From: Nitrospira sp.
GTDB lineage: Bacteria; Nitrospirota; Nitrospiria; Nitrospirales; Nitrospiraceae
NCBI GenBank assembly: GCA_005116945.1
Contig: SWDH01000029.1
Span: forward strand, 119,620 to 183,619
DNA length: 64,000 bases
Direction of reading: 5' to 3'
Part shown: one piece after another, positions 1 through 64,000 of the stretch
How the letters are laid out: every line of letters starts with the position of its first letter
Position numbering within the stretch: the stretch's first letter is position 1
Translations under genes and position numbers: made by a program
The notes under the pieces: generated by a model
What the model saw: only the letters and a program-made list of their open reading frames with translations
Told to the model about the DNA's origin: nothing
The model's database searches: none

Positions 1-152
1 CTGCTGCCGAACTGACACCGGTTCGAGAAATCGACAACCGCCGCATTGGAACCGGTAGACCAGGTCCGATTACACTATCTCTACAGAAGACCTTCTTTGC
101 CATTGTCCGCGGGGAAGACCTTTCCCATGAGGCGTGGCTGACCCGCATGTAG
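1..152 (+). CDS. ilvE: Branched-chain amino acid aminotransferase, C-terminal end (partial)
   Basis: This is the last 49 codons of a gene that begins before the window, read in frame from base 3 to the TAG at 150-152. The translation has the C-terminal pattern of class IV PLP-dependent branched-chain aminotransferases: [12 protein letters not shown], then GRPGPIT, a FFAIVRGE block and a terminal HEAWLTRM. IlvE performs the last transamination in valine, leucine and isoleucine synthesis in the cytosol. It converges on the secG operon with about 170 bp between. The family call rests on C-terminal motifs only. Confidence 0.8.
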
Positions 153-250
153 TACGAGCTGAAACAGGCTCAGTCCGACTGCTCTGCGCCTCGCTGCGGC
201 ACACCCTTGAGAACTGACCGGTTACACTGATCTGTTTAGCGGGTCTCGTG

Positions 251-290
251 AGTGCGCTGAACTCGACGAATCAGATAAACCAGGCGCACT
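251..290. terminator. Inverted repeat between convergent ilvE and secG
   Basis: AGTGCGC at 251-257 pairs exactly with GCGCACT at 284-290 around a 26-nt loop, between two convergent genes. There is no T-run on either side, so a bidirectional terminator is only a guess from position. Confidence 0.25.
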
Positions 291-322
291 CCACCGACGA
301 GGGCGGGATTTCCGGTGCCTTG

Positions 323-685
323 TTAGTGTTTGCCGGAAGAAGAGTCGCTAGGGTTGTGGCTCTCAGCAGCTGGGGCTGCAGGCGTGGTTGGTGTGGTTGC
401 AGGGGCGGTCTGAGACGATTCTTTCTTTTTGAGATCGATGACCGTTGAAGAAAACGTCCGTTCTTTGGCGAGCATAGCCAGACTCAGCGAAGTCAGCATG
501 AAAATGGCCGCGACGACAACCGTGAATTTGCTCAAGAAATTTGCAGGACCTCGACTCCCGAACACGGTCTGGCTCGAGCCCCCGAATGACGCGCCGATTT
601 CAGCGCCCTTCCCTGATTGCAAGAGGATGGCACCGACCATGAGAAAACAGACGAGGACATGAATAATAATGAGGACAATGTACAT
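323..685 (-). CDS. secG: Preprotein translocase subunit SecG
   Basis: Small inner-membrane subunit of the SecYEG channel. The protein (120 aa) starts MYIVLIIIHVLVCFLMVGAI, a first hydrophobic helix. The SecG signature LLQSGKGAEIGASFGG follows, then a second helix (TVVVAAIFMLTSLSLAML) and a Pro/Ala/Ser-rich tail. The ATG at 683-685 is chosen because GGAG lies 5 nt upstream and the helix begins at once; a longer in-frame start would overlap tpiA. It is last in gap-pgk-tpiA-secG, 14 nt after tpiA. The low-complexity tail is longer than in many SecGs but typical of the family. Confidence 0.93.
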   Translation of the reverse strand: MYIVLIIIHVLVCFLMVGAILLQSGKGAEIGASFGGSSQTVFGSRGPANFLSKFTVVVAAIFMLTSLSLAMLAKERTFSSTVIDLKKKESSQTAPATTPTTPAAPAAESHNPSDSSSGKH

Positions 686-699
686 GACACTCCGATCAA

Positions 700-1470
700 T
701 TAGGCTCGCGGTATCTTCGCAAAGGTTAGAATTGTAGCAAACGAGTCTAGATTGAGGCAAGCCCCTCCTACTAAAGCCCCGTCGATTGAGTCGCAGGCGA
801 GGAGCGAGGCGATATTCTGGGGTGTCACACTTCCGCCGTACAGGATTCTCATGGCCGAAGCGATGTCGCTATTCCATCCTGTTTCAACGAACAGCCGGAT
901 TGAACGATGCACGGTCTCGGCTTGTTCTGCCGTGGCGGAGCGTCCGGTGCCAATGGCCCAGACCGGTTCATAGGCGATGGTGACGGTCGCCAGCTCATGT
1001 GTGGATAATCCTGTCAGGCTGCCGTTAAGTTGAGCCGTGATGACCGATTCCGTTCGGCCAGCCTCGCGGTCCGCCAGTGATTCTCCCACGCATAGTATCG
1101 GATAGAGCTCGTGTTTCAGTGCTGCTCGGACCTTCTTCTGAACGAGCTCATCCCGTTCGTTGAAGAGCGTGCGCCGTTCTGAGTGGCCGACGATCACATA
1201 GCGGCAGCCAAGGTCCCGCAACATCGGGGCAGACACTTCTCCGGTAAAGGCCCCCTGCGGTTCCCAATGTACGTTCTGTGCGCCAAGGCTGATCCAGGAG
1301 GAGGGGCCTAGGGCAGTACGGGCCGATTCGAGTGCTGTAAAGGGCGGTGCAAGGACCACATCGGCGTCTGGGGATGCAGGCACTCGTTCACGGAGGTCGC
1401 GAATAAATGCAGCGGCCTCCGAGGCGGTCTTGTTCATCTTCCAATTGCCGACGATGAGGGGTTTACGCAC
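700..1470 (-). CDS. tpiA: Triosephosphate isomerase
   Basis: Interconverts dihydroxyacetone phosphate and glyceraldehyde 3-phosphate in the cytosol. At 256 aa it is standard length. Catalytic residues are visible: K11 in GNWKMN, H96 in VGHSERR and E168 in AYEPVWAIGTG. The phosphate-binding YGGSV motif is near the C-terminus. The start is GTG (1468-1470) with only a weak Shine-Dalgarno sequence, so translation may depend on the upstream pgk. Third gene of the operon, 54 bp after pgk. Confidence 0.97.
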   Translation of the reverse strand: MRKPLIVGNWKMNKTASEAAAFIRDLRERVPASPDADVVLAPPFTALESARTALGPSSWISLGAQNVHWEPQGAFTGEVSAPMLRDLGCRYVIVGHSERRTLFNERDELVQKKVRAALKHELYPILCVGESLADREAGRTESVITAQLNGSLTGLSTHELATVTIAYEPVWAIGTGRSATAEQAETVHRSIRLFVETGWNSDIASAMRILYGGSVTPQNIASLLACDSIDGALVGGACLNLDSFATILTFAKIPRA

Positions 1471-1524
1471 GGGTGTCTCGACGCTCGAAGGTGGTAGAGG
1501 GTCTGCACTTATGTGACGAGCCGA

Positions 1525-2724
1525 TTACGCCACTCGATCGGGGAGGGCGGTCAAGCCCGGTAGTTGTTTGCCTTCCAGCAATTCTAGAGCGGCGCCACCG
1601 CCGGTCGAGATGAAGGACATATTGTCTGATTCGCCGGCTCGATGAACGGCCAGGGCTGTTTCGCCACCGCCGACGATTGACAGGCCATAGGCATTGGCAA
1701 CTGCATGAGCCATCGCGAATGTTCCTCGCGCGAAGGCATCAATTTCAAATACGCCCATTGGTCCGTTCCACAGAATGGTTTTTGCGTTCTGGACTGCTTC
1801 GTCGAACAGTTTCACGGAGGCCGGGCCGATGTCGAGGGCATACCAGTCTTTCGGAATTTCCTGGACTGGGACGATTTTCGTTTCCGCCCCAGGATCGCGG
1901 CTGACCGCGACGACACAATCGACCGGCAGGTAGAATTTTACGCCGCGGGAAAAGGCATGCTCTTCAATGCCTTTGGCGAAGTCCAACATGTCGTTTTCGA
2001 CCAGGGAGTTGCCGATCTCTAGCCCCTTGGCCTTGAGGAAGGTAAAGGCCATGCCGCCACCGATAATGACTTTATCGACGCGCTTGCCCAGATTCTCGAT
2101 GACGCCGATCTTTCCCGACACTTTCGCTCCGCCGAGAATGGCGACAAAGGGGCGCACGGGGTTTTCGACAGCGCCCTCGAGATATTCGATTTCTTTCTTG
2201 AGGAGAAAGCCGGCGGCCGAAGCGGGAATGAATTTTGTGATGCCGACGGTGGAGGCATGGGCCCGGTGTGCGGCGCCGAACGCGTCGTTGATATACACAT
2301 CGCCGAGGGCCGCCAGCGCTTTGGAAAAGTCGTCGTCGTTCTCTTCTTCTTCCTTATGGAATCGGAGGTTTTCAAGGAGCAGGACGTCGCCCGGCTTCAT
2401 CCTGGCGACCATCCCTTCCACTACCGGGCCGATGCAATCGGGTGCAAACAGAATTTCCTTGCCCATCAGCCGTCCCAAGCGTTTTGCCACTGGGGCCAGA
2501 CTATATCGGGGATCGAATTTTCCGTTCGGTCGTCCGAGGTGCGAACAGAGGATCACCTTGGCGCCGTCGTCGATGGCTCGATTGATGGTTGGCAGAGTCG
2601 AGCGAATGCGGGTATCGTCGGTGATTTGGTGCGAATCGTCCAGCGGGACGTTAAAGTCCGCTCGGATAATGACACGCTTGTCTCGCAGTACAACATCGTC
2701 GATGGTTTGTTTACGCAGTCTCAT
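1525..2724 (-). CDS. pgk: Phosphoglycerate kinase
   Basis: Transfers phosphate from 1,3-bisphosphoglycerate to ADP in lower glycolysis, running in reverse during carbon fixation. At 399 aa it is standard size. N-terminal domain motifs RADFNVPL and SHLGRP bind substrate. The C-terminal nucleotide-binding domain has GGAKVSGKIGV, GGGMAFTFLKAKG and WNGPMGVFE, then GGGETALAV. A GGAG precedes the ATG. It is second in the operon, 82 bp after gap. In a lithoautotroph the set would serve gluconeogenic or reductive flux; that is inference. Confidence 0.97.
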   Translation of the reverse strand: MRLRKQTIDDVVLRDKRVIIRADFNVPLDDSHQITDDTRIRSTLPTINRAIDDGAKVILCSHLGRPNGKFDPRYSLAPVAKRLGRLMGKEILFAPDCIGPVVEGMVARMKPGDVLLLENLRFHKEEEENDDDFSKALAALGDVYINDAFGAAHRAHASTVGITKFIPASAAGFLLKKEIEYLEGAVENPVRPFVAILGGAKVSGKIGVIENLGKRVDKVIIGGGMAFTFLKAKGLEIGNSLVENDMLDFAKGIEEHAFSRGVKFYLPVDCVVAVSRDPGAETKIVPVQEIPKDWYALDIGPASVKLFDEAVQNAKTILWNGPMGVFEIDAFARGTFAMAHAVANAYGLSIVGGGETALAVHRAGESDNMSFISTGGGAALELLEGKQLPGLTALPDRVA

Positions 2725-2806
2725 TGCAGCTCCGTCATGTCCGTTCTTTTCGAGAGAGGATCAATGTGGAACAGAATCAGGCTGGGCAGGCATGAACCCA
2801 TCGTGC

Positions 2807-3904
<1,098 letters not shown>

Positions 3905-4006
3905 TCAAGCCATACCAATGAGGTAATACTGCACCAGGCCAAAGGAGTTCACGATTACCTGCATTGGAGGTCGAAAGGACTGGCTCGATGTCTGCGACCC
4001 TCTACC

Positions 4007-4036
4007 TTGCGTCTCTGTCGCCGGGTTCGCTACAGT
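4007..4036 (+). promoter_or_regulatory. Possible sigma-70 promoter for mutS2
   Basis: TTGCGT (4007-4012), an 18-nt spacer and TACAGT (4031-4036) sit about 40 bp before the GTG start of mutS2 in the 256-bp divergent gap with the gap gene. The match is moderate and read by eye. Confidence 0.3.
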
Positions 4037-4076
4037 TCATCGATTCCAGCGCGAGACGTTTTTCTTTGAGGTATCG

Positions 4077-6482
4077 GTGAATCTCTACGAACAGACCATG
4101 ATGGTGCTGGAATGGCCCAGGCTGCTCGATGTCCTTGCCTCTCACGCCCGATCGGCAATGGGAGCAGCACGTTGTCGTGGCCTCGAACTAGCGACTAGCA
4201 TCGATGATTCCCAGCGACGCCAGCAGGAAACCACAGAGATGGGCCAGATTCAAGCCTCCGGTGAGGTCCTGCCGGCTTTGTCATTTCCTGATATTCGGGA
4301 CCCACTCGCCCGAGCGAAGAAAGGGGCGGTCTTGGAGGTTCATGAACTGCGGGATTGCGCGATGGTGTTGGAATTGCTGGAGGAGAACAGTCGTTTCGTG
4401 AGGCGGCATCAACAGGACGCTCCTGCACTGACATCGGCCGCCTCGCCTCTACTCTCGGTCGATGAACTGCGATCTCTGACAATCGCTTTGGACGCGGCGA
4501 TCCATCCCGACGGCTCGATCAAAGAGTCGGCGACGCCGGAGTTACGGCGCGTGACCCATCAGGCACAGGGGCTGAAACAAGAGATGCGGCACCGGGTCGA
4601 CCAGATGCTGCACTCACGTCGCTATGAGGATGTCCTGCAGGAACAGTACTTCGCCCAGCGAGAAGGCCGCTATGTCATTCCAGTGAAAGCAGATATGCGA
4701 GGGCGTGTTTCAGGAATTGTTCATGACGTATCGGCGAGCGGGGCGACGGTGTTTGTTGAACCACGCGAATTAGTTGAGCTGAACAATTCGATCAAAGTGA
4801 CGGATCTTGAGATCGAGCGGGAGGTGCGCCGTATCCTCCGCGAGTTGTCCGCCCTCGTTGCCGCACAATCTGAGGTCATACTGGCGGGGCTCGACGCGCT
4901 GGCTGTGTTGGATGGTATCGCGGCGCGGGCATCGTTTGGCCGTCAATTGAAGGCACATCCAGTTAGGCTCAACGATGAAGGGCGCATACGGCTTCTGCAG
5001 GCCAGGCACCCCTTGCTTGTGTTGTCGAAGGAGCAGGTAGTCGCTAACGATATTCTCCTAGATGAATCGATTCAGGTACTTGTCATCTCCGGCCCTAATA
5101 CGGGCGGAAAGACCGTGACCCTCAAAATCGTGGGGCTCTTTGCCTTGATGGTTCGAGCCGGATTGCACCTGCCTTGCGATGCGGGATCAGAGATGGCGTT
5201 TTTCCCCGACGTCTATGCCGATATCGGCGATGCCCAAGATTTAGCCCGCGATCTGTCCAGCTTTTCGGCGCATATGATCCAGATGATTCAGCTGCTTGAT
5301 GAAACAGATCACCAGCCACGCGGTGATGAACAGCCCAAGCCGCGGCAATGGCTGGTCCTTCTGGATGAACCGGTCACCTCAACCGATCCAACTGAGGGAG
5401 CGGCCCTGGCCGAAGCATTACTGTGCCGGTTGGCCACGCTGGGAATGAAAGTTGTCGCGACGACGCACTACGGATCGCTGAAGACGTTGGCCCATACGAT
5501 GCCGGGCTTTGCGAATGCCAGCGTCGAATTTGACGTGGCGACGCTCTCGCCGACCTATCGGCTCTTCATGGGGGTGCCGGGCGGGTCGTCTGCGCTGGAA
5601 ATTGCCGGCCGATTGGGGATGGATCGAGCGTTACTGGATGAGGCGAGGCTGAAGCTCCATCAAGATGAGCGGGCCATGGAAACGATGCTCCACGATTTAC
5701 AGGTCACGCAACGGCAGTTGACCAATGATCTGGCCCGGGCTGTTGAAGCCAGGCGCGAAGCGGAACAGGCAGAACAACGAGCGAAGGCGCAGCTGGCTCA
5801 TCTGGAAGAAACGGAACGGGAAGCGCAGAAGGGTCTCAAGCGAAAACTCAATGAGCAGTTCAGTCGCGCACGGGCGGAAGTGCAAGCCACGGTCGATGCC
5901 GTTAAGGGCGAACAGAAGTTGATCAAAGCCAAAGCGGCGAAGCAACGATTGTTCGAACTCGAAGCGCAGACGAGAGCTGAATTGACCCCGCCTGGCACGC
6001 CGATTCCGCTTGAGCAGTTGGGAGTGGGGGATCAGGTGGAGATCAGCGGGCTCGGCATGACTGGTACGCTCCTTGAGGCGCCACAAGAGAAGAAGCGTGT
6101 GAGGGTGAAGGTGGGAGAGGGGGAGCTGCTGGCCACCGTGGCGAATCTTATTGGTCTTGCGCGAGGGCAGGCAGTCCCGCCGTCGCCAGTATTATCGACT
6201 CCTCGACGGGTTTCCTCAGGAGGTGGGTTGGGGCTCGATGAACAGACGGTCGTGGATGTGCGAGGGAAGGCGGCGGACGAGGCGTTGGATGACGTGATTG
6301 GGGCGCTGGATCGTGCGACGATGGCTGGCGTACCGTTTCTCCGCGTTATCCATGGCCATGGCACGGGTAAACTCAAAGCGTCGTTGCGAGTCTATTTGAA
6401 AGAGTCACCCTATGTGGCGGAGTTCCGCGCGGGGGATCGGGCTGAAGGTGGAGATGGCGTGACGATTGTGAAGCTGGGGTAA
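4077..6482 (+). CDS. mutS2: Endonuclease MutS2 with C-terminal Smr domain
   Basis: MutS-family ATPase without the mismatch-recognition domain, associated in the family with recombination control and ribosome rescue. 801 aa, starting at GTG 4077 after a GAGG. Walker A GPNTGGKT is at about 339-346. Walker B LVLLDEPVTSTDP is at about 426-438; the textbook MutS2 form is DELGAGTDP. A long charged coiled coil rich in Glu, Arg and Ala follows at about 510-650. The Smr nuclease domain at about 725-801 has VDVRGKAADEAL and HGHGTGKL. It stands alone, divergent from the glycolytic operon. Confidence 0.95.
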   Translation: MNLYEQTMMVLEWPRLLDVLASHARSAMGAARCRGLELATSIDDSQRRQQETTEMGQIQASGEVLPALSFPDIRDPLARAKKGAVLEVHELRDCAMVLELLEENSRFVRRHQQDAPALTSAASPLLSVDELRSLTIALDAAIHPDGSIKESATPELRRVTHQAQGLKQEMRHRVDQMLHSRRYEDVLQEQYFAQREGRYVIPVKADMRGRVSGIVHDVSASGATVFVEPRELVELNNSIKVTDLEIEREVRRILRELSALVAAQSEVILAGLDALAVLDGIAARASFGRQLKAHPVRLNDEGRIRLLQARHPLLVLSKEQVVANDILLDESIQVLVISGPNTGGKTVTLKIVGLFALMVRAGLHLPCDAGSEMAFFPDVYADIGDAQDLARDLSSFSAHMIQMIQLLDETDHQPRGDEQPKPRQWLVLLDEPVTSTDPTEGAALAEALLCRLATLGMKVVATTHYGSLKTLAHTMPGFANASVEFDVATLSPTYRLFMGVPGGSSALEIAGRLGMDRALLDEARLKLHQDERAMETMLHDLQVTQRQLTNDLARAVEARREAEQAEQRAKAQLAHLEETEREAQKGLKRKLNEQFSRARAEVQATVDAVKGEQKLIKAKAAKQRLFELEAQTRAELTPPGTPIPLEQLGVGDQVEISGLGMTGTLLEAPQEKKRVRVKVGEGELLATVANLIGLARGQAVPPSPVLSTPRRVSSGGGLGLDEQTVVDVRGKAADEALDDVIGALDRATMAGVPFLRVIHGHGTGKLKASLRVYLKESPYVAEFRAGDRAEGGDGVTIVKLG

Positions 6483-6492
6483 TGAGAGGAGG

Positions 6493-6600
6493 GCCTGGCT
6501 GATCCCCTTTGCTCGCAGAACGTGCGTAGTGGAAGATCAATCAGCCCCCATCCCTAGAGAGATAGCGAGCAAGATTGGAGGGAGCATGTATACCGTTCGA
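6493..6600 (+). repeat. Repeat family B, copy 1
   Basis: Contains the family B blocks TTTGCTCGCAGAACGTGCG, AGTGGAAGATCAATCAGCCC and TTGGAGGGAGCATGTATA, shared with the copies near 9.9, 29.6 and 31.1 kb. The last block carries a Shine-Dalgarno-like GGAGG and the ATG taken here as the start of the next gene. Confidence 0.75.
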
Positions 6601-7509
6601 TCGAAGTGGATAGGCTTCGGGGAAAAGCGGCCTGGCTGCCCAATGAGCACTGCTATAGCGTTGATCCTATTGGTCGTCGGTTTTTCCGAAGCAGGTGAGG
6701 TTCGAGCTGCTGGGATGAATGATGTTGAAGCTGTGCCGCCTGCCAATGTGCTGAGTGAGGCTGCGTATCTCGTCAGCGATGTTGCTCGTCAGTGCGAGCC
6801 AGGGACAAAATCCGGCCGTGCGGGGGGCAGCGATGATGAGAAGACTGCGTCGGGCATCCGCTACATGGTCAAAACGCCGGTCAACTACCATGCAAGCATT
6901 GCCCATCCGCTACTTATGGTCTATGCGCCGGCGCGCACCAATCGGTATGCGTCAGAAGACTTTGTCCATCTGACGCAAGAAGCGACGGCGGCAGGTTTTA
7001 TTGTGGCCTATGCCGATCACCGCACTATGAGTTCTAAATCGATCGAGGAGCTTGCTGCGATACCTGGACTGATCGAACAGAAATGGTGTGTCGATCACAC
7101 ACGGATTGTTCTCACCGGCCATTCTGACGGCGGGACGACGGCCATGGCCATCGCGTTTCTCGATGGCACCAAACATATTCCGGCGGCGATTGCTCCGAGT
7201 GCCATGGGTATCAGGGGTGAGGACTTAAAGGCCTATCAATGTCCTGACTCGCTCCCCGTCATGCTCATGCACAGCAGCCAGGATAGGCTGTTCCCAGGCT
7301 ATGGAAAAGAGGCGATACAGTGGTGGGTTTCCTGTAACGGCTGCGAAGCCACCCCCCCTGTTAAAGATGCCGATGGTTGTGTAACGTATAGGGGGTGTAA
7401 GAACAACGTCACCACACGGTACTGCGAAGGCACGGGTTCACACACCACATGGCCTGGGAACAACAAGGCGATCATCGAATTTTTCAGAGGCAGCCAAGAC
7501 CTCCGTTGA
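6586..7509 (+). CDS. Secreted alpha/beta-hydrolase of the polyhydroxybutyrate depolymerase / LpqC esterase type
   Basis: Probable extracytoplasmic serine esterase, 307 aa from ATG 6586. The nucleophile elbow GHSDGG is at 178-183 (Ser180), D233 lies in SSQDRLFPG and H286 in GTGSHTTWPG, a complete catalytic triad. A hydrophobic stretch AIALILLVVGF follows the basic N-terminus and suggests a signal peptide. Several cysteines near the C-terminus could form disulfides. The ATG at 6586 has GGAGG upstream, but both come from repeat B; an ATG at 6643 is an alternative that gives a shorter signal peptide. The substrate cannot be told. Confidence 0.7.
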   Translation: MYTVRSKWIGFGEKRPGCPMSTAIALILLVVGFSEAGEVRAAGMNDVEAVPPANVLSEAAYLVSDVARQCEPGTKSGRAGGSDDEKTASGIRYMVKTPVNYHASIAHPLLMVYAPARTNRYASEDFVHLTQEATAAGFIVAYADHRTMSSKSIEELAAIPGLIEQKWCVDHTRIVLTGHSDGGTTAMAIAFLDGTKHIPAAIAPSAMGIRGEDLKAYQCPDSLPVMLMHSSQDRLFPGYGKEAIQWWVSCNGCEATPPVKDADGCVTYRGCKNNVTTRYCEGTGSHTTWPGNNKAIIEFFRGSQDLR

Positions 7510-7646
7510 GTAGGCGTGGTTGGCCTCAGTACGTCAACCGTGACCATCCCTCCACTCTCGAACCGGTTTGTTTCGGCGTCTGGCCGAAGCCGTGTCGGTC
7601 GTTCCCATGATCAACGCCATGCGCTGAACTGCACAGGGAGGATGCG

Positions 7647-8015
7647 ATGAACAATCTACTGCGTGCCACCGTGACGCACCACGTTGGATGGGGTGTTCTG
7701 ATCCTGCTCTGTTCGCTCGCTGCTGCAAGCTGCGCCCAGCCTGTTCAGACGGTTGACACGACCTCGTTCGGTCCATCACAGGATCAGCAGACCATTGCCG
7801 GTTACTATCGAGCCGAGGCAATGGTCCTCAAAGAGAAGGCTGCCGCGATAGCCGAGAGCGCTGTTCGATATGAACAGCTCTTCGGTCCTGAGTCCGATTG
7901 GGTGAGCGGATCCCGACAACTCTCGCAGTACTATGCCGTAGCGGCTCAGGATCTGGAACGTCGGGCTGACGCCTATGAAGAGGCTGCGAAAACGGGACGG
8001 CAGCGGCGTCGTTGA
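7647..8015 (+). CDS. Small predicted lipoprotein
   Basis: Not recognised. 122 aa. An N-terminal hydrophobic segment GVLILLCSLAAASC ends in a lipobox-like AAASC, so a lipid-anchored envelope protein is likely. The mature part is charged and helical (RAEAMVLKEKAAAIAESAVR and later EDLERRAD-type heptads) with a very basic end RQRRR. GGAGG sits 6 nt before the ATG. It lies 59 bp before the SPFH lipoprotein on the same strand, and the two may be cotranscribed. Confidence 0.65.
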   Translation: MNNLLRATVTHHVGWGVLILLCSLAAASCAQPVQTVDTTSFGPSQDQQTIAGYYRAEAMVLKEKAAAIAESAVRYEQLFGPESDWVSGSRQLSQYYAVAAQDLERRADAYEEAAKTGRQRRR

Positions 8016-8074
8016 CTGGCAAAGAGGTTGTGGAGGTAGAAAGAGGAGTGCCGACCATTACAACAGGAGGATCT

Positions 8075-8932
8075 ATGAAGCCTTCAGCGTATTTTCGCAC
8101 GATCGTGCTGGTAATTCCGGTTCTGTTGTTGACGTACGGCTGTGGAACGACCGTCGACCAAGGGAAGCGAGGACTGCGCTGGAATCCGCTTACGGCGGGG
8201 CTGGGGAAGGAACCCCTGAAAGAAGGGTTTTATTCGCATGCGCCGTGGAACAGTGTGTTCGAGTACGATGTTCGGTATCAGAGCTTTACGGAAAAGGTCG
8301 ACGCGCTGACTGCTGACGATCTTTCAGTGACGCTGCATGCGGCCATCACAATGCGTCCGGTTGGGGAGGAAATCTATTATCTCGCTCAGGAGGTGGGACA
8401 CAACTGGTACGCGCAGCTCGTGCGGCCCCAGTTCCTGTCGGCTGTGCGAGGAGTTGTCGCCCAATACACGATGGTCACGCTTCCTGAACGGAGCAGCGAA
8501 ATCGGCAACAAGATCGAAGCGGTGATGGTCGAGTCACTCAAGGGGCGGCATTTGGACGTCTACAGTGTGGCCTTGTCCGAAATCGAATTTCCTCAGATGG
8601 TGTTGAAATCCATCGAGCAAAAGCAAGCGAAGGAACAGGAAAAGGAGCAAAAAGAATTTGAGGTGCTGATTGCGCAACGCAATGCCGAGATTGCCAGGAT
8701 TCAAGCCAAAGGCGAGGGCGACGCGTTGCAAATTCGCGCCGAAGGCGAGAGTGAAAGCCTGCGCATCCGCGCCAAGGGTCAGTCTCAGGCCCAGGAGATC
8801 ATCACGAAAACGCTCACGCCAGATTATCTCAAATTCAAATTGTACGAGAACCCCAGCACCAAGACCATCATCGTGCCGGATAAGTTGAATGTGCCGCTCA
8901 TCGTGAATCCTGGACACGATCAACCGCGCTAA
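8075..8932 (+). CDS. SPFH/prohibitin-domain protein with lipoprotein-like signal
   Basis: 285 aa. The start ATG 8075 follows GGAGG at good spacing. The N-terminus has a hydrophobic run VLVIPVLLLTYGC consistent with a lipobox-type signal, though Tyr at -2 is unusual. The SPFH core (about 30-190) includes SVTLHAAITMRP and a C-terminal part EIEFPQMVLKSIEQKQAKEQ. It leads into a Glu/Lys/Gln-rich coiled coil (about 185-250) with repeats of the type IRAEGESE and IRAKGQSQ. SPFH proteins form membrane-associated oligomeric scaffolds; the partner here is unknown. Confidence 0.75.
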   Translation: MKPSAYFRTIVLVIPVLLLTYGCGTTVDQGKRGLRWNPLTAGLGKEPLKEGFYSHAPWNSVFEYDVRYQSFTEKVDALTADDLSVTLHAAITMRPVGEEIYYLAQEVGHNWYAQLVRPQFLSAVRGVVAQYTMVTLPERSSEIGNKIEAVMVESLKGRHLDVYSVALSEIEFPQMVLKSIEQKQAKEQEKEQKEFEVLIAQRNAEIARIQAKGEGDALQIRAEGESESLRIRAKGQSQAQEIITKTLTPDYLKFKLYENPSTKTIIVPDKLNVPLIVNPGHDQPR

Positions 8933-8944
8933 GCGGGATGGGAA

Positions 8945-9260
8945 GGGAGCGGCCAGGGGCCCTTCTTGCTCGCAGAACGCGCACGATAAGAATGATGGGA
9001 AGGCACCCACATTGGTCCTGTGCTCCCGGAACGCGCGCCCTGAGAGGGGGGAGACGGGGCAGCCTGGCCGTCCTCCTGCTCGCGGAACGCGCACGCTCAG
9101 AAGGTGCTCGTTCGACGCGCGCAATCGAGGATCGACCAGGCGGCCCCTTGGAGGGAACAGGAAGCGAGTGTGGAGGGAGTATCTGTCGCCTCGTTCGACG
9201 GCCGCAGGGGGACCAACATGGGTACCCTTCCCAGAGAGGAAAGGCAAGCGAGCTTGGAAG
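8945..9260 (+). repeat. Repeat family B, copy 2 (left border of BrnTA)
   Basis: Fills most of the 403-bp gap 8933-9335. Three imperfect tandem units begin CTTCTTGCTCGCAGAACGCG (about 8962), CCTGTGCTCCCGGAACGCG (about 9017) and CTCCTGCTCGCGGAACGCG (about 9075). GTGCTCGTTCGACGCGCGCA then closes a hairpin-like pairing. A GGAGGGAGTATCTGTCG block near 9174 matches the family's right end. No convincing gene is present in it. Confidence 0.7.
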
Positions 9261-9281
9261 GGGCCATTGAAGGGGGTTGTG

Positions 9282-9321
9282 TTGACGAGGTGAGGCAGGT
9301 CGGTATATTGTTATCGTATAC
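9282..9321 (+). promoter_or_regulatory. Promoter and candidate operator of the brnT-brnA unit
   Basis: TTGACG (9282-9287), a 16-nt spacer and TATATT (9304-9309) form a good sigma-70 promoter just upstream of brnT. Over the -10 lies an inverted repeat, GTATA (9303-9307) and TATAC (9317-9321). BrnA-type antitoxins autorepress their operons, so this dyad is a plausible operator. Confidence 0.5.
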
Positions 9322-9335
9322 AGACTAAGAAATGC

Positions 9336-9656
9336 ATGAAGAGACTGCTTGGGCTAGAAGGGTTTGATTGGAATGAGGCCAACCTCACGAAGAATTGGGA
9401 GAAGCATCGCGTTACCCCATGGGAGTGCGAGCAAGTGTTCTTCAATCTTCCGCTGGTCGTGGCGGAAGACTCGGCCCATTCTGCAGTTGAGGCTCGCTAC
9501 TATGTGCTGGGGCAATCCGATGCAGGACGACCACTCTTTCTCGTCTTTACCATCCGCAAGCGGAAGATTCGTGTCATTTCGGCGAGAGATATGAGTGCGA
9601 AGGAACGGAGGACGTACGATGAGCAAGTTAAGGCCAAGACCGACGTTCAAGAGTGA
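9336..9656 (+). CDS. brnT: BrnT-family toxin
   Basis: RNase toxin of the type II BrnT/BrnA family (RelE-like fold). 106 aa. Family features are visible: FDWNEANLTKNWEKHRV near the N-terminus, a central strand pair ending FLVFTIRKRKIRVISARDMS, and the closing KERRTYDEQ helix. BrnT proteins are usually 85-100 aa. The start ATG has no strong Shine-Dalgarno sequence and lies about 20 nt after the expected transcription start. Its 3' end overlaps the antitoxin gene by 38 bp in another frame. The pair lies between repeat B copies 2 and 3. Confidence 0.85.
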   Translation: MKRLLGLEGFDWNEANLTKNWEKHRVTPWECEQVFFNLPLVVAEDSAHSAVEARYYVLGQSDAGRPLFLVFTIRKRKIRVISARDMSAKERRTYDEQVKAKTDVQE

Positions 9657-9909
9657 AGTGCAGGAGGCCGCCTTCTGGGCGTCGCATGACTCAACGGAGT
9701 ATATCGATTACTCGAAAAGCCGCAGGACGATCTTCCCGAAGCTCAAACCATCGACGGAAACGATTTCACTCCGGCTCCCAAAATCTCTTTTGGATCAACT
9801 CAAGACATTGGCCAACAAGCGCGATGTCCCCTATCAGACGCTCCTGAAGCTCTTTGTGCTTGAACGAGTGCAAGCAGAGCTGAATCTCAAGACCTTCAAG
9901 GCTATCTGA
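9619..9909 (+). CDS. BrnA-like antitoxin with C-terminal ribbon-helix-helix
   Basis: 96 aa from ATG 9619, which has GGAGG upstream at good spacing. The N-terminal half has FKSEVQEAAFWASHDSTEYI, a pattern of BrnA/CopG-like antitoxins. The C-terminal half TISLRLPKSLLDQLKTLANK followed by VPYQTLLKLFV fits a ribbon-helix-helix DNA-binding unit. It should neutralise the toxin encoded just upstream and repress the promoter at 9282-9321. The toxin-first order matches brnTA operons. The exact family within the RHH antitoxins is less certain than the pairing. Confidence 0.8.
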   Translation: MSKLRPRPTFKSEVQEAAFWASHDSTEYIDYSKSRRTIFPKLKPSTETISLRLPKSLLDQLKTLANKRDVPYQTLLKLFVLERVQAELNLKTFKAI

Positions 9910-9927
9910 GAGAGCCGACAGCCATCC

Positions 9928-10180
9928 TTCTTGCTCGCAGAACAGAGGCGGGGGTGGAGCCTGATGATCTTCTGTGCTCGCGCAACGCGCGGTCGCGGAC
10001 TCCCCTCGTTGGACGCGCGCAGTGGAAGATCAATCAGCCCCCATCCCTGAAGAAAAAACGGGCGAGCTTGAAGGGAGTGTGAGAGGGTAGGCTAGATGGT
10101 CTCCTGTGCTCGTGCAACGCGCGGTCTAGGAAGACCCTCGTTGGACACGCGCAGTGGGAGCCCGATCTAGCCAGCCCTCA
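9928..10180 (+). repeat. Repeat family B, copy 3 (right border of BrnTA)
   Basis: Blocks in order: CTTCTTGCTCGCAGAAC, GGTGGAGCCTGATGATCTTC, GTGCTCGCGCAACGCGCGGT, CTCGTTGGACGCGCGCAGTG, GAAGATCAATCAGCCCCCAT, and a second GTGCTCGTGCAACGCGCGGT unit near 10108. The GGAGCCTGATGATCT...GCGCAACGCGCGGTCG part is nearly identical to copy 5 near 31.08 kb. Confidence 0.75.
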
Positions 10181-10527
10181 CAAAAGAGGGTCGAACACTC
10201 GCAGTGAACGCCAGTCTGGTTACTCCTTGTTCATGCCAGTCACACTTGAGCCACAAATAGTTTTGCTGCTGGTGAGTTAGGGAAGGCTGCGAATATGCAA
10301 TTCGCGGATGGAGATCTATGACAAATCTAGCTTTTGGATATAGAGGAACAGCGGTTTAGGAAGGCGCTTCCATTATACTTATTCCACCCACTCAGGCTCA
10401 TTCGGTTCAAGTCTAGGCAAGAGTTAGATGGAAAGCGAACTTTGGCTGGATAAGCTGGAGTGCGGTGGGGGTTGAGCATAATCCAACATCCCCGTTCGGT
10501 ATTGGAATCAACGCCGTGCTAGTTCAC
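10181..10527. other. Intergenic stretch with no recognisable gene
   Basis: 347 bases between repeat B copy 3 and the stop of the TPR gene. AT content looks higher than in neighbours. I see no ORF with family features, no RNA gene and no clear terminator. Confidence 0.4.
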
Positions 10528-12072
10528 TTAATGAGTAGAGGATTCCTGTATGGAGGGCTTTGGATCTAACTCCTGGGCTCTGTTAAAATCATCCCTTGCC
10601 TCTTTTTTATTTCCTAGCTCGTTGTGAGCAAACCCTCTAAACCAATAAGCAGCCTTAAGCATTTCAACACTCGGTTTAAGGTTTATTGCCGCTGTGCAAT
10701 CGTCGACAGCCCCTGAGTAATGTTTCAGCAAAAGTCTTGCTTCGCAGCGGAGATTGTGGATCTCGGCATTGTCCGGATTCTTCTTAATTGCCACGGTATA
10801 GTCATCGATAGCGCCTGTGTGGTCTTTCAGCCAAACTTTTACCGTGCCGCGAGATTGATACACGTCGGCATGGTCTGGACTCAGCTCAATCGATTTCGTA
10901 AAGTCCTTGATGGCGCCTTGGTAGTTCTTCAGCTGAGCTTCTGCGAGGCCGTGATTATAATAGGCGTCGGCACTGTCTGGACTCCGCTCGATTGCCGCCG
11001 TATAGTCCTTGAGGGCGCCTGTGAAGTCATTCAGCCGATATTTCAACACGCCGCGAGCAATGTATGGGCCGGAATGGTTTGGGATAAGGTCTATCGCAAG
11101 AGACAAGTCATCCATCGCCCCTTGATGCTGGCCTAGTGCTTCCTTAGCATAGCCACGATTGGCTATGAGCTTTGCATATACCATCTCACTTTGTTTGGCC
11201 ACACTCAGTCCACGATCATATGTCGCAATTGCATCATCGTGTCGATAGGAGTCGATATAAATATTTCCGAGATCGAGGTAGAGAGAGGGAATCCTCGGGG
11301 CCAGATCTATTGCAATCGTAAAATGGCTAATTGCTGTCTCAAACTTTCCTTCGTAGTAATCCTTTTTCCCCTCGACGTATTCTTTCTTCACCTTTTCGGA
11401 AAGACTTGTTAGTTCCTTGTCTACTTCAGCCAATTCTTGGTCCACCTCTTTTTCGGGAAGATTAGGATCTGGCAGAGAGGGTCGCGATTGTTCCATCCGA
11501 TCCAACCTCTTTGAAATATCTTCTAGCCCGGCCTTTAGGGTTTCGGTGCCGGTCACCACGTGTGTTTCAATGGCTTGCAGCTTTTTCATGATCTGTTCTA
11601 GGCCAGTGAGCGAAACCAACTTCTGCAGGGTGGCAGTGTACTGCTTCAGTATGTCCTGCAACCGCTTCTCATCCAGTCGGCGTCCTTGTGTCAAAAGGTT
11701 CCGAATCTCGTCCAATTCTTTCGCCTGGGTCTTCAATTGCGGGGACAAACTCTTGAGCGCTTCAACATATTGCCCTTTCGTGATGGCGCAATTGTTAAAG
11801 CTAACCACTAAGGCCTTCAGAAACTCATTCGCGAGCTGGGTCGCTTCCGTCGCCTGTTGCAGCGTCTTGGGATCAACCGAGACCCTAGTTTTTAAGATGG
11901 CGAAGCTATCGAGGACGGCTGTGACGGTTTGACCTTCGTACCCAAGGGCGATTGCCTTGAGGTCAATTTTATAACGCACATCACCGGCTCCGCAGGTAAT
12001 CTGTTCCGCTGCAATCGCGGGACAGAGGCTCACAAGTACGATGAGACTGAGAAGAAGAAAGGCGAGTGTCAT
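10528..12072 (-). CDS. Secreted TPR protein with an N-terminal domain shared with its neighbour
   Basis: 514 aa. A signal peptide (FLLLSLIVLVSLCPAIAAE) comes first. A domain at about 25-125 contains EFLKALVVSFNNCAITKGQY, and a helical/coiled-coil region runs about 125-235. From about 235 to 500 there are seven or eight tetratricopeptide repeats, recognisable by units such as GALKDYTAAIERSPDSADAY. TPRs bind proteins, so a periplasmic scaffold is likely. It overlaps the upstream gene by ATGA at 12069-12072, indicating translational coupling. The N-terminal domain is not one I can name. Codon and base use look more AT-rich than core genes here, hinting at transfer together with BrnTA. Confidence 0.75.
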   Translation of the reverse strand: MTLAFLLLSLIVLVSLCPAIAAEQITCGAGDVRYKIDLKAIALGYEGQTVTAVLDSFAILKTRVSVDPKTLQQATEATQLANEFLKALVVSFNNCAITKGQYVEALKSLSPQLKTQAKELDEIRNLLTQGRRLDEKRLQDILKQYTATLQKLVSLTGLEQIMKKLQAIETHVVTGTETLKAGLEDISKRLDRMEQSRPSLPDPNLPEKEVDQELAEVDKELTSLSEKVKKEYVEGKKDYYEGKFETAISHFTIAIDLAPRIPSLYLDLGNIYIDSYRHDDAIATYDRGLSVAKQSEMVYAKLIANRGYAKEALGQHQGAMDDLSLAIDLIPNHSGPYIARGVLKYRLNDFTGALKDYTAAIERSPDSADAYYNHGLAEAQLKNYQGAIKDFTKSIELSPDHADVYQSRGTVKVWLKDHTGAIDDYTVAIKKNPDNAEIHNLRCEARLLLKHYSGAVDDCTAAINLKPSVEMLKAAYWFRGFAHNELGNKKEARDDFNRAQELDPKPSIQESSTH

Positions 12073-12560
12073 TCGTGGGCTGCCTTCTGCGCAAGAGCAA
12101 TGTATTGAGTGACCAAATCGGATAATTTCAGCCGATCCACATCTGTCAATGCAGGTTGCTTTGTGAGGGTGTCGATTTGGCGCGCCAAGCGATCCATCGC
12201 CTGGAACCCCACGCCAAGGCGGGTGTACTCGGCTTTACTCATGGCGCATCCATTGTAGCTGCTGACCAAGAGCTTGTGGAATTCCTTAGTCTGCTGGAGT
12301 GCTTCGGAGAGTTGCTGAAGCAAGACTGGTTCAATCTTCCCCGATATACGCACCTTAGTAGCTACTGTAACCTCGAGCTCGTAAGAAGTGGGGGAGTTCT
12401 CTGTGATGAAGTTCCGGAGGTCGATGGTCTGCCGGGGTCCGTCATTGCATTCAATGTTGCGGCCGGTGCTCTGAAGCCAGTCTTTCCCAAACCACAAAAC
12501 GATGATTAGGGCAACGGCCCCAATCATCGCGAGGCAAACGATCATCGCATTTTTCTTCAT
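12069..12560 (-). CDS. Membrane-anchored paralogue of the TPR protein's N-terminal domain
   Basis: 163 aa. An N-terminal transmembrane segment (MIVCLAMIGAVALIIVLWF) is followed by a periplasmic domain. Within it IDLRNFIT and EFHKLLVSSYNGCAMSKAEY match the TPR protein's IDLKAIAL and EFLKALVVSFNNCAITKGQY, with the same spacing to a preceding LLQQLSEALQQTK-type helix. The two proteins are therefore paralogous over about 100 residues, and are coupled by the ATGA overlap. No known family recognised. The conserved cysteine in N[GN]CA could bridge the partners or bind a ligand; that is speculation. Confidence 0.65.
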   Translation of the reverse strand: MKKNAMIVCLAMIGAVALIIVLWFGKDWLQSTGRNIECNDGPRQTIDLRNFITENSPTSYELEVTVATKVRISGKIEPVLLQQLSEALQQTKEFHKLLVSSYNGCAMSKAEYTRLGVGFQAMDRLARQIDTLTKQPALTDVDRLKLSDLVTQYIALAQKAAHE

Positions 12561-12998
12561 GGTCTCAGCTCAGCCGTAGAAGCGCTTTCCCAGGAATAGC
12601 GACGGCTCTCACTTCAGATCGATTTCTTCTTGAACCGTCGAGATGATACTTGAATTTCCCTTAGAGGTCGAGGTGATACCAAGGGGGCGCTTTTAGAGTT
12701 TTTGACCTACGTCTTCCTCGTGTGCGGTTGTGGCTGAAGTGTGGCAGAACTATCGTGTCTCATGTGGTTTCATCGGTGCTTCGTCCGCCTCTGACTCGCC
12801 TGTAAGTGATTGAGATAGTACCGCTGAATGCAGATCAGGCCCTATAGTCTCTGGGCCTGGAGGGTTTTCAAATCTCGCCCCCTCCGCCATTTCCCGATAG
12901 GTAAAGTGGGGGTGAGTTTCTGGGCTCTGCACAGCGACCATCATGAGCGTCCTGCTTTTTCAATAGCTCCACTCCAGTGGCTCTAGGCAATTCTGATG
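12561..12998. other. Intergenic stretch, no supported gene
   Basis: 438 bases upstream of the two-gene unit and before repeat A1. It must hold that unit's promoter but I see no clear consensus. A 64-codon minus-strand ORF at 12750-12944 lacks a Shine-Dalgarno sequence and family features and is not called. Confidence 0.4.
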
Positions 12999-13122
12999 AG
13001 GATGCTCAAACAGGCCATCCAACGAGGCCGCAGGGGATGACCGAACCGGAGGCGTAGCCTCATGGCTACGTTGAGGATTCGGTCGAGCCGAGAACGAAGT
13101 TGGGGGCTTGTTTCAGCATCCG
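12999..13122 (-). repeat. Repeat family A, copy A1
   Basis: Roughly 124-bp element with termini GGATGCTCAAACAGGCC and GGCTTGTTTCAGCATCC, and a core CCGGAGGCGTAGCC...GGCTACGTTGAGGATT. In most other copies the core is the palindrome GTACCC...GGGTAC. The stop codon of the sigma-54 regulator lies 2-3 nt beyond its end. Confidence 0.85.
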
Positions 13123-13124
13123 AA

Positions 13125-14483
13125 TTAGAGGTGATACTTTGCCATGCGGTATCGGAAGGTATTCCGGGTGATCTTGAGGAGTCTGCTGGCTTCGGAAATG
13201 TTGCCGCCTGTGTGCTGCAGCGCTTCTTGTAGCAGTTTCTTTTCCATCTCCTGAGCTGAGAGGCCGAAGGCCAGAAGCGAGGTCTTCTCGACTTCTCCGT
13301 TTGATTCCGCCGATCCAGGGCTTCGCACAGAGATAGGGAGGTGGTCCGGTTGGATCACGTCGTCTTTGCACGTGATGGTGAGCCCTTCGACCACGTTGTG
13401 CAGTTCCCGTACATTGCCGGGCCAGTCGTGGGACTGCAAGATGGTCAGCGCGGGTTGGGTGATGCCCTTGATGCGACAGCCATGATCCCGGCGGGCGATC
13501 TCCAAGAACGATGTCAGAATCGGTTCGATATCTTCTGGCCGCTCGCGGAGCGGCGGGATGCGCAGTTGGTAGACGTTCAGCCGATAGTAGAGGTCTAGGC
13601 GGAACCGTCCGGCTTTGATCTGAGCCGGCAAATCTTCGTTCGTGGCAGCAATGACACGAATGTTCAGGTGGATGCTGCGTGTGTCGCCCAGTGGATCGAC
13701 CTGATGAGTCTCTAGAACGCGTAAGAGCTTCGCCTGGGCGGAAGGACTCATCTCACCGATTTCGTCGAGGAAAAGTGTGCCACCCTCCGCTTGTTGGAAT
13801 CGCCCAGGTTTGGTCTGCTTCGCATCGGTAAAGGCCCCGCGCTGATAGCCGAACAATTCCGATTCGAGGAGCTGCTCGGGGATGCCGGCACAATTAAGCG
13901 CCACAAACGGGCTTTTGGACCGGGGGCCGGCGGCATGGATGCCCTGGGCAAGGAGTTCTTTGCCGGTGCCGCTTTCGCCGGTGATCAGGATGGTCGTGGC
14001 ATCGGTTTGGGCGACTTCGGTTGCCAGATGCTTCAGCAGTTTCATCTGAGGCGACCGGCTGATGAGTTGATCGAATGTGGAGGGACGATCAGCCTGTCCA
14101 TGGGGCTCTGGCGCCTCGAAGATGTGGGCCTTGTCGATGGCAGCCTGGAGATCCTTCATCGTGACTGGTTGTGCGAGATAGTCGGTGGCGCCGCGGTGCA
14201 ACGCTTCGACCGCAGCTTTTGCCGACCCGTCTGTTCCAAGAATGATCACGGGGAGGTTCTGCGCGATGCGTCTGGCCTGAGACACGATCACGTGGCTCGC
14301 AATCTGTCCTTGGCTTTCATCACAGAGGACAAGTGCGAGGTCTGCTCGGTCTTTCAGGATGCGCAGGCCCTCTTCGGTCGTTGCGGTGAGCAGGATGGTG
14401 GTCTGGCGATGGTCGAGAGCTTGTTCGAGTAATGGTCTGGTGTGGGGATCGTCCGAGATAAGCAGCAGGACTGGGGGATGCAT
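13125..14483 (-). CDS. Sigma-54-dependent response regulator (NtrC/AtoC type)
   Basis: 452 aa. Receiver domain 1-120: acidic pair D11/D12 and phosphoacceptor D55 in LVLCDES, but the conserved lysine is replaced by Q105 in YLAQPV. AAA+ domain about 135-370: Walker A GESGTGKE at 169-176, GAFTDA at 216-221 (usual form GAFTGA), Walker B GGTLFLDEIGE at 234-243. A Fis-type HTH at the C-terminus contains GGNISEASRLLKITRNTFRY. It would activate sigma-54 promoters by ATP hydrolysis. No histidine kinase is adjacent. The receiver change may alter phosphorylation signalling. Confidence 0.9.
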   Translation of the reverse strand: MHPPVLLLISDDPHTRPLLEQALDHRQTTILLTATTEEGLRILKDRADLALVLCDESQGQIASHVIVSQARRIAQNLPVIILGTDGSAKAAVEALHRGATDYLAQPVTMKDLQAAIDKAHIFEAPEPHGQADRPSTFDQLISRSPQMKLLKHLATEVAQTDATTILITGESGTGKELLAQGIHAAGPRSKSPFVALNCAGIPEQLLESELFGYQRGAFTDAKQTKPGRFQQAEGGTLFLDEIGEMSPSAQAKLLRVLETHQVDPLGDTRSIHLNIRVIAATNEDLPAQIKAGRFRLDLYYRLNVYQLRIPPLRERPEDIEPILTSFLEIARRDHGCRIKGITQPALTILQSHDWPGNVRELHNVVEGLTITCKDDVIQPDHLPISVRSPGSAESNGEVEKTSLLAFGLSAQEMEKKLLQEALQHTGGNISEASRLLKITRNTFRYRMAKYHL

Positions 14484-14510
14484 AGGAGTTAGGCCTCCCT
14501 GCGAACTACC

Positions 14511-14640
14511 GGCAGGATGCTGAAAAAGTCCGCCAGCGTCATTCTCGGCTTATCGAAATCCTCAACGTACCCCCGAGGGTACGCCTCCGGCTTCGACTCG
14601 CCTGTGGCCTTGTTGGACAGCCATATTGAGCATCCTGCTA
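14511..14640 (+). repeat. Repeat family A, copy A2
   Basis: Full-length copy: CAGGATGCTGAAAAAGTCCG at the left, palindromic core GTACCCCCGAGGGTAC, right end TTGAGCATCCTGCTA. It lies between queG and the sigma-54 regulator. Confidence 0.9.
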
Positions 14641-14689
14641 ATTACTAGGAATAGCCTACTCCTCCTTCCGCCAAGATAAAAGGGGGTGA

Positions 14690-15715
14690 TTAAGAAGCCT
14701 GGCTTCCTTTCTGTCTCCTGCGGTTCTCCTGTGCAATTCCTACGTTACGAAGCAGCCCGCTCCATTTGGCTCGCTTAAGAGGGCTTTCCTTGAACGTAGT
14801 CGAAAAGTTTTTCTCGCCGATCTGAGCCAGAGCATCGAGGCTTGGAGCGAGGGTCAAGGGAGTGGGGGTAAAGGCTGGTTCGTTCGTCGCGTCTGCCCGT
14901 AAGTTAAACGGACAGACGTCCAGGCAATCGTCGCAGCCAAAAATTCGATTGCCCATCTGTGTCGCGAGATCATTAGGAATGACCTCGCGCCCATCGCGAA
15001 GTTCGATGGTCAAATACGAGATACAGAGCCGGGCATCGACGACATAGGGTTCGACGATGGCGCCGGTCGGACAAGCTTGAATACAGAGCGTGCAGCTTCC
15101 GCACAGATCCGTAGCCGGTTCATCCGGTTCCAGATCCACGGTCGTCAGAATCTCTCCGAGCAGGAGCCACGAACCACTTTCTGCCGAGACGAGATTGGAA
15201 TGTTTCCCGATCCAGCCGAGGCCAGCCTGCTGTGCCCAGGCCTTTTCCATGATCGGGCCTGTATCGACGTAGGCCTTGGTGGCGGCGCCCGGCGCAAGGT
15301 CTGCGATCTTTGCTTCGAGTTGTGCGAGCCGCTGGCTCATCACGGTGTGGTAATCCTTCCCCCAGGCGTAACGGGCGATGCGCCCCATTCCAGGCTGTTC
15401 ATCGGTACGATGGTTCGTGTAGTAGTTCATCCCAACCGAGATCATCGATTTGCATCCCGGTAAGACCAGCTGCGGATCGCTTCGACGAGTGGGGTCGCGC
15501 GTCATCCAGGCCATTGTGCCGTGGTAGCCTCGTTGGAGCCATTCCGCGAGACGGCTGAGCAAGCGATGGGGAAAGAGGGGAGGGGGGTCGGGAAGGGAGG
15601 AGTCAGGCTGAAGACTGAAGGCTGAAGGTGGCCCGCTATCAGCGACTCGGCTGATGCCGACAGCATCGAAACCAAGGGTTCGGGCTTCGGCTTTGATCGT
15701 GTTAGCGAGAGACAT
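14690..15715 (-). CDS. queG: Epoxyqueuosine reductase
   Basis: Cobalamin- and iron-sulfur-dependent reduction of epoxyqueuosine to queuosine in tRNA, the last step of queuosine synthesis. 341 aa from ATG 15713-15715. Two ferredoxin-like [4Fe-4S] motifs are visible: CGSCTLCIQACPTGAI and CDDCLDVCPFN. The N-terminal FDAVGISRV and central GRIARYAWGKDYH match QueG. A Pro/Ser-rich insertion (SAFSLQPDSSLPDPPPLFP) near residue 30-50 looks like a lineage-specific expansion. The longer in-frame start would run into repeat A3, so the internal ATG is preferred, although its Shine-Dalgarno sequence is weak. Confidence 0.92.
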   Translation of the reverse strand: MSLANTIKAEARTLGFDAVGISRVADSGPPSAFSLQPDSSLPDPPPLFPHRLLSRLAEWLQRGYHGTMAWMTRDPTRRSDPQLVLPGCKSMISVGMNYYTNHRTDEQPGMGRIARYAWGKDYHTVMSQRLAQLEAKIADLAPGAATKAYVDTGPIMEKAWAQQAGLGWIGKHSNLVSAESGSWLLLGEILTTVDLEPDEPATDLCGSCTLCIQACPTGAIVEPYVVDARLCISYLTIELRDGREVIPNDLATQMGNRIFGCDDCLDVCPFNLRADATNEPAFTPTPLTLAPSLDALAQIGEKNFSTTFKESPLKRAKWSGLLRNVGIAQENRRRQKGSQAS

Positions 15716-15798
15716 GGTTAGCAGTTTCTTGACACGCGAGATGATGACCCCGGAAACGATACCACGTCTGAGATCATTGACGGAAGTTGAATGGCCTC

Positions 15799-15926
15799 CA
15801 GGCTGTTCAGAAAGGCCGTCCAGCAAGGCCGCAGGCAAATCGAACCGGAGGCGTACCCTTCGGGGGTACGTTGAGGATTCGGTGAGCCGAGAACGACGCT
15901 GGTGGACTTTATCAACAGCCTGTTAG
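15799..15926 (-). repeat. Repeat family A, copy A3
   Basis: Family A element with a terminus CAGGCTGTTCAGAAAGGCC and core GTACCCTTCGGGGGTAC. The right end AACAGCCTGTTAG contains the TAA stop codon (complement of TTA 15923-15925) of the Cys-rich protein. Confidence 0.85.
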
Positions 15927-16288
15927 TGCGATTGCTGGGAACAGTCAAAGCGGACAGAGAACTGGACCGAACAATGATCGGATTTACAGTGGGTACAAGA
16001 GCCGGTGATGTGCGTTTTCCAATCTGTGGCCTTCTCGTCGAATCGGCAGAACGTATTTCCGCCTTTGGAGATCGTCGTCCAGGGTTTGTCGGTTTCTGGG
16101 ACATGGGCCACGAGGCAGCTTGTGGGGAAAGGGACGTGACAGCTCTGCAAAGCTTCTCCCTTCGCCATGCCAAAACTACAAGACTGTTCTGTCGTGGCGT
16201 ATGAATCGTCCATAGGCTGCGTGTGAGCCTCTTCTGAAAAGCTCCACAGGCCAATGAACATGATTGATAGACAGAGCCAATGTTTCAT
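15923..16288 (-). CDS. Small Cys-rich secreted protein
   Basis: Not recognised. 121 aa from ATG 16286-16288. A signal peptide (HWLCLSIMFIGLWSFSEEA) is followed by a short domain with about eight cysteines, including ITGSCTHCKSDHC, which suggests disulfides or metal binding in the periplasm. The stop codon sits in repeat A3. It is divergent from the SRPBCC-like gene, with about 115 bp between. A longer in-frame upstream extension has no signal-peptide logic and is not used. Confidence 0.55.
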   Translation of the reverse strand: MKHWLCLSIMFIGLWSFSEEAHTQPMDDSYATTEQSCSFGMAKGEALQSCHVPFPTSCLVAHVPETDKPWTTISKGGNTFCRFDEKATDWKTHITGSCTHCKSDHCSVQFSVRFDCSQQSH

Positions 16289-16403
16289 GGTGCCGCATCG
16301 TAGCACAAACCGTTGGGGGTGAAGTGCGAGACATGTGCGACGATTGTCATACAGCATCCTGTTAGTCCTCGCTTGGATCTCAAGAGGCCTATATACTTGC
16401 CCC

Positions 16404-16958
16404 ATGTTGTGGCGTGTGATGATCGTTGTGGGTTGCCTTGTACTCAGCTGGCCTGGGTGGAGTCGTGCGGCGGATCCAGTTGTGCTGGACGTCCGTACCG
16501 AACCCACCGGCGGCATCCGGGCGACGGCCACGATCCTCTTTCTGGTAGAGCCGGCGATCATTCAACGAATGCTGACTGACTATGCCCGTTGGCCTGAGCT
16601 CTTCGATGTGCGGATGCGGATGGCGGAGATACGGGAGCAAGACGGTAAGGTGTTTACGGATATTCGGATCGATCATGCCCTGCTCCCGGGAGAGCGGCGC
16701 CTCCTGAGTGAGACGAGAATCCTACAGACCGGCGAGTTGCTGACAGAATTGAAGGGGGGCGACTTTAAGCAGTACCGACGGTTCTGGAAGCTCATACCCG
16801 CCGATGGCGGGGCTCATACAAAAGCCGAGTTTGAATTGCTCGTCGAGATCGATACGATTGTGCCGGATTGGATGGTCGTTTTGGCGATGAAGCGAGATCT
16901 CGAATCGCATTTTCGCATCATAAGAGAAAAGGCACTCGCGCAGCATGCGAGACAATGA
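16404..16958 (+). CDS. Secreted SRPBCC/START-like (polyketide cyclase fold) protein
   Basis: 184 aa from ATG 16404. Signal peptide: VMIVVGCLVLSWPGWSRAAD. The mature part has the coenzyme Q-binding/COQ10-like pattern: an early strand ATATILFLVEP, a helix IIQRMLTDYARWPELFD, alternating strands with a FKQYRRFWKLIP segment, and a long C-terminal helix MKRDLESHFRIIREKALAQ. Such folds bind hydrophobic ligands. Ligand and partner unknown. It ends near a family A fragment that runs into the convergent thiI. Confidence 0.65.
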   Translation: MLWRVMIVVGCLVLSWPGWSRAADPVVLDVRTEPTGGIRATATILFLVEPAIIQRMLTDYARWPELFDVRMRMAEIREQDGKVFTDIRIDHALLPGERRLLSETRILQTGELLTELKGGDFKQYRRFWKLIPADGGAHTKAEFELLVEIDTIVPDWMVVLAMKRDLESHFRIIREKALAQHARQ

Positions 16959-16973
16959 GGATCTGAACGATGC

Positions 16974-17010
16974 GAGAACGCCGCTGGCGGCCTTCTTCAG
17001 CATCCTGCTA
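16974..17010 (-). repeat. Repeat family A, terminal fragment at the thiI stop
   Basis: Only one end of the element is present: GAGAACGCCGCTGGCGGCC then TTCTTCAGCATCCTGCTA. The final CTA (17008-17010) is the complement of the TAG stop codon of thiI. A smaller terminal scrap, CAGCATCCTGTTAG, lies near 16351-16364. Confidence 0.7.
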
Positions 17011-18186
17011 CTGCGGGAACGTGAATTGGGTTAGCTCCACCTTATCGAGCCCCTGTTTCACCAGCGCGCCGATATCGAACATTCGTTCGACCTTTTGAAT
17101 GTCGTCGAGCCTGGTTTTCGTGCTGGGATGTGGTGGAGTGAACAGGGAACAACAGTCTTGATCCGGCTCGATCGAGATGGCGAAACTGCCGATACGCTGT
17201 GCCTGGTCGGTGATTTCCACCTTATCCATGCCGATGAGTGGGCGCAGGAGCGGTAACTCTGCCGCCTCTTCAATGACCGTCAAGTTCTCAGGCGTTTGCG
17301 AGGCGACTTGTCCCAAGCTGTCGCCTGTGACGAGCCCCCAACAGTGCTCGCGTTTGGCTAGCTCTTGCGCGATTCGGATCATCACGCGCCGGTAGAGCAC
17401 GACGCGAAACGGAGCCGGCGCGTTGGCCACGATGTCTCGTTGAATCTCTCCAAACGGAATCACGTAGAGCGTCGATGTGTATTGATGGACCGTGAGGAGC
17501 TGCACGAGTTCGCGCACTTTCTCTTCCGAGGCACGGCTCACGAGCGGTCGGCCGGAAAAGTGGATGAAGAGGGCTCGGCATCCGCGCTTCATCATGCGAT
17601 AGGCTGCAACCGGCGAATCGATCCCTCCGGAGATCAGGCAGGCGACTTTCCCGCTGACACCCACCGGCATGCCGCCAGGCCCCTGAATCTTTTCGGTCGC
17701 GTAGTAAACTTCTTTGGAGAGGAGTTCTAGATAGACGGTGAGGTCGGGATCTTTCAGGCTGACTTTCTTGCCGGTTCCTTCACAGACGGCCGCGCCGACA
17801 TCCCGCGCGACTTCCATGGAGGTCAAGGTCAATCGTTTGTCGGCTCGTTTCGCCGACACGCGAAAGGTGGAAAACGATTCGGATCGGAGCGAGTCGATGA
17901 CCGCCTTGCTGAGCGCTCCAATATCAGGATGCGCCAGATCGAGCGGTAATCCATGGGCCAGCGAAAAGTTGGCGATCCCAAAAACCCGTGCGAGACGTTC
18001 TTTAATGGTCTGGTCCGGAACCTCGTCAGGCAGGATGACGCGAATCCGACTGCGAAGATTTTCGACGCGCCTGACACCGAGGTCTTTCAGGGTCCATTGG
18101 ATATTGCGCACAAGCCGCTCCTCGAAATAGTCCCGGTTGCGGCCTTTGAGGGCAAGTTCGTGGTAGTGGACGATGGCGCAGCGCAT
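17008..18186 (-). CDS. thiI: tRNA 4-thiouridine sulfurtransferase ThiI, without rhodanese domain
   Basis: Makes 4-thiouridine at tRNA position 8 and can contribute sulfur to thiamine. 392 aa. An N-terminal ferredoxin-like/THUMP region runs to about 170 (YHELALKGRNRDYFEERL; FRVSAKRADKRL). The PP-loop SGGIDSP is at 186-192. The C-terminal DQDCCSLFTPPHP has the conserved cysteine. The E. coli-type rhodanese extension is absent, as in Bacillus-like ThiI, so an external sulfur donor is needed. Its TAG stop lies inside a family A fragment. Confidence 0.93.
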   Translation of the reverse strand: MRCAIVHYHELALKGRNRDYFEERLVRNIQWTLKDLGVRRVENLRSRIRVILPDEVPDQTIKERLARVFGIANFSLAHGLPLDLAHPDIGALSKAVIDSLRSESFSTFRVSAKRADKRLTLTSMEVARDVGAAVCEGTGKKVSLKDPDLTVYLELLSKEVYYATEKIQGPGGMPVGVSGKVACLISGGIDSPVAAYRMMKRGCRALFIHFSGRPLVSRASEEKVRELVQLLTVHQYTSTLYVIPFGEIQRDIVANAPAPFRVVLYRRVMIRIAQELAKREHCWGLVTGDSLGQVASQTPENLTVIEEAAELPLLRPLIGMDKVEITDQAQRIGSFAISIEPDQDCCSLFTPPHPSTKTRLDDIQKVERMFDIGALVKQGLDKVELTQFTFPQ

Positions 18187-18196
18187 GGTCTTCTAG

Positions 18197-18323
18197 TGGG
18201 ACGCTGAAAATGGCCGCCAACGTCGTTCTCGTTTCGACAAAATCCTCAACGTACCCCTGAGGGTACGCCTCCGGTATTTGTCTCGCCTGCGGCCTTGTTG
18301 GACGACCATTTTGAGCATCCCGT
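18197..18323 (+). repeat. Repeat family A, copy A4
   Basis: GGACGCTGAAAATGGCCGCC at the left, core GTACCCCTGAGGGTAC, right end TTTTGAGCATCCCG. It fills almost the whole gap between thiI and trxB, ending 6 bp before the trxB stop. Confidence 0.88.
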
Positions 18324-18329
18324 GGGGAT

Positions 18330-19256
18330 TTAGAGGGTATGATTCCCTGATTCAAGGAATCGTTCGGCGTCGATGGCGGCCATGCAGCCGGAACCTGCTG
18401 CAGTGACCGCCTGACGATAGACCGAGTCCTGCACATCGCCTGCGGCGAATACACCAGGGACACTGGTGGTAGTTCCATTCTCCGTTCGGATGTAGCCCTT
18501 CGCATCCATCTCAAGTTGGCCGGCGAACAAAGCTGTGTTGGGGCGGTGTCCGATCGCGACGAAGACACCAGCGCAGGGCAGGTCCGTCGTTTTGCCGGTC
18601 ACGAGATTCTTGATGCGGGCGCCGGTGACAAGGTCATTGCCGAGAATGTCTTCGACGGCAGAGTTCCACACGAACGTGATCTTTTCGTTCTTCACCGCGC
18701 GGTCCTGCATGATTTTGGAAGCCCGCAGCTTGTCGCGCCGGTGGACGATTGAAACCTTGGTCGCGAACTTGGTCAGGAAGGTCGCTTCCTCCATTGCGCT
18801 GTCGCCGCCGCCGACGACGATCAGTTCCTTGCCCTTAAAAAAGAACCCGTCGCAGGTTGCGCAGGTTGAGACGCCGTGCCCAGTGAGACGCGCCTCATTC
18901 TTCACCCCGATCTGGATGGCCGACGCGCCGGTGGCGATGATGACGGTCTTCGCCTGGATAGTCTGTTCAGCGTCAACGGTGATCGTGAACGGTCGTTGTG
19001 TAAAGTTTGCCGCTGTGACTTCGCCGGTCAAAAACTCCGTGCCGAATCGTTCTGCCTGGCTCCGCATTTCCTTCATCAGTTCCGGGCCCATAATCCCTTT
19101 GGCAAAGCCAGGATAGTTCTCGACCTCCGTCGTTGTGGTCAGTTGCCCGCCCGATTGCCAGCCCTCAATGAGCAGGGGCGACAGATTCGCTCGCGCCGCA
19201 TAGACTGCGGCGGTGAGTCCAGCCGGCCCCGAGCCGATAATGACGACGTTGCGCAT
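18330..19256 (-). CDS. trxB: Thioredoxin reductase
   Basis: NADPH-dependent FAD enzyme reducing thioredoxin in the cytosol. 308 aa, standard length. FAD-binding GSGPAGLTAAVYAAR at 8-22; redox-active CATC at 132-135 followed by DGFFF; NADPH-binding GGGDSAMEEA; C-terminal FAD motif FAAGDVQDSVYRQ. It starts at ATG 19254-19256. thiI is the next gene downstream on the same strand, separated only by repeat A4. Confidence 0.96.
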   Translation of the reverse strand: MRNVVIIGSGPAGLTAAVYAARANLSPLLIEGWQSGGQLTTTTEVENYPGFAKGIMGPELMKEMRSQAERFGTEFLTGEVTAANFTQRPFTITVDAEQTIQAKTVIIATGASAIQIGVKNEARLTGHGVSTCATCDGFFFKGKELIVVGGGDSAMEEATFLTKFATKVSIVHRRDKLRASKIMQDRAVKNEKITFVWNSAVEDILGNDLVTGARIKNLVTGKTTDLPCAGVFVAIGHRPNTALFAGQLEMDAKGYIRTENGTTTSVPGVFAAGDVQDSVYRQAVTAAGSGCMAAIDAERFLESGNHTL

Positions 19257-19579
19257 GGCAGGATGCTAACACAGCGGAGCAAAAAGAATGAAGTAATGGG
19301 AGCGGTTTTAAAAGTTATCTACCGTTTGAGTTGCAGGGTAATCGCTGGGATTGATCTGCGCCGCAGTCACATGCAGCTTGCGGAGCCAAATAAGTGGGTC
19401 GTCAGGATCAATCGGCATGAGTCTATGATCACGCAGAACGGAGAGAAAAGCCTATCGTGGAGCGCTTGGCAGTCAAGGTTTGATTTCTTTGAGCTGTGAA
19501 AGGGCCGCGCCAGACGACCGAAGGCTCGTCGAAGTATCGGATCGGCGCTTGCAGCAGAAGTATTTACGAATAATGCTGG
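19257..19579. other. Intergenic stretch, no supported gene
   Basis: 323 bases between trxB and coaE, both minus strand. It should hold the trxB promoter. I see no RNA gene, no repeat of families A-C, and only short ORFs without coding features. Confidence 0.4.
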
Positions 19580-20182
19580 TTACGCTTGCTGTAGGAGGTC
19601 GTGGTATGTGGCTCGAATGGCCTTCATGGTGCCTTGCCGTGGTCGCGTCCCATCGATCACGATATCGGCCAGGCGGATTTTCTTAGACAGCGGCATCTGA
19701 CTTCGTATTCGTCGAATGGCTTCAGCGCGGGAGAGGCCGTTGCGTGTTTTCAATCGGGCGATTTGGGTTTCCCGGTTGGCCGTGACGACGATCGTCCGGT
19801 CGACTCGGTTGTCGATTCCGGCTTCGAACAAGAGCGGCACGTCGTAGATGACGACGGCGTGAGGGTCTTTTCGTGCTGCTTGTTTGGTGAGTCGCGTTTG
19901 TTCGCGTGCGACACGGGGGTGGATGATGCGTTCGAGCCGACGCCTCTTGGTCTGGTTTCTGAAAACAACGGCTCCCAGCTCCCGGCGATTGAGGGTGCGG
20001 TCGGCATTCAGTACAGTCTTCCCGAATGTGTTGACGATCTCTCGCCAAGCCGGTTTGCCGGGTTTGACGACCTCATGGGCCAGTTCGTCGGCATCGATCA
20101 CGATCGCGCCGCATTGCTTGAACATCTTGGCGACAGTGCTTTTGCCGGTCGCGACGCCGCCTGTGAGGCCAACGAGAATCAT
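19580..20182 (-). CDS. coaE: Dephospho-CoA kinase
   Basis: Phosphorylates dephospho-CoA, the last step of coenzyme A synthesis. 200 aa from ATG 20180-20182, which begins the P-loop region at once (MILVGLTGGVATGKSTVAKM; Walker A at residues 8-15). DADELAHEVV and IIHPRV are typical CoaE substrate motifs, and VIYDVPLLFEAG is conserved. An in-frame upstream extension would overlap the divergent beta-helix gene and has no homology. Confidence 0.94.
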   Translation of the reverse strand: MILVGLTGGVATGKSTVAKMFKQCGAIVIDADELAHEVVKPGKPAWREIVNTFGKTVLNADRTLNRRELGAVVFRNQTKRRRLERIIHPRVAREQTRLTKQAARKDPHAVVIYDVPLLFEAGIDNRVDRTIVVTANRETQIARLKTRNGLSRAEAIRRIRSQMPLSKKIRLADIVIDGTRPRQGTMKAIRATYHDLLQQA

Positions 20183-20254
20183 GGCGGCGGAGCATAGCAC
20201 GCGAGTTCTCACCTCACAACCGGGCTTGATTGACTTCGGGCTGAAGAGGCTTGT

Positions 20255-21292
20255 ATGAATTTCGGCATGAAGCGACGTGTTTTTCTCAGTCTCATGACAG
20301 CCCTTGCATTCTCGGGTTTCGGCGTGGTGTGGGCTGAAGAGGGTCCACTGCCTGGCCCTCGGACCCTTGTTGTTGCGCTGGATGGAACCGGGGACTACGT
20401 CTCTCTTCAGGAGGCGGTCGACGCCGCCAAGAAAGGTGACACCGTTTTCGTCAAGGCAGGCCGCTATGCTCAGGACGTCACCATTCATAGCAAAGACAAG
20501 ATCAAGCTTGTCGGGGCTGGTGTGGATCAGGTAACGATTCTCGGCCGCGATATCGTGGTAGGTGCGCTGCATGTGGGTAAGTGGCCCTATGGGGCGACGG
20601 ACATTGAAATCAGTGATATGACCATCAATGACAGCGGGGGGCATGCTGTCGGGCTTTTCAATGGGCAAAGGATTGTCCTTCGCCGGGTCAAGATCAATGG
20701 GATGTTATTCAGCCAGCAAGTTCACGATGTGCAGATAGAAGATTGTGTCATCGGAGGAAGCGAGACGACGGGTGTTCAGTTTGCCGACTCAGACGCCGTC
20801 CTGATAGGGAATGTGATTCATGACAACGACCATGGCATTTCGATTGCCGGCAAATCGAACGTACAGTTGGAGCGGAATGTGATCAGACAGAGCCTCTTTG
20901 AGGCGGTGGTGGTTAGCGGCCATGCCCGTGCTGTGATTACAAGTAATACTCTGGTCAAGAATGGTGGTGGCGCGGCGTTCCTCGGGCAATCCCAGAGTGA
21001 TGTCAGCGGCAATGTGGTCGCGCTGAATCGAGTGGGCTTTGTGATCGCGCCAACAAGTCAGACCACCAGCTCGTTCAACGCGTTTTACAATACTGAAGGC
21101 GATTATCTGCGCGTGGGGACTCCGAACCAACCGGCCCCGGAACTCAAAGCCCGGTCAGATATTGCCGGTGACCCGCACTTTGTTGACCCAGAGCATGATG
21201 ATTTTCGCCTACGTCTGGATACGCCGCTTCTCAAAGTCGGTCAGTTTCCCTACCTTGGAGCCCTCGCTCCCGTCCCAATCGCAGCCCGTTGA
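20255..21292 (+). CDS. Secreted right-handed beta-helix (NosD-like) protein
   Basis: 345 aa. Signal peptide: VFLSLMTALAFSGFGVVWAE. The opening DGTGDYVSLQEAVDAAKKGD and FVKAGRYAQDVTI form the entry to parallel beta-helix proteins of the pectin-lyase fold. Repeating rungs follow between about 85 and 270, such as VQIEDCVIGGSE and VQLERNVIRQS, with Asn/Gly turns. The end GDPHFVDPEHDDFRLRLDTP is the common C-terminal signature of these proteins. Likely a periplasmic or surface carbohydrate-interacting protein; no catalytic residues can be assigned. GAGG precedes the ATG. Confidence 0.8.
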   Translation: MNFGMKRRVFLSLMTALAFSGFGVVWAEEGPLPGPRTLVVALDGTGDYVSLQEAVDAAKKGDTVFVKAGRYAQDVTIHSKDKIKLVGAGVDQVTILGRDIVVGALHVGKWPYGATDIEISDMTINDSGGHAVGLFNGQRIVLRRVKINGMLFSQQVHDVQIEDCVIGGSETTGVQFADSDAVLIGNVIHDNDHGISIAGKSNVQLERNVIRQSLFEAVVVSGHARAVITSNTLVKNGGGAAFLGQSQSDVSGNVVALNRVGFVIAPTSQTTSSFNAFYNTEGDYLRVGTPNQPAPELKARSDIAGDPHFVDPEHDDFRLRLDTPLLKVGQFPYLGALAPVPIAAR

Positions 21293-21445
21293 TTGACTGA
21301 AAAGTAGTCTTCAATCAACACGATAGGTCCTTCACCTGGGCATGGATTTCCATGTGCTATGCTACTTATACGTCGGCAGTCACATGGGTAGAGATTTCTG
21401 GCGTAAAGATTGCTGATCCAGCAGTCGGGGAATCGGGAGGACACT

Positions 21446-21631
21446 GTGGCAAGTTTTCGACAAGAGTTAGAAAAACGTGGACCTCAAGGCATCCCATCGC
21501 TCGATGATGTGGAATCAGGCAAGCTGGTCGGCGCCGTTCTCCCCATGTCAGAAAAGGCACAAATCCAGATGCGGAACAGCATCGAAGTGATCGATTACCT
21601 CCTCAATCAAGAACGCGTTGTCTGGAGCTGA
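21446..21631 (+). CDS. Small hypothetical protein
   Basis: Not recognised. 61 aa from GTG 21446, chosen because GGGAGGACACT precedes it; an in-frame ATG at 21410 lacks a Shine-Dalgarno sequence. Soluble and charged: ASFRQELEKRGPQGIPSLDD, then a helix EKAQIQMRNSIEVIDYLLNQ. No motif for a known function. It stands alone between the beta-helix gene and the GlcG-type gene. Confidence 0.55.
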   Translation: MASFRQELEKRGPQGIPSLDDVESGKLVGAVLPMSEKAQIQMRNSIEVIDYLLNQERVVWS

Positions 21632-21747
21632 CCTCACCTTCTTCACCTCCTCAATCCTCGATCTCACGCCTCACATCTTGACAGGCCCGCTCTTGCCTTC
21701 GTACGCTTATTCCCGTACACCATCCTCTATAACCAGGAGATAACCCG

Positions 21748-22299
21748 ATGGCATGCGTTCATCCTCACTGTAGGGGGGCTGGATCAATGGTGCATCGGTT
21801 CATCATTGCTACAGCGTTTGTGATGCTGATGCCGTATGCGGTGCCGGCTTCTGACGACTTGCCGAAAGAATCGGTGCTGCCGCTCGCGCTGGCGGGCAAA
21901 GCGATACAGGCATCGCTGGATGCGTGTAAGAAAGACGGCTACAAGGTCAGTGCGTCGGTGGTGGATCGAGGCGGGGTGCTCCGCGCCATGGCCAGGGCCG
22001 ATGGAGCCGGGCCTCATACGGTCGATAGCAGTAGGAAGAAGGCGTACACGGCGGCGAGTCTTCGCCGTCCTACGACTGAGCTGGCTGAGTCGATCAATAA
22101 GATGCCGGCCTTGCAAGCGCTTCGCGACATCAACGATCAGGTATTGATGCTGGGCGGCGGGCTCCCGATCGAGATCGATGGTGAGATTGTCGGAGGAATT
22201 GGTGTCGGCGGGGCGCCAGGCGCACACCTTGACGATGCCTGCGCTCAAGCGGGGTTGGATGAGATTGGCGCTGCGCCGAAAGTTCCCGCCCCCAAGTGA
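21748..22299 (+). CDS. Secreted GlcG/HbpS-family heme- or ligand-binding protein
   Basis: 183 aa. An N-terminal hydrophobic segment FIIATAFVMLMPYAVPAS suggests secretion. The HbpS/GlcG domain (about 40-170) shows KAIQASLDACKKDGYKVSAS, VVDRGGVLRAMARADGAGPH, KKAYTAASLRRPT and the terminal GGIGVGGAPGAHLDDACAQA, all typical. Members bind heme, cobalamin or related ligands. The start at 21748 has AGGAGA 7 nt upstream; ATG 21787 is an alternative. Coupled to the next gene by a GTGA overlap. Confidence 0.82.
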   Translation: MACVHPHCRGAGSMVHRFIIATAFVMLMPYAVPASDDLPKESVLPLALAGKAIQASLDACKKDGYKVSASVVDRGGVLRAMARADGAGPHTVDSSRKKAYTAASLRRPTTELAESINKMPALQALRDINDQVLMLGGGLPIEIDGEIVGGIGVGGAPGAHLDDACAQAGLDEIGAAPKVPAPK

Positions 22300-22757
22300 T
22301 TACCGCCTATCCGGCCAGGAGCGTGGTTTGTCTGTTCCTGCTCCTGTTGCTGGCTGCCTGCAACAGTGACGTGCCTGTACCGGCTTCTGTCGAGTTTTCG
22401 GCCGATCAGGTGCGCGTGACCATCACTAGAACAGCCACCAATCCGTTCCTCTCTCGGCACGATCTTCATCTCAAATTCAAAGGGCCTGGGAGTTGCTCCG
22501 TCGAGGTTGACCTGTTTCCGAATACGGGCTATGCGAGTCGGCGGAATCTCTATCAAGCAGGAGCGGGTGTGCTCTATGTGGTGGGCCAGTTCGATGCTCG
22601 TGTGATCGATGTCCCGCACTGTACGGTCACACTGGCTGAGTTTCGCACTCTCGATCGCTACGTGACGTTCCTCGGCAGCTTTGATGAGAACGAACAGAAG
22701 CAATGGATCTATTTCCCTGCCGGCCAGCGATCAGAACTCCCCTTTGAGAAGCGGTAA
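22296..22757 (+). CDS. Predicted lipoprotein coupled to the GlcG-type gene
   Basis: Not recognised. 153 aa from GTG 22296, whose GTGA overlaps the upstream stop codon. Lipoprotein signal CLFLLLLLAACNS with lipobox LAAC. The mature domain is beta-rich (VRVTITRTATNPF, HDLHLKFKGPGSCSVEVDLF) and has two further cysteines that could pair. The strict coupling suggests it works with the GlcG/HbpS-type protein in the envelope. Confidence 0.65.
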   Translation: MITAYPARSVVCLFLLLLLAACNSDVPVPASVEFSADQVRVTITRTATNPFLSRHDLHLKFKGPGSCSVEVDLFPNTGYASRRNLYQAGAGVLYVVGQFDARVIDVPHCTVTLAEFRTLDRYVTFLGSFDENEQKQWIYFPAGQRSELPFEKR

Positions 22758-22769
22758 GCCTCTCTCGTC

Positions 22770-23666
22770 TCACCTTTCACGGTCTTTGAAAGTCAGTTCA
22801 GAGACAGCAGATTTGTCCAAATTGCCTTTGCCTCGCGCGAGCAGTCTCTGATATTGATCGTAGGTCGCTTGAGTTAACGGGACTGTGATCTCGGCGGCTT
22901 TCGCTAGCGCGAGGGCGATGCCCGAGTCCTTGGCGGCATGGGCAGCCGAGAAGTAGCAGTCATGGGCGCGGTTCTGCATGTCTTCGCCGTCCGTCTCTAA
23001 CACACGGGACGCCGCTCCCGTTTGAGCGAAGACGGTTCGCACCATCGTCAGATCGAGGCCGAGCGCTGCTCCAAGCCCAAGCCCTTCTGCCAGTGCCGCC
23101 GTATTGCAGTTCATGACCATGTTGACGAGGGCTTTGACCTTCGCAGCTTCTCCTGCCGATCCGATGTAGCGAAGGTGCGCGCTCAGTTTTCCCAAGAGCG
23201 GCATGGCCGACTCGAATACATCCGGACGTCCGCCGCACATGAGATATAGCGTGCCTTGACGCGCTTGCGTGATGCTGCTGGCCATACAGGCTTCGAGGCT
23301 TCGGCCGCCACGTTGCGTCACCAGGGACTCAACTTCAATGTGTACGGCTGGTGACAGGGTAGCACAGTTCACGAAGAGCCGGTTCTGGGCGTGGCAGAGA
23401 AGACTCTCCGTGCCGGTCGCAGAAAAGATCTGACGCATTGCAGAATCATCGGACACGACCGTGAACACGATGTCGGCCAGTTCGGCCACGTGGGCAGGGG
23501 ATGCAGCTGCTACACAGCCTAACTCGGTTGCAAGACTGTTAGTCACGGCGCGATCTCGATCGTACAGGGCAACGATGGTTTCCTGCTGATCTCTCAACCG
23601 CCGGGCCATGTTGCTCCCCATCCGCCCTACTCCTACGAATCCGATCTTCACGTCAGACTGCCTCAT
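22770..23666 (-). CDS. NAD(P)-dependent beta-hydroxyacid dehydrogenase (3-hydroxyisobutyrate / glyoxylate-succinate semialdehyde reductase family)
   Basis: 298 aa from ATG 23664-23666, with GGAGG about 9 nt upstream. Rossmann motif GFVGVGRMGSNMARRL near the N-terminus, substrate-binding FVNCATLSP, catalytic lysine in GEAAKVKALVNMVMN, and C-terminal AAKDSGIALALAKAAEITVP. The second strand ends in D-R (ALYDRDR), so cofactor preference is not clear. The substrate within the family cannot be told. An in-frame extension upstream crosses repeat A5 and is spurious. Confidence 0.88.
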   Translation of the reverse strand: MRQSDVKIGFVGVGRMGSNMARRLRDQQETIVALYDRDRAVTNSLATELGCVAAASPAHVAELADIVFTVVSDDSAMRQIFSATGTESLLCHAQNRLFVNCATLSPAVHIEVESLVTQRGGRSLEACMASSITQARQGTLYLMCGGRPDVFESAMPLLGKLSAHLRYIGSAGEAAKVKALVNMVMNCNTAALAEGLGLGAALGLDLTMVRTVFAQTGAASRVLETDGEDMQNRAHDCYFSAAHAAKDSGIALALAKAAEITVPLTQATYDQYQRLLARGKGNLDKSAVSELTFKDRER

Positions 23667-23764
23667 CACGCTTGCTCCTCCGTTTGTGTTAGCATGCGCC
23701 CGCGTGCGCGAGTGTAGCATACGTCTATGGAATCGATAACGGGGGTGTGAGGGAGGTCCGTAGA

Positions 23765-23959
23765 ATGCAGCAACCCATTGTGGGATATCACGTGGACGAA
23801 GTCGGCGATTGGGTGGCCGATTTACAATGCGGCCATGGTCAGCATGTGCGCCACCAACCACCAATGACCAATCGACTGTGGGTCCTGACAGCAGAAGGGC
23901 GTAACCAGCATCTTGGAGAGATGTTGAACTGTAAGAAGTGTGACGAGGCGAGCGGGTGA
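23765..23959 (+). CDS. DUF3565 family protein
   Basis: 64 aa. The whole chain fits DUF3565: MQQPIVGYHVDEVGDWVADL, CGHGQHVRH, PPMTNRLWVLT, then LNCKKCD. The pattern CGH...H...CKKC looks like a small zinc site. Function unknown. GGAGG lies 8 nt before ATG 23765. Its TGA stop is 3 nt from the start of repeat A5. Confidence 0.82.
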   Translation: MQQPIVGYHVDEVGDWVADLQCGHGQHVRHQPPMTNRLWVLTAEGRNQHLGEMLNCKKCDEASG

Positions 23960-23962
23960 TCT

Positions 23963-24091
23963 GGCAGGATGCTGAAAAAGCCCGCCAGCTTCGTTCTCGA
24001 CTCATCGAAATCCTCAACGTACCCCCGAGGGTACGATTCCGGTTTCGATTCGCCTGCGGCCTTGCTGGACGACCTTTTTGAGCATCCTGCT
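23963..24091 (+). repeat. Repeat family A, copy A5
   Basis: CAGGATGCTGAAAAAGCCCG at the left, core GTACCCCCGAGGGTAC, right end TTTTTGAGCATCCTGC. Directly follows the DUF3565 stop. Confidence 0.9.
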
Positions 24092-24148
24092 GGATGGTCA
24101 GTTGTTGTCCGTGTTTCCTGCGTGCTCCAAAGGTGTTCCCTGATTCGA

Positions 24149-25255
24149 TCACTCGATGATGGTGACCTGAGCGACAGGTTCCGTCTTCATATCGAGACCT
24201 GGCTTTGACCAGGGTCGCAGGCGGGGGCCGTCGTATCGGTAGCCGTCGGAGACGGGATCGTTGGCCAGGAGCAGTGGGGTGTCGAGGTCGAGTACATCGA
24301 AACCGCCCAGTCCCAAGACTAGACTGAAGGAGCAACCCATCGCTATCCGTGTTTCGAGCATCCCGCCGATCATCAACTTGAGGCCGGACGTTTTCGTAAA
24401 GGAAGCAATCTCTACCGCTTCGGCAACGCCGGTTTTCATGATCTTAATATTGATATAGTCAGCCGCACCGCGAGCGACGACTTCGTGCGCGTCTGCGAGC
24501 GAGCGGACCGATTCATCCGCCGCCACGGGAATGCCCGTCTCTCGGCGGATCGCCGCCATGCTGTCGAGGTCGTCCCGCGCCACCGGCTGTTCAAGCAACA
24601 CCATCGTCCCGCCAAATCGCTTTACCCCCTGTGCAAACGCTAGGCAGTCCTGGCGTGAGAAGCCTTGATTGCCATCGCCGATGAATGCGATGTCGGGAAG
24701 TGCGCGATGCACGGCTTCCAAACGTCGGATGTCGCTCTCAACATCTTTGCCGACCTTCATTTTGAAGAGGCGAAATCCCTTCGCATACCATCCGCGTGCC
24801 AGCGCGACGGTCTTGTCGAGGTCGGCGATGGGAATCGTGATGTCCGTCTCTCGCTCTCGCACATCCGTGCCACCCCATAGTTTCCACATCGGGATGTTTG
24901 ATGCGCGGCAGTAGGCATCGATGACGGCGGTTTCGAGCCCGCAACACGCTGCTGGATAATTGAGCGCCTGTTCAGATAGCACGTGCCCAATGTTCGTATA
25001 ACGTGCGGCTGAATGACCGAGGATACCCTTGCCGAGCCGTTGGAGTGCGATTAGGGAGCTCTCGCGAGCTTCTCCTCCAACTTCTGGAAATGGGGCCGCT
25101 TCGCCATATCCCTGTGCTCCGTTCGATAGGGTGACTCGAAGGAACACGTTCTCTGCAATCGTTCGTGCGCCGGTGGCAACGACGAAGGGGTCCGTCATGG
25201 GGATATCGACGGGCCAGAATTCTACTTTGCGTATGGTGTGGGACATGTCATGCAT
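24149..25255 (-). CDS. Dipeptide epimerase-like enolase-superfamily enzyme (L-Ala-D/L-Glu epimerase type)
   Basis: 368 aa from ATG 25253-25255; ATG 25244-25246 is a near alternative. MR_MLE enolase-superfamily motifs: KMKVGKD holds the KxK catalytic lysine; metal ligands are D in GDGNQG, E in LLEQPV and D in VAADES; the second catalytic lysine is in INIKIMKTG. The end MLETRIAMGCS and DLDTPLLL matches muconate-lactonizing/dipeptide epimerases. A role in recycling murein peptides is likely from the family; substrate specificity is inference. Confidence 0.85.
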   Translation of the reverse strand: MHDMSHTIRKVEFWPVDIPMTDPFVVATGARTIAENVFLRVTLSNGAQGYGEAAPFPEVGGEARESSLIALQRLGKGILGHSAARYTNIGHVLSEQALNYPAACCGLETAVIDAYCRASNIPMWKLWGGTDVRERETDITIPIADLDKTVALARGWYAKGFRLFKMKVGKDVESDIRRLEAVHRALPDIAFIGDGNQGFSRQDCLAFAQGVKRFGGTMVLLEQPVARDDLDSMAAIRRETGIPVAADESVRSLADAHEVVARGAADYINIKIMKTGVAEAVEIASFTKTSGLKLMIGGMLETRIAMGCSFSLVLGLGGFDVLDLDTPLLLANDPVSDGYRYDGPRLRPWSKPGLDMKTEPVAQVTIIE

Positions 25256-25295
25256 GGGAAAGGACCTATCCCTTTGGAGGAACGGGAGGGGATCA

Positions 25296-25425
25296 TGCAG
25301 GATGATCAAAAAGTCCGACCAGCAAGGCCGCAGGCGAGTCGCAACCGGAGGCGTACCCTCGGTGGTACGTTGAGGATTTCGATGAGCTGAGAACGAAGCT
25401 GGAGGGCTTTTTCAGCATCTTGCTA
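25296..25425 (-). repeat. Repeat family A, copy A6
   Basis: CAGGATGATCAAAAAGTCCG at one end, core GTACCCTCGGTGGTAC, other end TTTTTCAGCATCTTGCTAG. Between the epimerase start and the stop of the Mo-oxidoreductase. Confidence 0.88.
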
Positions 25426-25432
25426 GACGGTC

Positions 25433-26077
25433 TCATCCATATCGATCGTTCTCCCAAGGGAACGCGCTGTTCGAGTAGCCTCGCACTTCCCAGAACCCTT
25501 TTTCGTCCTTATCAGAAAATGTAATCTCCTTGACCCATTTTGCGCCTTTCCAGGCATAGCGCTTCGGGACAATCACGCGGACCGGGCCTCCGTGTTCCTT
25601 CGTGAGGGGCCTGCCATTCCATTTATAGGTCAGGAGCACGTCCGCATCGTCGCAGGCTTCAAGCGGCAAATTGGTGGTGTAATCGTCGAACGATTTGAAG
25701 AGGACGAATTTTGCCGAGGGTAATGGCTTCACCACAGAGAGAATATGTTTGAAGCTGACCCCTTCCCATTCATTGTCGAACCGGCTCCAGCTCGTCACAC
25801 AGTGGAAATCCGACAGGTTCTTGAATTGAGGTTGCGCCAAGAATTGTTCCCATGTCCAGGTGACGGGGGTGGTTACGGAACCGCCGACGGTCAGGCTCCA
25901 GTCGCTCAACGGGACATCGGGCTTGAATCCCAGGTCCAAGATTGGCCAAGTCTCGACGAGATGTTGTCCAGGCGGCAGGCGGGCATCTCCTTCATAAAAC
26001 ACCTCTCGTTCTTCACCGCCGCGCCTGGCCTTCGCCCACTGCTCTTTTGTCTTCGTTAAGCGACTTGGTTCATCCAT
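25433..26077 (-). CDS. Cytosolic molybdopterin-binding oxidoreductase of the sulfite oxidase / YedY fold
   Basis: 214 aa from ATG 26075-26077, with AGGAGG 7 nt upstream. The Mo-cofactor domain shows LVGG-like SLTVGGSVTTPVTWTWEQF, the Mo-ligating cysteine in DFHCVTSWSR, FKSFDDYTTNLPL, NGRPLTKEHGGPVRVIVP and WKGAKWVKEITF. No Tat or Sec signal, no heme domain and no dimerisation domain are seen, so it is a stand-alone cytosolic enzyme. Substrate unknown. Its Shine-Dalgarno sequence directly abuts the family C element. Confidence 0.85.
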   Translation of the reverse strand: MDEPSRLTKTKEQWAKARRGGEEREVFYEGDARLPPGQHLVETWPILDLGFKPDVPLSDWSLTVGGSVTTPVTWTWEQFLAQPQFKNLSDFHCVTSWSRFDNEWEGVSFKHILSVVKPLPSAKFVLFKSFDDYTTNLPLEACDDADVLLTYKWNGRPLTKEHGGPVRVIVPKRYAWKGAKWVKEITFSDKDEKGFWEVRGYSNSAFPWENDRYG

Positions 26078-26090
26078 GGGTCGGCCTCCT

Positions 26091-26217
26091 AGGAGCCTGT
26101 CCGACATTGCCTTCGCGACGAGACGAACGAGGCATGACCAGATGCAAGGCCGAGAACGACGCAGATGGTCGCGGATCGTTCGCCGCAGTAGAACGGTCAA
26201 TGTCGGACAGGCTCCTT
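26091..26217. repeat. Element with 19-bp perfect terminal inverted repeats (family C)
   Basis: AGGAGCCTGTCCGACATTG (26091-26109) is exactly repeated in inverse at 26198-26216, enclosing 88 bp with no gene. One end touches the Shine-Dalgarno sequence of the Mo-oxidoreductase gene. The shape is that of a miniature inverted-repeat element; no target-site duplication is evident by eye. Confidence 0.75.
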
Positions 26218-26356
26218 GTACAGAGTAGGACAAGAAGGTCGTGCCTTACAAGTATTCGGCGGAAAATATTGGGTGTGTGACATCGCGTAACTCATTCTAA
26301 TACCTAACTATGGCTAGACCTGCTACACTTGCGAGAACGTACACATTTGGAGAGAT

Positions 26357-26908
26357 ATGGGTCGGCGTATCTTGGAGTGTGTTGTATTCGGGGTGGTCGG
26401 CTCCCTAGTCATGCTCGCGGCTATGGTCGGGCAGACGATCGCGGGAACGCTGCAAATGAAGGAGTCAGCGCAGGTCGCCACTTCTGTCAAGTTTGCCGCG
26501 CAAGAAGAATACCCACCGCCCCCACGTGTCAAGAAGAGGTTCAGGCCGATTGGGACGGAGCATCAATCGGGGGCGATACAAAAAGAGGCCAAGCCGGTAC
26601 GGACAGCGGTGAAGCCGAAGAGGTCAAAGCACCCTCGACGTGTGAACGTTCAGAAGAAGAGTAGGCCGAAAGTCGTCGTGCAGCCAAGAACCGATCTCAT
26701 GTACTACGGCATGCTGGAAAGCCCTCAGCGCTATGACCCTATTCGGAATCATCTTGGTGGAGGCGTTCCGAACCCGGACATTCTTGAGCTGACCCACGAC
26801 CATTTTCAAGAACTCGATCGCAACCAGGATGGAACGATCGATCCATTTGAACGAACGTTCGGCCGGCCCGATATGGATCGCGATCTCCACGACCGCCGGC
26901 CACGATAG
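26357..26908 (+). CDS. Secreted EF-hand protein
   Basis: 183 aa. N-terminal hydrophobic signal (VVFGVVGSLVMLAAMVGQTIA). The middle region is very basic and Pro/Lys-rich (about 50-105), likely disordered. A single clear EF-hand loop DRNQDGTIDPFE at about 154-165 has Ca2+ ligands at positions 1, 3, 5, 9 and 12. Ends in an Arg/Asp-rich tail. Probably a calcium-binding envelope protein; partner unknown. No strong Shine-Dalgarno sequence. Confidence 0.65.
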   Translation: MGRRILECVVFGVVGSLVMLAAMVGQTIAGTLQMKESAQVATSVKFAAQEEYPPPPRVKKRFRPIGTEHQSGAIQKEAKPVRTAVKPKRSKHPRRVNVQKKSRPKVVVQPRTDLMYYGMLESPQRYDPIRNHLGGGVPNPDILELTHDHFQELDRNQDGTIDPFERTFGRPDMDRDLHDRRPR

Positions 26909-27076
26909 TCGCCTCTGCTACCTCCTCCGGTCCTTCACATCCGATCGTCGCATCACGCCGTAGACCAATAGAAAACCTGGATTCGTCTCTGGCTTGGGTG
27001 TGGTCATTGTAAGACCTTGGGACTGTGGCTGACTGAAGAACAGTGATCCACATTGACAGCCAGAAAAGGAGTCCCC

Positions 27077-27814
27077 ATGATACGTGAGCACACCATCATG
27101 ACACAGGACACGCTATCTACTAAAACGAAGAGCGGGTTGAATGCCGGCAAGATCGCAGTCGTCCTTGCGATTGGAGTGGCGGTGGCGGCATTTTTCTACT
27201 TCGATCTCGGCCGGTTTCTCTCCTTGCAGGCGCTCAAGGACAATCGTGATGATCTACTCTCATTCACCGAAACACATGCCGCCGTCGCTGCTACGTTGTT
27301 CGTCTTGGCCTATGTGGCCGTGACGGGGTTCTCGCTCCCTGGCGCCGTGATTCTGACACTGGCCGGCGGATTCCTCTTCGGATTCGTGTGGGGTACGCTG
27401 TTCGTCAATTTGGGAGCCACAACGGGCGCGACGCTCGCGTTTCTCTCATCCCGTTACTTACTGCGCGATTGGGTCGAACGGAAGTTTGGAACGTGGTTGG
27501 GCCCGGTTCAGCAGGGCTTTGCAAACAATGCGTTCAGTTATCTTCTGACACTCCGGCTGATTCCGCTCTTTCCGTTCTTTGTGGTCAATCTGGTATCCGG
27601 CCTGACTCGCATGAACGTCGGCACCTATGTCGCGGCGACGGCGCTCGGGATTATCCCTGGTTCCTTCGTGTATGCCTATGCGGGGCGGCAACTCGGCACG
27701 ATCAATTCGTTGAAAGATATTGCGTCTCCCGGCGTGATTGGAGCATTTGTATTATTGGGGCTGTTGGCACTGGTGCCGAGCCTGTACAAGAAATGGTCTG
27801 GAAAACCGGCATGA
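27077..27814 (+). CDS. VTT/TVP38-TMEM64 family membrane protein
   Basis: 245 aa from ATG 27077 after AGGAG. One N-terminal helix (IAVVLAIGVAVAAFFYF) and about five further helices. The VTT-domain signature is clear: VTGFSLPGAVILTLAGGFLFG, GATTGATLAFLSSRYLLRDW, RLIPLFPFFVVNLVSGLTRM and ALGIIPGSFVYAYAGRQLG. It is 63 bp upstream of the CxxxxC flavoprotein. These two families are often adjacent or fused, suggesting shared membrane-associated redox or transport work, undefined. Confidence 0.88.
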   Translation: MIREHTIMTQDTLSTKTKSGLNAGKIAVVLAIGVAVAAFFYFDLGRFLSLQALKDNRDDLLSFTETHAAVAATLFVLAYVAVTGFSLPGAVILTLAGGFLFGFVWGTLFVNLGATTGATLAFLSSRYLLRDWVERKFGTWLGPVQQGFANNAFSYLLTLRLIPLFPFFVVNLVSGLTRMNVGTYVAATALGIIPGSFVYAYAGRQLGTINSLKDIASPGVIGAFVLLGLLALVPSLYKKWSGKPA

Positions 27815-27877
27815 CCGCGGGCCCCGTAAACCGTGAGGCGTTAGGCGTGAGGCGTAACAGTACAGTAGGTTTGCGAT

Positions 27878-29467
27878 ATGACTGTCCATACATCAGAGAG
27901 GGTTTCGCCGATGCGTCAGCATGAAGAAGGTCTCATGCTGCCGGATGACGAGCATAACCGCCTGCTCATCGGCAACGTGCATCCCTCGGACTGGGTCAAT
28001 CCCCAACCCTCAGGCCGCTATAATATCGTGATCATCGGGGCTGGAACGGCCGGGTTGATCACTGCCGTCATCGCCGCGAGTTTAGGGGCCAAAGTGGCCT
28101 TGATCGAAAAACATTTGATGGGTGGCGACTGCTTGAACGTCGGCTGTGTGCCTTCGAAAGGCATCATTCGTGCGGCAAGGGCCTGGGCTGATTTGCGGAA
28201 TGCCGAGGAGTTCGGCCTGCATATTCCTCCGGGGGTGAAGTATGACTTCGGCGCGGTCATGGCCCGCATGAGGAAGCTTCGAGCGCAGATCAGCCACAAC
28301 GATTCAGTCCATCGCTATGCGAAGTTGGGCGTGGATGTGTACATCGGTAGCGGACGCTTTACTGCCTCAGACGCGATTCAGGTTGAAGGACCGGCTGGTC
28401 ATCGTACCCTCACCTTTGCGAAAGCGGCTGTCTGTACCGGGGCACGGGCCTCGACGCCTCCGACCGCGGGATTGAAAGAGGCGGGCTATCTCACCAATGA
28501 AACAGTATTCTCGTTGACGGAACTGCCGCCACGCATTGGAGTGATCGGTGCCGGCCCTATCGGTTGCGAACTGGCGCAAGCGTTTGCCCGATTCGGGAGC
28601 CAGGTCTCTCTCATTGAAACGAGTCACGGCATCCTGCCGAACGAAGACCGCGATGCGGCTGAAATTGTCGAGCAGCAAATGTTGCGAGACGGTGTAAAGC
28701 TGCTCTGTTGCGGGAAGGATGTAAAAGTACAAAAGACGGATAACGGCAAGCGGCTCACGGTCGAGTCACATGGCCAGCAGTACGATGTGACGGTCGACGA
28801 GATTCTTGTCGGCGTAGGGCGCACCCCGAATGTCGAGGGTATCGGGTTGGAGGCGGTTGGTGTGGAGTACGACAAGAACGGGATCAAGGTGAACGAGCGA
28901 CTGCAGACGACCAATTCAAGAATTTTTGCTGCCGGCGACATCTGCTCGCGCTACAAATTTACCCATGCCGCCGATGCCATGGCGCAGATCGTCATTCAGA
29001 ACGCGCTATTTCCTCATCCTTTGGGCATGGGCTATGCCAGCGTCGAATCCCTCATCATGCCCTGGTGCACCTTTACGGAACCGGAAGTGGCGCATGTCGG
29101 GATGTATGAGAAGGATGCGAAGGAGAAAGGCATTGAAGTCGAAACCTACACCTACAAACTCGATGAGCTTGATCGTGCGATTCTCGACGGGGAAGAGGAG
29201 GGTTTTGCGAGGATCCACATCCAGAAGGGTACGGACAAGATTGTTGGGGCAACGATTGTCGCAGCTCATGCCGGCGACATGATTGGCGAGTTTTCCGTCG
29301 CGATGAAAGCCGGCGCCGGAGCGAAGACCATCGCCGGAACGATTCATCCCTATCCGACCCAGGCCGAGGTGAATAAGAAGGTTGTGAATCTGTGGCGTAA
29401 AGCGCATTTTTCGCCAGGGACGAAGAATCTGTTGATGAAATTGTTCGCGTGGATGAGGAGGGGGTAA
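27878..29467 (+). CDS. Mercuric reductase-like pyridine nucleotide-disulfide oxidoreductase
   Basis: 529 aa. FAD-binding IIGAGTAGLITAVIAA (about 52-67), redox disulfide GGDCLNVGCVPSK (about 88-100), NAD(P)-binding VIGAGPIGCELAQAF, FAD-binding FAAGDICSRYKFTH, and a C-terminal dimerisation domain with GEFSVAMKAG and IHPYPTQAEV. The dihydrolipoamide HPxxSE motif is replaced by HPYPTQAE, as in mercuric reductase-like proteins. No N-terminal HMA metal-binding domain or C-terminal Cys pair, so Hg2+ reduction is unlikely. ATG 27911 (MRQHEE) is an alternative start. It follows the VTT protein and ends in repeat B copy 4. Confidence 0.88.
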   Translation: MTVHTSERVSPMRQHEEGLMLPDDEHNRLLIGNVHPSDWVNPQPSGRYNIVIIGAGTAGLITAVIAASLGAKVALIEKHLMGGDCLNVGCVPSKGIIRAARAWADLRNAEEFGLHIPPGVKYDFGAVMARMRKLRAQISHNDSVHRYAKLGVDVYIGSGRFTASDAIQVEGPAGHRTLTFAKAAVCTGARASTPPTAGLKEAGYLTNETVFSLTELPPRIGVIGAGPIGCELAQAFARFGSQVSLIETSHGILPNEDRDAAEIVEQQMLRDGVKLLCCGKDVKVQKTDNGKRLTVESHGQQYDVTVDEILVGVGRTPNVEGIGLEAVGVEYDKNGIKVNERLQTTNSRIFAAGDICSRYKFTHAADAMAQIVIQNALFPHPLGMGYASVESLIMPWCTFTEPEVAHVGMYEKDAKEKGIEVETYTYKLDELDRAILDGEEEGFARIHIQKGTDKIVGATIVAAHAGDMIGEFSVAMKAGAGAKTIAGTIHPYPTQAEVNKKVVNLWRKAHFSPGTKNLLMKLFAWMRRG

Positions 29468-29700
29468 GGGAGTGGCCAGGTGCCCTTCTTGCTCGCAGAA
29501 CGCGCACGATAGGAATGTGCTCGTTCGATGCGCGCAGCAAAGGGCAGCCTCGACCACTCCCCTACAGAGAGGTGTAGGGGGATTAGAATGCCCTCGTTGG
29601 ATGCGCGCAGTGGAAGATCATTCAGCCCCCATCCCTGAAAAGAGAACGAGCAAGCTTGGAGGGAGCATGTATATCATTCGATGCGCGCAGTCGAAGGCAA
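29468..29700 (+). repeat. Repeat family B, copy 4 (left border of cassette remnant)
   Basis: In order: CTTCTTGCTCGCAGAACGCG, ATGTGCTCGTTCGATGCGCG, a short internal hairpin CCCCTACAGAGAGGTGTAGGG near 29562, CTCGTTGGATGCGCGCAGTG, GAAGATCATTCAGCCCCCAT, and CTTGGAGGGAGCATGTATAT. The last block is almost identical to copy 1. The rest of the gap to 29827 is the junction of the cassette region. Confidence 0.78.
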
Positions 29701-29758
29701 ACCACGTCCGCCCTGATGGAGGGGATGAGACGGTGTTGTGTGGATCCGCCTAATCATT

Positions 29759-30664
29759 GTTAGACCGACATCGAACATCGCGCTTGCGTGAGGGATGAGC
29801 ATCAAGCCCGAATGGTGAACGCCACCGATGACTTGGACAACTGAAAGCTCGCCATCGGAAGAAATCGCGCTCGATCGTGCTGCAGACGCGCTGAACCAGG
29901 CGCTAGACCGGCGCGTTCCCGTGTCAGCACAGATGCGCGTCACCGCGTGCGTCCGCGACGCACTCAGTTTCATGACGCTTCTTCGTCAACTTGAAGCCGA
30001 CGAGATTGGACGCTCGGAGAAGCGGGTCAATGGCATACCTCACTGGGATAGCCAAATGTCCTTTCAGTTCGCCGCCGGGATGAAGGCCATGTACTACTTC
30101 GTGCGCGCGCTCCAAGATGCGGTCTATGCCGCGTTACTAGAGGCGACTGGGCAGCGTGCGGGAGCGTATTCGTCGATGCAGGCCTGTGCCACAAAGGCAA
30201 GCAATCCCATTCGGCCGCTGATCGACCAGGCGTTACCGGACTACTTCGAGTGGTTTACCGACTTTCGTGACATCCGCAACGACATGAAACTCGGCGCCTC
30301 AACAGCATTTGAATTCCGCGGCGCTGTGGAAGCGAGGCAAGTTCGGGTCATTCTCCAGAACGTTGATGACGCCAAACGACACGTCTCAGGCGGGCGGGAA
30401 TTATCTCTTCTCGACATCGACCGCTGCCTGATGCATAGCGCCAGACTTTTGCAGTTTGCAGCGGATCACATTAGCCATGCTGCCCAAGCGTAACCACACA
30501 CGGTGTAAAAGCTAAATGGTGCCGATGCTTCGCGTCGACTCAACGGCTCCGCGGATGTCTCCGCTGGCTGGCCCGCGAAGCGGGGCCAACCAGCGGCTGC
30601 AGAGCGGGCAGCCGCTTTACAAACATCATGTGTTCCGCGGATGCCGTTGATCCGCGGAGCCGTT
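29759..30664 (+). mobile_element. Candidate integron gene cassette (no integrase present)
   Basis: Bounded on the left by GTTAGAC (29759-29765) and on the right by GTTAGGT (30662-30668), both fitting the integron core site GTTRRRY, where recombination cuts after the G. Inside is one ORF in the same orientation, followed by an attC-like structure. A second cassette-type ORF starts 12 bp after the right core site. The left core site has no visible attC before it because repeat B occupies that place. Confidence 0.55.
29828..30493 (+). CDS. Hypothetical protein of candidate cassette 1
   Basis: Not recognised. 221 aa, all-helical in appearance, with segments such as MRVTACVRDALSFMTLLRQL, FAAGMKAMYYFVRALQDAVY and FEWFTDFRDIRNDMKLG. 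The last is reminiscent of HEPN-type RNxxxx motifs but the histidine is missing, so no call is made. No signal peptide. It starts 63 bp after the GTTAGAC core site and ends 44 bp before the attC candidate, as expected for a cassette gene. The Shine-Dalgarno sequence is weak (GGTGA). Confidence 0.55.
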   Translation: MTWTTESSPSEEIALDRAADALNQALDRRVPVSAQMRVTACVRDALSFMTLLRQLEADEIGRSEKRVNGIPHWDSQMSFQFAAGMKAMYYFVRALQDAVYAALLEATGQRAGAYSSMQACATKASNPIRPLIDQALPDYFEWFTDFRDIRNDMKLGASTAFEFRGAVEARQVRVILQNVDDAKRHVSGGRELSLLDIDRCLMHSARLLQFAADHISHAAQA

Positions 30665-30668
30665 AGGT
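30538..30668 (+). repeat. attC-like recombination site
   Basis: 131 bp from ACTCAAC (fits RYYYAAC, 30538-30544) to GTTAGGT (fits GTTRRRY, 30662-30668). A perfect 14-bp outer stem pairs 30542-30555 (AACGGCTCCGCGGA) with 30651-30664. Two inner hairpins follow: GCTGG...CCAGC around 30563-30593 and AGCGGCTG...CAGCCGCT around 30592-30617. Length and architecture match long attC sites. A continuous outer stem without an extrahelical base is atypical and lowers confidence. Confidence 0.6.
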
Positions 30669-30679
30669 AATTACGCGTC

Positions 30680-31084
30680 ATGAAAACTCAAGTCGAGTTC
30701 CGGTCAATCAAGTTCCCGCCTTACGAAGGTGAGGAGGAGCAGATCAATCCGGGGTTATGGGGCAAGCGGCTTGCCGAGTATCTTGCCCAGAAGCTTGCCG
30801 AGAAGGGCATCGCGACAGAGGAGATGGTTGCCGAGGATTGGGGATGGTATGTCCTGGTGCGTAACGAGGGATTCCGGCTTGCCCTTTGTTGCGGACACCA
30901 GAACGGAGATGACGACGAGTTTGTATGCTTCACTGACCCGAGCACCCCAATCGTGAAGAAGTTCTTCAAGAAGATTGACGCGACGGCACAGCTCACCCGC
31001 CTCACCGAGGCACTCCAGCAGATTCTCGCTTCGGACCCAGAGATTCGAGATGTGGTATGGACAGAGTCGCGGGATGGAGCCTGA
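30680..31084 (+). CDS. Cassette-type hypothetical protein
   Basis: 134 aa, starting 12 bp after the GTTAGGT core site. Soluble and acidic: SIKFPPYEGEEEQINPGLWG, KRLAEYLAQKLAEKGI, AEDWGWYVLVRNEGF, CCGHQNGDDDEFVCF. From memory, proteins of this pattern recur as integron cassette products, function unknown; a database search would confirm. Its stop codon (TGA 31082-31084) lies in the first bases of repeat B copy 5, so its last few residues are repeat-encoded and its own attC has been lost. Confidence 0.65.
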   Translation: MKTQVEFRSIKFPPYEGEEEQINPGLWGKRLAEYLAQKLAEKGIATEEMVAEDWGWYVLVRNEGFRLALCCGHQNGDDDEFVCFTDPSTPIVKKFFKKIDATAQLTRLTEALQQILASDPEIRDVVWTESRDGA

Positions 31085-31235
31085 TGATCTCCTGTGCTCG
31101 CGCAACGCGCGGTCGTGGACTCACCTCGTTGGACGCGCGCAGTGGAAGATCATTCAGCCCCCATCCTTCAAGAAAGAATGAGCAAGCTTGGGGGATCATT
31201 TAAAAGGGTGCGGGCTATCGATGCGCGCAGTCGTC
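31071..31235 (+). repeat. Repeat family B, copy 5 (right border of cassette remnant)
   Basis: GGAGCCTGATGATCTCCTGT, GCTCGCGCAACGCGCGGTCG, CTCGTTGGACGCGCGCAGTG, GAAGATCATTCAGCCCCCAT and AGCAAGCTTGGGGGATCAT, closely matching copy 3 block by block. It abuts the cassette-type ORF and runs to the leader of the DUF3047 gene. Confidence 0.78.
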
Positions 31236-31273
31236 GTCGAACCACGCTTGTCCTCAAAGAGGGAAACAGTAAG

Positions 31274-32029
31274 ATGCTGATTGCGACGACGGGCGTACTA
31301 CTCGCGACGTGGCTGTTGATCGCTCCGACATGTCTATGGGCAGAGAGCGGGGCAGTGCTTGAGGTCGGCAAATTCTCTGCTAGTCAGGTCGGGCAGACGA
31401 TGCCTGATGGGTGGAAGCCACTCACCTTTAAGAAGATTCCCAAACATACCTCCTATGAAGTGGTGAAGGATGGAGGGGTGACGATCGTGAAGGCGGCGAG
31501 CGAGGCGTCCGCATCGGGGCTGACCAAAGAGGTGAAGATCGACCCCAAAGAATTTCCTGTCGTGCAGTGGCGCTGGAAAGTCGACAATCTGCTCAAGCAC
31601 AGCGATGCCACGCGCAAAGACGGCGACGATTATCCGGTTCGGCTCTATATTACTTTCGAATATGATCCCGAGAAGGTGAGTTTTGGCAAGAAGCTCAAAT
31701 ACAAGGCCGGCCAGGTGATCTTCGGGGATATTCCCATCGGGGCGATCAACTACGTGTGGGAAACGAAGGCGCCGGTCGGGGCGATCATCGATAATGCCTA
31801 TACGGATTTTGTAAAAATGATTGTGGTAGAGAGTGGACCACAAAAGATCGGACTATGGGCCGATGAATCACGCAATATCTATGAAGACTACAAGCAGGCG
31901 TTCGGGGAGGAGCCGCCGATGATCAACGGCGTGGCCATCATGAGCGATACGGACAATACGAAGGAGCAGGCTACCGCCTATTACGGCGATATTGTCTTTC
32001 AGAAATCGGCGAAGGCGGTGTCCCGATGA
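31274..32029 (+). CDS. Secreted DUF3047 protein
   Basis: 251 aa from ATG 31274. Signal peptide ATTGVLLATWLLIAPTCLWAE. DUF3047 features: GWKPLTFKKIPKHTSYEVV, VVQWRWKVDNLLKHSDATRK, DDYPVRLYITFEYD, INYVWETKAPVG and the end INGVAIMSDTDNTKEQATAYYGDI. The fold resembles a secreted jelly-roll; function unknown. An in-frame upstream extension lies in repeat B and is not used. GAGGG is about 10 nt before the ATG. Confidence 0.82.
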   Translation: MLIATTGVLLATWLLIAPTCLWAESGAVLEVGKFSASQVGQTMPDGWKPLTFKKIPKHTSYEVVKDGGVTIVKAASEASASGLTKEVKIDPKEFPVVQWRWKVDNLLKHSDATRKDGDDYPVRLYITFEYDPEKVSFGKKLKYKAGQVIFGDIPIGAINYVWETKAPVGAIIDNAYTDFVKMIVVESGPQKIGLWADESRNIYEDYKQAFGEEPPMINGVAIMSDTDNTKEQATAYYGDIVFQKSAKAVSR

Positions 32030-32055
32030 CCCTGTTCCCCGCAGTGGCACATAAA

Positions 32056-32088
32056 GAACGGGTCGGCCTGTTCAGGGCCGGCCCGTTC
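32056..32088. terminator. Strong hairpin between convergent genes
   Basis: GAACGGGTCGGCC (32056-32068) pairs with GGCCGGCCCGTTC (32076-32088) with one mismatch and a 7-nt loop, between the DUF3047 gene and the convergent small secreted protein. No T-run, but position and strength suit a bidirectional terminator. Confidence 0.6.
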
Positions 32089-32133
32089 GTGGACCGCATC
32101 GCGCATGAGGTGTGTACGCCGATTGAATAGGGG

Positions 32134-32511
32134 TTACTGAATGGAATTCGCGAAGCCGCCTCGCGTAATTTCTGCGCGAAGGGTGTCCCCAACCTTTTTT
32201 TGCCTGATCTGTTTCGTGCCCTGGCCCACGTACAGATCGACGTGGTTGCCCTCGTAGTCTTCCACAGTGTAGGTGTTGCCCTCGATCTTCTTGACTGTGC
32301 CACCGAACGTCATCCAGGCCGGGCCCGGCTTCTGATCATGGCTGGCCTTGGGTCCATCGATCTGACGAGGGGCATGAGCGGCTGTTTTCGCGGACGAGTG
32401 AGTGGACTTCTTCTTTTCTGAGTCTTTGGCCAATGCCGGGGTGATTGCCATGGCGATAACGGCTACGGTGCTCACCAGAATCAGGAACATGTTCATCTGT
32501 GTCTTCTGCAT
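32134..32511 (-). CDS. Small secreted protein
   Basis: Not recognised. 125 aa from ATG 32509-32511; AGGAGG lies 6 nt upstream, whereas the adjacent ATG 32512-32514 would be only 3 nt away. Signal peptide FLILVSTVAVIAMAITPALA. A Lys/Ser/Ala/His-rich linker follows, then a compact beta domain FGGTVKKIEGNTYTVEDYEG with VDLYVGQGTKQI. This resembles small OB-fold or DUF5666-like periplasmic domains; a tentative comparison only. Probably periplasmic. Confidence 0.6.
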   Translation of the reverse strand: MQKTQMNMFLILVSTVAVIAMAITPALAKDSEKKKSTHSSAKTAAHAPRQIDGPKASHDQKPGPAWMTFGGTVKKIEGNTYTVEDYEGNHVDLYVGQGTKQIRQKKVGDTLRAEITRGGFANSIQ

Positions 32512-32712
32512 CATGAACCTCCTTAGAGGACGAAGAGTCGATGTCAATCCAAACTCATGAGCAAGCCCTGTGCCGGAGGATAGTGCGAGATTAGTAGGAA
32601 ATTCAGTAGGTTAGAGGAGCCGATGAGATAGGGGTGTGTGTATGCCACAGAGGCAGGGAAAAAACGGCGTGATCCTGTCCAAATATGGCCGTGTGTGTCG
32701 ATGCGAGGCTAG

Positions 32713-33729
32713 ATGATGAACGCCCCTTTAGCGCTCTTGAACCAAGCGCTCACACCCGTCATCAACCTCATGGTGGGTCGGCCGGTGTTGGCCACGTTTC
32801 AGGTCAATCTCCGATGCAATTCCGCCTGCGGGTATTGTGATCTACCCCTCAATGTCGGGCGATACGAGATGACCAGGGAAGAGATCCGAATGGTCTTCTC
32901 CGGTCTCTATCGTGACGGAGTGCGATTTGTGCTGGTGCAGGGGGGTGAGCCCTTGTTGCGGCGAGATTTGCCGGAGATTCTTGACGACCTTTCGGCGATG
33001 GGCTTTCACCTCACGCTGATTACAAACGGCACGAAGCTCACGGCGCATCTTGTCGAGCGACTGGGTAAGCTGCCGCTGACCATCTCTGTGAGTCTTGATA
33101 CGTTGGATCGAGAGCAGTATCGGCAGATTCGCGGCGCCGATCAGCTGCTCCAGGTTTTGGAGGGCATCGCGCTGTTGAAAGATTTTCCTCATCCGAAGTT
33201 TCTCACCTGCATCGTAAGTGAAGTCAATCGCGCCGAAGTACCGGCGGTCGTTCGCTTCGCACGGGAGCAGGGATTCCTGCCGGTCGTCGGCGCCTATCAT
33301 TGGAATGTCGGCACCTACGGCAGGCCTGATGAGCTGCTCATGTACGATCGATCAAGCGCCGCCGCGGTATTCAGCGGGCTACTCGATGAAGAGTTAATTC
33401 CCTCCGGCTACCTCAGAAAATTCGTTGAGGACAATGTGAGCTGGTTGCGCGGGCAGAAACTGGAGCCTTGCGATGCGGGGCGGTACAGTGTGGCCATCGA
33501 TGCCTCTGGAAATGTGTCACCCTGTCTGGCGTTCCCTTCCGTGGGGAACTTGCTCGAATCGTCGCTGAGTGAAATATTGGCTCGATTCAATCGACAAAAG
33601 ATTCAAGCCTGTTCCGATAACTCGTCATGCAACAGGCTCGATGGCCGCGTCGTCGGAACAATCCTCCGCCATCCGATCACGGCGTTGCGGTCGGCGCGGT
33701 CGTTCACCTCGCAAGGAGCCCTCTCATGA
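32713..33729 (+). CDS. Radical SAM protein with C-terminal cysteine-rich (SPASM-like) region
   Basis: 338 aa. Radical SAM cluster CNSACGYC at 35-42 (CX3CX2C), the glycine-rich QGGEPLLRRDLPEIL, TLITNGTKL, and SVSLDTLDREQY are clear. The C-terminal region has EPCDAGRYSVAIDASG, VSPCLAF and ACSDNSSC, suggesting an auxiliary FeS cluster as in SPASM/twitch proteins. The substrate is unknown. It is the first gene of a four-gene overlapping operon: its TGA overlaps the next ATG (ATGA at 33726). Confidence 0.82.
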   Translation: MMNAPLALLNQALTPVINLMVGRPVLATFQVNLRCNSACGYCDLPLNVGRYEMTREEIRMVFSGLYRDGVRFVLVQGGEPLLRRDLPEILDDLSAMGFHLTLITNGTKLTAHLVERLGKLPLTISVSLDTLDREQYRQIRGADQLLQVLEGIALLKDFPHPKFLTCIVSEVNRAEVPAVVRFAREQGFLPVVGAYHWNVGTYGRPDELLMYDRSSAAAVFSGLLDEELIPSGYLRKFVEDNVSWLRGQKLEPCDAGRYSVAIDASGNVSPCLAFPSVGNLLESSLSEILARFNRQKIQACSDNSSCNRLDGRVVGTILRHPITALRSARSFTSQGALS

Positions 33730-34529
33730 GTCGCTGGATCGGCGCGATCTTTGTTGTGGTCATGTTGGCTGGTTGTTCAACGGTTCCACGAACCTTCCAA
33801 CCGGTCGATCCCATTGCCCCCGATCGGGTTTCTCACCAGGCTTGGGACCGGATTGTCCAGGCACACGTCCACGATGGGCAAGTGGACTATCCGGCGATAC
33901 AAGCCGACGGCACGCTCGATGGCTACGTGAGAGAACTTAATCGGATCGATCCCACAAGGTTGCTGGGGCGTCAGGATCAACTGGCTTTTTGGATCAATGC
34001 CTACAATGCCTTTGCCGTCAAGGGTATCTTGGACCACTATTCGCCAATGACCCTCTGGGGGCGCTATCGCTATTTCATCGGTCGCGACTATCAAGTCGGT
34101 GGCACGACCATCAATCTTTACGATCTTGAGCGGCAAGTGTTGATCGAGCAGTTCCATGAGCCGCTGATGCACTTTGCCATTGTCTGTGCGTCCACATCCT
34201 GTCCGAAGCTCCAGCCTTGGGCCTATCAGCCGGAGCAGTTGGATCGCCAGCTTGTTCAGGTTGCCAAGGCCTTTATTAACGATCCCACACGTAATCGATT
34301 CGACCGAAAGCTGAAAACAGCATCGCTGTCGATGATCTTTCAATGGTTTGAAAAAGATTTCGCCGATGCCGCGGGATCGGCGTTGGCCTATATCGCTCGC
34401 TATGTCGATGATCCTGAATTGGCCAAGGAACTGGTACAGCCGGGCTACCGCATCGAGTATCTCGACTATGACTGGAGTTTGAATGGCATCCCACCCAAGA
34501 AGGAGATGGCGCGTGCTGGTACGTCCTGA
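33726..34529 (+). CDS. DUF547 lipoprotein
   Basis: 267 aa from ATG 33726, coupled to the radical SAM gene by ATGA. Lipoprotein signal AIFVVVMLAGCST with lipobox LAGC. DUF547 signatures: LAFWINAYNAFAVKGILDHY, INLYDLERQVL, EPLMHFAIVCASTSCPKLQP and a final IEYLDYDWSLNG. The function of DUF547 proteins is not established. It is anchored in the envelope, unlike its cytosolic operon partners. Confidence 0.88.
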   Translation: MSRWIGAIFVVVMLAGCSTVPRTFQPVDPIAPDRVSHQAWDRIVQAHVHDGQVDYPAIQADGTLDGYVRELNRIDPTRLLGRQDQLAFWINAYNAFAVKGILDHYSPMTLWGRYRYFIGRDYQVGGTTINLYDLERQVLIEQFHEPLMHFAIVCASTSCPKLQPWAYQPEQLDRQLVQVAKAFINDPTRNRFDRKLKTASLSMIFQWFEKDFADAAGSALAYIARYVDDPELAKELVQPGYRIEYLDYDWSLNGIPPKKEMARAGTS

Positions 34530-35157
34530 TGAAAAAACGCCGATCGCGCGCCTGCTGACGTTTCTCGAATATGGCGAGCGCATGGCGAACGAATGTGCGA
34601 AGGCGCAGGCTTCGTTGGTGCCGGATTCCGGTTCGCGGCGTTTTCTTCTCAGCCAGGCTCGTCAAGAAGCCGGGCACGCCGTGGTGTTTCAAGGCGCCAT
34701 TGCCTGGCTCGCACCGAGACATCTCGGCGGTACGCCGTTTCTGCCGGCGTTAGAAGAATATCGAAAAAAACTCAATGATGCCTTGGGCAGACAAGACCTG
34801 CTCGAAACGTTTCTTGCCGAGCAGGTCATCCTCGAAGGGTTGGGAGAAGCGATTCTGACGCGCATCGAAGAAGGATTGGCCAAACGTGCGGCGCCATTTG
34901 GCCGACTGCGACGAATTTTACTACAACAAGAAGAGGCTCATCACGGATTCGGTCGGCGCATGCTCGAACGGGCGATGGCCGAAGGACGGACCGATACAGA
35001 GACGTTACGCCTTCGCGCGCAGGACTACCTCGCGCTGACGGACCAGATAGTCCTGACATTGAGCGACCTGTTTGAGGCAATCGCCGAAGACCCCACGGCT
35101 TGGGCACAGGATGTACGGAAGTTTTTGCCTCCGTGGCTGACGGAGGTGCCGGTGTGA
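34513..35157 (+). CDS. Ferritin-like di-iron protein
   Basis: 214 aa from GTG 34513; AAGGAG lies 7 nt upstream and the gene overlaps DUF547 by 17 bp. Four-helix di-iron pattern: E in FLEYGERMANE, ExxH in ARQEAGHAVVFQG, E in AEQVILEGLGEAIL, ExxH in LQQEEAHHGFGRR. This could be an oxidase/oxygenase or an iron-binding protein; the specific family is not recognised. Stop overlaps the next start (GTGA). Confidence 0.72.
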   Translation: MLVRPDEKTPIARLLTFLEYGERMANECAKAQASLVPDSGSRRFLLSQARQEAGHAVVFQGAIAWLAPRHLGGTPFLPALEEYRKKLNDALGRQDLLETFLAEQVILEGLGEAILTRIEEGLAKRAAPFGRLRRILLQQEEAHHGFGRRMLERAMAEGRTDTETLRLRAQDYLALTDQIVLTLSDLFEAIAEDPTAWAQDVRKFLPPWLTEVPV

Positions 35158-35909
35158 TTTCCGTCATTATGCCGGCATACAACGAAGAAAAAGCGCTGCC
35201 GAATACATTGCGCGCGCTGTTCACGCAACAAGGCGATTTCGAAGTCATCGTTGTTGATGGCGGCAGCACCGACCAGACGCGCGCGATTGCCGAATCCTAT
35301 GGATTCACCGATGGCGCGCTTCGTCGCTCGTCGCTCGTCTCTCGTCGTTTGCCTGGCGAGATACGCTTCACGAACAACGCTTCACGGGTCCTTCTCAGGG
35401 CACCCAAGGGCCGCGCATCCCAGATGAACGTCGGGGCCAAGCAGGCCACAGGCGAGTTGCTCCTTTTCCTTCATGCCGATACGGTCTTGCCATCAGGCGC
35501 AGTTCAGCGGCTCAACGAGATGGAAGCAGACCAGACCATTCAAGCCGGCGGGTTCATGCACCAGTTCTCCGGCGATGATTGGCGGCTCACATTGATCTCG
35601 TTCCTGGACAATTTCCGCTGCATCCGCAGCCGAATCATTTACGGAGACCAAGCCCTTTTTGTCCGCCGCGCACTGTTCGAGCAGCTCGGTGGGTTTCCTA
35701 ATCGGCCTATTCTCGAAGATGTGGCCTTTTGTGAGCGCCTTATCGCCGTGACCACGCCGCTTCTGCTCTCGCCATCCGTTGTCACCGATGCCCGCAAGTT
35801 TCTCAAAATGGGCATCTGGCGCAGCTTTCTCCGCGTGCTCCTTATTATTCTTCACGTCGAATTCCGCCTTCCGGTGCTGCCACGAGCCTTCTTCCAAGAC
35901 ATCCGGTAG
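35154..35909 (+). CDS. Family 2 glycosyltransferase (TIGR04283-like)
   Basis: 251 aa from GTG 35154, with GGAGG 6 nt upstream. GT-A fold: ISVIMPAYNEEKALPNTL, VIVVDGGSTDQT, then GRASQMNVGAKQATGELLLF and LHADT, FIRLD-equivalent GDQALFVRR, and GGFPNRPILEDV. Between AIAESYGF and the GRASQMN motif there is an extra segment of about 20 residues encoded by a low-complexity CGTCGCTCGTC-type sequence. Family members lie near radical SAM or cofactor genes elsewhere; the acceptor is unknown. Last gene of the four-gene operon. Confidence 0.82.
   Translation: MISVIMPAYNEEKALPNTLRALFTQQGDFEVIVVDGGSTDQTRAIAESYGFTDGALRRSSLVSRRLPGEIRFTNNASRVLLRAPKGRASQMNVGAKQATGELLLFLHADTVLPSGAVQRLNEMEADQTIQAGGFMHQFSGDDWRLTLISFLDNFRCIRSRIIYGDQALFVRRALFEQLGGFPNRPILEDVAFCERLIAVTTPLLLSPSVVTDARKFLKMGIWRSFLRVLLIILHVEFRLPVLPRAFFQDIR
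35318..35395 (+). repeat. In-frame low-complexity insertion in the glycosyltransferase gene
   Basis: CGTCGCTCGTCGCTCGTCTC and TCGTCGTTTGCC, then GCGAGATACGCTTCACGAAC and AACGCTTCACGGG. It reads in frame and adds Ser/Arg-rich residues to the GT2 protein where family members have a short loop. Confidence 0.5.
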
Positions 35910-36053
35910 CCAGGTATTCCCTTGGGTAGATATGAGTATTTTTGGATTGTAAAAATACACGACTTCCTGTACTGTTCGGCGGCTTTCCAGATACGACGTG
36001 TCGATCAAATGAGTCGGCGCGTTGCAACTAACCAGTTTCCATGGAGGTCGCGA

Positions 36054-37877
36054 ATGATGCGGAGAAGAAGTGTGCGTGTGTTGCTCGGAGTCATGTTGCT
36101 CTGTGTGGGGTTGTCGTCCGCATTCTCGGTGAGCCTTGTGCAGGCCAGCGATCCACGCATCATTTTTGAACTGACCGACGAACCAGGCGCGTGGTTCAGA
36201 AATGCGGCTGGACCGGTCGCCGGGTTCAAGTCGCTGGCGGTGGCAACCCCTGGGACAGAAGTGCGGTTCACCGGCAAGTCCAATACGGTGCATACACGCA
36301 CCAGTCTGATTTTCCCAACCGGCGCGATCAATATGCCGTTCGATACCCCGCCCCGCAAAGGCTCTGATGAGGTTGTGTTGCATACCCCAGGACTCTACGT
36401 CTTCACCTGCAAGATTCACCCCTACATGTTCGGCGCCGTGATCGTGGACGATCCGAGCACCACTGGTTTGGATCTGGGCGAAACGATCACATTGGTCAAT
36501 GGGATTACGGTACCGACGAGCAGCGATTTGGCGACCCGATTACTCCGTACGTTCTTCATCGCGACTCACCCGGCCAATTGGATCGACTACACATCCGCTG
36601 CTGCATGGCACATTACCTATCCGAGCGTCGATGTGCGTATCACGGGCGGCGCGGTTGCCAATCTCGACGCGGTGCTGAGCGCCCGGTATGGAAACGACTT
36701 GGATAAGGCCCCCTTGACCAATCCCGCGACCGCCGCGGTGGGAGAAGTCTGGGTCGATACGCAGTTTGAAAAGACTGCGGGGAAATCCAAGCCTGGCACA
36801 GCCACGGCCATTAACGGCCAGACTTGGCAGGCAAGACGCAAGGTGGCCCTTCCGCAAATCAATATGAACAATCCCCACAATATGTGGACGGATAAGAACC
36901 AGAACCTGATCTACCAGACCCAATGGTTCGACAGTAAACTGGCCGTGTTCAACCGTACGACGGGCCAGTTCCTCAACAATATTTCCGTCGGTGAATCGCC
37001 GGCCCACGTGATGACCAGAACCGATACCGATCAACTGCATGTGACGCTGAACGGCTCGCCCAATAACGATTCCGTCGTCGAACTCGCCCCGATGGCGAAT
37101 GGGGTGCAGCGACGCATCAACATCGGGCGAGGCAATCCCCATGCCCATTGGATGAGCCACGACGGCAAGTTGATGGTGACGCCCAACGCCTTCTCGGCTG
37201 ACAGCACCCAGTATAATTTTGCCAATAACTCCATCGATGCGATTTTGCCGGCGGGGGCTCTTCCGATCGCAACCGGCATGACGCCGGACTCGAAAAAAAC
37301 GTATGTGGCCAGCCTGCTGGACAGTACGATCACGGTGATCGACACACAGGCGAAAGTCGTGGTGAAGACGATCAATCTGCTGGAGAACTACGATCCCATC
37401 AGCGGCGCCATCACCGGTCCGGTTGGGGCGCTGCCGATTCAAACACCGGTGAGCCCGGACGGGAAGAACATGGTGACGGCCAACACGCTGACAGGGACCA
37501 TTACGGTCGTCGATCCTATCACCGATACAGTGGTGGCGATGTTGGGCTGCGATCCAGGCTGCCACGGTGTGCAGTATGGCGCAAAGAAGGGTGGTGGGTA
37601 CTATGCCTATGTGTCGAGCAAGTTCTCTAATAGACTGCTCGTCGTCGATCCAGATCCCAATAACGACGGCAATCCGGCTGATGCAGCCATTGTCGGAAAG
37701 ATTTTGCTCACGTCGGTCGTCGGCGCAACGGATACCGACGCTGCTATTACCGGCAATCGGGGCATGGGCGGGCAGGGAATCCTGACGATCCCAGTCGTAT
37801 ACAACGGATGGGTTCAGAATCTGCCGCAGAGCTGGAAGGACCAGCTGACGGCAGCGCAGCGCAATCCGATTCAGTAA
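36054..37877 (+). CDS. Secreted cupredoxin and YVTN-type beta-propeller fusion
   Basis: 607 aa from ATG 36054, GGAGG 6 nt upstream. Signal peptide: VLLGVMLLCVGLSSAFSVS. The cupredoxin domain (about 35-140) has possible type 1 copper ligands H in SNTVHTRTS and CKIHPYM (Cys-x2-His-x2-Met). From about 270 a propeller of YVTN-like blades: TQWFDSKLAVFNRTTGQFL, KTYVASLLDSTITVIDTQAK, GTITVVDPITDTVVAM. His-rich motifs NNPHNMW, GNPHAHWMSH and DPGCHGVQ could bind metal. Likely a periplasmic copper electron-transfer or oxidase protein; reaction unknown. Confidence 0.78.
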   Translation: MMRRRSVRVLLGVMLLCVGLSSAFSVSLVQASDPRIIFELTDEPGAWFRNAAGPVAGFKSLAVATPGTEVRFTGKSNTVHTRTSLIFPTGAINMPFDTPPRKGSDEVVLHTPGLYVFTCKIHPYMFGAVIVDDPSTTGLDLGETITLVNGITVPTSSDLATRLLRTFFIATHPANWIDYTSAAAWHITYPSVDVRITGGAVANLDAVLSARYGNDLDKAPLTNPATAAVGEVWVDTQFEKTAGKSKPGTATAINGQTWQARRKVALPQINMNNPHNMWTDKNQNLIYQTQWFDSKLAVFNRTTGQFLNNISVGESPAHVMTRTDTDQLHVTLNGSPNNDSVVELAPMANGVQRRINIGRGNPHAHWMSHDGKLMVTPNAFSADSTQYNFANNSIDAILPAGALPIATGMTPDSKKTYVASLLDSTITVIDTQAKVVVKTINLLENYDPISGAITGPVGALPIQTPVSPDGKNMVTANTLTGTITVVDPITDTVVAMLGCDPGCHGVQYGAKKGGGYYAYVSSKFSNRLLVVDPDPNNDGNPADAAIVGKILLTSVVGATDTDAAITGNRGMGGQGILTIPVVYNGWVQNLPQSWKDQLTAAQRNPIQ

Positions 37878-37887
37878 GAAGCGGCTC

Positions 37888-37920
37888 AGTCCAGCCTGGG
37901 GTAGAGCCCCAGGCTGGACT
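37888..37920. terminator. Perfect 14-bp hairpin after the cupredoxin-propeller gene
   Basis: AGTCCAGCCTGGGG (37888-37901) and CCCCAGGCTGGACT (37907-37920) with a 5-nt loop, 10 bp after the stop codon. No T-run, yet the position suggests a terminator. Confidence 0.65.
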
Positions 37921-38067
37921 CCGATCTGCACCTCACCGAAACCTTCGCTCACTCAATTCCTCTGGTCGCCGTTCATTCGATTCCTCGCCCAACCCATTTG
38001 GTCGCTGTGCCACTTTACTTCAGGCGCGGGCTTGTGTAGATGCGGGTATACTTGTATGATCCCCGAT

Positions 38068-38490
38068 ATGAAACAGTGTCGTGCGTGGGCAGTGGTGGCA
38101 TTGTTCGTCGCTCTTGCCGTTCCCATCCAGGGCCTTGCCACATCAGATCATGCTATGGCCGAGTCTGCTGTCCTCGGAGAGGCGAATAGTGAACTCGCTT
38201 CGAGCGTGCCGGAGACCACTGCCCCAAGCCAGCCTCCACTTGCAGTGCCGTCAGCTTCTACTTCCTCTGCAGACGTTCGAGACATTCCCTCGATCAGCGG
38301 TCGCTATGCAATTGGAGGGAGAACATTGTTGCCGTATATCGGGGCAGGTTTCTCTGGAGGCTACAATTCAGAATTCAATCGTTCCTTGAGTGGGGCACCT
38401 CCCTCCCAGAGCGAATTCGGGCTTCGGAGTCAGTTTGGGCAAAGCGTCTCCCCGAATGAGTTCCAACTAGGCGTCCGCATTCCGTTTTAG
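38068..38490 (+). CDS. Small secreted protein with outer-membrane-like end
   Basis: Not recognised. 140 aa from ATG 38068 (ATG 38056 is possible). Signal peptide: WAVVALFVALAVPIQGLA. A Ser/Pro/Ala-rich linker follows, then Gly/aromatic strands (GGRTLLPYIGAGFSGGYNSE) and a terminal QLGVRIPF. Ending in Phe after alternating hydrophobics resembles a beta-barrel C-terminal signal, but the chain is too short for a full barrel. A TATACT lies about 20 bp upstream without a clear -35. Confidence 0.5.
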   Translation: MKQCRAWAVVALFVALAVPIQGLATSDHAMAESAVLGEANSELASSVPETTAPSQPPLAVPSASTSSADVRDIPSISGRYAIGGRTLLPYIGAGFSGGYNSEFNRSLSGAPPSQSEFGLRSQFGQSVSPNEFQLGVRIPF

Positions 38491-38717
38491 CCGAGTCGCT
38501 ATGAATTCTCCTGCTCACCGACAAGGGAGAACCGGGAAGAGCCATGGCATGACCGTGCACCTTGCGGTGCGGCGGGTTCCAAAAGGAGTCACGTATTCAG
38601 CGGACTAGCGGGGAGCGATTTCACCGGTTCGTTGACAACTGTAAAGAACTCGACAGGTTAGGGATACTGTGCGAGGCTCATCTTGCACGGTACTTTTCTT
38701 GCTCTCTATCGCTCTTC

Positions 38718-39449
38718 ATGAAAGTCATGACTCTGACAAGAATCTTCGATGCGACGCCGGCCCGAGATGGGAACCGTCAAGGCTGGACGTGTGTCATGAC
38801 CCTGAGCCTGGTTGTGACGGGGGCTCTCCTCCTGCAAGGGTGTGCCGCAGGGGCTTGGATGGCAGCGATGGCAGTGGATACGATGAAGAGCAGTCATATT
38901 ACGTTTTGGCCGTTTGAGCAATCGTGGGTAGCCCCACGGGATCGATCGAACCATGCGATGCGCAATCCGCAGGTGACCAGCATCGCGGTTCTTCCGGTTG
39001 AGGGCGACCCGGAGATGGGTGCGCGGCTTGTGACGATGTTGCAGCAAGAAACCACATTGCGCGTCGAGTCTCCATCAACCGTCAGGGCCGCAGTGTCTGA
39101 AACTGATTCGCGTTCGGCACAAGCTGAAGATAATAATCGCAGTGCTCTGGCCAAGGAAATCACCCGGGACCTGGGTGTCGATACCGTTCTCGTCAGTCGT
39201 GTGACCGGCTCACCGTCCCATCCAAGTGATTGGGGATGGAAAGCCGAGGGTTCACGCCGCCTCTGTTTATATCTGATGAATCACGAGGGCCGTTTGCTCT
39301 GGAAAGATCAGCTCCCCTTCACGCTGGTAACAGGCGGAACCACGCAGTTGGAAGCATCCGTACAAGTCGATTTCGCCCACCATGTCATGCGGCACGTCAA
39401 AATGCTGCATCTGGATGAACTCGGCTACCTCCCAAAGAAAATTTCCTAG
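38718..39449 (+). CDS. Predicted lipoprotein
   Basis: Not recognised. 243 aa from ATG 38718. The signal LSLVVTGALLLQGCA has a lipobox-like LQGC about 38-42 residues in, long for a signal peptide; ATG 38796 would give a shorter one without basic residues. The mature part has IAVLPVEGDPEMGARLVTML, TVLVSRVTGSPSHPSDWGW and LYLMNHEGRLLWKDQLPF, a pattern of TolB-N/CsgG-like envelope lipoproteins that I would call only tentatively. No clear Shine-Dalgarno sequence. Confidence 0.55.
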   Translation: MKVMTLTRIFDATPARDGNRQGWTCVMTLSLVVTGALLLQGCAAGAWMAAMAVDTMKSSHITFWPFEQSWVAPRDRSNHAMRNPQVTSIAVLPVEGDPEMGARLVTMLQQETTLRVESPSTVRAAVSETDSRSAQAEDNNRSALAKEITRDLGVDTVLVSRVTGSPSHPSDWGWKAEGSRRLCLYLMNHEGRLLWKDQLPFTLVTGGTTQLEASVQVDFAHHVMRHVKMLHLDELGYLPKKIS

Positions 39450-39527
39450 GTCTTCCGCGCTCCTTCTTGCAGCGGTCACCCTCCTCCGGTAGAGTCTGGC
39501 TTCTTCACCCCGGAGCCTGACTTCTCC

Positions 39528-41093
39528 ATGCCGTTGCTCGATGTGCCATCGCTGGTTCGTCTTCAGGAAGAGTTTTGCCTGTCGATGAAACGACTGTTGA
39601 GTGATCTCTGCCTTGATTTGGAACGCCACTATGCTGATGTCGCGAAGTCATTGGTTCTGCCTGTGGCCTACTTTCGGTTCCTCAGCCAAGCACTCGAACG
39701 GGATGGGTATGCTCACTGGAAAGTCGTTGGCTGGATCGAAGCGTTGAACGACCTGGTCTATTTCATCGACCTGCTGCAACAAATTCGAGAAGAACGGAAT
39801 CCACGTCATTTTTCGGCGCAGCTCTACGCTGAGTGCGAAGAGAAGTTTTTTGAGAACAGCTACCTGGACGATCTGTTTCCTCGCGGGGTCTCGCAAGCCT
39901 CGGGACTCGAACGCAGACTCAACGAACTGTGCACCCGCCTCACGCAGGAGCTGACACAGGAATCTCTTTGCCTCGTACCGGGACTTCCAATGCTGTGGTG
40001 TGCCTCTCGCAAGATTCCCTCTTGGACCGTAGAGGTGCAGTTCGGCCACAACGTCGAACGGGCAGAGCTGTTCGGAACAATGGCCATAGGGGTGGAGGGC
40101 GATATGTATGAAGCCCCTCCCTCGGTGAAGAGGGCCCTGAAACAAGTATCTAGCCAGGCAACCATCCTCGTTCAGCCGCACGAGCTGTCCTTGAAGATCG
40201 GGCAAACCGTGGCGCCGCTGTGCACGAGGCAAGGCAATCATGTGGAGTGGAGCTGGACGCACCGGTCGCCAGCTGTAGCCACGGAAACTCGATCTAGGGC
40301 CATCACGGTCGGGCCGACGCTCGTCTATGGGAAGGATCGCCAGCCTCGAACTGTGACTGCCACCTCAGCCGATCACGTTACGCGAATCGAGCGGGCCTGG
40401 ACAATCATACAGGAGGCTTGGCCGGAAGGGCATGAGGTTCTTACACTCTTGACCACTCGGATTATCCCGCTCAAGGCCAAGGGAGTCGTCAGCTTCAGCT
40501 ATCGCCACCGGCCCGGGCTGTCCTTCATCAACTGTTTCGACCGGGACAATCTCGATCTGATCGATGACGTGATCCATGAGAATAGCCATCACCATTTGAA
40601 TCTTCTGCTCCGTAAGCATGTGATGTATCACGGTGACCATAATCAGCAGATTTTCTACTCTCCCTGGCGAAGCAGTCTGCGTCCGCTACGAGGCATTCTC
40701 CACGCAACCTTTACCTTTACGATGGGAGCGATGCTCTTCGAACGGCTCTCAACCTGGGCATCGGGGCCTGGTGGATCGACCAGATGGAAGAGGGCAGGCC
40801 TCACGCCGAACGATCTACAGCGAGCCAGGTTTCGCTGCCTCGAAGAGGTGGAATCAGTCCGCTACTCGATCCAGGATTTGGAGTATGCCAGTTGGCACCT
40901 CAAGTGGCTCACAGGCTCAGGCCAGCGGCTAGTCAAACAGTTGGCAGAAACGATCGAGCAGGTTGAGCAGAACATCGCGCCCCACAGAAAAGCCGTCCTC
41001 GCCTCCCAATTCGGCCCAGCCCTCCGACGCCATGTGAAGGAGCTTCAGAAAGCTCGCCAGACTTACGGGCCAGTGCGACTTGGCAAGGTCTAG
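39528..41093 (+). CDS. HExxH protein resembling alpha-KG-HExxH peptide beta-hydroxylases
   Basis: 521 aa, no signal peptide. The HExxH site is HENSH at 350-354, within VIHENSHHHLNLLL. Downstream FYSPWRSSLRPLRGILHATF (about 376-395) contains H392 and Arg residues. Together these are the signature of proteins once annotated as HEXXH-motif peptide-modification proteins and later shown to include alpha-ketoglutarate/Fe(II) peptide beta-hydroxylases of RiPP pathways. The N-terminal 330 residues look like the usual leader/substrate region. No precursor peptide is evident next to it. Its TAG stop coincides with the start of repeat A7. Confidence 0.7.
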   Translation: MPLLDVPSLVRLQEEFCLSMKRLLSDLCLDLERHYADVAKSLVLPVAYFRFLSQALERDGYAHWKVVGWIEALNDLVYFIDLLQQIREERNPRHFSAQLYAECEEKFFENSYLDDLFPRGVSQASGLERRLNELCTRLTQELTQESLCLVPGLPMLWCASRKIPSWTVEVQFGHNVERAELFGTMAIGVEGDMYEAPPSVKRALKQVSSQATILVQPHELSLKIGQTVAPLCTRQGNHVEWSWTHRSPAVATETRSRAITVGPTLVYGKDRQPRTVTATSADHVTRIERAWTIIQEAWPEGHEVLTLLTTRIIPLKAKGVVSFSYRHRPGLSFINCFDRDNLDLIDDVIHENSHHHLNLLLRKHVMYHGDHNQQIFYSPWRSSLRPLRGILHATFTFTMGAMLFERLSTWASGPGGSTRWKRAGLTPNDLQRARFRCLEEVESVRYSIQDLEYASWHLKWLTGSGQRLVKQLAETIEQVEQNIAPHRKAVLASQFGPALRRHVKELQKARQTYGPVRLGKV

Positions 41094-41265
41094 CAGGATG
41101 CTGAAAAAGTCCTTCAGCGGCGTTCTCAGTCCTGTGTCTCCTTGCGATATACCCTCCGGGTATGCCTCAGTCGCCCCACTCCCTGCGGCCTTGTTTGGGA
41201 CAAGGCGCGTCTCGGCGCGCCAGGGTTGGGAGGGTGAGAAGGCTGGTCTTTTTGAGCATCCTGCG
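41093..41265 (+). repeat. Repeat family A, copy A7 (extended)
   Basis: Starts TAGCAGGATGCTGAAAAAGT, where TAG (41091-41093) is the stop of the HExxH gene. The core is diverged (ATACCCTCCGGGTAT) and the right arm carries about 45 extra bases before TTTTTGAGCATCCTGC. Left border of the PIN/HEPN block. Confidence 0.85.
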
Positions 41266-41336
41266 AGGGAAGTCGAGCAGGTTGTGTTCGACAAGAAACT
41301 CAGATATTCTTAAAACCATGGTCGGAGGTAAGAGTT

Positions 41337-41528
41337 GTGATTAAGCTGCGGCAGACCAAAGAAGGATTATTGATTCCCTCTTCCCTATTGAAAGGGTTGA
41401 CGGGTCTCGTTTCTGTCCAGCGGCAGGGCAATGTGCTATTCATCGAGTCTGAACGGCGACGGACGGCTCGACGCCGTGCGGCCCGCATGGTTCAGCGCCT
41501 GAGACAGGCTGCTATCGAGCGATATTGA
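41337..41528 (+). CDS. Probable antitoxin-like small protein upstream of PIN toxin
   Basis: 63 aa from GTG 41337 after GGAGG. The sequence KLRQTKEGLLIPSSLLKGL and VSVQRQGNVLFIES is compatible with a small swapped-hairpin (AbrB/MazE-like) DNA-binding fold; the end is strongly basic (RRRTARRRAARM). The antitoxin role is inferred from size and from the PIN toxin two genes downstream in the same run of closely spaced genes. No firm family match. Confidence 0.55.
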   Translation: MIKLRQTKEGLLIPSSLLKGLTGLVSVQRQGNVLFIESERRRTARRRAARMVQRLRQAAIERY

Positions 41529-41536
41529 GGACAACT

Positions 41537-41719
41537 ATGGCACTTCGAAGCAAACAGCAAAAACCGCCTATCAAACGAACTTTGGCCGTCCAAAGGGTGA
41601 GTCTGCAAAAGCGGGTGGCTCGTCAGAAGAAAGCCCTCCTCTCCCTCGCCGGAATCGGGGCCAGTGGGTTTACTGATATCAGCGTCGAGCACGACACCTA
41701 CTTGCACGAGAAGCCTTGA
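41537..41719 (+). CDS. Small basic protein between antitoxin-like gene and PIN toxin
   Basis: Not recognised. 60 aa from ATG 41537, with GAGG 6 nt upstream. Lys/Arg/Gln-rich N-terminus (ALRSKQQKPPIKRTLAVQRV), then ALLSLAGIGASGFTDISVEH. The TGA stop overlaps the TTG start of the PIN gene. It may be the toxin-binding part of a split antitoxin, with the previous gene giving DNA binding; that is inference. Confidence 0.5.
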   Translation: MALRSKQQKPPIKRTLAVQRVSLQKRVARQKKALLSLAGIGASGFTDISVEHDTYLHEKP

Positions 41720-42156
41720 GCCTGTCCGCCCATTCTCTCCACACGTCAATTTTCGTCGACACCTCGGCGTTCTTTGCTCTCGCGGATCAGACCGATCGAT
41801 TGCATCATCAGGCTCTGCAGTACGTGCAATCCACGGATCGACTTCTCGTCACCAGCAATGTGGTCGTTCATGAAACCATCACTCTCCTGAGAATGCGACT
41901 CGGTTATGAGCCGGCCCTGCAATTCGGACTCCGCTTATTGAGTGAGACCACGACTCCCGTCATCCGGGTCACTCTAGCCGACGAAGAAAAAGCTTGGGCC
42001 ATCTTCCGTCAGTATCCAGACAAGCGATTCAGTTTTACGGATTGCACCAGCTTCGCGATCATGAAGCGGCTCGGCATCGGAACCGCGTTTGCTTTCGATG
42101 AAGACTTTCGTCAGTTCGGTAGATGGGTCGTGCACCCCATCGGCGAAATCCGTTAG
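41716..42156 (+). CDS. PIN-domain ribonuclease toxin (VapC-like)
   Basis: 146 aa from TTG 41716, overlapping the upstream stop codon. PIN acidic residues: D15 in FVDTSAFFALAD, E in VVHETITLLRMRLG, D in FSFTDCTSFAIMKRLG and D in AFDEDFRQFG. Such proteins cleave tRNA or mRNA and are held in check by the upstream antitoxin. The order antitoxin-like, small basic protein, toxin fits a type II module. It lies in the block bounded by repeats A7 and A8. Confidence 0.85.
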   Translation: MSLSAHSLHTSIFVDTSAFFALADQTDRLHHQALQYVQSTDRLLVTSNVVVHETITLLRMRLGYEPALQFGLRLLSETTTPVIRVTLADEEKAWAIFRQYPDKRFSFTDCTSFAIMKRLGIGTAFAFDEDFRQFGRWVVHPIGEIR

Positions 42157-42171
42157 CAGCATCAAACCCTT

Positions 42172-42240
42172 TGCCGCCATGTGAAAGAACTCCAGCGAGC
42201 CTGCCAGACCTGTGGGCCAGTAAGATTGAGCAAAGCGTAT
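42172..42240 (+). pseudogene. Diverged fragment of the HExxH-gene 3' end
   Basis: In frame from 42175 this reads RHVKELQRACQTCGPVRLSK, matching the last residues of the HExxH protein (RHVKELQKARQTYGPVRLGK, coding 41036-41090). By eye about 75% of nucleotides agree. There is no upstream coding part of that gene here, so this is a remnant of a paralogue or an old duplication, with the PIN module now lying between the two copies. Confidence 0.7.
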
Positions 42241-42326
42241 CCAAATACATTTCGTCTGCGCCAATTGACATTCCAATCTTCAATTGAGATCCTTCTTTCC
42301 AATCGTCAACGAGGAAGCAAGCGCCA

Positions 42327-43727
42327 ATGCCTCCTTCACCACATCCATCCGCACGTCAATCAATTGCAAGGCTAGTAGAGGCCCAATACACGATCGAGCG
42401 TGAGCTTCGGCAGCATCTCGAGTACAACACGGGTAACTTGATAACGGGTCTCTCTTTTGCCGTAGCTCTTCAGGCTGCAGATTCCAAGGACCTAGATGAC
42501 TTTCAAACGGCATTGCTCCACTATTTTCTAAGCGATGTTTCGTCTTTCAAGACCAAGAACGTTCGTCAACTTCTGGATGACCTATTGGCTGCGGATGTTC
42601 ATCTTAAATCATGTTGTCAGACGCCGTGGGGGCTTGCCAGGGCAATTGAGGTTCTGAGTCCAATTGCCATTCGGGCTAGCAATTTATCCTCTGACGAGGG
42701 AGGGCTGGAAATTGCTGGAGCCAAAATTCTCGACATTATGTACGAGAGTGAATATCAACGCGAAACATACGTCCACCTTTACAACTTCGATGTTCAGCAG
42801 GCACCCCTGCCGATTCCGGTATTGAAAGCGGAAATAGTTCGGCTCAGTGAAAGTGATTTGCCAAGGCTAATAGGGGAAGTCACTTTTACGAGTGTTCTCC
42901 ATGATCCCAAGACAGGAACTTGCTTCACCAGGTTTGTCGATAAAGGTGAGGAAGACAACAACGTCAATTTTCAGAACTGCTGGGCTATAACGAGTACCAT
43001 TGTGCAAATTCTCAAGTTCTTCAAGTTCGGCATTATTGATCTAGACTACGGTGCGATCAATTACAGACCCATTTGGGTTAATGAGATACGATGGAGTGGA
43101 ATCAGGGCATGGGGTCTACCGAGGAGGGATGCGCAGAAAGAGCTTTATATGCTAAGCAACCTGGAACTTCAGAGGTTCGAGTCCTATTGCAAAGCATATG
43201 AAAAGCTGAAGCCCTTAATTGAAGAGACCTCTACCAGCCTTCGCCAGGCCAATGCTCTAGCGGGGAATTATTTCGAAGATCACCATAAACGTATTAAACC
43301 CGAAGAGAAACTAATTGACCTGGTCATTGCTCTGGAAACTCTTTTCTCGCCTAGCAGGGAAAGCGAGTTGAGGTTTAGAATCGCACAACGTGCAGCAATT
43401 CTTCTCGGGAAGACGGCTACAGAAAGAGAGTCCATAAGGGACTTCATCCTCCGAGTGTACGATGCAAGAAGCGGATTGGTTCATGCGGGTGAAAGCCCCT
43501 TTTCAGTAACCGCTAAGAAAAAGCTAAGCGAGGAGGACCTTGTGCGTCTCGCAGACTATGTTCGTCAGGCTGTCCTAAGATGTTTTATATTGCGTTGGAG
43601 GGGAGAGTCAGAAAAGGATAAGGTGCAGACCCTTCTTGACAAGTGTGCCTTAGACGGACTTTTGTTGGGCGAACTCCACTCAAAGTCCGATTTCGAAGCC
43701 GCAATTTCTGAAATCCTCGCCTCCTGA
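42327..43727 (+). CDS. HEPN-domain (Apea-like) protein
   Basis: 466 aa, soluble. The C-terminal region fits the Apea-type HEPN domain: EKLIDLVIALETLFSPS, RFRIAQRAAILLG, IRDFILRVYDARSGLVHAGE with the RxxxxH motif (R...H in RSGLVH, about residues 380-386), then LADYVRQAVLRCFI. HEPN domains are often RNases in defence or toxin systems. The N-terminal 300 residues are not recognised. Base composition is more AT-rich than core genes, consistent with transfer. It shares the A7-A8 bounded block with the PIN module. Confidence 0.72.
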   Translation: MPPSPHPSARQSIARLVEAQYTIERELRQHLEYNTGNLITGLSFAVALQAADSKDLDDFQTALLHYFLSDVSSFKTKNVRQLLDDLLAADVHLKSCCQTPWGLARAIEVLSPIAIRASNLSSDEGGLEIAGAKILDIMYESEYQRETYVHLYNFDVQQAPLPIPVLKAEIVRLSESDLPRLIGEVTFTSVLHDPKTGTCFTRFVDKGEEDNNVNFQNCWAITSTIVQILKFFKFGIIDLDYGAINYRPIWVNEIRWSGIRAWGLPRRDAQKELYMLSNLELQRFESYCKAYEKLKPLIEETSTSLRQANALAGNYFEDHHKRIKPEEKLIDLVIALETLFSPSRESELRFRIAQRAAILLGKTATERESIRDFILRVYDARSGLVHAGESPFSVTAKKKLSEEDLVRLADYVRQAVLRCFILRWRGESEKDKVQTLLDKCALDGLLLGELHSKSDFEAAISEILAS

Positions 43728-43751
43728 AAGGGCAAAAAGAGTATTTGGATT

Positions 43752-43879
43752 CAGGCTGCTCAAAAAGGCCATCCAGCAAGGCCGCAGGCGAAGCGAGGGC
43801 CGGAGGCGTACCCTCTGGGGTACGTTGAGGACTCTTGCGAGACGAGAACGAAGTTGGATGCCTTTTTCAGCAGCCGCTA
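43752..43879 (-). repeat. Repeat family A, copy A8
   Basis: CAGGCTGCTCAAAAAGGCC at one end, core GTACCCTCTGGGGTAC, other end TTTTTCAGCAGCCGCTA. The last CTA (43877-43879) is the complement of the TAG stop of the Ig-like gene. Inverted with respect to A7; right border of the PIN/HEPN block. Confidence 0.88.
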
Positions 43880-44938
43880 AGGCTCGACGGTCACGTCCAC
43901 AAACGCCGGCACACTATCCGCCCCCTTCTTATCTGTCACCCTCAACTTAAACCGATAGGTCCGTTTCTCTGAGACGATCGGCGCGAGGAAGGAGGCTTCG
44001 GAACTATTCACGTCCAGCATCGCGAGCTTGCTGCCTCGTACCTGACTCCACGAGTAGTAGAGCGCTTCACCTTCGACATCGCGGCTCTTCAATCCGCTCA
44101 GCTTCACTTTCGTGCCGGCCTTCACGGTTTGATTCGTTCCTGCGTCGGCCACGGGCGGTTGGTTCGGCTCGTCGTTCACGTTCACTTCGACGTGAAGTTC
44201 AGCCTGTTTACCGCGGTTGGTCACCGTGAGCGTGGTTTTCCCGTTCCCGGCAATTTGCAGCAGACCTCCTGGAAGAACTTTGATGACCTGTTGATTGGAC
44301 GATTGATAGGCTGTGCCGCTGGCCGGTGAGCTGATTCGGCGAGTGACGCCGTCCGTAAACTCACCCACGACCGGCAGCTCAAAAACCTTACCCAGCGAAT
44401 CGACGTGCCCGAATGCTGAGGATTGCCCGGCGCGGCCGAGTTGCAAAGGTTTGTCGGTTTCAAATTCTATAGAGGTGAGGGCAGCATGGGGTTCGACCTG
44501 TACTAGAATTTCGTCGAAGATGGATCGTTTTTCCAATCGACCGCGCGAGATGTCGGCCACGGCCAGCAACCGCATCGGTCCGATGCCGTCTTTTGGCACC
44601 AACAGCGGGCCGCCGAAGGGTGGGCGATGGTCAGACAATCCGATCAGTGCGACAGGCGCCACGATCGATCCCGTCGCGGTGGCGTCATCCTGTTCGACCA
44701 GCCGGTCATCCTGTTCCCCATACCAATAGTAACGGACCTGGACGATGCCGGAATCTTTGCCGAGGTCCACATGGGTCGCGACCGTTGCACCCGATCTCAG
44801 CTTCGCCCCCTCCGCCGGTTCAAGAATTTTAAAGGCGAGCGCTGGCCGGGATGTGAGAACGAGGCACGCTGCCAATACGAACAGACCGAAGATCCGAGCC
44901 CACGTCTCACGTTTCACCTTTGACGTGTCACCTTTCAC
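43877..44938 (-). CDS. Secreted Ig-like/PKD-type repeat protein
   Basis: 353 aa from GTG 44936-44938, with AGAGGTG 5 nt upstream; it starts 2 nt after the stop of the transporter gene. N-terminal signal GLFVLAACLVLTSRPALAF. Domain 1 (about 35-160) FKILEPAEGAKLRSGATV; a BIG2-like domain (about 170-265) with VVGEFTDGVTRRISS and GNGKTTLTVTNRGKQAELHV; and a final PKD/cadherin-like domain with PPVADAGTNQTVKAGTKVKL and TYRFKLRVTDKKGADSVP. Probably an exported structural or binding protein. Translational coupling to a potassium-type transporter is unexpected. Confidence 0.75.
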   Translation of the reverse strand: MKGDTSKVKRETWARIFGLFVLAACLVLTSRPALAFKILEPAEGAKLRSGATVATHVDLGKDSGIVQVRYYWYGEQDDRLVEQDDATATGSIVAPVALIGLSDHRPPFGGPLLVPKDGIGPMRLLAVADISRGRLEKRSIFDEILVQVEPHAALTSIEFETDKPLQLGRAGQSSAFGHVDSLGKVFELPVVGEFTDGVTRRISSPASGTAYQSSNQQVIKVLPGGLLQIAGNGKTTLTVTNRGKQAELHVEVNVNDEPNQPPVADAGTNQTVKAGTKVKLSGLKSRDVEGEALYYSWSQVRGSKLAMLDVNSSEASFLAPIVSEKRTYRFKLRVTDKKGADSVPAFVDVTVEP

Positions 44939-44940
44939 GG

Positions 44941-46761
44941 TCACCTCTTCAGATGGAAAGGCACGTCGATCAGGATGATGCGATCTTTGAACAGCAGTGC
45001 GGTCTTGAGGAGCAATGCGCGCTGGTTGTGCAGGATGCTCTGCCACCAATGGGCGGGAAGAATCTCCGGGATCACGACGGTGACCCAGATGTCAGGTTCC
45101 TTTTCGAGGACTTGCTCAACGTAGTCGAGTAACGATTTCAGAACGGAGCGATAGGGAGAGGGGATGGCGAGTAAATTGACGCCACAGCCCCATTGCGCCC
45201 ACTGGATTTGTATGCGTGCCGTGGCTTGAGGATCTACATCTACCAGGACCGCCCGAATCTCGCCGGCATGACTGCGCGCGTAATCGACTGCGCGAATGAC
45301 CGCTTGATCGACGCCACTGATGGGAATGATGACGATATTGCGTTGTGGAATTGGGGGACGGTGATCGCGTGTGAGTGTGATCTGTTCAGTGACGGCCTTG
45401 TAGTGAGAGTGGATCGAACGGAACATCAAGACTAATATAAAAATGAGGAGAAAGACGATCCATGCGCCATGTGTAAATTTGGTGCTGGCAATGATGATGA
45501 CGCCGCCGCCTGTCGTGATGGCGCCTGCGCCGTTCACCATCAGTTTCGTTTGCCAATGGGGCCCATTCTTGGTCAGCCATCGGCGAACCATGCCGGCTTG
45601 GGACAAGGTGAAGGAGATGAACACGCCGACGGCATACAGAGGGATCAAGGCATGCGTGTCGCCATGAAAGAGGACCAGGAGGAAACAGGCGATGACCCCT
45701 AAAATGATGATGCCGTTTGAAAAGACCAAGCGGTCGCCGAAGGTCGCCATCTGGCGAGGCATATAGCCGTCGCGCGCGAGGATTGAAGCCAGTTGGGGAA
45801 ATGCTGCAAATGCGCTGTTGGCGGCCAGTACTAACAGCAGCATGGTTCCAATCTGGATCGCGTAGTAGAGAGAGCCGGTACCGAAAGTCAGACGCGCTAA
45901 TTGAGAAATGATGGTCTCATCCGTTTTGGGCTGGATCCCAAAGTGGTAGGCCAGGAAGGTGATCCCCATAAATAGAGTGGCCAGGATCAGCGACATATGC
46001 AGCATGGTGGTTGAGGCGTTCTTGGACTCAGGCGGGCGAAAGGCTTTCACACTGTTCGAGACCACCTCCATTCCGGTCACGGCCGTACAGCCGGCGGCAA
46101 CGGATCGAATGATCAAAAATAGCGTCAGGTCTTCGACCGCTGTCTGATTGTTCTGCGACAATGAAACGTCTTGTCCGAAGAAGGCCTGGATTATTCCGAT
46201 CCCTACCAGTACTCCGATCATGCCGACGCCAAAGAAGGTGGGGACGGCGAAGAATTTCCCCGACTCCCGCACGCCGCGTAGATTCACGACGATCATGAAG
46301 ATGATCGCGGCGAGGCCGAGGGCCACGCGATGCTCGAACAAACTCGGCACCGCCGAGGTCAGGGCTGCGATGCCTGCCGCTGTGCTGACGGCGACTGTGA
46401 GTACGTAGTCGATCATCAACGCCGCCGCGCCGATCAGCGCCGGCTGTTCCCCCAAGTTGCTACGGGCGACGACATAGGCCCCGCCACCTTCCGGGTATTC
46501 GTAGATGATTTGGCGATAGGAAATGGTCAGGACGACGATGAGAAACAGAATGGCAAAGCTGACGGGTATGGACCAGGCAACGGCGGCGGTTCCCGCAAGG
46601 ACCAGCACCAACAAGATTTCTTCCGTGGCATAGGCGACGGAAGAAATCGAGTTGGAGGAAAGAATCGCGAGCGCGATAGTTTTCGACAGCCGTTCGTGGA
46701 CTAACTGCGTGCTCTTGAGTGGATCGCCCACCAGCCAACGCTTCAGAAGCATAATCTTCAT
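44941..46761 (-). CDS. APC-superfamily transporter, KimA-like potassium importer
   Basis: 606 aa, the length of Bacillus KimA. Twelve hydrophobic helices in the first 430 residues; the APC signature SSNSISSVAYATEEILLVLV at the start, EYPEGGGAYVVARSNLGE, and GMEVVSNSVKAFRPPESKNA. A soluble C-terminal domain of about 150 residues (RNIVIIPISGVDQAVIRAVD; AVLVDVDPQATARIQIQW) fits the KimA cytoplasmic domain that responds to c-di-AMP. K+/H+ symport is inferred from the family. The start ATG lacks a strong Shine-Dalgarno sequence; ATG 46750-46752 is an alternative. Confidence 0.8.
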   Translation of the reverse strand: MKIMLLKRWLVGDPLKSTQLVHERLSKTIALAILSSNSISSVAYATEEILLVLVLAGTAAVAWSIPVSFAILFLIVVLTISYRQIIYEYPEGGGAYVVARSNLGEQPALIGAAALMIDYVLTVAVSTAAGIAALTSAVPSLFEHRVALGLAAIIFMIVVNLRGVRESGKFFAVPTFFGVGMIGVLVGIGIIQAFFGQDVSLSQNNQTAVEDLTLFLIIRSVAAGCTAVTGMEVVSNSVKAFRPPESKNASTTMLHMSLILATLFMGITFLAYHFGIQPKTDETIISQLARLTFGTGSLYYAIQIGTMLLLVLAANSAFAAFPQLASILARDGYMPRQMATFGDRLVFSNGIIILGVIACFLLVLFHGDTHALIPLYAVGVFISFTLSQAGMVRRWLTKNGPHWQTKLMVNGAGAITTGGGVIIIASTKFTHGAWIVFLLIFILVLMFRSIHSHYKAVTEQITLTRDHRPPIPQRNIVIIPISGVDQAVIRAVDYARSHAGEIRAVLVDVDPQATARIQIQWAQWGCGVNLLAIPSPYRSVLKSLLDYVEQVLEKEPDIWVTVVIPEILPAHWWQSILHNQRALLLKTALLFKDRIILIDVPFHLKR

Positions 46762-47114
46762 TATCGCACAGAAGCGAAGGAGTGCGCATTGAAGAAGATG
46801 CTTTCAGTCCATACGACTCAGGACGATGGTTCTCCAATTGTCACCCGCTGCGTGTGGGCGTAGTGACAGTCATGATCTTGTTGCCATGATCCCAGTTTTC
46901 ACCCTTGCGTATGTGGTCTGGAACAACGAGAGCAAGGACTGCTTGCACGTGATCCCGTACTAAACACCCGGATCGGCGGCGTTCTCAGGGCTATCCACGG
47001 GCGACCTCCTACTCGGTGGGAGGTCGCTCGTGTTGTTTTGATCGTGCACGAGCCGAACAGAGGAGGGCATTGCTCCGTGGTCATTCCACGACTCAAAGTC
47101 TGGAGCCGGACGCG
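46762..47114. other. Intergenic region upstream of the KimA-like gene
   Basis: 353 bases between ybaK and the transporter, both on the minus strand. It contains a 9-bp hairpin at 47001-47027. I looked for a c-di-AMP (ydaO-type) riboswitch because of the gene downstream but cannot support one from the bases. Confidence 0.4.
47001..47027. terminator. Hairpin downstream of ybaK
   Basis: GCGACCTCC (47001-47009) and GGAGGTCGC (47019-47027) with a 9-nt loop, 88 bp past the ybaK stop. On the plus strand it is followed by GTTGTTTTG, a weak T-rich tail; on the ybaK strand there is no T-run. Role uncertain. Confidence 0.4.
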
Positions 47115-47594
47115 TCAGACTTCTACGGGTGAACGATGGAATTCCGTGACCACCGGAAATACGAGTGCGGCAAAGTCCCAGTAGCGCATGCGGACCGCGT
47201 CTGAATGGGTCCCGGCTTGGAAGACGATTTCTTCGTCCTCTGTGAGCGATCGATCAACATACACAGGAATTCTATAGAGGTTTCCGAACGGCGGCATGGC
47301 GCCCAACTCACAGTCGGGAAATAGTCCTTCCAATTCATCCTCTGTCGCGAGCCGTACCGAATGTGTGGTGAAAACAGTCCTCAAGCGATGGAGGTCCACA
47401 TTCCAACTTGCCGGTAGCACCGTCATCACGAACTGCTTATCCACCTTCACGATCACAACCTTGGCCACGTTCTTCTCCGGGGTATGGAGCATCTGTGCAA
47501 TGGCAAGGGCGCCAAAGGCTTCTGGGTGTGGTAACACGTCATAATGAACTCGTTCGTGATTGAGATATGCATGGAGTGTTTGTGAGATGGACAT
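47115..47594 (-). CDS. YbaK/EbsC-type aminoacyl-tRNA deacylase
   Basis: 159 aa single-domain protein of the YbaK/ProX editing family, which hydrolyses mischarged tRNA (for example Cys- or Ala-tRNA-Pro). Motifs: an early HPEAFGALAIAQML, the lysine in NVAKVVIVKVDKQF, CELGAMPPFG with the conserved GxMPPFG, and the end EIVFQAGTHSDAVRMRYWDF. The DxSL-type VDRSLTEDEEIVF segment is typical. The promoter should lie in 47595-47961. Confidence 0.88.
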   Translation of the reverse strand: MSISQTLHAYLNHERVHYDVLPHPEAFGALAIAQMLHTPEKNVAKVVIVKVDKQFVMTVLPASWNVDLHRLRTVFTTHSVRLATEDELEGLFPDCELGAMPPFGNLYRIPVYVDRSLTEDEEIVFQAGTHSDAVRMRYWDFAALVFPVVTEFHRSPVEV

Positions 47595-47961
47595 GGTGAC
47601 ACCTCCTGTGGTGGATTGGTTTCCGGCAGAGGTCTGCGGTGGAACGTATGGGGATGAAGGACTGCTCGATAACGATGTAGTTGTGGCTGGGCGTGTTTCA
47701 TGACCAAGGCTCCGCTGCGATCATGACGACCACTCGATATGTGAAGTATACGCCGTCTGCACGGTTCAAGTCTTGAGGAAAATTATTTTTATAACATCGA
47801 GGCAGGAGTGGTTTGGAACGGTTCCAAAGAGCTGAGACATTGCCATCCAGGACGAAAGATCTAGCTGGTTACCCCTTGAGGATATTGTTGGGGACTCTTG
47901 ACATTCCCTGCTCAGAAGCGTTGGAATAAGAGGCCGCGGTAACTCCATCCCAGCATCGGGC
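47595..47961. other. Divergent control region between ybaK and the histidine kinase
   Basis: 367 bases without a gene. It includes an AT-rich run AAATTATTTTTATAAC near 47779 and the palindrome at 47812-47828. Both divergent promoters are expected here; none is clear by eye. Confidence 0.45.
47812..47828. promoter_or_regulatory. Perfect palindrome, candidate operator
   Basis: TTTGGAAC G GTTCCAAA: two 8-bp arms around a single base, about 135 bp before the kinase gene. The form suits a dimeric regulator. No regulator can be named. Confidence 0.45.
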
Positions 47962-50292
47962 ATGATTCTTCGGTGCCCTATGAGGAAGCAGATCAGTCTT
48001 CAGCGCTCGATTACACTCTCCGTCCTCTCCATCGGTTTGTTTTCCGGCGCATTTGGTCTAGCCTATGCATATTGGCAGACCAAACAATCGTTCAGCGAGG
48101 CCATCGGCCTCGGGTTTCAGGAACTTGCCCGCCAGAGCGCAGATAAAGTCGGGTTGATCCTCGAAAAAGAGGTTGGGTGGGTGGAACGACTCAGCTCCTT
48201 ACCACAGGTACGTGAAGCGGTTCGAGAAGGTACCAGGCTGACGTTTGACCACCAGGTCCTTGAGCGATGGAAGGAGTCGCAACGGCCATACTTTCGGTCG
48301 CTGGAAATTCTTGATCGTCGAGGTCGCTCCGTCGGTAGAGCGACCAGCGGACATCCCACGACGCAGTACAGTCGGCAGCCCTGGTGGCCAGTCGTCTTTG
48401 ACCAGCGACGACTATGGGTGGGGGCGTTACGACTCGACGAAAAGGGAGATGGGGAGTTGGATATCGCCGTGCCGATCGTCGATGAGGTCGGGATTGTGTT
48501 GGGTGCGATCAAGGCGGTGATTGAGAAGGACCAGCTCTTGACCTCGGTTCTTCGTAGCAGGATCGGCGAAACCGGCCATGTGATGTTGGTTGGGCCAAAG
48601 GGAACGGTGTTGGCTTGTCCGCTTCTCCCGCCAGGACGACATACGGCTCTGATAGGATCGCTAAGAGACTCACTCGCCTCGAACATCACTCCTCCTGATG
48701 CTGCATGGATGGAAGTTCAGGATGATGCTCACGGTCAAGGAGGCGGGATCGTCGGGTTCGCATCTGTGGGGCTTCGACCAGGCATTGTTCAGGCGGAAAC
48801 GTGGTCCATTCTGGTCCGCCAAGATCCAGATGAAGCCTATGCGCCCTTACGTCTACTCCTGTGGAAGCTCGTGGCGTTCGGCATGCTGGTCTTCGTGGTG
48901 GTTGCCCTGCTTCGATGGCGGCTCGGTCGTCGCATTGTGCAGCCCATCAACGCGTTGGTCGAGCGTGTGCAGCGCTTAGGGCAGCAGAGCGGTGAGAAGC
49001 CGATGATGGCCGCGCAGTCTGTCGGGATTGTGGAGATCGATACCTTGGCCGCAAGTTTCGATGAATTAACGGAGCGCCTGGAACGTACATCGCATGAACG
49101 GGGACGGTATGTGGCTGAACTCGAGCGGACAAACAAAGAACTGGTCATTTCCGAGGAACATTATCGGATGTTGTGGGATCATTCAACGGAGACCAGATTG
49201 CTCGTCAACGAAGGGGGAATCATTCAGGCTGTCAATCGTCGAGGCGAGACGAAGTTGGCGGCATCGGCCGGTCGTCTGATCGGCACGAAGGCGGAAGATC
49301 TATTTCGGGAGGAGGATCGCGTCCGGTTGCGCCAATCGTTGGACGCGGTGATTGCCATCAAGAAAGAAGTGTTAGTCGGCGAGATGCAGATGCCTTCACC
49401 GACAGCGGGTATGCTCATCATGGAAGTTGATCTGGTGCCGGTTGAGAACACCGGATCTGTGGGTGCCGTCATGGTCCAGCTGAGCGATCTCACGGAAAAG
49501 AAGCTCCTCGAAGAGCAGTTGATCCGTTCGGAACGCCTCGCCTCGCTCAGTCAGTTTGCCTCGATGTTCGCTCATGATATCCGCAATCCGTTAGTGGGGA
49601 TCAAGAAGACATTGGAGTTGCTCGAACAAGATGAAGGATCGCCATTGGCTCCGCACCGACAACGGTGGGACGATATGCGCCTCACCATCGACCTGTTGCT
49701 CGGCATGATCAACGACATGTTGGATGTCTATCAAGAAAGTTACTCCGGGCTGCCACTCTTGAATTCGACAGTGTCGGTCAAAGGCCTTGTCACTGACGTG
49801 ATGCAGCTCTTCCGATCCGAAGCCACCGCGAAACGAATTGGCTTTTATGTCGCAATGCCGGAAGACGATGTCGCGATGATGGCCGATCGTCGTCGCCTGT
49901 TACGGGTGCTCATCAATCTTGTGCACAACGCCATTAAATTTTCTCCACAAGGAGGAAGGATTACGGTGTCGGTTCACGTGGAGGCGCGAGAATGGGGGGA
50001 TCGAGAATCTCTCGACTCATCATCCTCACAGGTCATGATTCGTGTTGCGGACGAGGGCCCCGGTATCGCTCCTGATGATCTTCCTCACCTGTTCGAGATG
50101 TTTGGCAGGAGGAAAGATCCCGGAGACATTCGAATGGGGCGAGGGCTGGGATTGCATTTTTGCCGCCTCGTGGTGGCGGCCCATCGGGGCAAGATTCTGG
50201 CGGAGAATCGTTCGTCCGGGGGCGCGATCTTTTCCGTCGAACTGCCGTTGAACCAGGAGGCCTATGCCGGCCACATTGCTGATTGCCGATGA
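47962..50292 (+). CDS. Membrane sensor histidine kinase with periplasmic Cache-type domain, HAMP and PAS
   Basis: 776 aa from ATG 47962 (ATG 47980 is an equal candidate). TM1 at about 18-38 (SVLSIGLFSGAFGLAYAYW); a large periplasmic sensor (about 40-290) of the double-Cache type with LEILDRRGRSVGRAT and VGPKGTVLACPL; TM2 about 293-315; HAMP with RRIVQPINALVERVQRLG; coiled coil; PAS about 400-520; HisKA with H538 in FAHDIRNPLVGIKKTLELL; ATPase boxes HNAIKFSPQGG, DEGPGIAPDDL and GRGLGLHFC. It should phosphorylate the overlapping NarL-type regulator. The ligand is unknown. Confidence 0.9.
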   Translation: MILRCPMRKQISLQRSITLSVLSIGLFSGAFGLAYAYWQTKQSFSEAIGLGFQELARQSADKVGLILEKEVGWVERLSSLPQVREAVREGTRLTFDHQVLERWKESQRPYFRSLEILDRRGRSVGRATSGHPTTQYSRQPWWPVVFDQRRLWVGALRLDEKGDGELDIAVPIVDEVGIVLGAIKAVIEKDQLLTSVLRSRIGETGHVMLVGPKGTVLACPLLPPGRHTALIGSLRDSLASNITPPDAAWMEVQDDAHGQGGGIVGFASVGLRPGIVQAETWSILVRQDPDEAYAPLRLLLWKLVAFGMLVFVVVALLRWRLGRRIVQPINALVERVQRLGQQSGEKPMMAAQSVGIVEIDTLAASFDELTERLERTSHERGRYVAELERTNKELVISEEHYRMLWDHSTETRLLVNEGGIIQAVNRRGETKLAASAGRLIGTKAEDLFREEDRVRLRQSLDAVIAIKKEVLVGEMQMPSPTAGMLIMEVDLVPVENTGSVGAVMVQLSDLTEKKLLEEQLIRSERLASLSQFASMFAHDIRNPLVGIKKTLELLEQDEGSPLAPHRQRWDDMRLTIDLLLGMINDMLDVYQESYSGLPLLNSTVSVKGLVTDVMQLFRSEATAKRIGFYVAMPEDDVAMMADRRRLLRVLINLVHNAIKFSPQGGRITVSVHVEAREWGDRESLDSSSSQVMIRVADEGPGIAPDDLPHLFEMFGRRKDPGDIRMGRGLGLHFCRLVVAAHRGKILAENRSSGGAIFSVELPLNQEAYAGHIADCR

Positions 50293-50908
50293 TCAACGAC
50301 TCTTTAGGCAAAGCCTTCGGCTGCTCCTCGAACGTGAACTCGATTTGCGAGTGGTAGGAGAAGCGAACGATGGGCGCGAGGCCTTTGATCAGGCGATCAA
50401 AACTGAACCCGATATAATCCTGATGGACGTGGATATGCCGCGGCTTGACGGAGTCACGGCCACGCGTCTGATCAGGGGTTGTCTCCCTGACGTGAAGGTC
50501 TTGATGTTGTCGGTCCATGATGAAGATGCGAGAATCGTGGCGGCGGTGCAAGCCGGCGCCTGCGGCTACATTCTGAAGGATGCCGACCATGCTGAGTTTC
50601 TTCGTATCATACGGGCCACCTACCGGGGGGAACGAGTGCATTCCCCCTTTATGCCGGACGGCTTTGCTCGAAACGTGGCCGCCGCATTGGGAAAGGCCGG
50701 ATGTGGAACTCCCGTTGGCATAGCTCAGTTGACCGAGCGTGAACGAGAGATTCTGGCTTGTGCTGCGTCTGGGCGAGGCAATAAAGACATTGCCGATCAG
50801 TTGTGTGTCTCTGCCGATACCGTGAAAACTCATCTCCACCACATCTATCGCAAACTTGGCGTCACTGGCCGGGTCGAAGCGATCCTGACCTACCTCAACG
50901 GCAAGTAA
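50264..50908 (+). CDS. NarL/FixJ-type response regulator
   Basis: 214 aa, overlapping the kinase gene by 29 bp, with AGGAGG before ATG 50264. Receiver domain with acidic D9/D10, phosphoacceptor D55 in ILMDVDMPRLDG and lysine in GYILKDADH. LuxR-type HTH at about 150-205: LTEREREILACAASGRGNKD and VSADTVKTHLHHIYRKLGV. Cognate partner of the kinase by overlap. Targets may include the secreted protein gene downstream, a guess from position. Confidence 0.93.
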   Translation: MPATLLIADDQRLFRQSLRLLLERELDLRVVGEANDGREAFDQAIKTEPDIILMDVDMPRLDGVTATRLIRGCLPDVKVLMLSVHDEDARIVAAVQAGACGYILKDADHAEFLRIIRATYRGERVHSPFMPDGFARNVAAALGKAGCGTPVGIAQLTEREREILACAASGRGNKDIADQLCVSADTVKTHLHHIYRKLGVTGRVEAILTYLNGK

Positions 50909-51137
50909 CGTCCGCCCTCTCCAATCTCTCACCCGAACGGTGTAGGCAAAAACCATCCTTCGGGCGATGGGATTCGTTTGATAGGCTCGATAGAATAGTC
51001 CCAGGTAAAAATCAAGATAAAAGGCAGTCAGTAGGAATGCGAATGTCATCAAAGAAAGGAGGTCGCGTAGGAATAGATGGCGTGCTCGCTCAGTCGGTGT
51101 TAACACCCTTCGATTGAATGAAGGAAAGGGGGCTCCC

Positions 51138-51506
51138 ATGAAAGCCATACTCGTGACAATCGTTGCAGTCTTCTGTGCGTTGACTCTGTTCGTCGGGGGC
51201 GTTGCAGTGGCTCAATCGACGAATTGGATGGATGAACTCAGCAGCTCGGTGAATTTTTATAAGAGTCGGTACCCCGCCACCAATGATGTGCCAGCCAATT
51301 GGGAACCATATCTCAGTGAGCTGAGTCTTATGAAGAAAGCGTCGATACGGGGCAATTCAGAGGCCGTACGGGTCGGAATGGACAAGTGGTTCCAGATGCT
51401 TAAGAATCGGGACGGTGGAATCAATCCGAAGGCAGCAGACGAGCTGTTCAGAATAGCGGTGTTGGCGACGCCCTTTGACGAATACAAAATTTCTGTTCCG
51501 AAATAA
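51138..51506 (+). CDS. Small secreted protein
   Basis: Not recognised. 122 aa from ATG 51138, with a GGGGG purine run upstream. Signal peptide: ILVTIVAVFCALTLFVGGVAVA. The mature part is helical: WMDELSSSVNFYKSRYPATN, WEPYLSELSLMKKASIRGN, VRVGMDKWFQMLKNRDGGIN. No cysteines or metal motifs. It follows the two-component pair by about 230 bp, so it could be a target or accessory. Confidence 0.55.
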   Translation: MKAILVTIVAVFCALTLFVGGVAVAQSTNWMDELSSSVNFYKSRYPATNDVPANWEPYLSELSLMKKASIRGNSEAVRVGMDKWFQMLKNRDGGINPKAADELFRIAVLATPFDEYKISVPK

Positions 51507-51963
51507 GGGGAGGCAGGTTCCAGAGTGAGGGTGGTGAGTCAAGGACAGCCCGAGCAGTGCCGGCGGTCATTGAGAATGGAGGACGCCGACATTGCTCGGC
51601 TGATGTAACAACCCCCTCGCGTCGCACTCAAGAATCTGAGAGATGAAACGTATTTCGCAGCGTGATTGATGCTTTTCCCATTACATTGGCCGGCGATCTG
51701 TGAGGCATGGATCGTCGGCCAATCTTTGTGCGCATCCTATGAGGGTGTTCTTTTTTGGTCAGAGGCGTCGGTTCCTAAACTTTGCCGATGACGTCATGGC
51801 CGACATCCGTCAGTCTTCGTGCAGAAGCCGGGGTGTACGTCTTGACTTCACCCATGACCAAACGTACCATCTGTCCGTGAGGAGTTTCCTGTTCGCGACC
51901 TAGCGGGCAGGGGATCGCGTCTCACATGTTCTTCCACCATGTGTACGCAGCGGGGTCGACGTT
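51507..51963. other. Intergenic stretch, no supported gene
   Basis: 457 bases. A 67-codon plus-strand ORF at 51700-51903 has no signal peptide, Shine-Dalgarno sequence or family features. No repeat of families A-C. Confidence 0.4.
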
Positions 51964-52752
51964 ATGGCGAGTCGCCCTCGGTGGGTTTTTGCATTGCTCC
52001 TGGTCTGCGCCATGTCCGGTTGGGCAAACAGCGAAGGTGTTGGTGCGAAGGACCGCCAGCCTGAATCAGGTGTTCCCCTTTCCACCATTCTTAAATTCGA
52101 GACGACCGCTCGTCTCCTGGCAGTCCTACTCGATTCCGGCCGAAACGTGATCAACGAGCACCAAGTCTTGTTTGATGACCAGGATCAAACGGAAAAAGAC
52201 TTTACCGCCGACCAGTTTGAACGACAATTACTGGAAGTCTTTCATAGTCGCTCAGGTATCGATCTACAAGAGTTTGAGGCGGCGCGAATTCCAGCTGAAG
52301 CGAAGAAGCTTCTCAAGGAATTGGTTGTCGTGAGTAAGCAAGTGGTCGCAGAAGCACAGGCTGAGGTTAATCGCCCAGGTGGCGGGCACAAAGAGTTGAT
52401 TCCCGCGATCTTTGGCGCACGAGTGGCCGCCCGATTTACGGAACGAACACATGTGCGGCTGAAGCAGACAGCGTTGGCGCCTCGCAACCCAGTGAATGCG
52501 CCGGATGCTGTGGAGCGAACGGCGTTAGAAGGATTTGCTGATCCCTCGTATCCTCTTGAGAAAGTGATCAGCGAAGTGACTGCGAAGAGCAAGTCGTTGC
52601 GTCTGATGTTCCCGCTCTATACGACAAGGAAATGCCTGGAGTGTCACGGCGACCCCAAAGGGGAAATGGACCGAACCGGGTATGTCCGAGAGGGACTTAA
52701 ACTCGGACAAAATGCCGGTGCCATTAGTGTGGTGATCCCGATTCGACCATGA
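51964..52752 (+). CDS. Periplasmic c-heme DUF3365/Tll0287-like protein
   Basis: 262 aa. Signal peptide WVFALLLVCAMSGWANS. A helical sensor-like region fills 35-170. A single c-type heme motif CLECH at 224-228 lies in FPLYTTRKCLECHGDPKGEM, followed by KLGQNAGAISVVIPI. This is the pattern of DUF3365 (Tll0287-like) heme proteins, which serve as redox or gas sensors. It overlaps the next gene by ATGA (52749-52752), so heme protein and protease are coupled. Confidence 0.82.
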   Translation: MASRPRWVFALLLVCAMSGWANSEGVGAKDRQPESGVPLSTILKFETTARLLAVLLDSGRNVINEHQVLFDDQDQTEKDFTADQFERQLLEVFHSRSGIDLQEFEAARIPAEAKKLLKELVVVSKQVVAEAQAEVNRPGGGHKELIPAIFGARVAARFTERTHVRLKQTALAPRNPVNAPDAVERTALEGFADPSYPLEKVISEVTAKSKSLRLMFPLYTTRKCLECHGDPKGEMDRTGYVREGLKLGQNAGAISVVIPIRP

Positions 52753-54362
52753 GACGAATCGCATTGCTTGTATGGGTGATGGTCATCGCTGCCTCCAGCA
52801 GCCTCTGGGGAGCCGAGCGACAAGACGCTCCAGCCGGCAAGCCGGCTGGGAGTGGAGTCATAGTCCATAGTGATGGGTATGTTTTGACAGCGGAGCATGT
52901 GATTGCGGATGCCAAACGGATTTTTGTCCTCACCGCCGGGGAATTTCGCGCGCCGGCGACCCTTGTCAGTACCGATTCCGAGCACGATCTGGCCTTGCTC
53001 AAGATTGAAACGGTCGGGCTGACGGAAGCGCCCATCGGCTATGCGGGCGCCGTCAGGCTCGATCAAGAAGTCATCACCGTAGGATTTTCGTTCGGTCTCC
53101 GGGAAGTCTCCGTGACTCGCGGTCGAATTGCGGCGGTACGGACAAGGGGTGTTCAGCGAGTCTTTCAAGTAGATGCGGCCGTCAACCCCGGCAACAGCGG
53201 AGGGCCTATCTTCAATGGGCGCGGAGAATTGGTTGGCGTGATGACCAGCAAATTTAGCCATCCCTCGGGGATCGTGCCAGAAGGGATGTCTTTTGCGGTG
53301 CCGATCAGCTATGCCACACCTCTCCTCGCGAACATCCCGGATTTTGACTTTACAATGATCGGGAAAGAGAGGAAGGCTGCCAAGAGAAACGGTCAAAGCA
53401 AAGTCCTTGCTCAAGAGGTTGTCCGGACCACGGTGCTCATCGAGACGGTGAGGAACATGGACACAACTTCAATGCCGTTGGCTCTAGATCACGCTGCTGG
53501 AATGTTGCCAAAGAGTGACCATCCAGCAGTGGTCTCCCCGCACCCACAGCCGAGCCCCTCGCGGGATCATGCGTCGAGTGTCCAGGACGACAAGGCGATC
53601 GTGCGGGTGAACGGTCAACTCCAGACTGCACAGGAAGAAGAGCTGAAGCAGCTGCTCCAACGAGGCATCGCTCAACCGGAGGGAATGGTGCTGATTCCAG
53701 CCGGAGAGTTCTGGATGGGTACGGAGGATGGGCCTCAAGATGCTCGACCCTTTCACCGGGTGCACCTCAGTTCTTATTGGTTCGATCAATACGAAGCGAC
53801 GAACGCGCGGTACCGACAGTGTGTGGAAGGGGGGGGCTGCCCGGCTCCCAAAGACCGTCAGGCGTTCGACGAATCTCAGTGGATGCATCATCCCGTGACC
53901 AACATTACGTGGAGCCAGGCTCGATCATTTTGCCAATGGCAAGGCAAACGATTGCCGACAGAGGCTGAATGGGAAAAGGCGGCGCGAGGGACAGATGGCC
54001 GCCGGTATCCCTGGGGCAATGATGAAGAGATTGCGAAAAGGTATATGGAAAATAGACATCTCAGGGCCGACGCCAACGGAGCCGAACCAGTTGGGCGTCA
54101 GGTCGCGACGTCGTCGCCCTACGGAGTGTTCGATCTGATCGGCAGCCTGTCAGAGTGGGTGAAAGATTGGTATGCGGAAGATTTCTATCAGACCTCTCCA
54201 GTTCGAGATCCACAGGGCCCGCCGCGTGGCTCCTTCCGTGTGTTGCGGGGCGGGGAGTGGAATGAGAAATCGCCTCATATTCAGTCCAGCTATCGAGGAT
54301 GGGATGACGTGACCTACTGGGGGCCGACGCTCGGCGTGCGCTGCGCAACCGATGTGCCCTGA
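52749..54362 (+). CDS. Secreted trypsin-like protease fused to SUMF/FGE-fold domain
   Basis: 537 aa. Signal peptide IALLVWVMVIAASSSLWGAE. Protease domain (about 30-205) of Deg/HtrA type with triad H50 (LTAEHVI), D80 (EHDLALLKI) and S150 (NPGNSGGP); no PDZ domain follows. A Pro/Ser linker spans about 205-305. The SUMF1/FGE-sulfatase domain (about 310-537) has MVLIPAGEFWMGTEDG, TNITWSQARSFCQWQGKRLP, TEAEWEKAARG, PWGND, LSEWVKDWY and VLRGGEWNEKSPH. The paired catalytic cysteines of true formylglycine-generating enzymes are not seen at GGEWNEKSPH, so a binding or other role is likely. Confidence 0.85.
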   Translation: MRRIALLVWVMVIAASSSLWGAERQDAPAGKPAGSGVIVHSDGYVLTAEHVIADAKRIFVLTAGEFRAPATLVSTDSEHDLALLKIETVGLTEAPIGYAGAVRLDQEVITVGFSFGLREVSVTRGRIAAVRTRGVQRVFQVDAAVNPGNSGGPIFNGRGELVGVMTSKFSHPSGIVPEGMSFAVPISYATPLLANIPDFDFTMIGKERKAAKRNGQSKVLAQEVVRTTVLIETVRNMDTTSMPLALDHAAGMLPKSDHPAVVSPHPQPSPSRDHASSVQDDKAIVRVNGQLQTAQEEELKQLLQRGIAQPEGMVLIPAGEFWMGTEDGPQDARPFHRVHLSSYWFDQYEATNARYRQCVEGGGCPAPKDRQAFDESQWMHHPVTNITWSQARSFCQWQGKRLPTEAEWEKAARGTDGRRYPWGNDEEIAKRYMENRHLRADANGAEPVGRQVATSSPYGVFDLIGSLSEWVKDWYAEDFYQTSPVRDPQGPPRGSFRVLRGGEWNEKSPHIQSSYRGWDDVTYWGPTLGVRCATDVP

Positions 54363-54640
54363 CCTTGTGTATTCCTGATTCTGCCCGTTCCCTTACCATT
54401 CACACAATCCCGGGATTCTTGGCCGAATCGTCATCGGCAGCGACAGGATTGTGCCCTCTCCGTACAGCAGCCTCATGCGTCGTGATACAGGATACAGCGT
54501 GAAGTGGCCGGATAGGCCAGAAAACACACCACATTTCACGAGATATACTGTAAAGGTGTGGAAAAGAACCTGGTGGGTTTTTTTCGCGCTCTGACACGTA
54601 TGGAGCGTGAGTCGTTTTCTGTCATGAAGGAGAACTGCCT

Positions 54641-57550
54641 ATGAGACCAATAGGTAGAGGGTCATGGTGTGTGATCGTGGCGGGATTCTGTGTGCTAGGG
54701 GGCTGTGCCGGGCAAAGCCCGTTTGGGACATTCGTAGACTCCACGAAAGATTGTGCGGAGATGCTCCTGCAAGGAGATATTCAAAAGGTCGCGAAGACCA
54801 GAGAGGAACGATTCTTAGGGAAGGTGCCGGATACCACCGCTCGTTGTCTTGGAGGGAAGAAGGCCGAGAGCCTCAGAAAGGGGCCTTGGCTAGATTGGCC
54901 GAATTATTGGGCTGTCGGCGACGCCACCTCCCGCGCCCCTGCGCATCTGTTGGCCAATGCCAAGGTGATCGGCCCCAATGCACACGGGATCAACGGCACA
55001 CTCTATGAGCTGGAGTTGCAACGTATCGAACTCATTAAGTTCAATCTCTTCGATAACAACAAAACCTACGAAGCGTATGTCACAGGCCGAGAGGGAGAGG
55101 TCGGGCCGGTGCTCAATACCTGGCCGGAACTGCGATTGCCTCAGGGTCATCCCGATTTCGCATCTGTCGGCGGGAATCAGGCACAGGTCTGTCGCGGAGG
55201 ATTGATACGCTTCCGCACCTTGACTGGTATCTGCAACGACACCCACAATCCACTGATGGGCTCGACGCATCAGCTCTTTGCGCGGAACGTGGATTTCGAC
55301 ACCACGTTTCCCGATCTGGGGCTGAATGATCTGACCAGGAATCGCCATGGAGATCGAATAGGGCTGCTGAAGCCGGATCCTCAGGTGATTAGCCGAACAC
55401 TGTTCACCCGCATGCAGCCGCAGCCGGACAAATGTCGTGAGGGGTACGGTTTGCCTGGTAGCGCAACAGAGGCCACGTGCGAATACAAGAAAGCCCCGTT
55501 CTTCAATGTGCTGGCGGCGTTCTGGGTCCAGTTCATGACCCACGACTGGTTTTCGCATCTTGAAGAGGGGCGCAATCGACCGGAATGGATGTCCGTCGGC
55601 TGTACGACACAGCTGGTCAAGGACATCGAAGAGGTGCTGACGGGAGCGGGCGCAGAGACGTTGGGCTGTCGGCCCAATGACAAGATCGATGCGGCGATTA
55701 TCGCTGAGGGCACAGCACCCAGGTCATTCACGCAGGGCGGCAAGACCTATCTCACGCGGGCGCCAAAAACCACGGCCAATCATGTGACGGCCTGGTGGGA
55801 TGCCTCCCAGCTCTATGGATACGATGAGCGGTCTGGCCAGCGAGTGAAGCGTGATCCAAAAGATCCAGCCAAGTTACAGCTGGTGCAGGTCGGAGCGGGT
55901 GTCGGTCAGAGCGACAAGCCGGGCTATCTGCCGGTCTTCGAAGCGAGTGACCCGATCAATCCTGAGTGGGCTGGTCAAGAAGCCACGGCGTTTCCGGACA
56001 ACTGGAGTATCGGGACCAGCTTCTTCCACAACATCTTTGCGCGAGAGCACAACATGTTTGTGGATGCATTCCGGGAGCAGGCCGCTCACATGCCTGATGC
56101 GGACAGCGGATTAAGAAATCCTGCCGATCCTGATCGTGTTATCCGCTACCGAGACGTGACGCCAGTCGAGTTATTCGAGGTCGGCAGACTGGTTGTCGCG
56201 GCTGAGATTGCGAAAATCCACACGATCGAATGGACGACGCAACTGCTCTACAACGAGCCGTTGAACCGGGGCATGAATGCCAACTGGAGCGGAGTTTTCG
56301 CGAAGCATGAGACGGTGGCGGAAGCGCTGAAGGAAGTCGTGCGCCGCCTTGGCGAATCGAGGAATGCCAAGAAGGCGAACAGTCTTTATGCGGCCTTTGC
56401 CGGCGGACCCGGCATCTTCGGGCTGGGCAACAGGGTATACGAGGGAGTGCCGCTCGTGGGCCTGATCGATCCCAACAAAGAAGATCGTTGGGATTTGAAC
56501 AACGACGATCATGTCAACGGCGGCGTCAACCATTTCGGTTCTCCCTTCAATTTCCCCGAGGAGTTCATCACCGCGTACCGGTTGCATCCATTGCTGCCGG
56601 ACTTGATCGAGTACCGTGAGTGGAACAAAGACCCGGACGTGATCCGACAGAAGGTGCCGGTGATCGAAACATTTCGGGGCAAGGCCACCGAGGCTATGAG
56701 GCAGAAGGGTCTAGCCAATTGGGCGCTCAGCATGGGCCGTCAGCGGCTGGGGACCCTGACCCTTCAAAATCATCCGCAGTTTTTGCAAAATCTGAAGATG
56801 CCCCGCCTGCAATCCTCCACGCAACAGATCGATGTGGCGGCGCTCGATCTCATCCGTGATCGGGAGCGTGGCGTACCGCGCTACAACGAGTTCCGCCGGC
56901 AGTATGGCCTGAAGCAACTGACCAGCTTCGATGATTTTGTCGATACGAGGTTACCAGAGGACTCGCCGGTCCGGCATGAGCAGGCAAAGCTCGTGACGCT
57001 GTTGCGAGACGTCTACGGGCAGCACCAGTGCGATGCCTCCAAGAAGATTACCGAGGCGCAGTTGAACGACGACACATCGTCCATCAACGATTGTCTAGGT
57101 CATCCGAACGGCAGCCTGGTCGACAATATCGAGGACGTCGATACCGTGGTGGGGTGGTTGGCGGAATTCAGGCGGCCGCATGGCTTTGCCATATCCGAAA
57201 CCCAGTTCGTCGTATTTATTCTCAACGCTTCGCGCCGCCTCTTCAGCGACCGGTTCTTCACCTCCAGTTTTCGTCCGGAATTCTACAGCACATTTGGGGT
57301 TGACTGGGTCACAAACAATGGACCCGGTCCTGAAATGATGGGGCAGGGCACATCTAATGGTCATGAACAGCCGGTGTCTCCCATGAAACGCGTGCTATTG
57401 CGAACGATGCCAGAATTAGCCGAGGAGCTTCAGCGGGTAGTGAATGTCTTCGATCCATGGGCGCGTGATCGTGGAGAATATTACAGTTTGGATTGGAAGC
57501 CAAGGGCAGGTGCGGAAAAAGATGAAGTGTTCGCCGACAAGAAGAGATGA
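54641..57550 (+). CDS. Lipoprotein of the animal heme peroxidase superfamily
   Basis: 969 aa. Signal CVIVAGFCVLGGCAGQ with lipobox LGGC. The heme peroxidase domain (about 210-930) shows the distal His region VQFMTHDWFSHL (H301), a substrate/Ca region ASQLYGYDERSGQRVKRD, the proximal FAREHNMFVDAF (H470), DRERGVPRYNEFRRQYGL and RLFSDRFFTSSF. These match bacterial members of the peroxidase-cyclooxygenase superfamily, which include fatty-acid dioxygenases and peroxidases. An N-terminal extension of about 200 residues is not recognised. GGAG precedes ATG 54641. Substrate unknown. Confidence 0.85.
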   Translation: MRPIGRGSWCVIVAGFCVLGGCAGQSPFGTFVDSTKDCAEMLLQGDIQKVAKTREERFLGKVPDTTARCLGGKKAESLRKGPWLDWPNYWAVGDATSRAPAHLLANAKVIGPNAHGINGTLYELELQRIELIKFNLFDNNKTYEAYVTGREGEVGPVLNTWPELRLPQGHPDFASVGGNQAQVCRGGLIRFRTLTGICNDTHNPLMGSTHQLFARNVDFDTTFPDLGLNDLTRNRHGDRIGLLKPDPQVISRTLFTRMQPQPDKCREGYGLPGSATEATCEYKKAPFFNVLAAFWVQFMTHDWFSHLEEGRNRPEWMSVGCTTQLVKDIEEVLTGAGAETLGCRPNDKIDAAIIAEGTAPRSFTQGGKTYLTRAPKTTANHVTAWWDASQLYGYDERSGQRVKRDPKDPAKLQLVQVGAGVGQSDKPGYLPVFEASDPINPEWAGQEATAFPDNWSIGTSFFHNIFAREHNMFVDAFREQAAHMPDADSGLRNPADPDRVIRYRDVTPVELFEVGRLVVAAEIAKIHTIEWTTQLLYNEPLNRGMNANWSGVFAKHETVAEALKEVVRRLGESRNAKKANSLYAAFAGGPGIFGLGNRVYEGVPLVGLIDPNKEDRWDLNNDDHVNGGVNHFGSPFNFPEEFITAYRLHPLLPDLIEYREWNKDPDVIRQKVPVIETFRGKATEAMRQKGLANWALSMGRQRLGTLTLQNHPQFLQNLKMPRLQSSTQQIDVAALDLIRDRERGVPRYNEFRRQYGLKQLTSFDDFVDTRLPEDSPVRHEQAKLVTLLRDVYGQHQCDASKKITEAQLNDDTSSINDCLGHPNGSLVDNIEDVDTVVGWLAEFRRPHGFAISETQFVVFILNASRRLFSDRFFTSSFRPEFYSTFGVDWVTNNGPGPEMMGQGTSNGHEQPVSPMKRVLLRTMPELAEELQRVVNVFDPWARDRGEYYSLDWKPRAGAEKDEVFADKKR

Positions 57551-57650
57551 GGATGGCCTAGTCGCCCTCTTGCTCGCAGAACGTGCACGAAAAGAATGTG
57601 CTCGTTCGATGCACGCAGTTGAGGATTGACCAGGCCACCCGCATCCCTCT
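57550..57650 (+). repeat. Repeat family B, copy 6 (solo)
   Basis: GGCCTAGTCGCCCTCTTGCT, CGCAGAACGTGCACGAAAAG, AATGTGCTCGTTCGATGCAC and GCAGTTGAGGATTGACCAGG. The ends GGCCTAGTC and GACCAGGCC pair with one mismatch, and the middle forms an imperfect stem, so the whole unit can fold as a long hairpin. Located just after the peroxidase stop. Confidence 0.7.
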
Positions 57651-57663
57651 TTGCCTTGCTATC

Positions 57664-58047
57664 TTACTTTCCCTGAGACAGGTGCATGACAGCGGTTTCT
57701 GCGTGTTTCGTGGCTACGTCAGCATGGCCCGCTTTCCCATGCTCAATGGCTTCTTTCAGATGTGCGACTCCTTCGTTCACATGCGGATGATCTGTGCCTC
57801 CCTTCAGGGCATGCTGCAGCGCGGCTTCCGCATGTTCCAGGAGTGCCTCAGCCTGACCCTGTTTGCCATGGTCCACCGCTTCTTTCGCGTGATCGAGGGC
57901 GTCCCTGAGGTTCTGTTCTTCTTGACGCACAACGTCACGTCGCGCCCCGCCCTCGCCGAATACCGGTTGCAAAGACAGCACTGTGGTGGCGGCTAAGGCG
58001 AGGATTCCGGTCAGCATGACAGCTAGTTGTGTTGTAGATCGTCTCAT
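57664..58047 (-). CDS. SmbP-like small metal-binding protein
   Basis: 127 aa from ATG 58045-58047, where GGGAG is 7 nt upstream; the ATG two codons earlier is too close to it. Signal peptide: LAVMLTGILALAATTVLSLQ. The mature chain is a series of His-bearing heptads: ALDHAKEAVDHGKQGQAEAL, LEHAEAALQHALKGG, HLKEAIEHGKAGHADVATKH, HAETAVMHLSQ. This is the SmbP pattern first described in Nitrosomonas, a periplasmic four-helix protein binding Cu and other divalent metals. A dyad at 58128-58152 lies in its upstream region. Confidence 0.85.
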   Translation of the reverse strand: MRRSTTQLAVMLTGILALAATTVLSLQPVFGEGGARRDVVRQEEQNLRDALDHAKEAVDHGKQGQAEALLEHAEAALQHALKGGTDHPHVNEGVAHLKEAIEHGKAGHADVATKHAETAVMHLSQGK

Positions 58048-58127
58048 CGGCATTCTCCCTTTCTCAAAAGAAGTGAAAAGGCCTGATCACCAGAGAGCAC
58101 CTTCCGTCTTCGGGGAATTTTAATTTT

Positions 58128-58152
58128 ACCACATATGCTCCCAGAATGTGGT
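58128..58152. promoter_or_regulatory. Inverted repeat upstream of smbP
   Basis: ACCACAT (58128-58134) and ATGTGGT (58146-58152), an exact dyad with an 11-nt spacer, in the 367-bp gap (58054-58420) that otherwise shows no gene. Next to it on the smbP strand is the AT-rich TAAAATTAAAATT. It is a candidate operator for a metal-responsive regulator; the role is inferred from position only. Confidence 0.4.
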
Positions 58153-58420
58153 GAGCAGCAGGTGGCTAATCATGCGGTCCGTTGAAGTCTCGCCGGGAGG
58201 CCTATCTCGGAGATAATACGAAGGTCTGTGGAAGAAATGGAGTCGGGAGTCTTTGTGTGAGCGCCTCGTCAGCGCGTGTGGGATTGCGTGGGTGCCTCTG
58301 CCTTGGCAATTGAGTGCGTACCGTGCTCGGTTTCATGAGGGAGCGCGTCGGTAGATCCTCACCCTCACCCTCATTTTCAGTCTCGACACCTTTGACTCTC
58401 CCTTTTTCCCGTCAGTGCTT

Positions 58421-58612
58421 TCATGAGCTGTGCCTTGGATTCAATCGACAGGCAATAACAAAATCACGTTCATAGGGATAGGCTGCGGCCATCTCAAAGC
58501 CTACGCGATTTCGCTCAATCTGGCATTCCTCAGAGGTGGCAAACGTATTCAGCACGGTGATATTTTCAAGCCCCGGCACTATGTTGAGGAGCACAATGAC
58601 TAGTAACCACAT
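58421..58612 (-). CDS. Small protein with N-terminal hydrophobic segment
   Basis: Not recognised. 63 aa. AAGGAG lies 5 nt before the ATG, a strong site for so short an ORF. The N-terminus MWLLVIVLLNIVPGL is hydrophobic. A domain with two cysteines follows: FATSEECQIERNRVGFE and FVIACRL. Short proteins of this build (hydrophobic start, ATSEEC near the middle, terminal C) recur in many bacteria as uncharacterised exported proteins. Confidence 0.5.
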   Translation of the reverse strand: MWLLVIVLLNIVPGLENITVLNTFATSEECQIERNRVGFEMAAAYPYERDFVIACRLNPRHSS

Positions 58613-59181
58613 AGGGCTCCTTTCAGCCGCTTCGGCGGCGTCGGGCCCGGCCTTGTCAAACCCTCCACCCCTACCGTCGCTTCCCCATGCAGTGTGTCGT
58701 CACGTACCTACTCGGCCATTCCCCCAGCCTCGGTTGGCCTCCTCTCAGTGTTTATGGATACTGATTATTGATAACACTCATGGTGTAGCAGTCAACCGAA
58801 GGCATTTCGCCTCATCCGCGGGCGAGACGTTATGCCATGGCGATGATGAAGATATTCCTGGCGGGGGATGGCTTCATCGATTCCCTCTCCGAGCGCGCAC
58901 CGCGCTCTGTTTCAGTTTGGATGCCGGTCCATTTCCCAAGTGAAGCATTTAAGTGACATGTGAGTTCTGGCTTAGTCATTCTGCCGCATTGTGATCAAGC
59001 CTCCCGCGTCTTTTCTTCATGAGACGATGATGATCCAACAACCTATGTCGCTGGCTTCGCTAGCCTTTTAGCTGTCGGATCATGGCGCTCTCTCGATGTG
59101 CCGGTCCAGCATGAGTCTTGCTGTATAGCTGGATAGATGGGAGGCAACTCCCTTGTTGGCAAAACTGAGGAGGGCCATCCC
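58613..59181. other. Intergenic stretch, no supported gene
   Basis: 569 bases before the MlaC-like gene. ORFs here lack family features and Shine-Dalgarno sequences. No repeat of families A-C and no RNA gene seen. Confidence 0.4.
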
Positions 59182-59868
59182 ATGGGCCAGATATTCCACA
59201 ACGCTGTGAATCAGAGTTCTATCGGTCTCAAACAACGTATCGGCTCGAGTTGGATCGCGATGGCCAGCGCGGCTGCGCTATTGGCGCTGACAGCAACTGG
59301 TGCGGCTGCTGCTGAGATGACTCCCACAGAAGCCGTCAAGAGCACGATTACCGAAGTGGTTCATATCCTCGACAATGCTGAATTGAATCAGCCTGACCGC
59401 GCTGTGGAGCGACGCCAGCGGATCGAGCAGGTCGTGAGAGATCGAGTGAGTTATGAAGAGATGGCCAAACGTGCTCTAGGTGTTCCCTGGATGGAGTTGA
59501 CGGACAGTGAACGGCAGGAATTTGTGAGCCTCTTCGTCCAATTGCTTCGAGACACGTTTGCCAGCAGGATCGATGCCTATACAGGTGAACAGGTGTTCTA
59601 TCTGTCGGAACAACTCGAAGACCAGTTTGCCGAAGTAAAAACGAAGCTGGCCGACCAAAAGACGGACACGCTCCTTGATTTCCGATTGGCGAACCGGCTG
59701 GGCAATTGGCTGGTGTACGATGTAGTCATCGATGGGGTCAGCGTCACCGGCAATTACCACGCGCAGTTTACCAGCATCATCCGTGACCTCAGTTACGAAG
59801 GGCTGGTGAACCGGATGAAAGAAAAAACTCTCATCGTCAAAGCGTTTGAAACGACCACGGCTCCCTAA
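59182..59868 (+). CDS. MlaC/Ttg2D-family phospholipid-binding protein
   Basis: 228 aa from ATG 59182, GGAGG 8 nt upstream. Signal peptide: IAMASAAALLALTATGAAAAE. The MlaC fold is marked by AVKSTITEVVHILDNAEL, RRQRIEQVVRDRVSYEEMAK, RALGVPWMELTDSERQEFVS, FVQLLRDTFASRID, a Q-Y region NWLVYDVVIDGVSVTGNYHA and FTSIIRDLSYEGLVNRMKEK. MlaC shuttles phospholipids between outer and inner membranes. No mla ABC transporter genes are adjacent, so it is an orphan locally. Confidence 0.88.
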   Translation: MGQIFHNAVNQSSIGLKQRIGSSWIAMASAAALLALTATGAAAAEMTPTEAVKSTITEVVHILDNAELNQPDRAVERRQRIEQVVRDRVSYEEMAKRALGVPWMELTDSERQEFVSLFVQLLRDTFASRIDAYTGEQVFYLSEQLEDQFAEVKTKLADQKTDTLLDFRLANRLGNWLVYDVVIDGVSVTGNYHAQFTSIIRDLSYEGLVNRMKEKTLIVKAFETTTAP

Positions 59869-60153
59869 CACCCTGACGCCCGATTCGGACTGGGGCTGTT
59901 CCGGAATCTGATACGAACGCTATTCCCACGCAGGTTAGGTTTTTCTAGTTGGCCGACAGCAATGCTGCACCAGCCAGGGCCAAGGTTAGGAGCCATTCCC
60001 AGTTTCTGATCTCCCCGTGCGCGATGAAGAAATCTTCATTCGATTCAGATCGAAGATCGAGTCTCCTGTCACCGCTGTCATCTCAATCCTTAGCCGTCCT
60101 CTGTATCCATTTTCTCAGTTGAGACCTTTCTCTGAGACTCGTATGATGGGCGC

Positions 60154-60888
60154 ATGAGTGCGGAACCTATCACACGCATCAAGTCGAAGACGCCCGTACC
60201 CTACGAACTCTCGGCGATTCATTACGATACCCACGACACAAAGACGTTCTGCTTTGCCCTGCCTGACGATGCCACGTTGGACATGCTGCCAGGGGATTTT
60301 CTCTATGTCCATGCGTCGATCGACGGGAAGCAGGTCAAGCGTCCCTACACGCCGTCGTCGATGCCTGGGGCTACGGGATATTTCGACTTGACGGTCAAAC
60401 GGTACGAAACCGGCGTGGTGTCGAAGTATCTCCATGCGCGGGGGGCTGGAGACCGCGTGCTGATGAGCGGGCCGAATCCTGGTGGCCATTGGGTGGACGG
60501 CATGGCGAAGAAGGTGGGGTTTGTGGCCGGCGGCACGGGCATCACCCCGATGATTTCTATCATTCGCTGGATTCTTGCCCAGAGCCTCCCTATCGAGTTG
60601 TTTCTGGTCTTTGCCAACAAGGCCGAGGCCGACATCATCTTCCGAGAGGAGTGGGACGAGGATGCACGCGAGCACGCGAGCTTCCATTGTTATCATGTCC
60701 TGGAGCAGCCGCCCTCTGGCTGGTTGCAAGGTACGGGTCGTATCACCGAGGACATGTTGCGCGTGCATCTGCCGGCGCCCAGTCCTGACACCGTGATCTT
60801 TCTCTGTGGCCCCCCGCCGATGACCGACGCGCTGGAAACGACGCTCAAATCGATCGGCCACTCCGAGCAGGCCATCATCCTTCCGTAA
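60154..60888 (+). CDS. Cytochrome b5 reductase-type FAD/NAD(P)H oxidoreductase
   Basis: 244 aa, ferredoxin-NADP reductase superfamily. FAD-binding KRPYTPSSMPG (about 67-77), second FAD contact GVVSKYLHARGAGDRVLMSG, NAD(P)-binding GFVAGGTGITPMISIIRW, and C-terminal FLCGPPPMTDALE. No ferredoxin or heme domain is fused and there is no signal peptide, so it is a cytosolic or peripheral electron donor with unknown acceptor. The 285 bp upstream (59869-60153) hold no gene. Confidence 0.9.
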   Translation: MSAEPITRIKSKTPVPYELSAIHYDTHDTKTFCFALPDDATLDMLPGDFLYVHASIDGKQVKRPYTPSSMPGATGYFDLTVKRYETGVVSKYLHARGAGDRVLMSGPNPGGHWVDGMAKKVGFVAGGTGITPMISIIRWILAQSLPIELFLVFANKAEADIIFREEWDEDAREHASFHCYHVLEQPPSGWLQGTGRITEDMLRVHLPAPSPDTVIFLCGPPPMTDALETTLKSIGHSEQAIILP

Positions 60889-61040
60889 CCACTTCCACAC
60901 GTAGATTTTCTCGTTCAATCCTCAGTAGTTGGATAGGAGTCCCTTTGGACAACTACCAACTGTGAGCTGATTCAACCGGCAGATAGAGTATAATGTTGAA
61001 GTCGCTGCACTGTGTGTCCCGCCTTGCCAAGGAGGTCGCT

Positions 61041-61526
61041 ATGCGAATTCTTCTGGCCGTTGACGAGTCCGAGAACTCCCATCGCGTTGTCCAGTATGTT
61101 GGATCTTTTCTAGGTCGAACGCCTGAAGTCGTCGTCACGCTCTTTCATGTGCTCAAGCCCATGCCGCGGGGGTTGCTGGAGCATGGCGGGTCGGAGAATC
61201 CTGCCGCTGAGGCGCAATTGGGCGTGCAGTTGCGCGTTGAGCAAGAAGCCTGGATTCGGAAGGAACGGGAATCCGAGTGTCATGTCCTGAGGCAGGCGTG
61301 CGAGGCGCTGGCACAATTCGGGTTCGACATGAGCCACGTGGCGGTGAAGTACGGTCATGATGACAATATTGCAAGAAATATTCTCGAAGAGGCGCGCAGT
61401 GGACATCACGACACGATCGTCGTGGGACGGCAGGGAACGTCTCGAATCAAACAGATCTTCGGCGGCGGCACGACCGATCGTGTGCTGCGCGACGCCAAGG
61501 GCTTTGCGATCTGGGTGGTGGAATGA
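61041..61526 (+). CDS. Universal stress protein UspA family
   Basis: 161 aa from ATG 61041, with AGGAGG upstream. The start MRILLAVDESENSHRVVQYV and the ATP-binding pattern DTIVVGRQGTSRIKQIFGGG, then TTDRVLRDAKGFAIWVVE, fit ATP-binding Usp proteins (G-2x-G-9x-G-S/T). A helical insertion of charged residues lies between strands 2 and 3. Cytosolic stress-related role. Followed after about 150 bp by a Lys/Ala-rich small protein. Confidence 0.9.
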   Translation: MRILLAVDESENSHRVVQYVGSFLGRTPEVVVTLFHVLKPMPRGLLEHGGSENPAAEAQLGVQLRVEQEAWIRKERESECHVLRQACEALAQFGFDMSHVAVKYGHDDNIARNILEEARSGHHDTIVVGRQGTSRIKQIFGGGTTDRVLRDAKGFAIWVVE

Positions 61527-61679
61527 AAGGGGTAATGTTTGAATACCACCACCTCGATCTTCGTTTTAGGCTAGTTGGATATCGACGGGGGCCTCGTTGA
61601 CATGATCTGGAGAGGAGAGGATACTTTCAAAGCGAACAGTACGAGTCACGACGAATTTTCTAACGCAAGGAGAAGGAAG

Positions 61680-61955
61680 ATGAACATAAAGATGATGGTA
61701 GTGATGGCGGTGGGTATCGCGGTGCTGGGGATGTCGATGCTGGTACAGGCGGGAGAAATGAAGGCTCAGGTTGAAGCCGCTAAGGGTGAGATGGCTGCAA
61801 CGACGGAGGAAGCCAAGGGGGAAGTCAAGGCCAAGGTCGAAGCGGCCAAGGGGAATAAAATGAGTGCGGCGATGGAGCGTGGAAAAGGAAAGGCGAAGGG
61901 CGCCCTTGAGCGGGCCAAAGGCAAAGTGAAGGAGATGAAGGCCAAGACGGAGTAA
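61680..61955 (+). CDS. Small exported Lys/Ala-rich helical protein
   Basis: 91 aa from ATG 61680, preceded by AAGGAGAAGGAAG. Signal segment MMVVMAVGIAVLGMSMLVQA. The mature part is a degenerate repeat of K-x-x-V/A-x-x-AKG units: MKAQVEAAKGEMAATTEEAK, GEVKAKVEAAKG, GKGKAKGALERAKGKVKEMK. This is LEA- or CsbD-like amphipathic helix, without cysteines. Possibly a stress or surface protein; no named family. Confidence 0.65.
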   Translation: MNIKMMVVMAVGIAVLGMSMLVQAGEMKAQVEAAKGEMAATTEEAKGEVKAKVEAAKGNKMSAAMERGKGKAKGALERAKGKVKEMKAKTE

Positions 61956-62348
61956 TTCCTACGATCCCGATTCACAAGAGATGCAGGGAGTATCGCACCG
62001 TAGAAGATAGGGCTTGCCTGATAATGGTTCCGAGGTCTATGTGCGGTGTCATGCGCCGCACATAAGAGTGTGGCCAGAAGGTCCTGCCAGCCGATTCCGA
62101 GGCTGGTCTTCGAAGGGTTTTCGCAGCGATCCTCACCACACAATCCCCGGGACGGGTTAGGAGTCTGCCAGCAGACTGCTGGTTACCTCCATCCTCGCCT
62201 CCTGCTTTTCGCGTCGATGCTTGCCTGGATAGCCAAAATTTTCTCGATCAAGTGGTTGACACGAATCCTCCCATAGCCTAGCCTGTCGTCGGTTCATACC
62301 ATTTCCTGAGCGCGCGGTCCGTCGGTCGATAGAAGGGGAGGGATCCAC
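61956..62348. other. Intergenic stretch with one hairpin
   Basis: 393 bases between the Lys/Ala-rich gene and the phosphatase gene. Apart from the hairpin at 62038-62064 I see no gene or repeat. Confidence 0.4.
62038..62064. terminator. Hairpin downstream of the Lys/Ala-rich gene
   Basis: TATGTGCGG (62038-62046) and CCGCACATA (62056-62064), an exact 9-bp stem with a 9-nt loop, about 80 bp after the stop codon and without a T-run. Confidence 0.45.
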
Positions 62349-63821
62349 ATGGACATCAGACTGTACCCTAGACCTGCCCCTGCTATGACGGCCCACCAAA
62401 CTGCGGGGGACCGCTTGCAGATCTGGATTGGCGTGTTTGGAGTGGCTACTCCACCACCGATCCAGTGGTTTTTGAACGGCACGCCTATCACGCCCACGAC
62501 CATTACAGACCTTCATTCCGTACGCTCAGCAGAACTTGTACCATCGACTTCACCACGGGCATTCACGGGGGTGTATGAATTCACGGGCCTGCAGCCGGAG
62601 AGCGCGTACACGGTGAAGGCACAGTCGGGTGTTCAGCAGGCTTCAATTGAGGTGCAGACCTTACCCGATCAGCTCCCAACCGATTCGAGCAAGCCGTTTC
62701 ACGTGCTGCTCGTGTCTTGTTACTATCAGCCGGAAGATCGCAGTGAGCTCGTCAGTGCGGTCATCGGCCAGCTGAAAGGTACGCTTCGTCCGAATCTGAC
62801 ATTGTTGCTCGGAGACCAAGTGTACTTAGACCTCCCCACACTCACTGATTTCAAAGATGATACGACGTGGTTGGCCGACTGGTTCGAACGGTACTACGTG
62901 AACAACTGGCGAGGGCCTGGTGGTTTAGAGGCAATTTTGTCTTCAGCTCCCTGCATCAGCATTCCAGATGATCATGAGTATTGGAATAACGCACCACATG
63001 ATAGCCTCGTGGTCGGTAACACGCAGTCTGCTGCGGGCCGGGAGCGCTGGCGTACCGCGGCTGAAATGCTGTATCGAGGATTCCAGCTTCCTGCTCCTCT
63101 GCAGCTCGGTGACCCATTCATACTGGACATTCCCCCGCTTTCTTTTTTCTTGGCCGATTCGCGGAGTCAACGATCTGAGAATCGCAGTCGATCGATGACG
63201 CCACAGGCGTTGCAAGCGCTGCAAGCTTGGTGCAATCGCGTGTCGCAGGAAGGTTTGTTCGGTGTCTTCGCCACAGGCCAGTCGCTCTACGATGAACCCG
63301 TGGGAAGCCTGAAAGGCAGCGTGGTGGATTATTCTCTTTCCAACTATGCAGACTATCCGGAAGTCATTCGCATGCTCATGTCGATTCCGGATCGTGGGCG
63401 ACCGATACTCTGTTTGACGGGAGATGTTCATTGGGGACGAGTCGCGAAAAGTGTTGACGTCAAGACTGGGCGCGACGCCCTCTATGAGGTCATCTCATCA
63501 CCCAGCGCGTTGGTGAGTTCGGTTGGGTTTGATCAGCTGAAGATGGTTGGAGGGTTTTTCGGAGGTTTGTTTGGCAAATCAGATCCATGGCCTCGTCACT
63601 CCAATCCGGACACACCGCCGGACTTTCTCGCCAGGCAGGTGTTCGATAAACGGTATCAATCAAATGAATTGTATGGCCAACCGGGCGATCAAGTGGTGCT
63701 GTTATCGTTCACGCGTGCAGGACATGGCGTCGACGTAGGTGTGACGTATTATCCGATCCATGAAGAGGCTCACGTGCGTCAACCGATCGCAGTGGGGCCG
63801 TTGCGCTTGCGTCCTTTATGA
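62349..63821 (+). CDS. PhoD-like metallophosphatase
   Basis: 490 aa, GGGAGG before ATG 62349. A fibronectin-like N-terminal part (about 20-110: GVYEFTGLQPESAYTVKAQS) precedes the phosphatase core. Core motifs: LLVSCYYQPEDRSE, LLLGDQVYLDLP, ISIPDDHEYWNNAPHDS, FFLADSRSQRSE, LCLTGDVHWGRVA. These give the D, N/H and H ligands of PhoD-like enzymes. No Tat or Sec signal peptide is visible, unlike classical secreted PhoD. It is followed after 12 bp by another gene, a likely operon. Confidence 0.8.
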   Translation: MDIRLYPRPAPAMTAHQTAGDRLQIWIGVFGVATPPPIQWFLNGTPITPTTITDLHSVRSAELVPSTSPRAFTGVYEFTGLQPESAYTVKAQSGVQQASIEVQTLPDQLPTDSSKPFHVLLVSCYYQPEDRSELVSAVIGQLKGTLRPNLTLLLGDQVYLDLPTLTDFKDDTTWLADWFERYYVNNWRGPGGLEAILSSAPCISIPDDHEYWNNAPHDSLVVGNTQSAAGRERWRTAAEMLYRGFQLPAPLQLGDPFILDIPPLSFFLADSRSQRSENRSRSMTPQALQALQAWCNRVSQEGLFGVFATGQSLYDEPVGSLKGSVVDYSLSNYADYPEVIRMLMSIPDRGRPILCLTGDVHWGRVAKSVDVKTGRDALYEVISSPSALVSSVGFDQLKMVGGFFGGLFGKSDPWPRHSNPDTPPDFLARQVFDKRYQSNELYGQPGDQVVLLSFTRAGHGVDVGVTYYPIHEEAHVRQPIAVGPLRLRPL

Positions 63822-63833
63822 GAGGAGGAATCT

Positions 63834-64000
63834 ATGCTTCCGATAGCTCCGGCACGGACCAATCGAGAATGGGAAGGTGTGCAGTCCCTTCCAGGCCTAG
63901 GTGGCGAAGACAATCTGGGCTGGTTAGGGCGCGCCACTCAGACTCTGTCATCTCAATTTGGTGACGCGCTTAAATCTCAGGAGCTGGTACGGCTTGTGTT
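63834..64000 (+). CDS. Unrecognised gene, 5' part only
   Basis: Begins at ATG 63834, 12 bp after the phosphatase stop, with AGGAGG 5 nt upstream; open to the window edge (55 codons). The visible start is MLPIAPARTNREWEGVQSLP, then LGGEDNLGWLGRATQTLSSQ and FGDALKSQELVRL. No signal peptide. Function unknown; the context suggests cotranscription with the PhoD-like gene. Confidence 0.65.
   Translation, partial: MLPIAPARTNREWEGVQSLPGLGGEDNLGWLGRATQTLSSQFGDALKSQELVRLV

Follow-up and report, generated by a model that had tools for sequence, protein, structure and literature searches.

The locus studied here lies at 29508–31263 of a 64,000-nucleotide stretch of Nitrospira sp. DNA (the window) and reads, from left to right, as an attI, a first ORF (ORF1), an ORF-less cassette with a 131-bp attC, and a second ORF (ORF2), with copies of a dispersed repeat (repeat B) on both sides:

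29508..29723, plus strand: repeat-B units, left bracket (3 units)
29538..31217, no strand: segment missing from relatives (alignments with G008, G014 and G018 join at 29537/31218)
29742..29765, plus strand: attI-type site GGATCCGCCTAATCATTGTTAGAC, crossover core GTTAGAC at 29759
29828..30493, plus strand: ORF1, 221 aa, first cassette gene (homologue search negative)
30520..30537, plus strand: eroded 5' end of the ORF-less cassette, TGCCGATGCTTCGCGTCG (compared with L017, L169, L170 and others)
30538..30668, plus strand: putative attC of the ORF-less cassette, with R'' ACTCAAC, a perfect 15-bp stem, two inner hairpins and R' GTTAGGT
30680..31084, plus strand: ORF2, 134 aa, second cassette gene, its ATG 11 bases past the attC core
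31113..31263, plus strand: repeat-B units, right bracket (2 units)

The preliminary description, made from the sequence alone, had reported two core sites, two same-strand ORFs and a 131-bp site beginning with ACTCAAC and containing two inner hairpins. All were found again, with the cores at 29759–29765 and 30662–30668. The exact outer stem also exists, its length being 15 bp rather than the 14 bp first given, and ORF2 does follow directly behind a core site, its ATG being 11 bases away. No attC was present at the locus 3' of ORF2, and the attC of ORF1 was eroded or absent and could not be recognised. The docking site remains at the locus, as do two captured segments and a single recombination site, but the enzyme is gone; we consider the locus, with high confidence, to be an integrase-less integron remnant.

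The preliminary description had proposed looking for intI elsewhere in the genome. A profile search detected no integron integrase over the curated TIGR02249 cut-off in this assembly, a draft that is 82% complete, such that an intI on a missing contig is possible. The best scores of the tyrosine recombinases of the genome were for XerC, XerD or general Xer families. This result, and the recurrence of the 131-bp site as an attC in relatives, support the integrase-less cassette cluster originally suggested. The locus resembles a CALIN in having cassettes and an attC without intI nearby, but differs from one in containing a single recognisable attC (the default threshold of IntegronFinder 2.0 is two) and in retaining an attI-type site. 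Of the components of a complete integron, intI was not found, and attI was recognised by its motif match.

The left core site had been taken for part of a missing attC. It belongs instead to a site overlooked in that description, 29742–29765, which on the basis of its sequence is an attI-type site and not a lost attC. This site agrees with the genus attI at 23 of 24 positions, and the ~15 bp 5' of 29742 resemble the intI–attI spacer of relatives. The motif GGATCCGCCTAAACATTGTTRRRY, searched for with up to three mismatches allowed, was present in 60 copies in 23 of the 32 genus genomes, versus none for the reversed-pattern control. In G014, it starts 163 bp past an intact integron integrase (TIGR02249, 463 bits) and in the same orientation; it also lies downstream of an intact intI, with agreement in orientation, in G008, G152 and G080. 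The order in G008 is intI, about four attC-bearing cassettes and then the attI copy. Most orphan attI copies have kept the upstream intI–attI region (40–330 bp), and 19–100 C-terminal intI codons were kept at 14 attI copies. The first forward ORF begins no more than 60 bp from the attI core in 55 of 62 copies, as against 7 in a reversed-upstream control, and clustering placed these 55 ORFs in 46 groups with no similarity detected between them.

Given that attI is located 3' of intI and oriented like it in the intact Nitrospira cases, these are “reverse” integrons. In reverse integrons, such as those of Treponema, the cassettes lie downstream of intI and run in its direction. The intact Nitrospira integrons share this arrangement, but the phylum and the attI sequence differ (the term “reverse integron” occurs in PMC7691350). 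The Nitrospira integrases of G014 (L056:2552-3775) and G008 (L055) are oriented like their cassettes, and their TIGR02249 domain is preceded by an N-terminal extension at least ~95 residues long. Two unrelated arrays (L018:2120-2180 and L055 at ~8060, minus strand) have a common end after a degenerate core (CGTTAATGCGRCAGGGCTGAGGA...GACCGCTTTATGGCGGTGCGA), and this may be a conserved 3' integron end. The genome carrying the window contains two more orphan attI-like sites, G000:C21:16895-16918 (L092) and G000:C22:573262-573285 (L093), each with a forward ORF within 25 bp (279 and 568 aa, respectively).

The origins proposed for CALINs are intI loss, off-target insertion and rearrangement (PMC8618304). 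The second of these would make the locus a CALIN inserted at a secondary site by an integrase encoded elsewhere, with the attI resemblance being that of the secondary site, and the locus is indeed empty in relatives. We nevertheless regard this explanation as improbable, given the closeness of the 24-bp site to the genus attI, the short stretch of intI–attI spacer before it and the intI tails retained at other attI copies.

The 131-bp site is, as judged from sequence comparison, the attC of an ORF-less cassette of ~145 bp that recurs in three genera. In its outer stem, positions 30542–30556 pair with 30650–30664 (arms AACGGCTCCGCGGAT and ATCCGCGGAGCCGTT). Folded as single-stranded DNA, both strands were far more stable than shuffled sequences (z −6.6 to −6.7), with none of 200 shuffles as stable as the bottom strand (z −6.6). 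On a home-made attC score, based on RYYYAAC...GTTRRRY and the L-box, the site scored 15, with values of 15–19 for classical attCs; 206 kb of shuffled sequence yielded two matches with a score of at least 14. The site has the R'' and R' boxes RYYYAAC and GTTRRRY and complementary arms, and in relatives from three genera the cassette boundaries are exact at GTT in independent contexts. Extrahelical bases in the L box, which give an attC its bottom-strand polarity, are a typical feature, though not a universal one at the level of sequence. The outer 15-bp stem has no conserved bulge, and the L boxes of this unusual site cannot be assigned with certainty; extrahelical bases may lie further in. As the extrahelical bases of classical attCs are absent from this stem, the choice of strand cannot be read from it. 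An Rfam scan of the window gave no match, and no match to a sigma-70-type promoter was obtained in the window copy of the cassette.

This copy is the only full one in its own genome, and relatives of it were found in 18 of the 175 family genomes. The full copies form a cassette of ~143–146 bp without an ORF, GTT|(RRRY)CGACGCTTCGCGTC-RYYYAAC...GTT|RRRY. It is joined GTT|...|GTT directly to attI in five genomes (G017, G098, G124, G064 and G140) and to the R' box of a classical attC in three (G004, G064 and G138). The single attC candidate of the preliminary description is supported: the same site bounds cassettes exactly at GTT in relatives, and in two of them (G064 and G140) the cassette adjoins an intact intI. 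Eleven copies have a three-way junction in common, made up of the outer stem and two hairpins as its arms. Nine pairs had changed on both sides, the covariation score was higher than in any of 500 shuffles or any slid version, and the pairing likewise exceeded all shuffled and slid controls, although the structure was derived from the alignment on which it was tested, which favours the fold somewhat. In the window copy, the 5' junction is eroded (GTTGAGCCGACG to ATGGTGCCGATG), and with it the attC of ORF1; the intact counterpart of 30520–30537 in relatives is GTT|GAGCCGACGCTTCGCGTCG.

The near-perfect stem without extrahelical bases, and the partial, scattered nature of some copies, would also be expected of a dispersed hairpin element (MITE- or REP-like) with RYYYAAC and GTTRRRY ends by chance. 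This possibility appears very remote: in three genera, copies abut attI or classical attCs exactly at GTT and have both ends at the cassette crossover, in two genomes next to an intact intI, and a transposon would not pick such points. We therefore retain the assignment of the site as an attC. ORF-less cassettes are already known (PMC6557892, PMC11014356); the Nitrospira cassette is similar in lacking an ORF, but differs in that nearly all of its ~145 bp is a three-way-junction attC.

Neither ORF1 nor ORF2 had a match in Pfam, NCBIfam, PADLOC, PHROGs or PDB. ORF1 had no homologue on plasmids, in GTDB contigs (searched with peptide patterns) or in the 174 other family genomes. ORF2 has relatives with 25–35% identity on plasmids and with 32–35% identity (one partial, 46%) in 11 family genomes, including those of other genera. 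No attC-like sites were found near the relatives in family genomes, and ORF2 consequently provides no evidence for a cassette.

In G008, G014 and G018, the Pyr_redox and DUF3047 genes that flank the block lie next to each other, and the block is also missing from G012, G003, G002, G015, G010 and G021, giving an empty site in nine relatives in total; the insertion is therefore seen only in the genome carrying the window. In relatives, only repeat B lies between the two genes. In the window, it consists of a 30-mer present five times and two longer pairs, at 29508–29723 and 31113–31263. The preliminary description had placed lost attCs at these repeats; the copies are real, but they belong to a palindrome that is scattered through intergenic regions and has no relationship to attC. 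This palindrome (core GCTCG..GAACGCGCAC..GTGCTCGTTCGATGCGCGCAGT) is present in dozens of copies per genome in the genus, and in the window it also occurs at 10012. As repeat-B units bracket the block at a site that is empty in relatives, the block probably entered by recombination between repeat-B copies, which would be the simplest route. A weak association between attI copies and repeat B is hinted at by the 7 of 61 copies lying within 500 bp of it under a strict pattern, the background for this comparison coming from one window only. Overall, the initial reading of the locus is essentially right but incomplete, and is upgraded by the attI-type site and the ORF-less attC cassette.

Across the family, the attI motif was found in 95 of 175 genomes, with up to nine copies (control matches, 0), and an integrase over the cut-off in 18 of the 175 (2 of the 32 genus genomes). 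The flanking sequence identifies several attI sites as orthologous between species. At one of these (locus A), a single intI truncation leaving the last ~28 codons is common to G004, G008, G012 and G023 and, less clearly, to G025 and G026, indicating that intI was probably lost there before these species diverged. The first ORF after the attI core at locus A was unrelated in all 10 species examined, and the variable segments extend over ~0.7–2.9 kb before the common right flank, where this was reached. These observations suggest that cassette exchange went on after the local integrase had been lost. The exact GTT junctions, despite that loss, suggest an integrase acting in trans.

In G004, the first locus-A cassette protein (L017:8486-9169) looks by eye like a TIR-domain protein, possibly of a defence gene, and a classical attC follows its gene at 9180–9237. 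At locus A of the genome carrying the window (L190; G000:C14:6000-17500), attI is gone and a gene resembling, by eye, a beta-lactamase-family serine hydrolase is in its place; a remaining fragment matches the G004 HAD-hydrolase cassette at 97% identity. The attI of the window might derive from this locus.

The differences between cassettes at orphan attI sites could also have arisen without a trans-acting integrase, if one large ancestral array had been trimmed differently in each species or if alleles had been swapped by homologous recombination. Integrons do decay and integrases are rare in the family, and we see this as a genuine, if rather doubtful, possibility: the unrelated first ORFs lie right behind the attI core in 10 of 10 locus-A genomes, and at least four genomes have one and the same intI truncation point; random deletions would not rejoin exactly at GTT. 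We put forward tentatively, at close to even confidence, that the Nitrospira family has scattered, orthologous orphan attI platforms without an integrase of their own, which went on exchanging cassettes via an occasional trans-acting integrase, as a multi-site integron system with a shared integrase. The decayed chromosomal integrons of Xanthomonas, with a truncated or deleted intI, are similar in that intI is lost, cassettes remain and the positions of CALINs are conserved across species (PMC12444791). Arrays there are more stable once intI is inactivated, and mobilisation of CALINs in trans is possible (PMC12444791); in contrast to this stability, the orthologous orphan attI sites of Nitrospira hold different first cassettes.

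The window block itself is a decayed integron. The exact junctions in relatives suggest that an integron integrase would have inserted its cassettes by recombining attI with attC, crossing over at the GTT cores. The local integrase gene, of which there is none in the assembly, would have been lost later, and the block would have moved into the dispersed palindromic repeat, probably by recombination between repeats. It would now be inert unless an outside integrase arrives and acts in trans.

Integrase-less cassette clusters in Nitrospira have already been reported, with two CALINs in Ca. Nitrospira inopinata identified by IntegronFinder 2.0, and attI has hardly been described outside class 1 (PMC9024848). 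What is new is the set of orphan attI platforms across the family; none of the papers in the collection searched dealt with orphan attI in Nitrospira. For tests of strand selection, the recurrent ORF-less cassette offers a natural attC of minimal size whose outer stem is, unusually, free of bulges. With an attI consensus recognisable for a whole bacterial family, integrase-less platforms exceed integrases several-fold, and their content differs from species to species. Integron surveys search for intI and attC. If these platforms are served in trans, counts of intI would greatly underestimate the fraction of genomes open to cassette capture.
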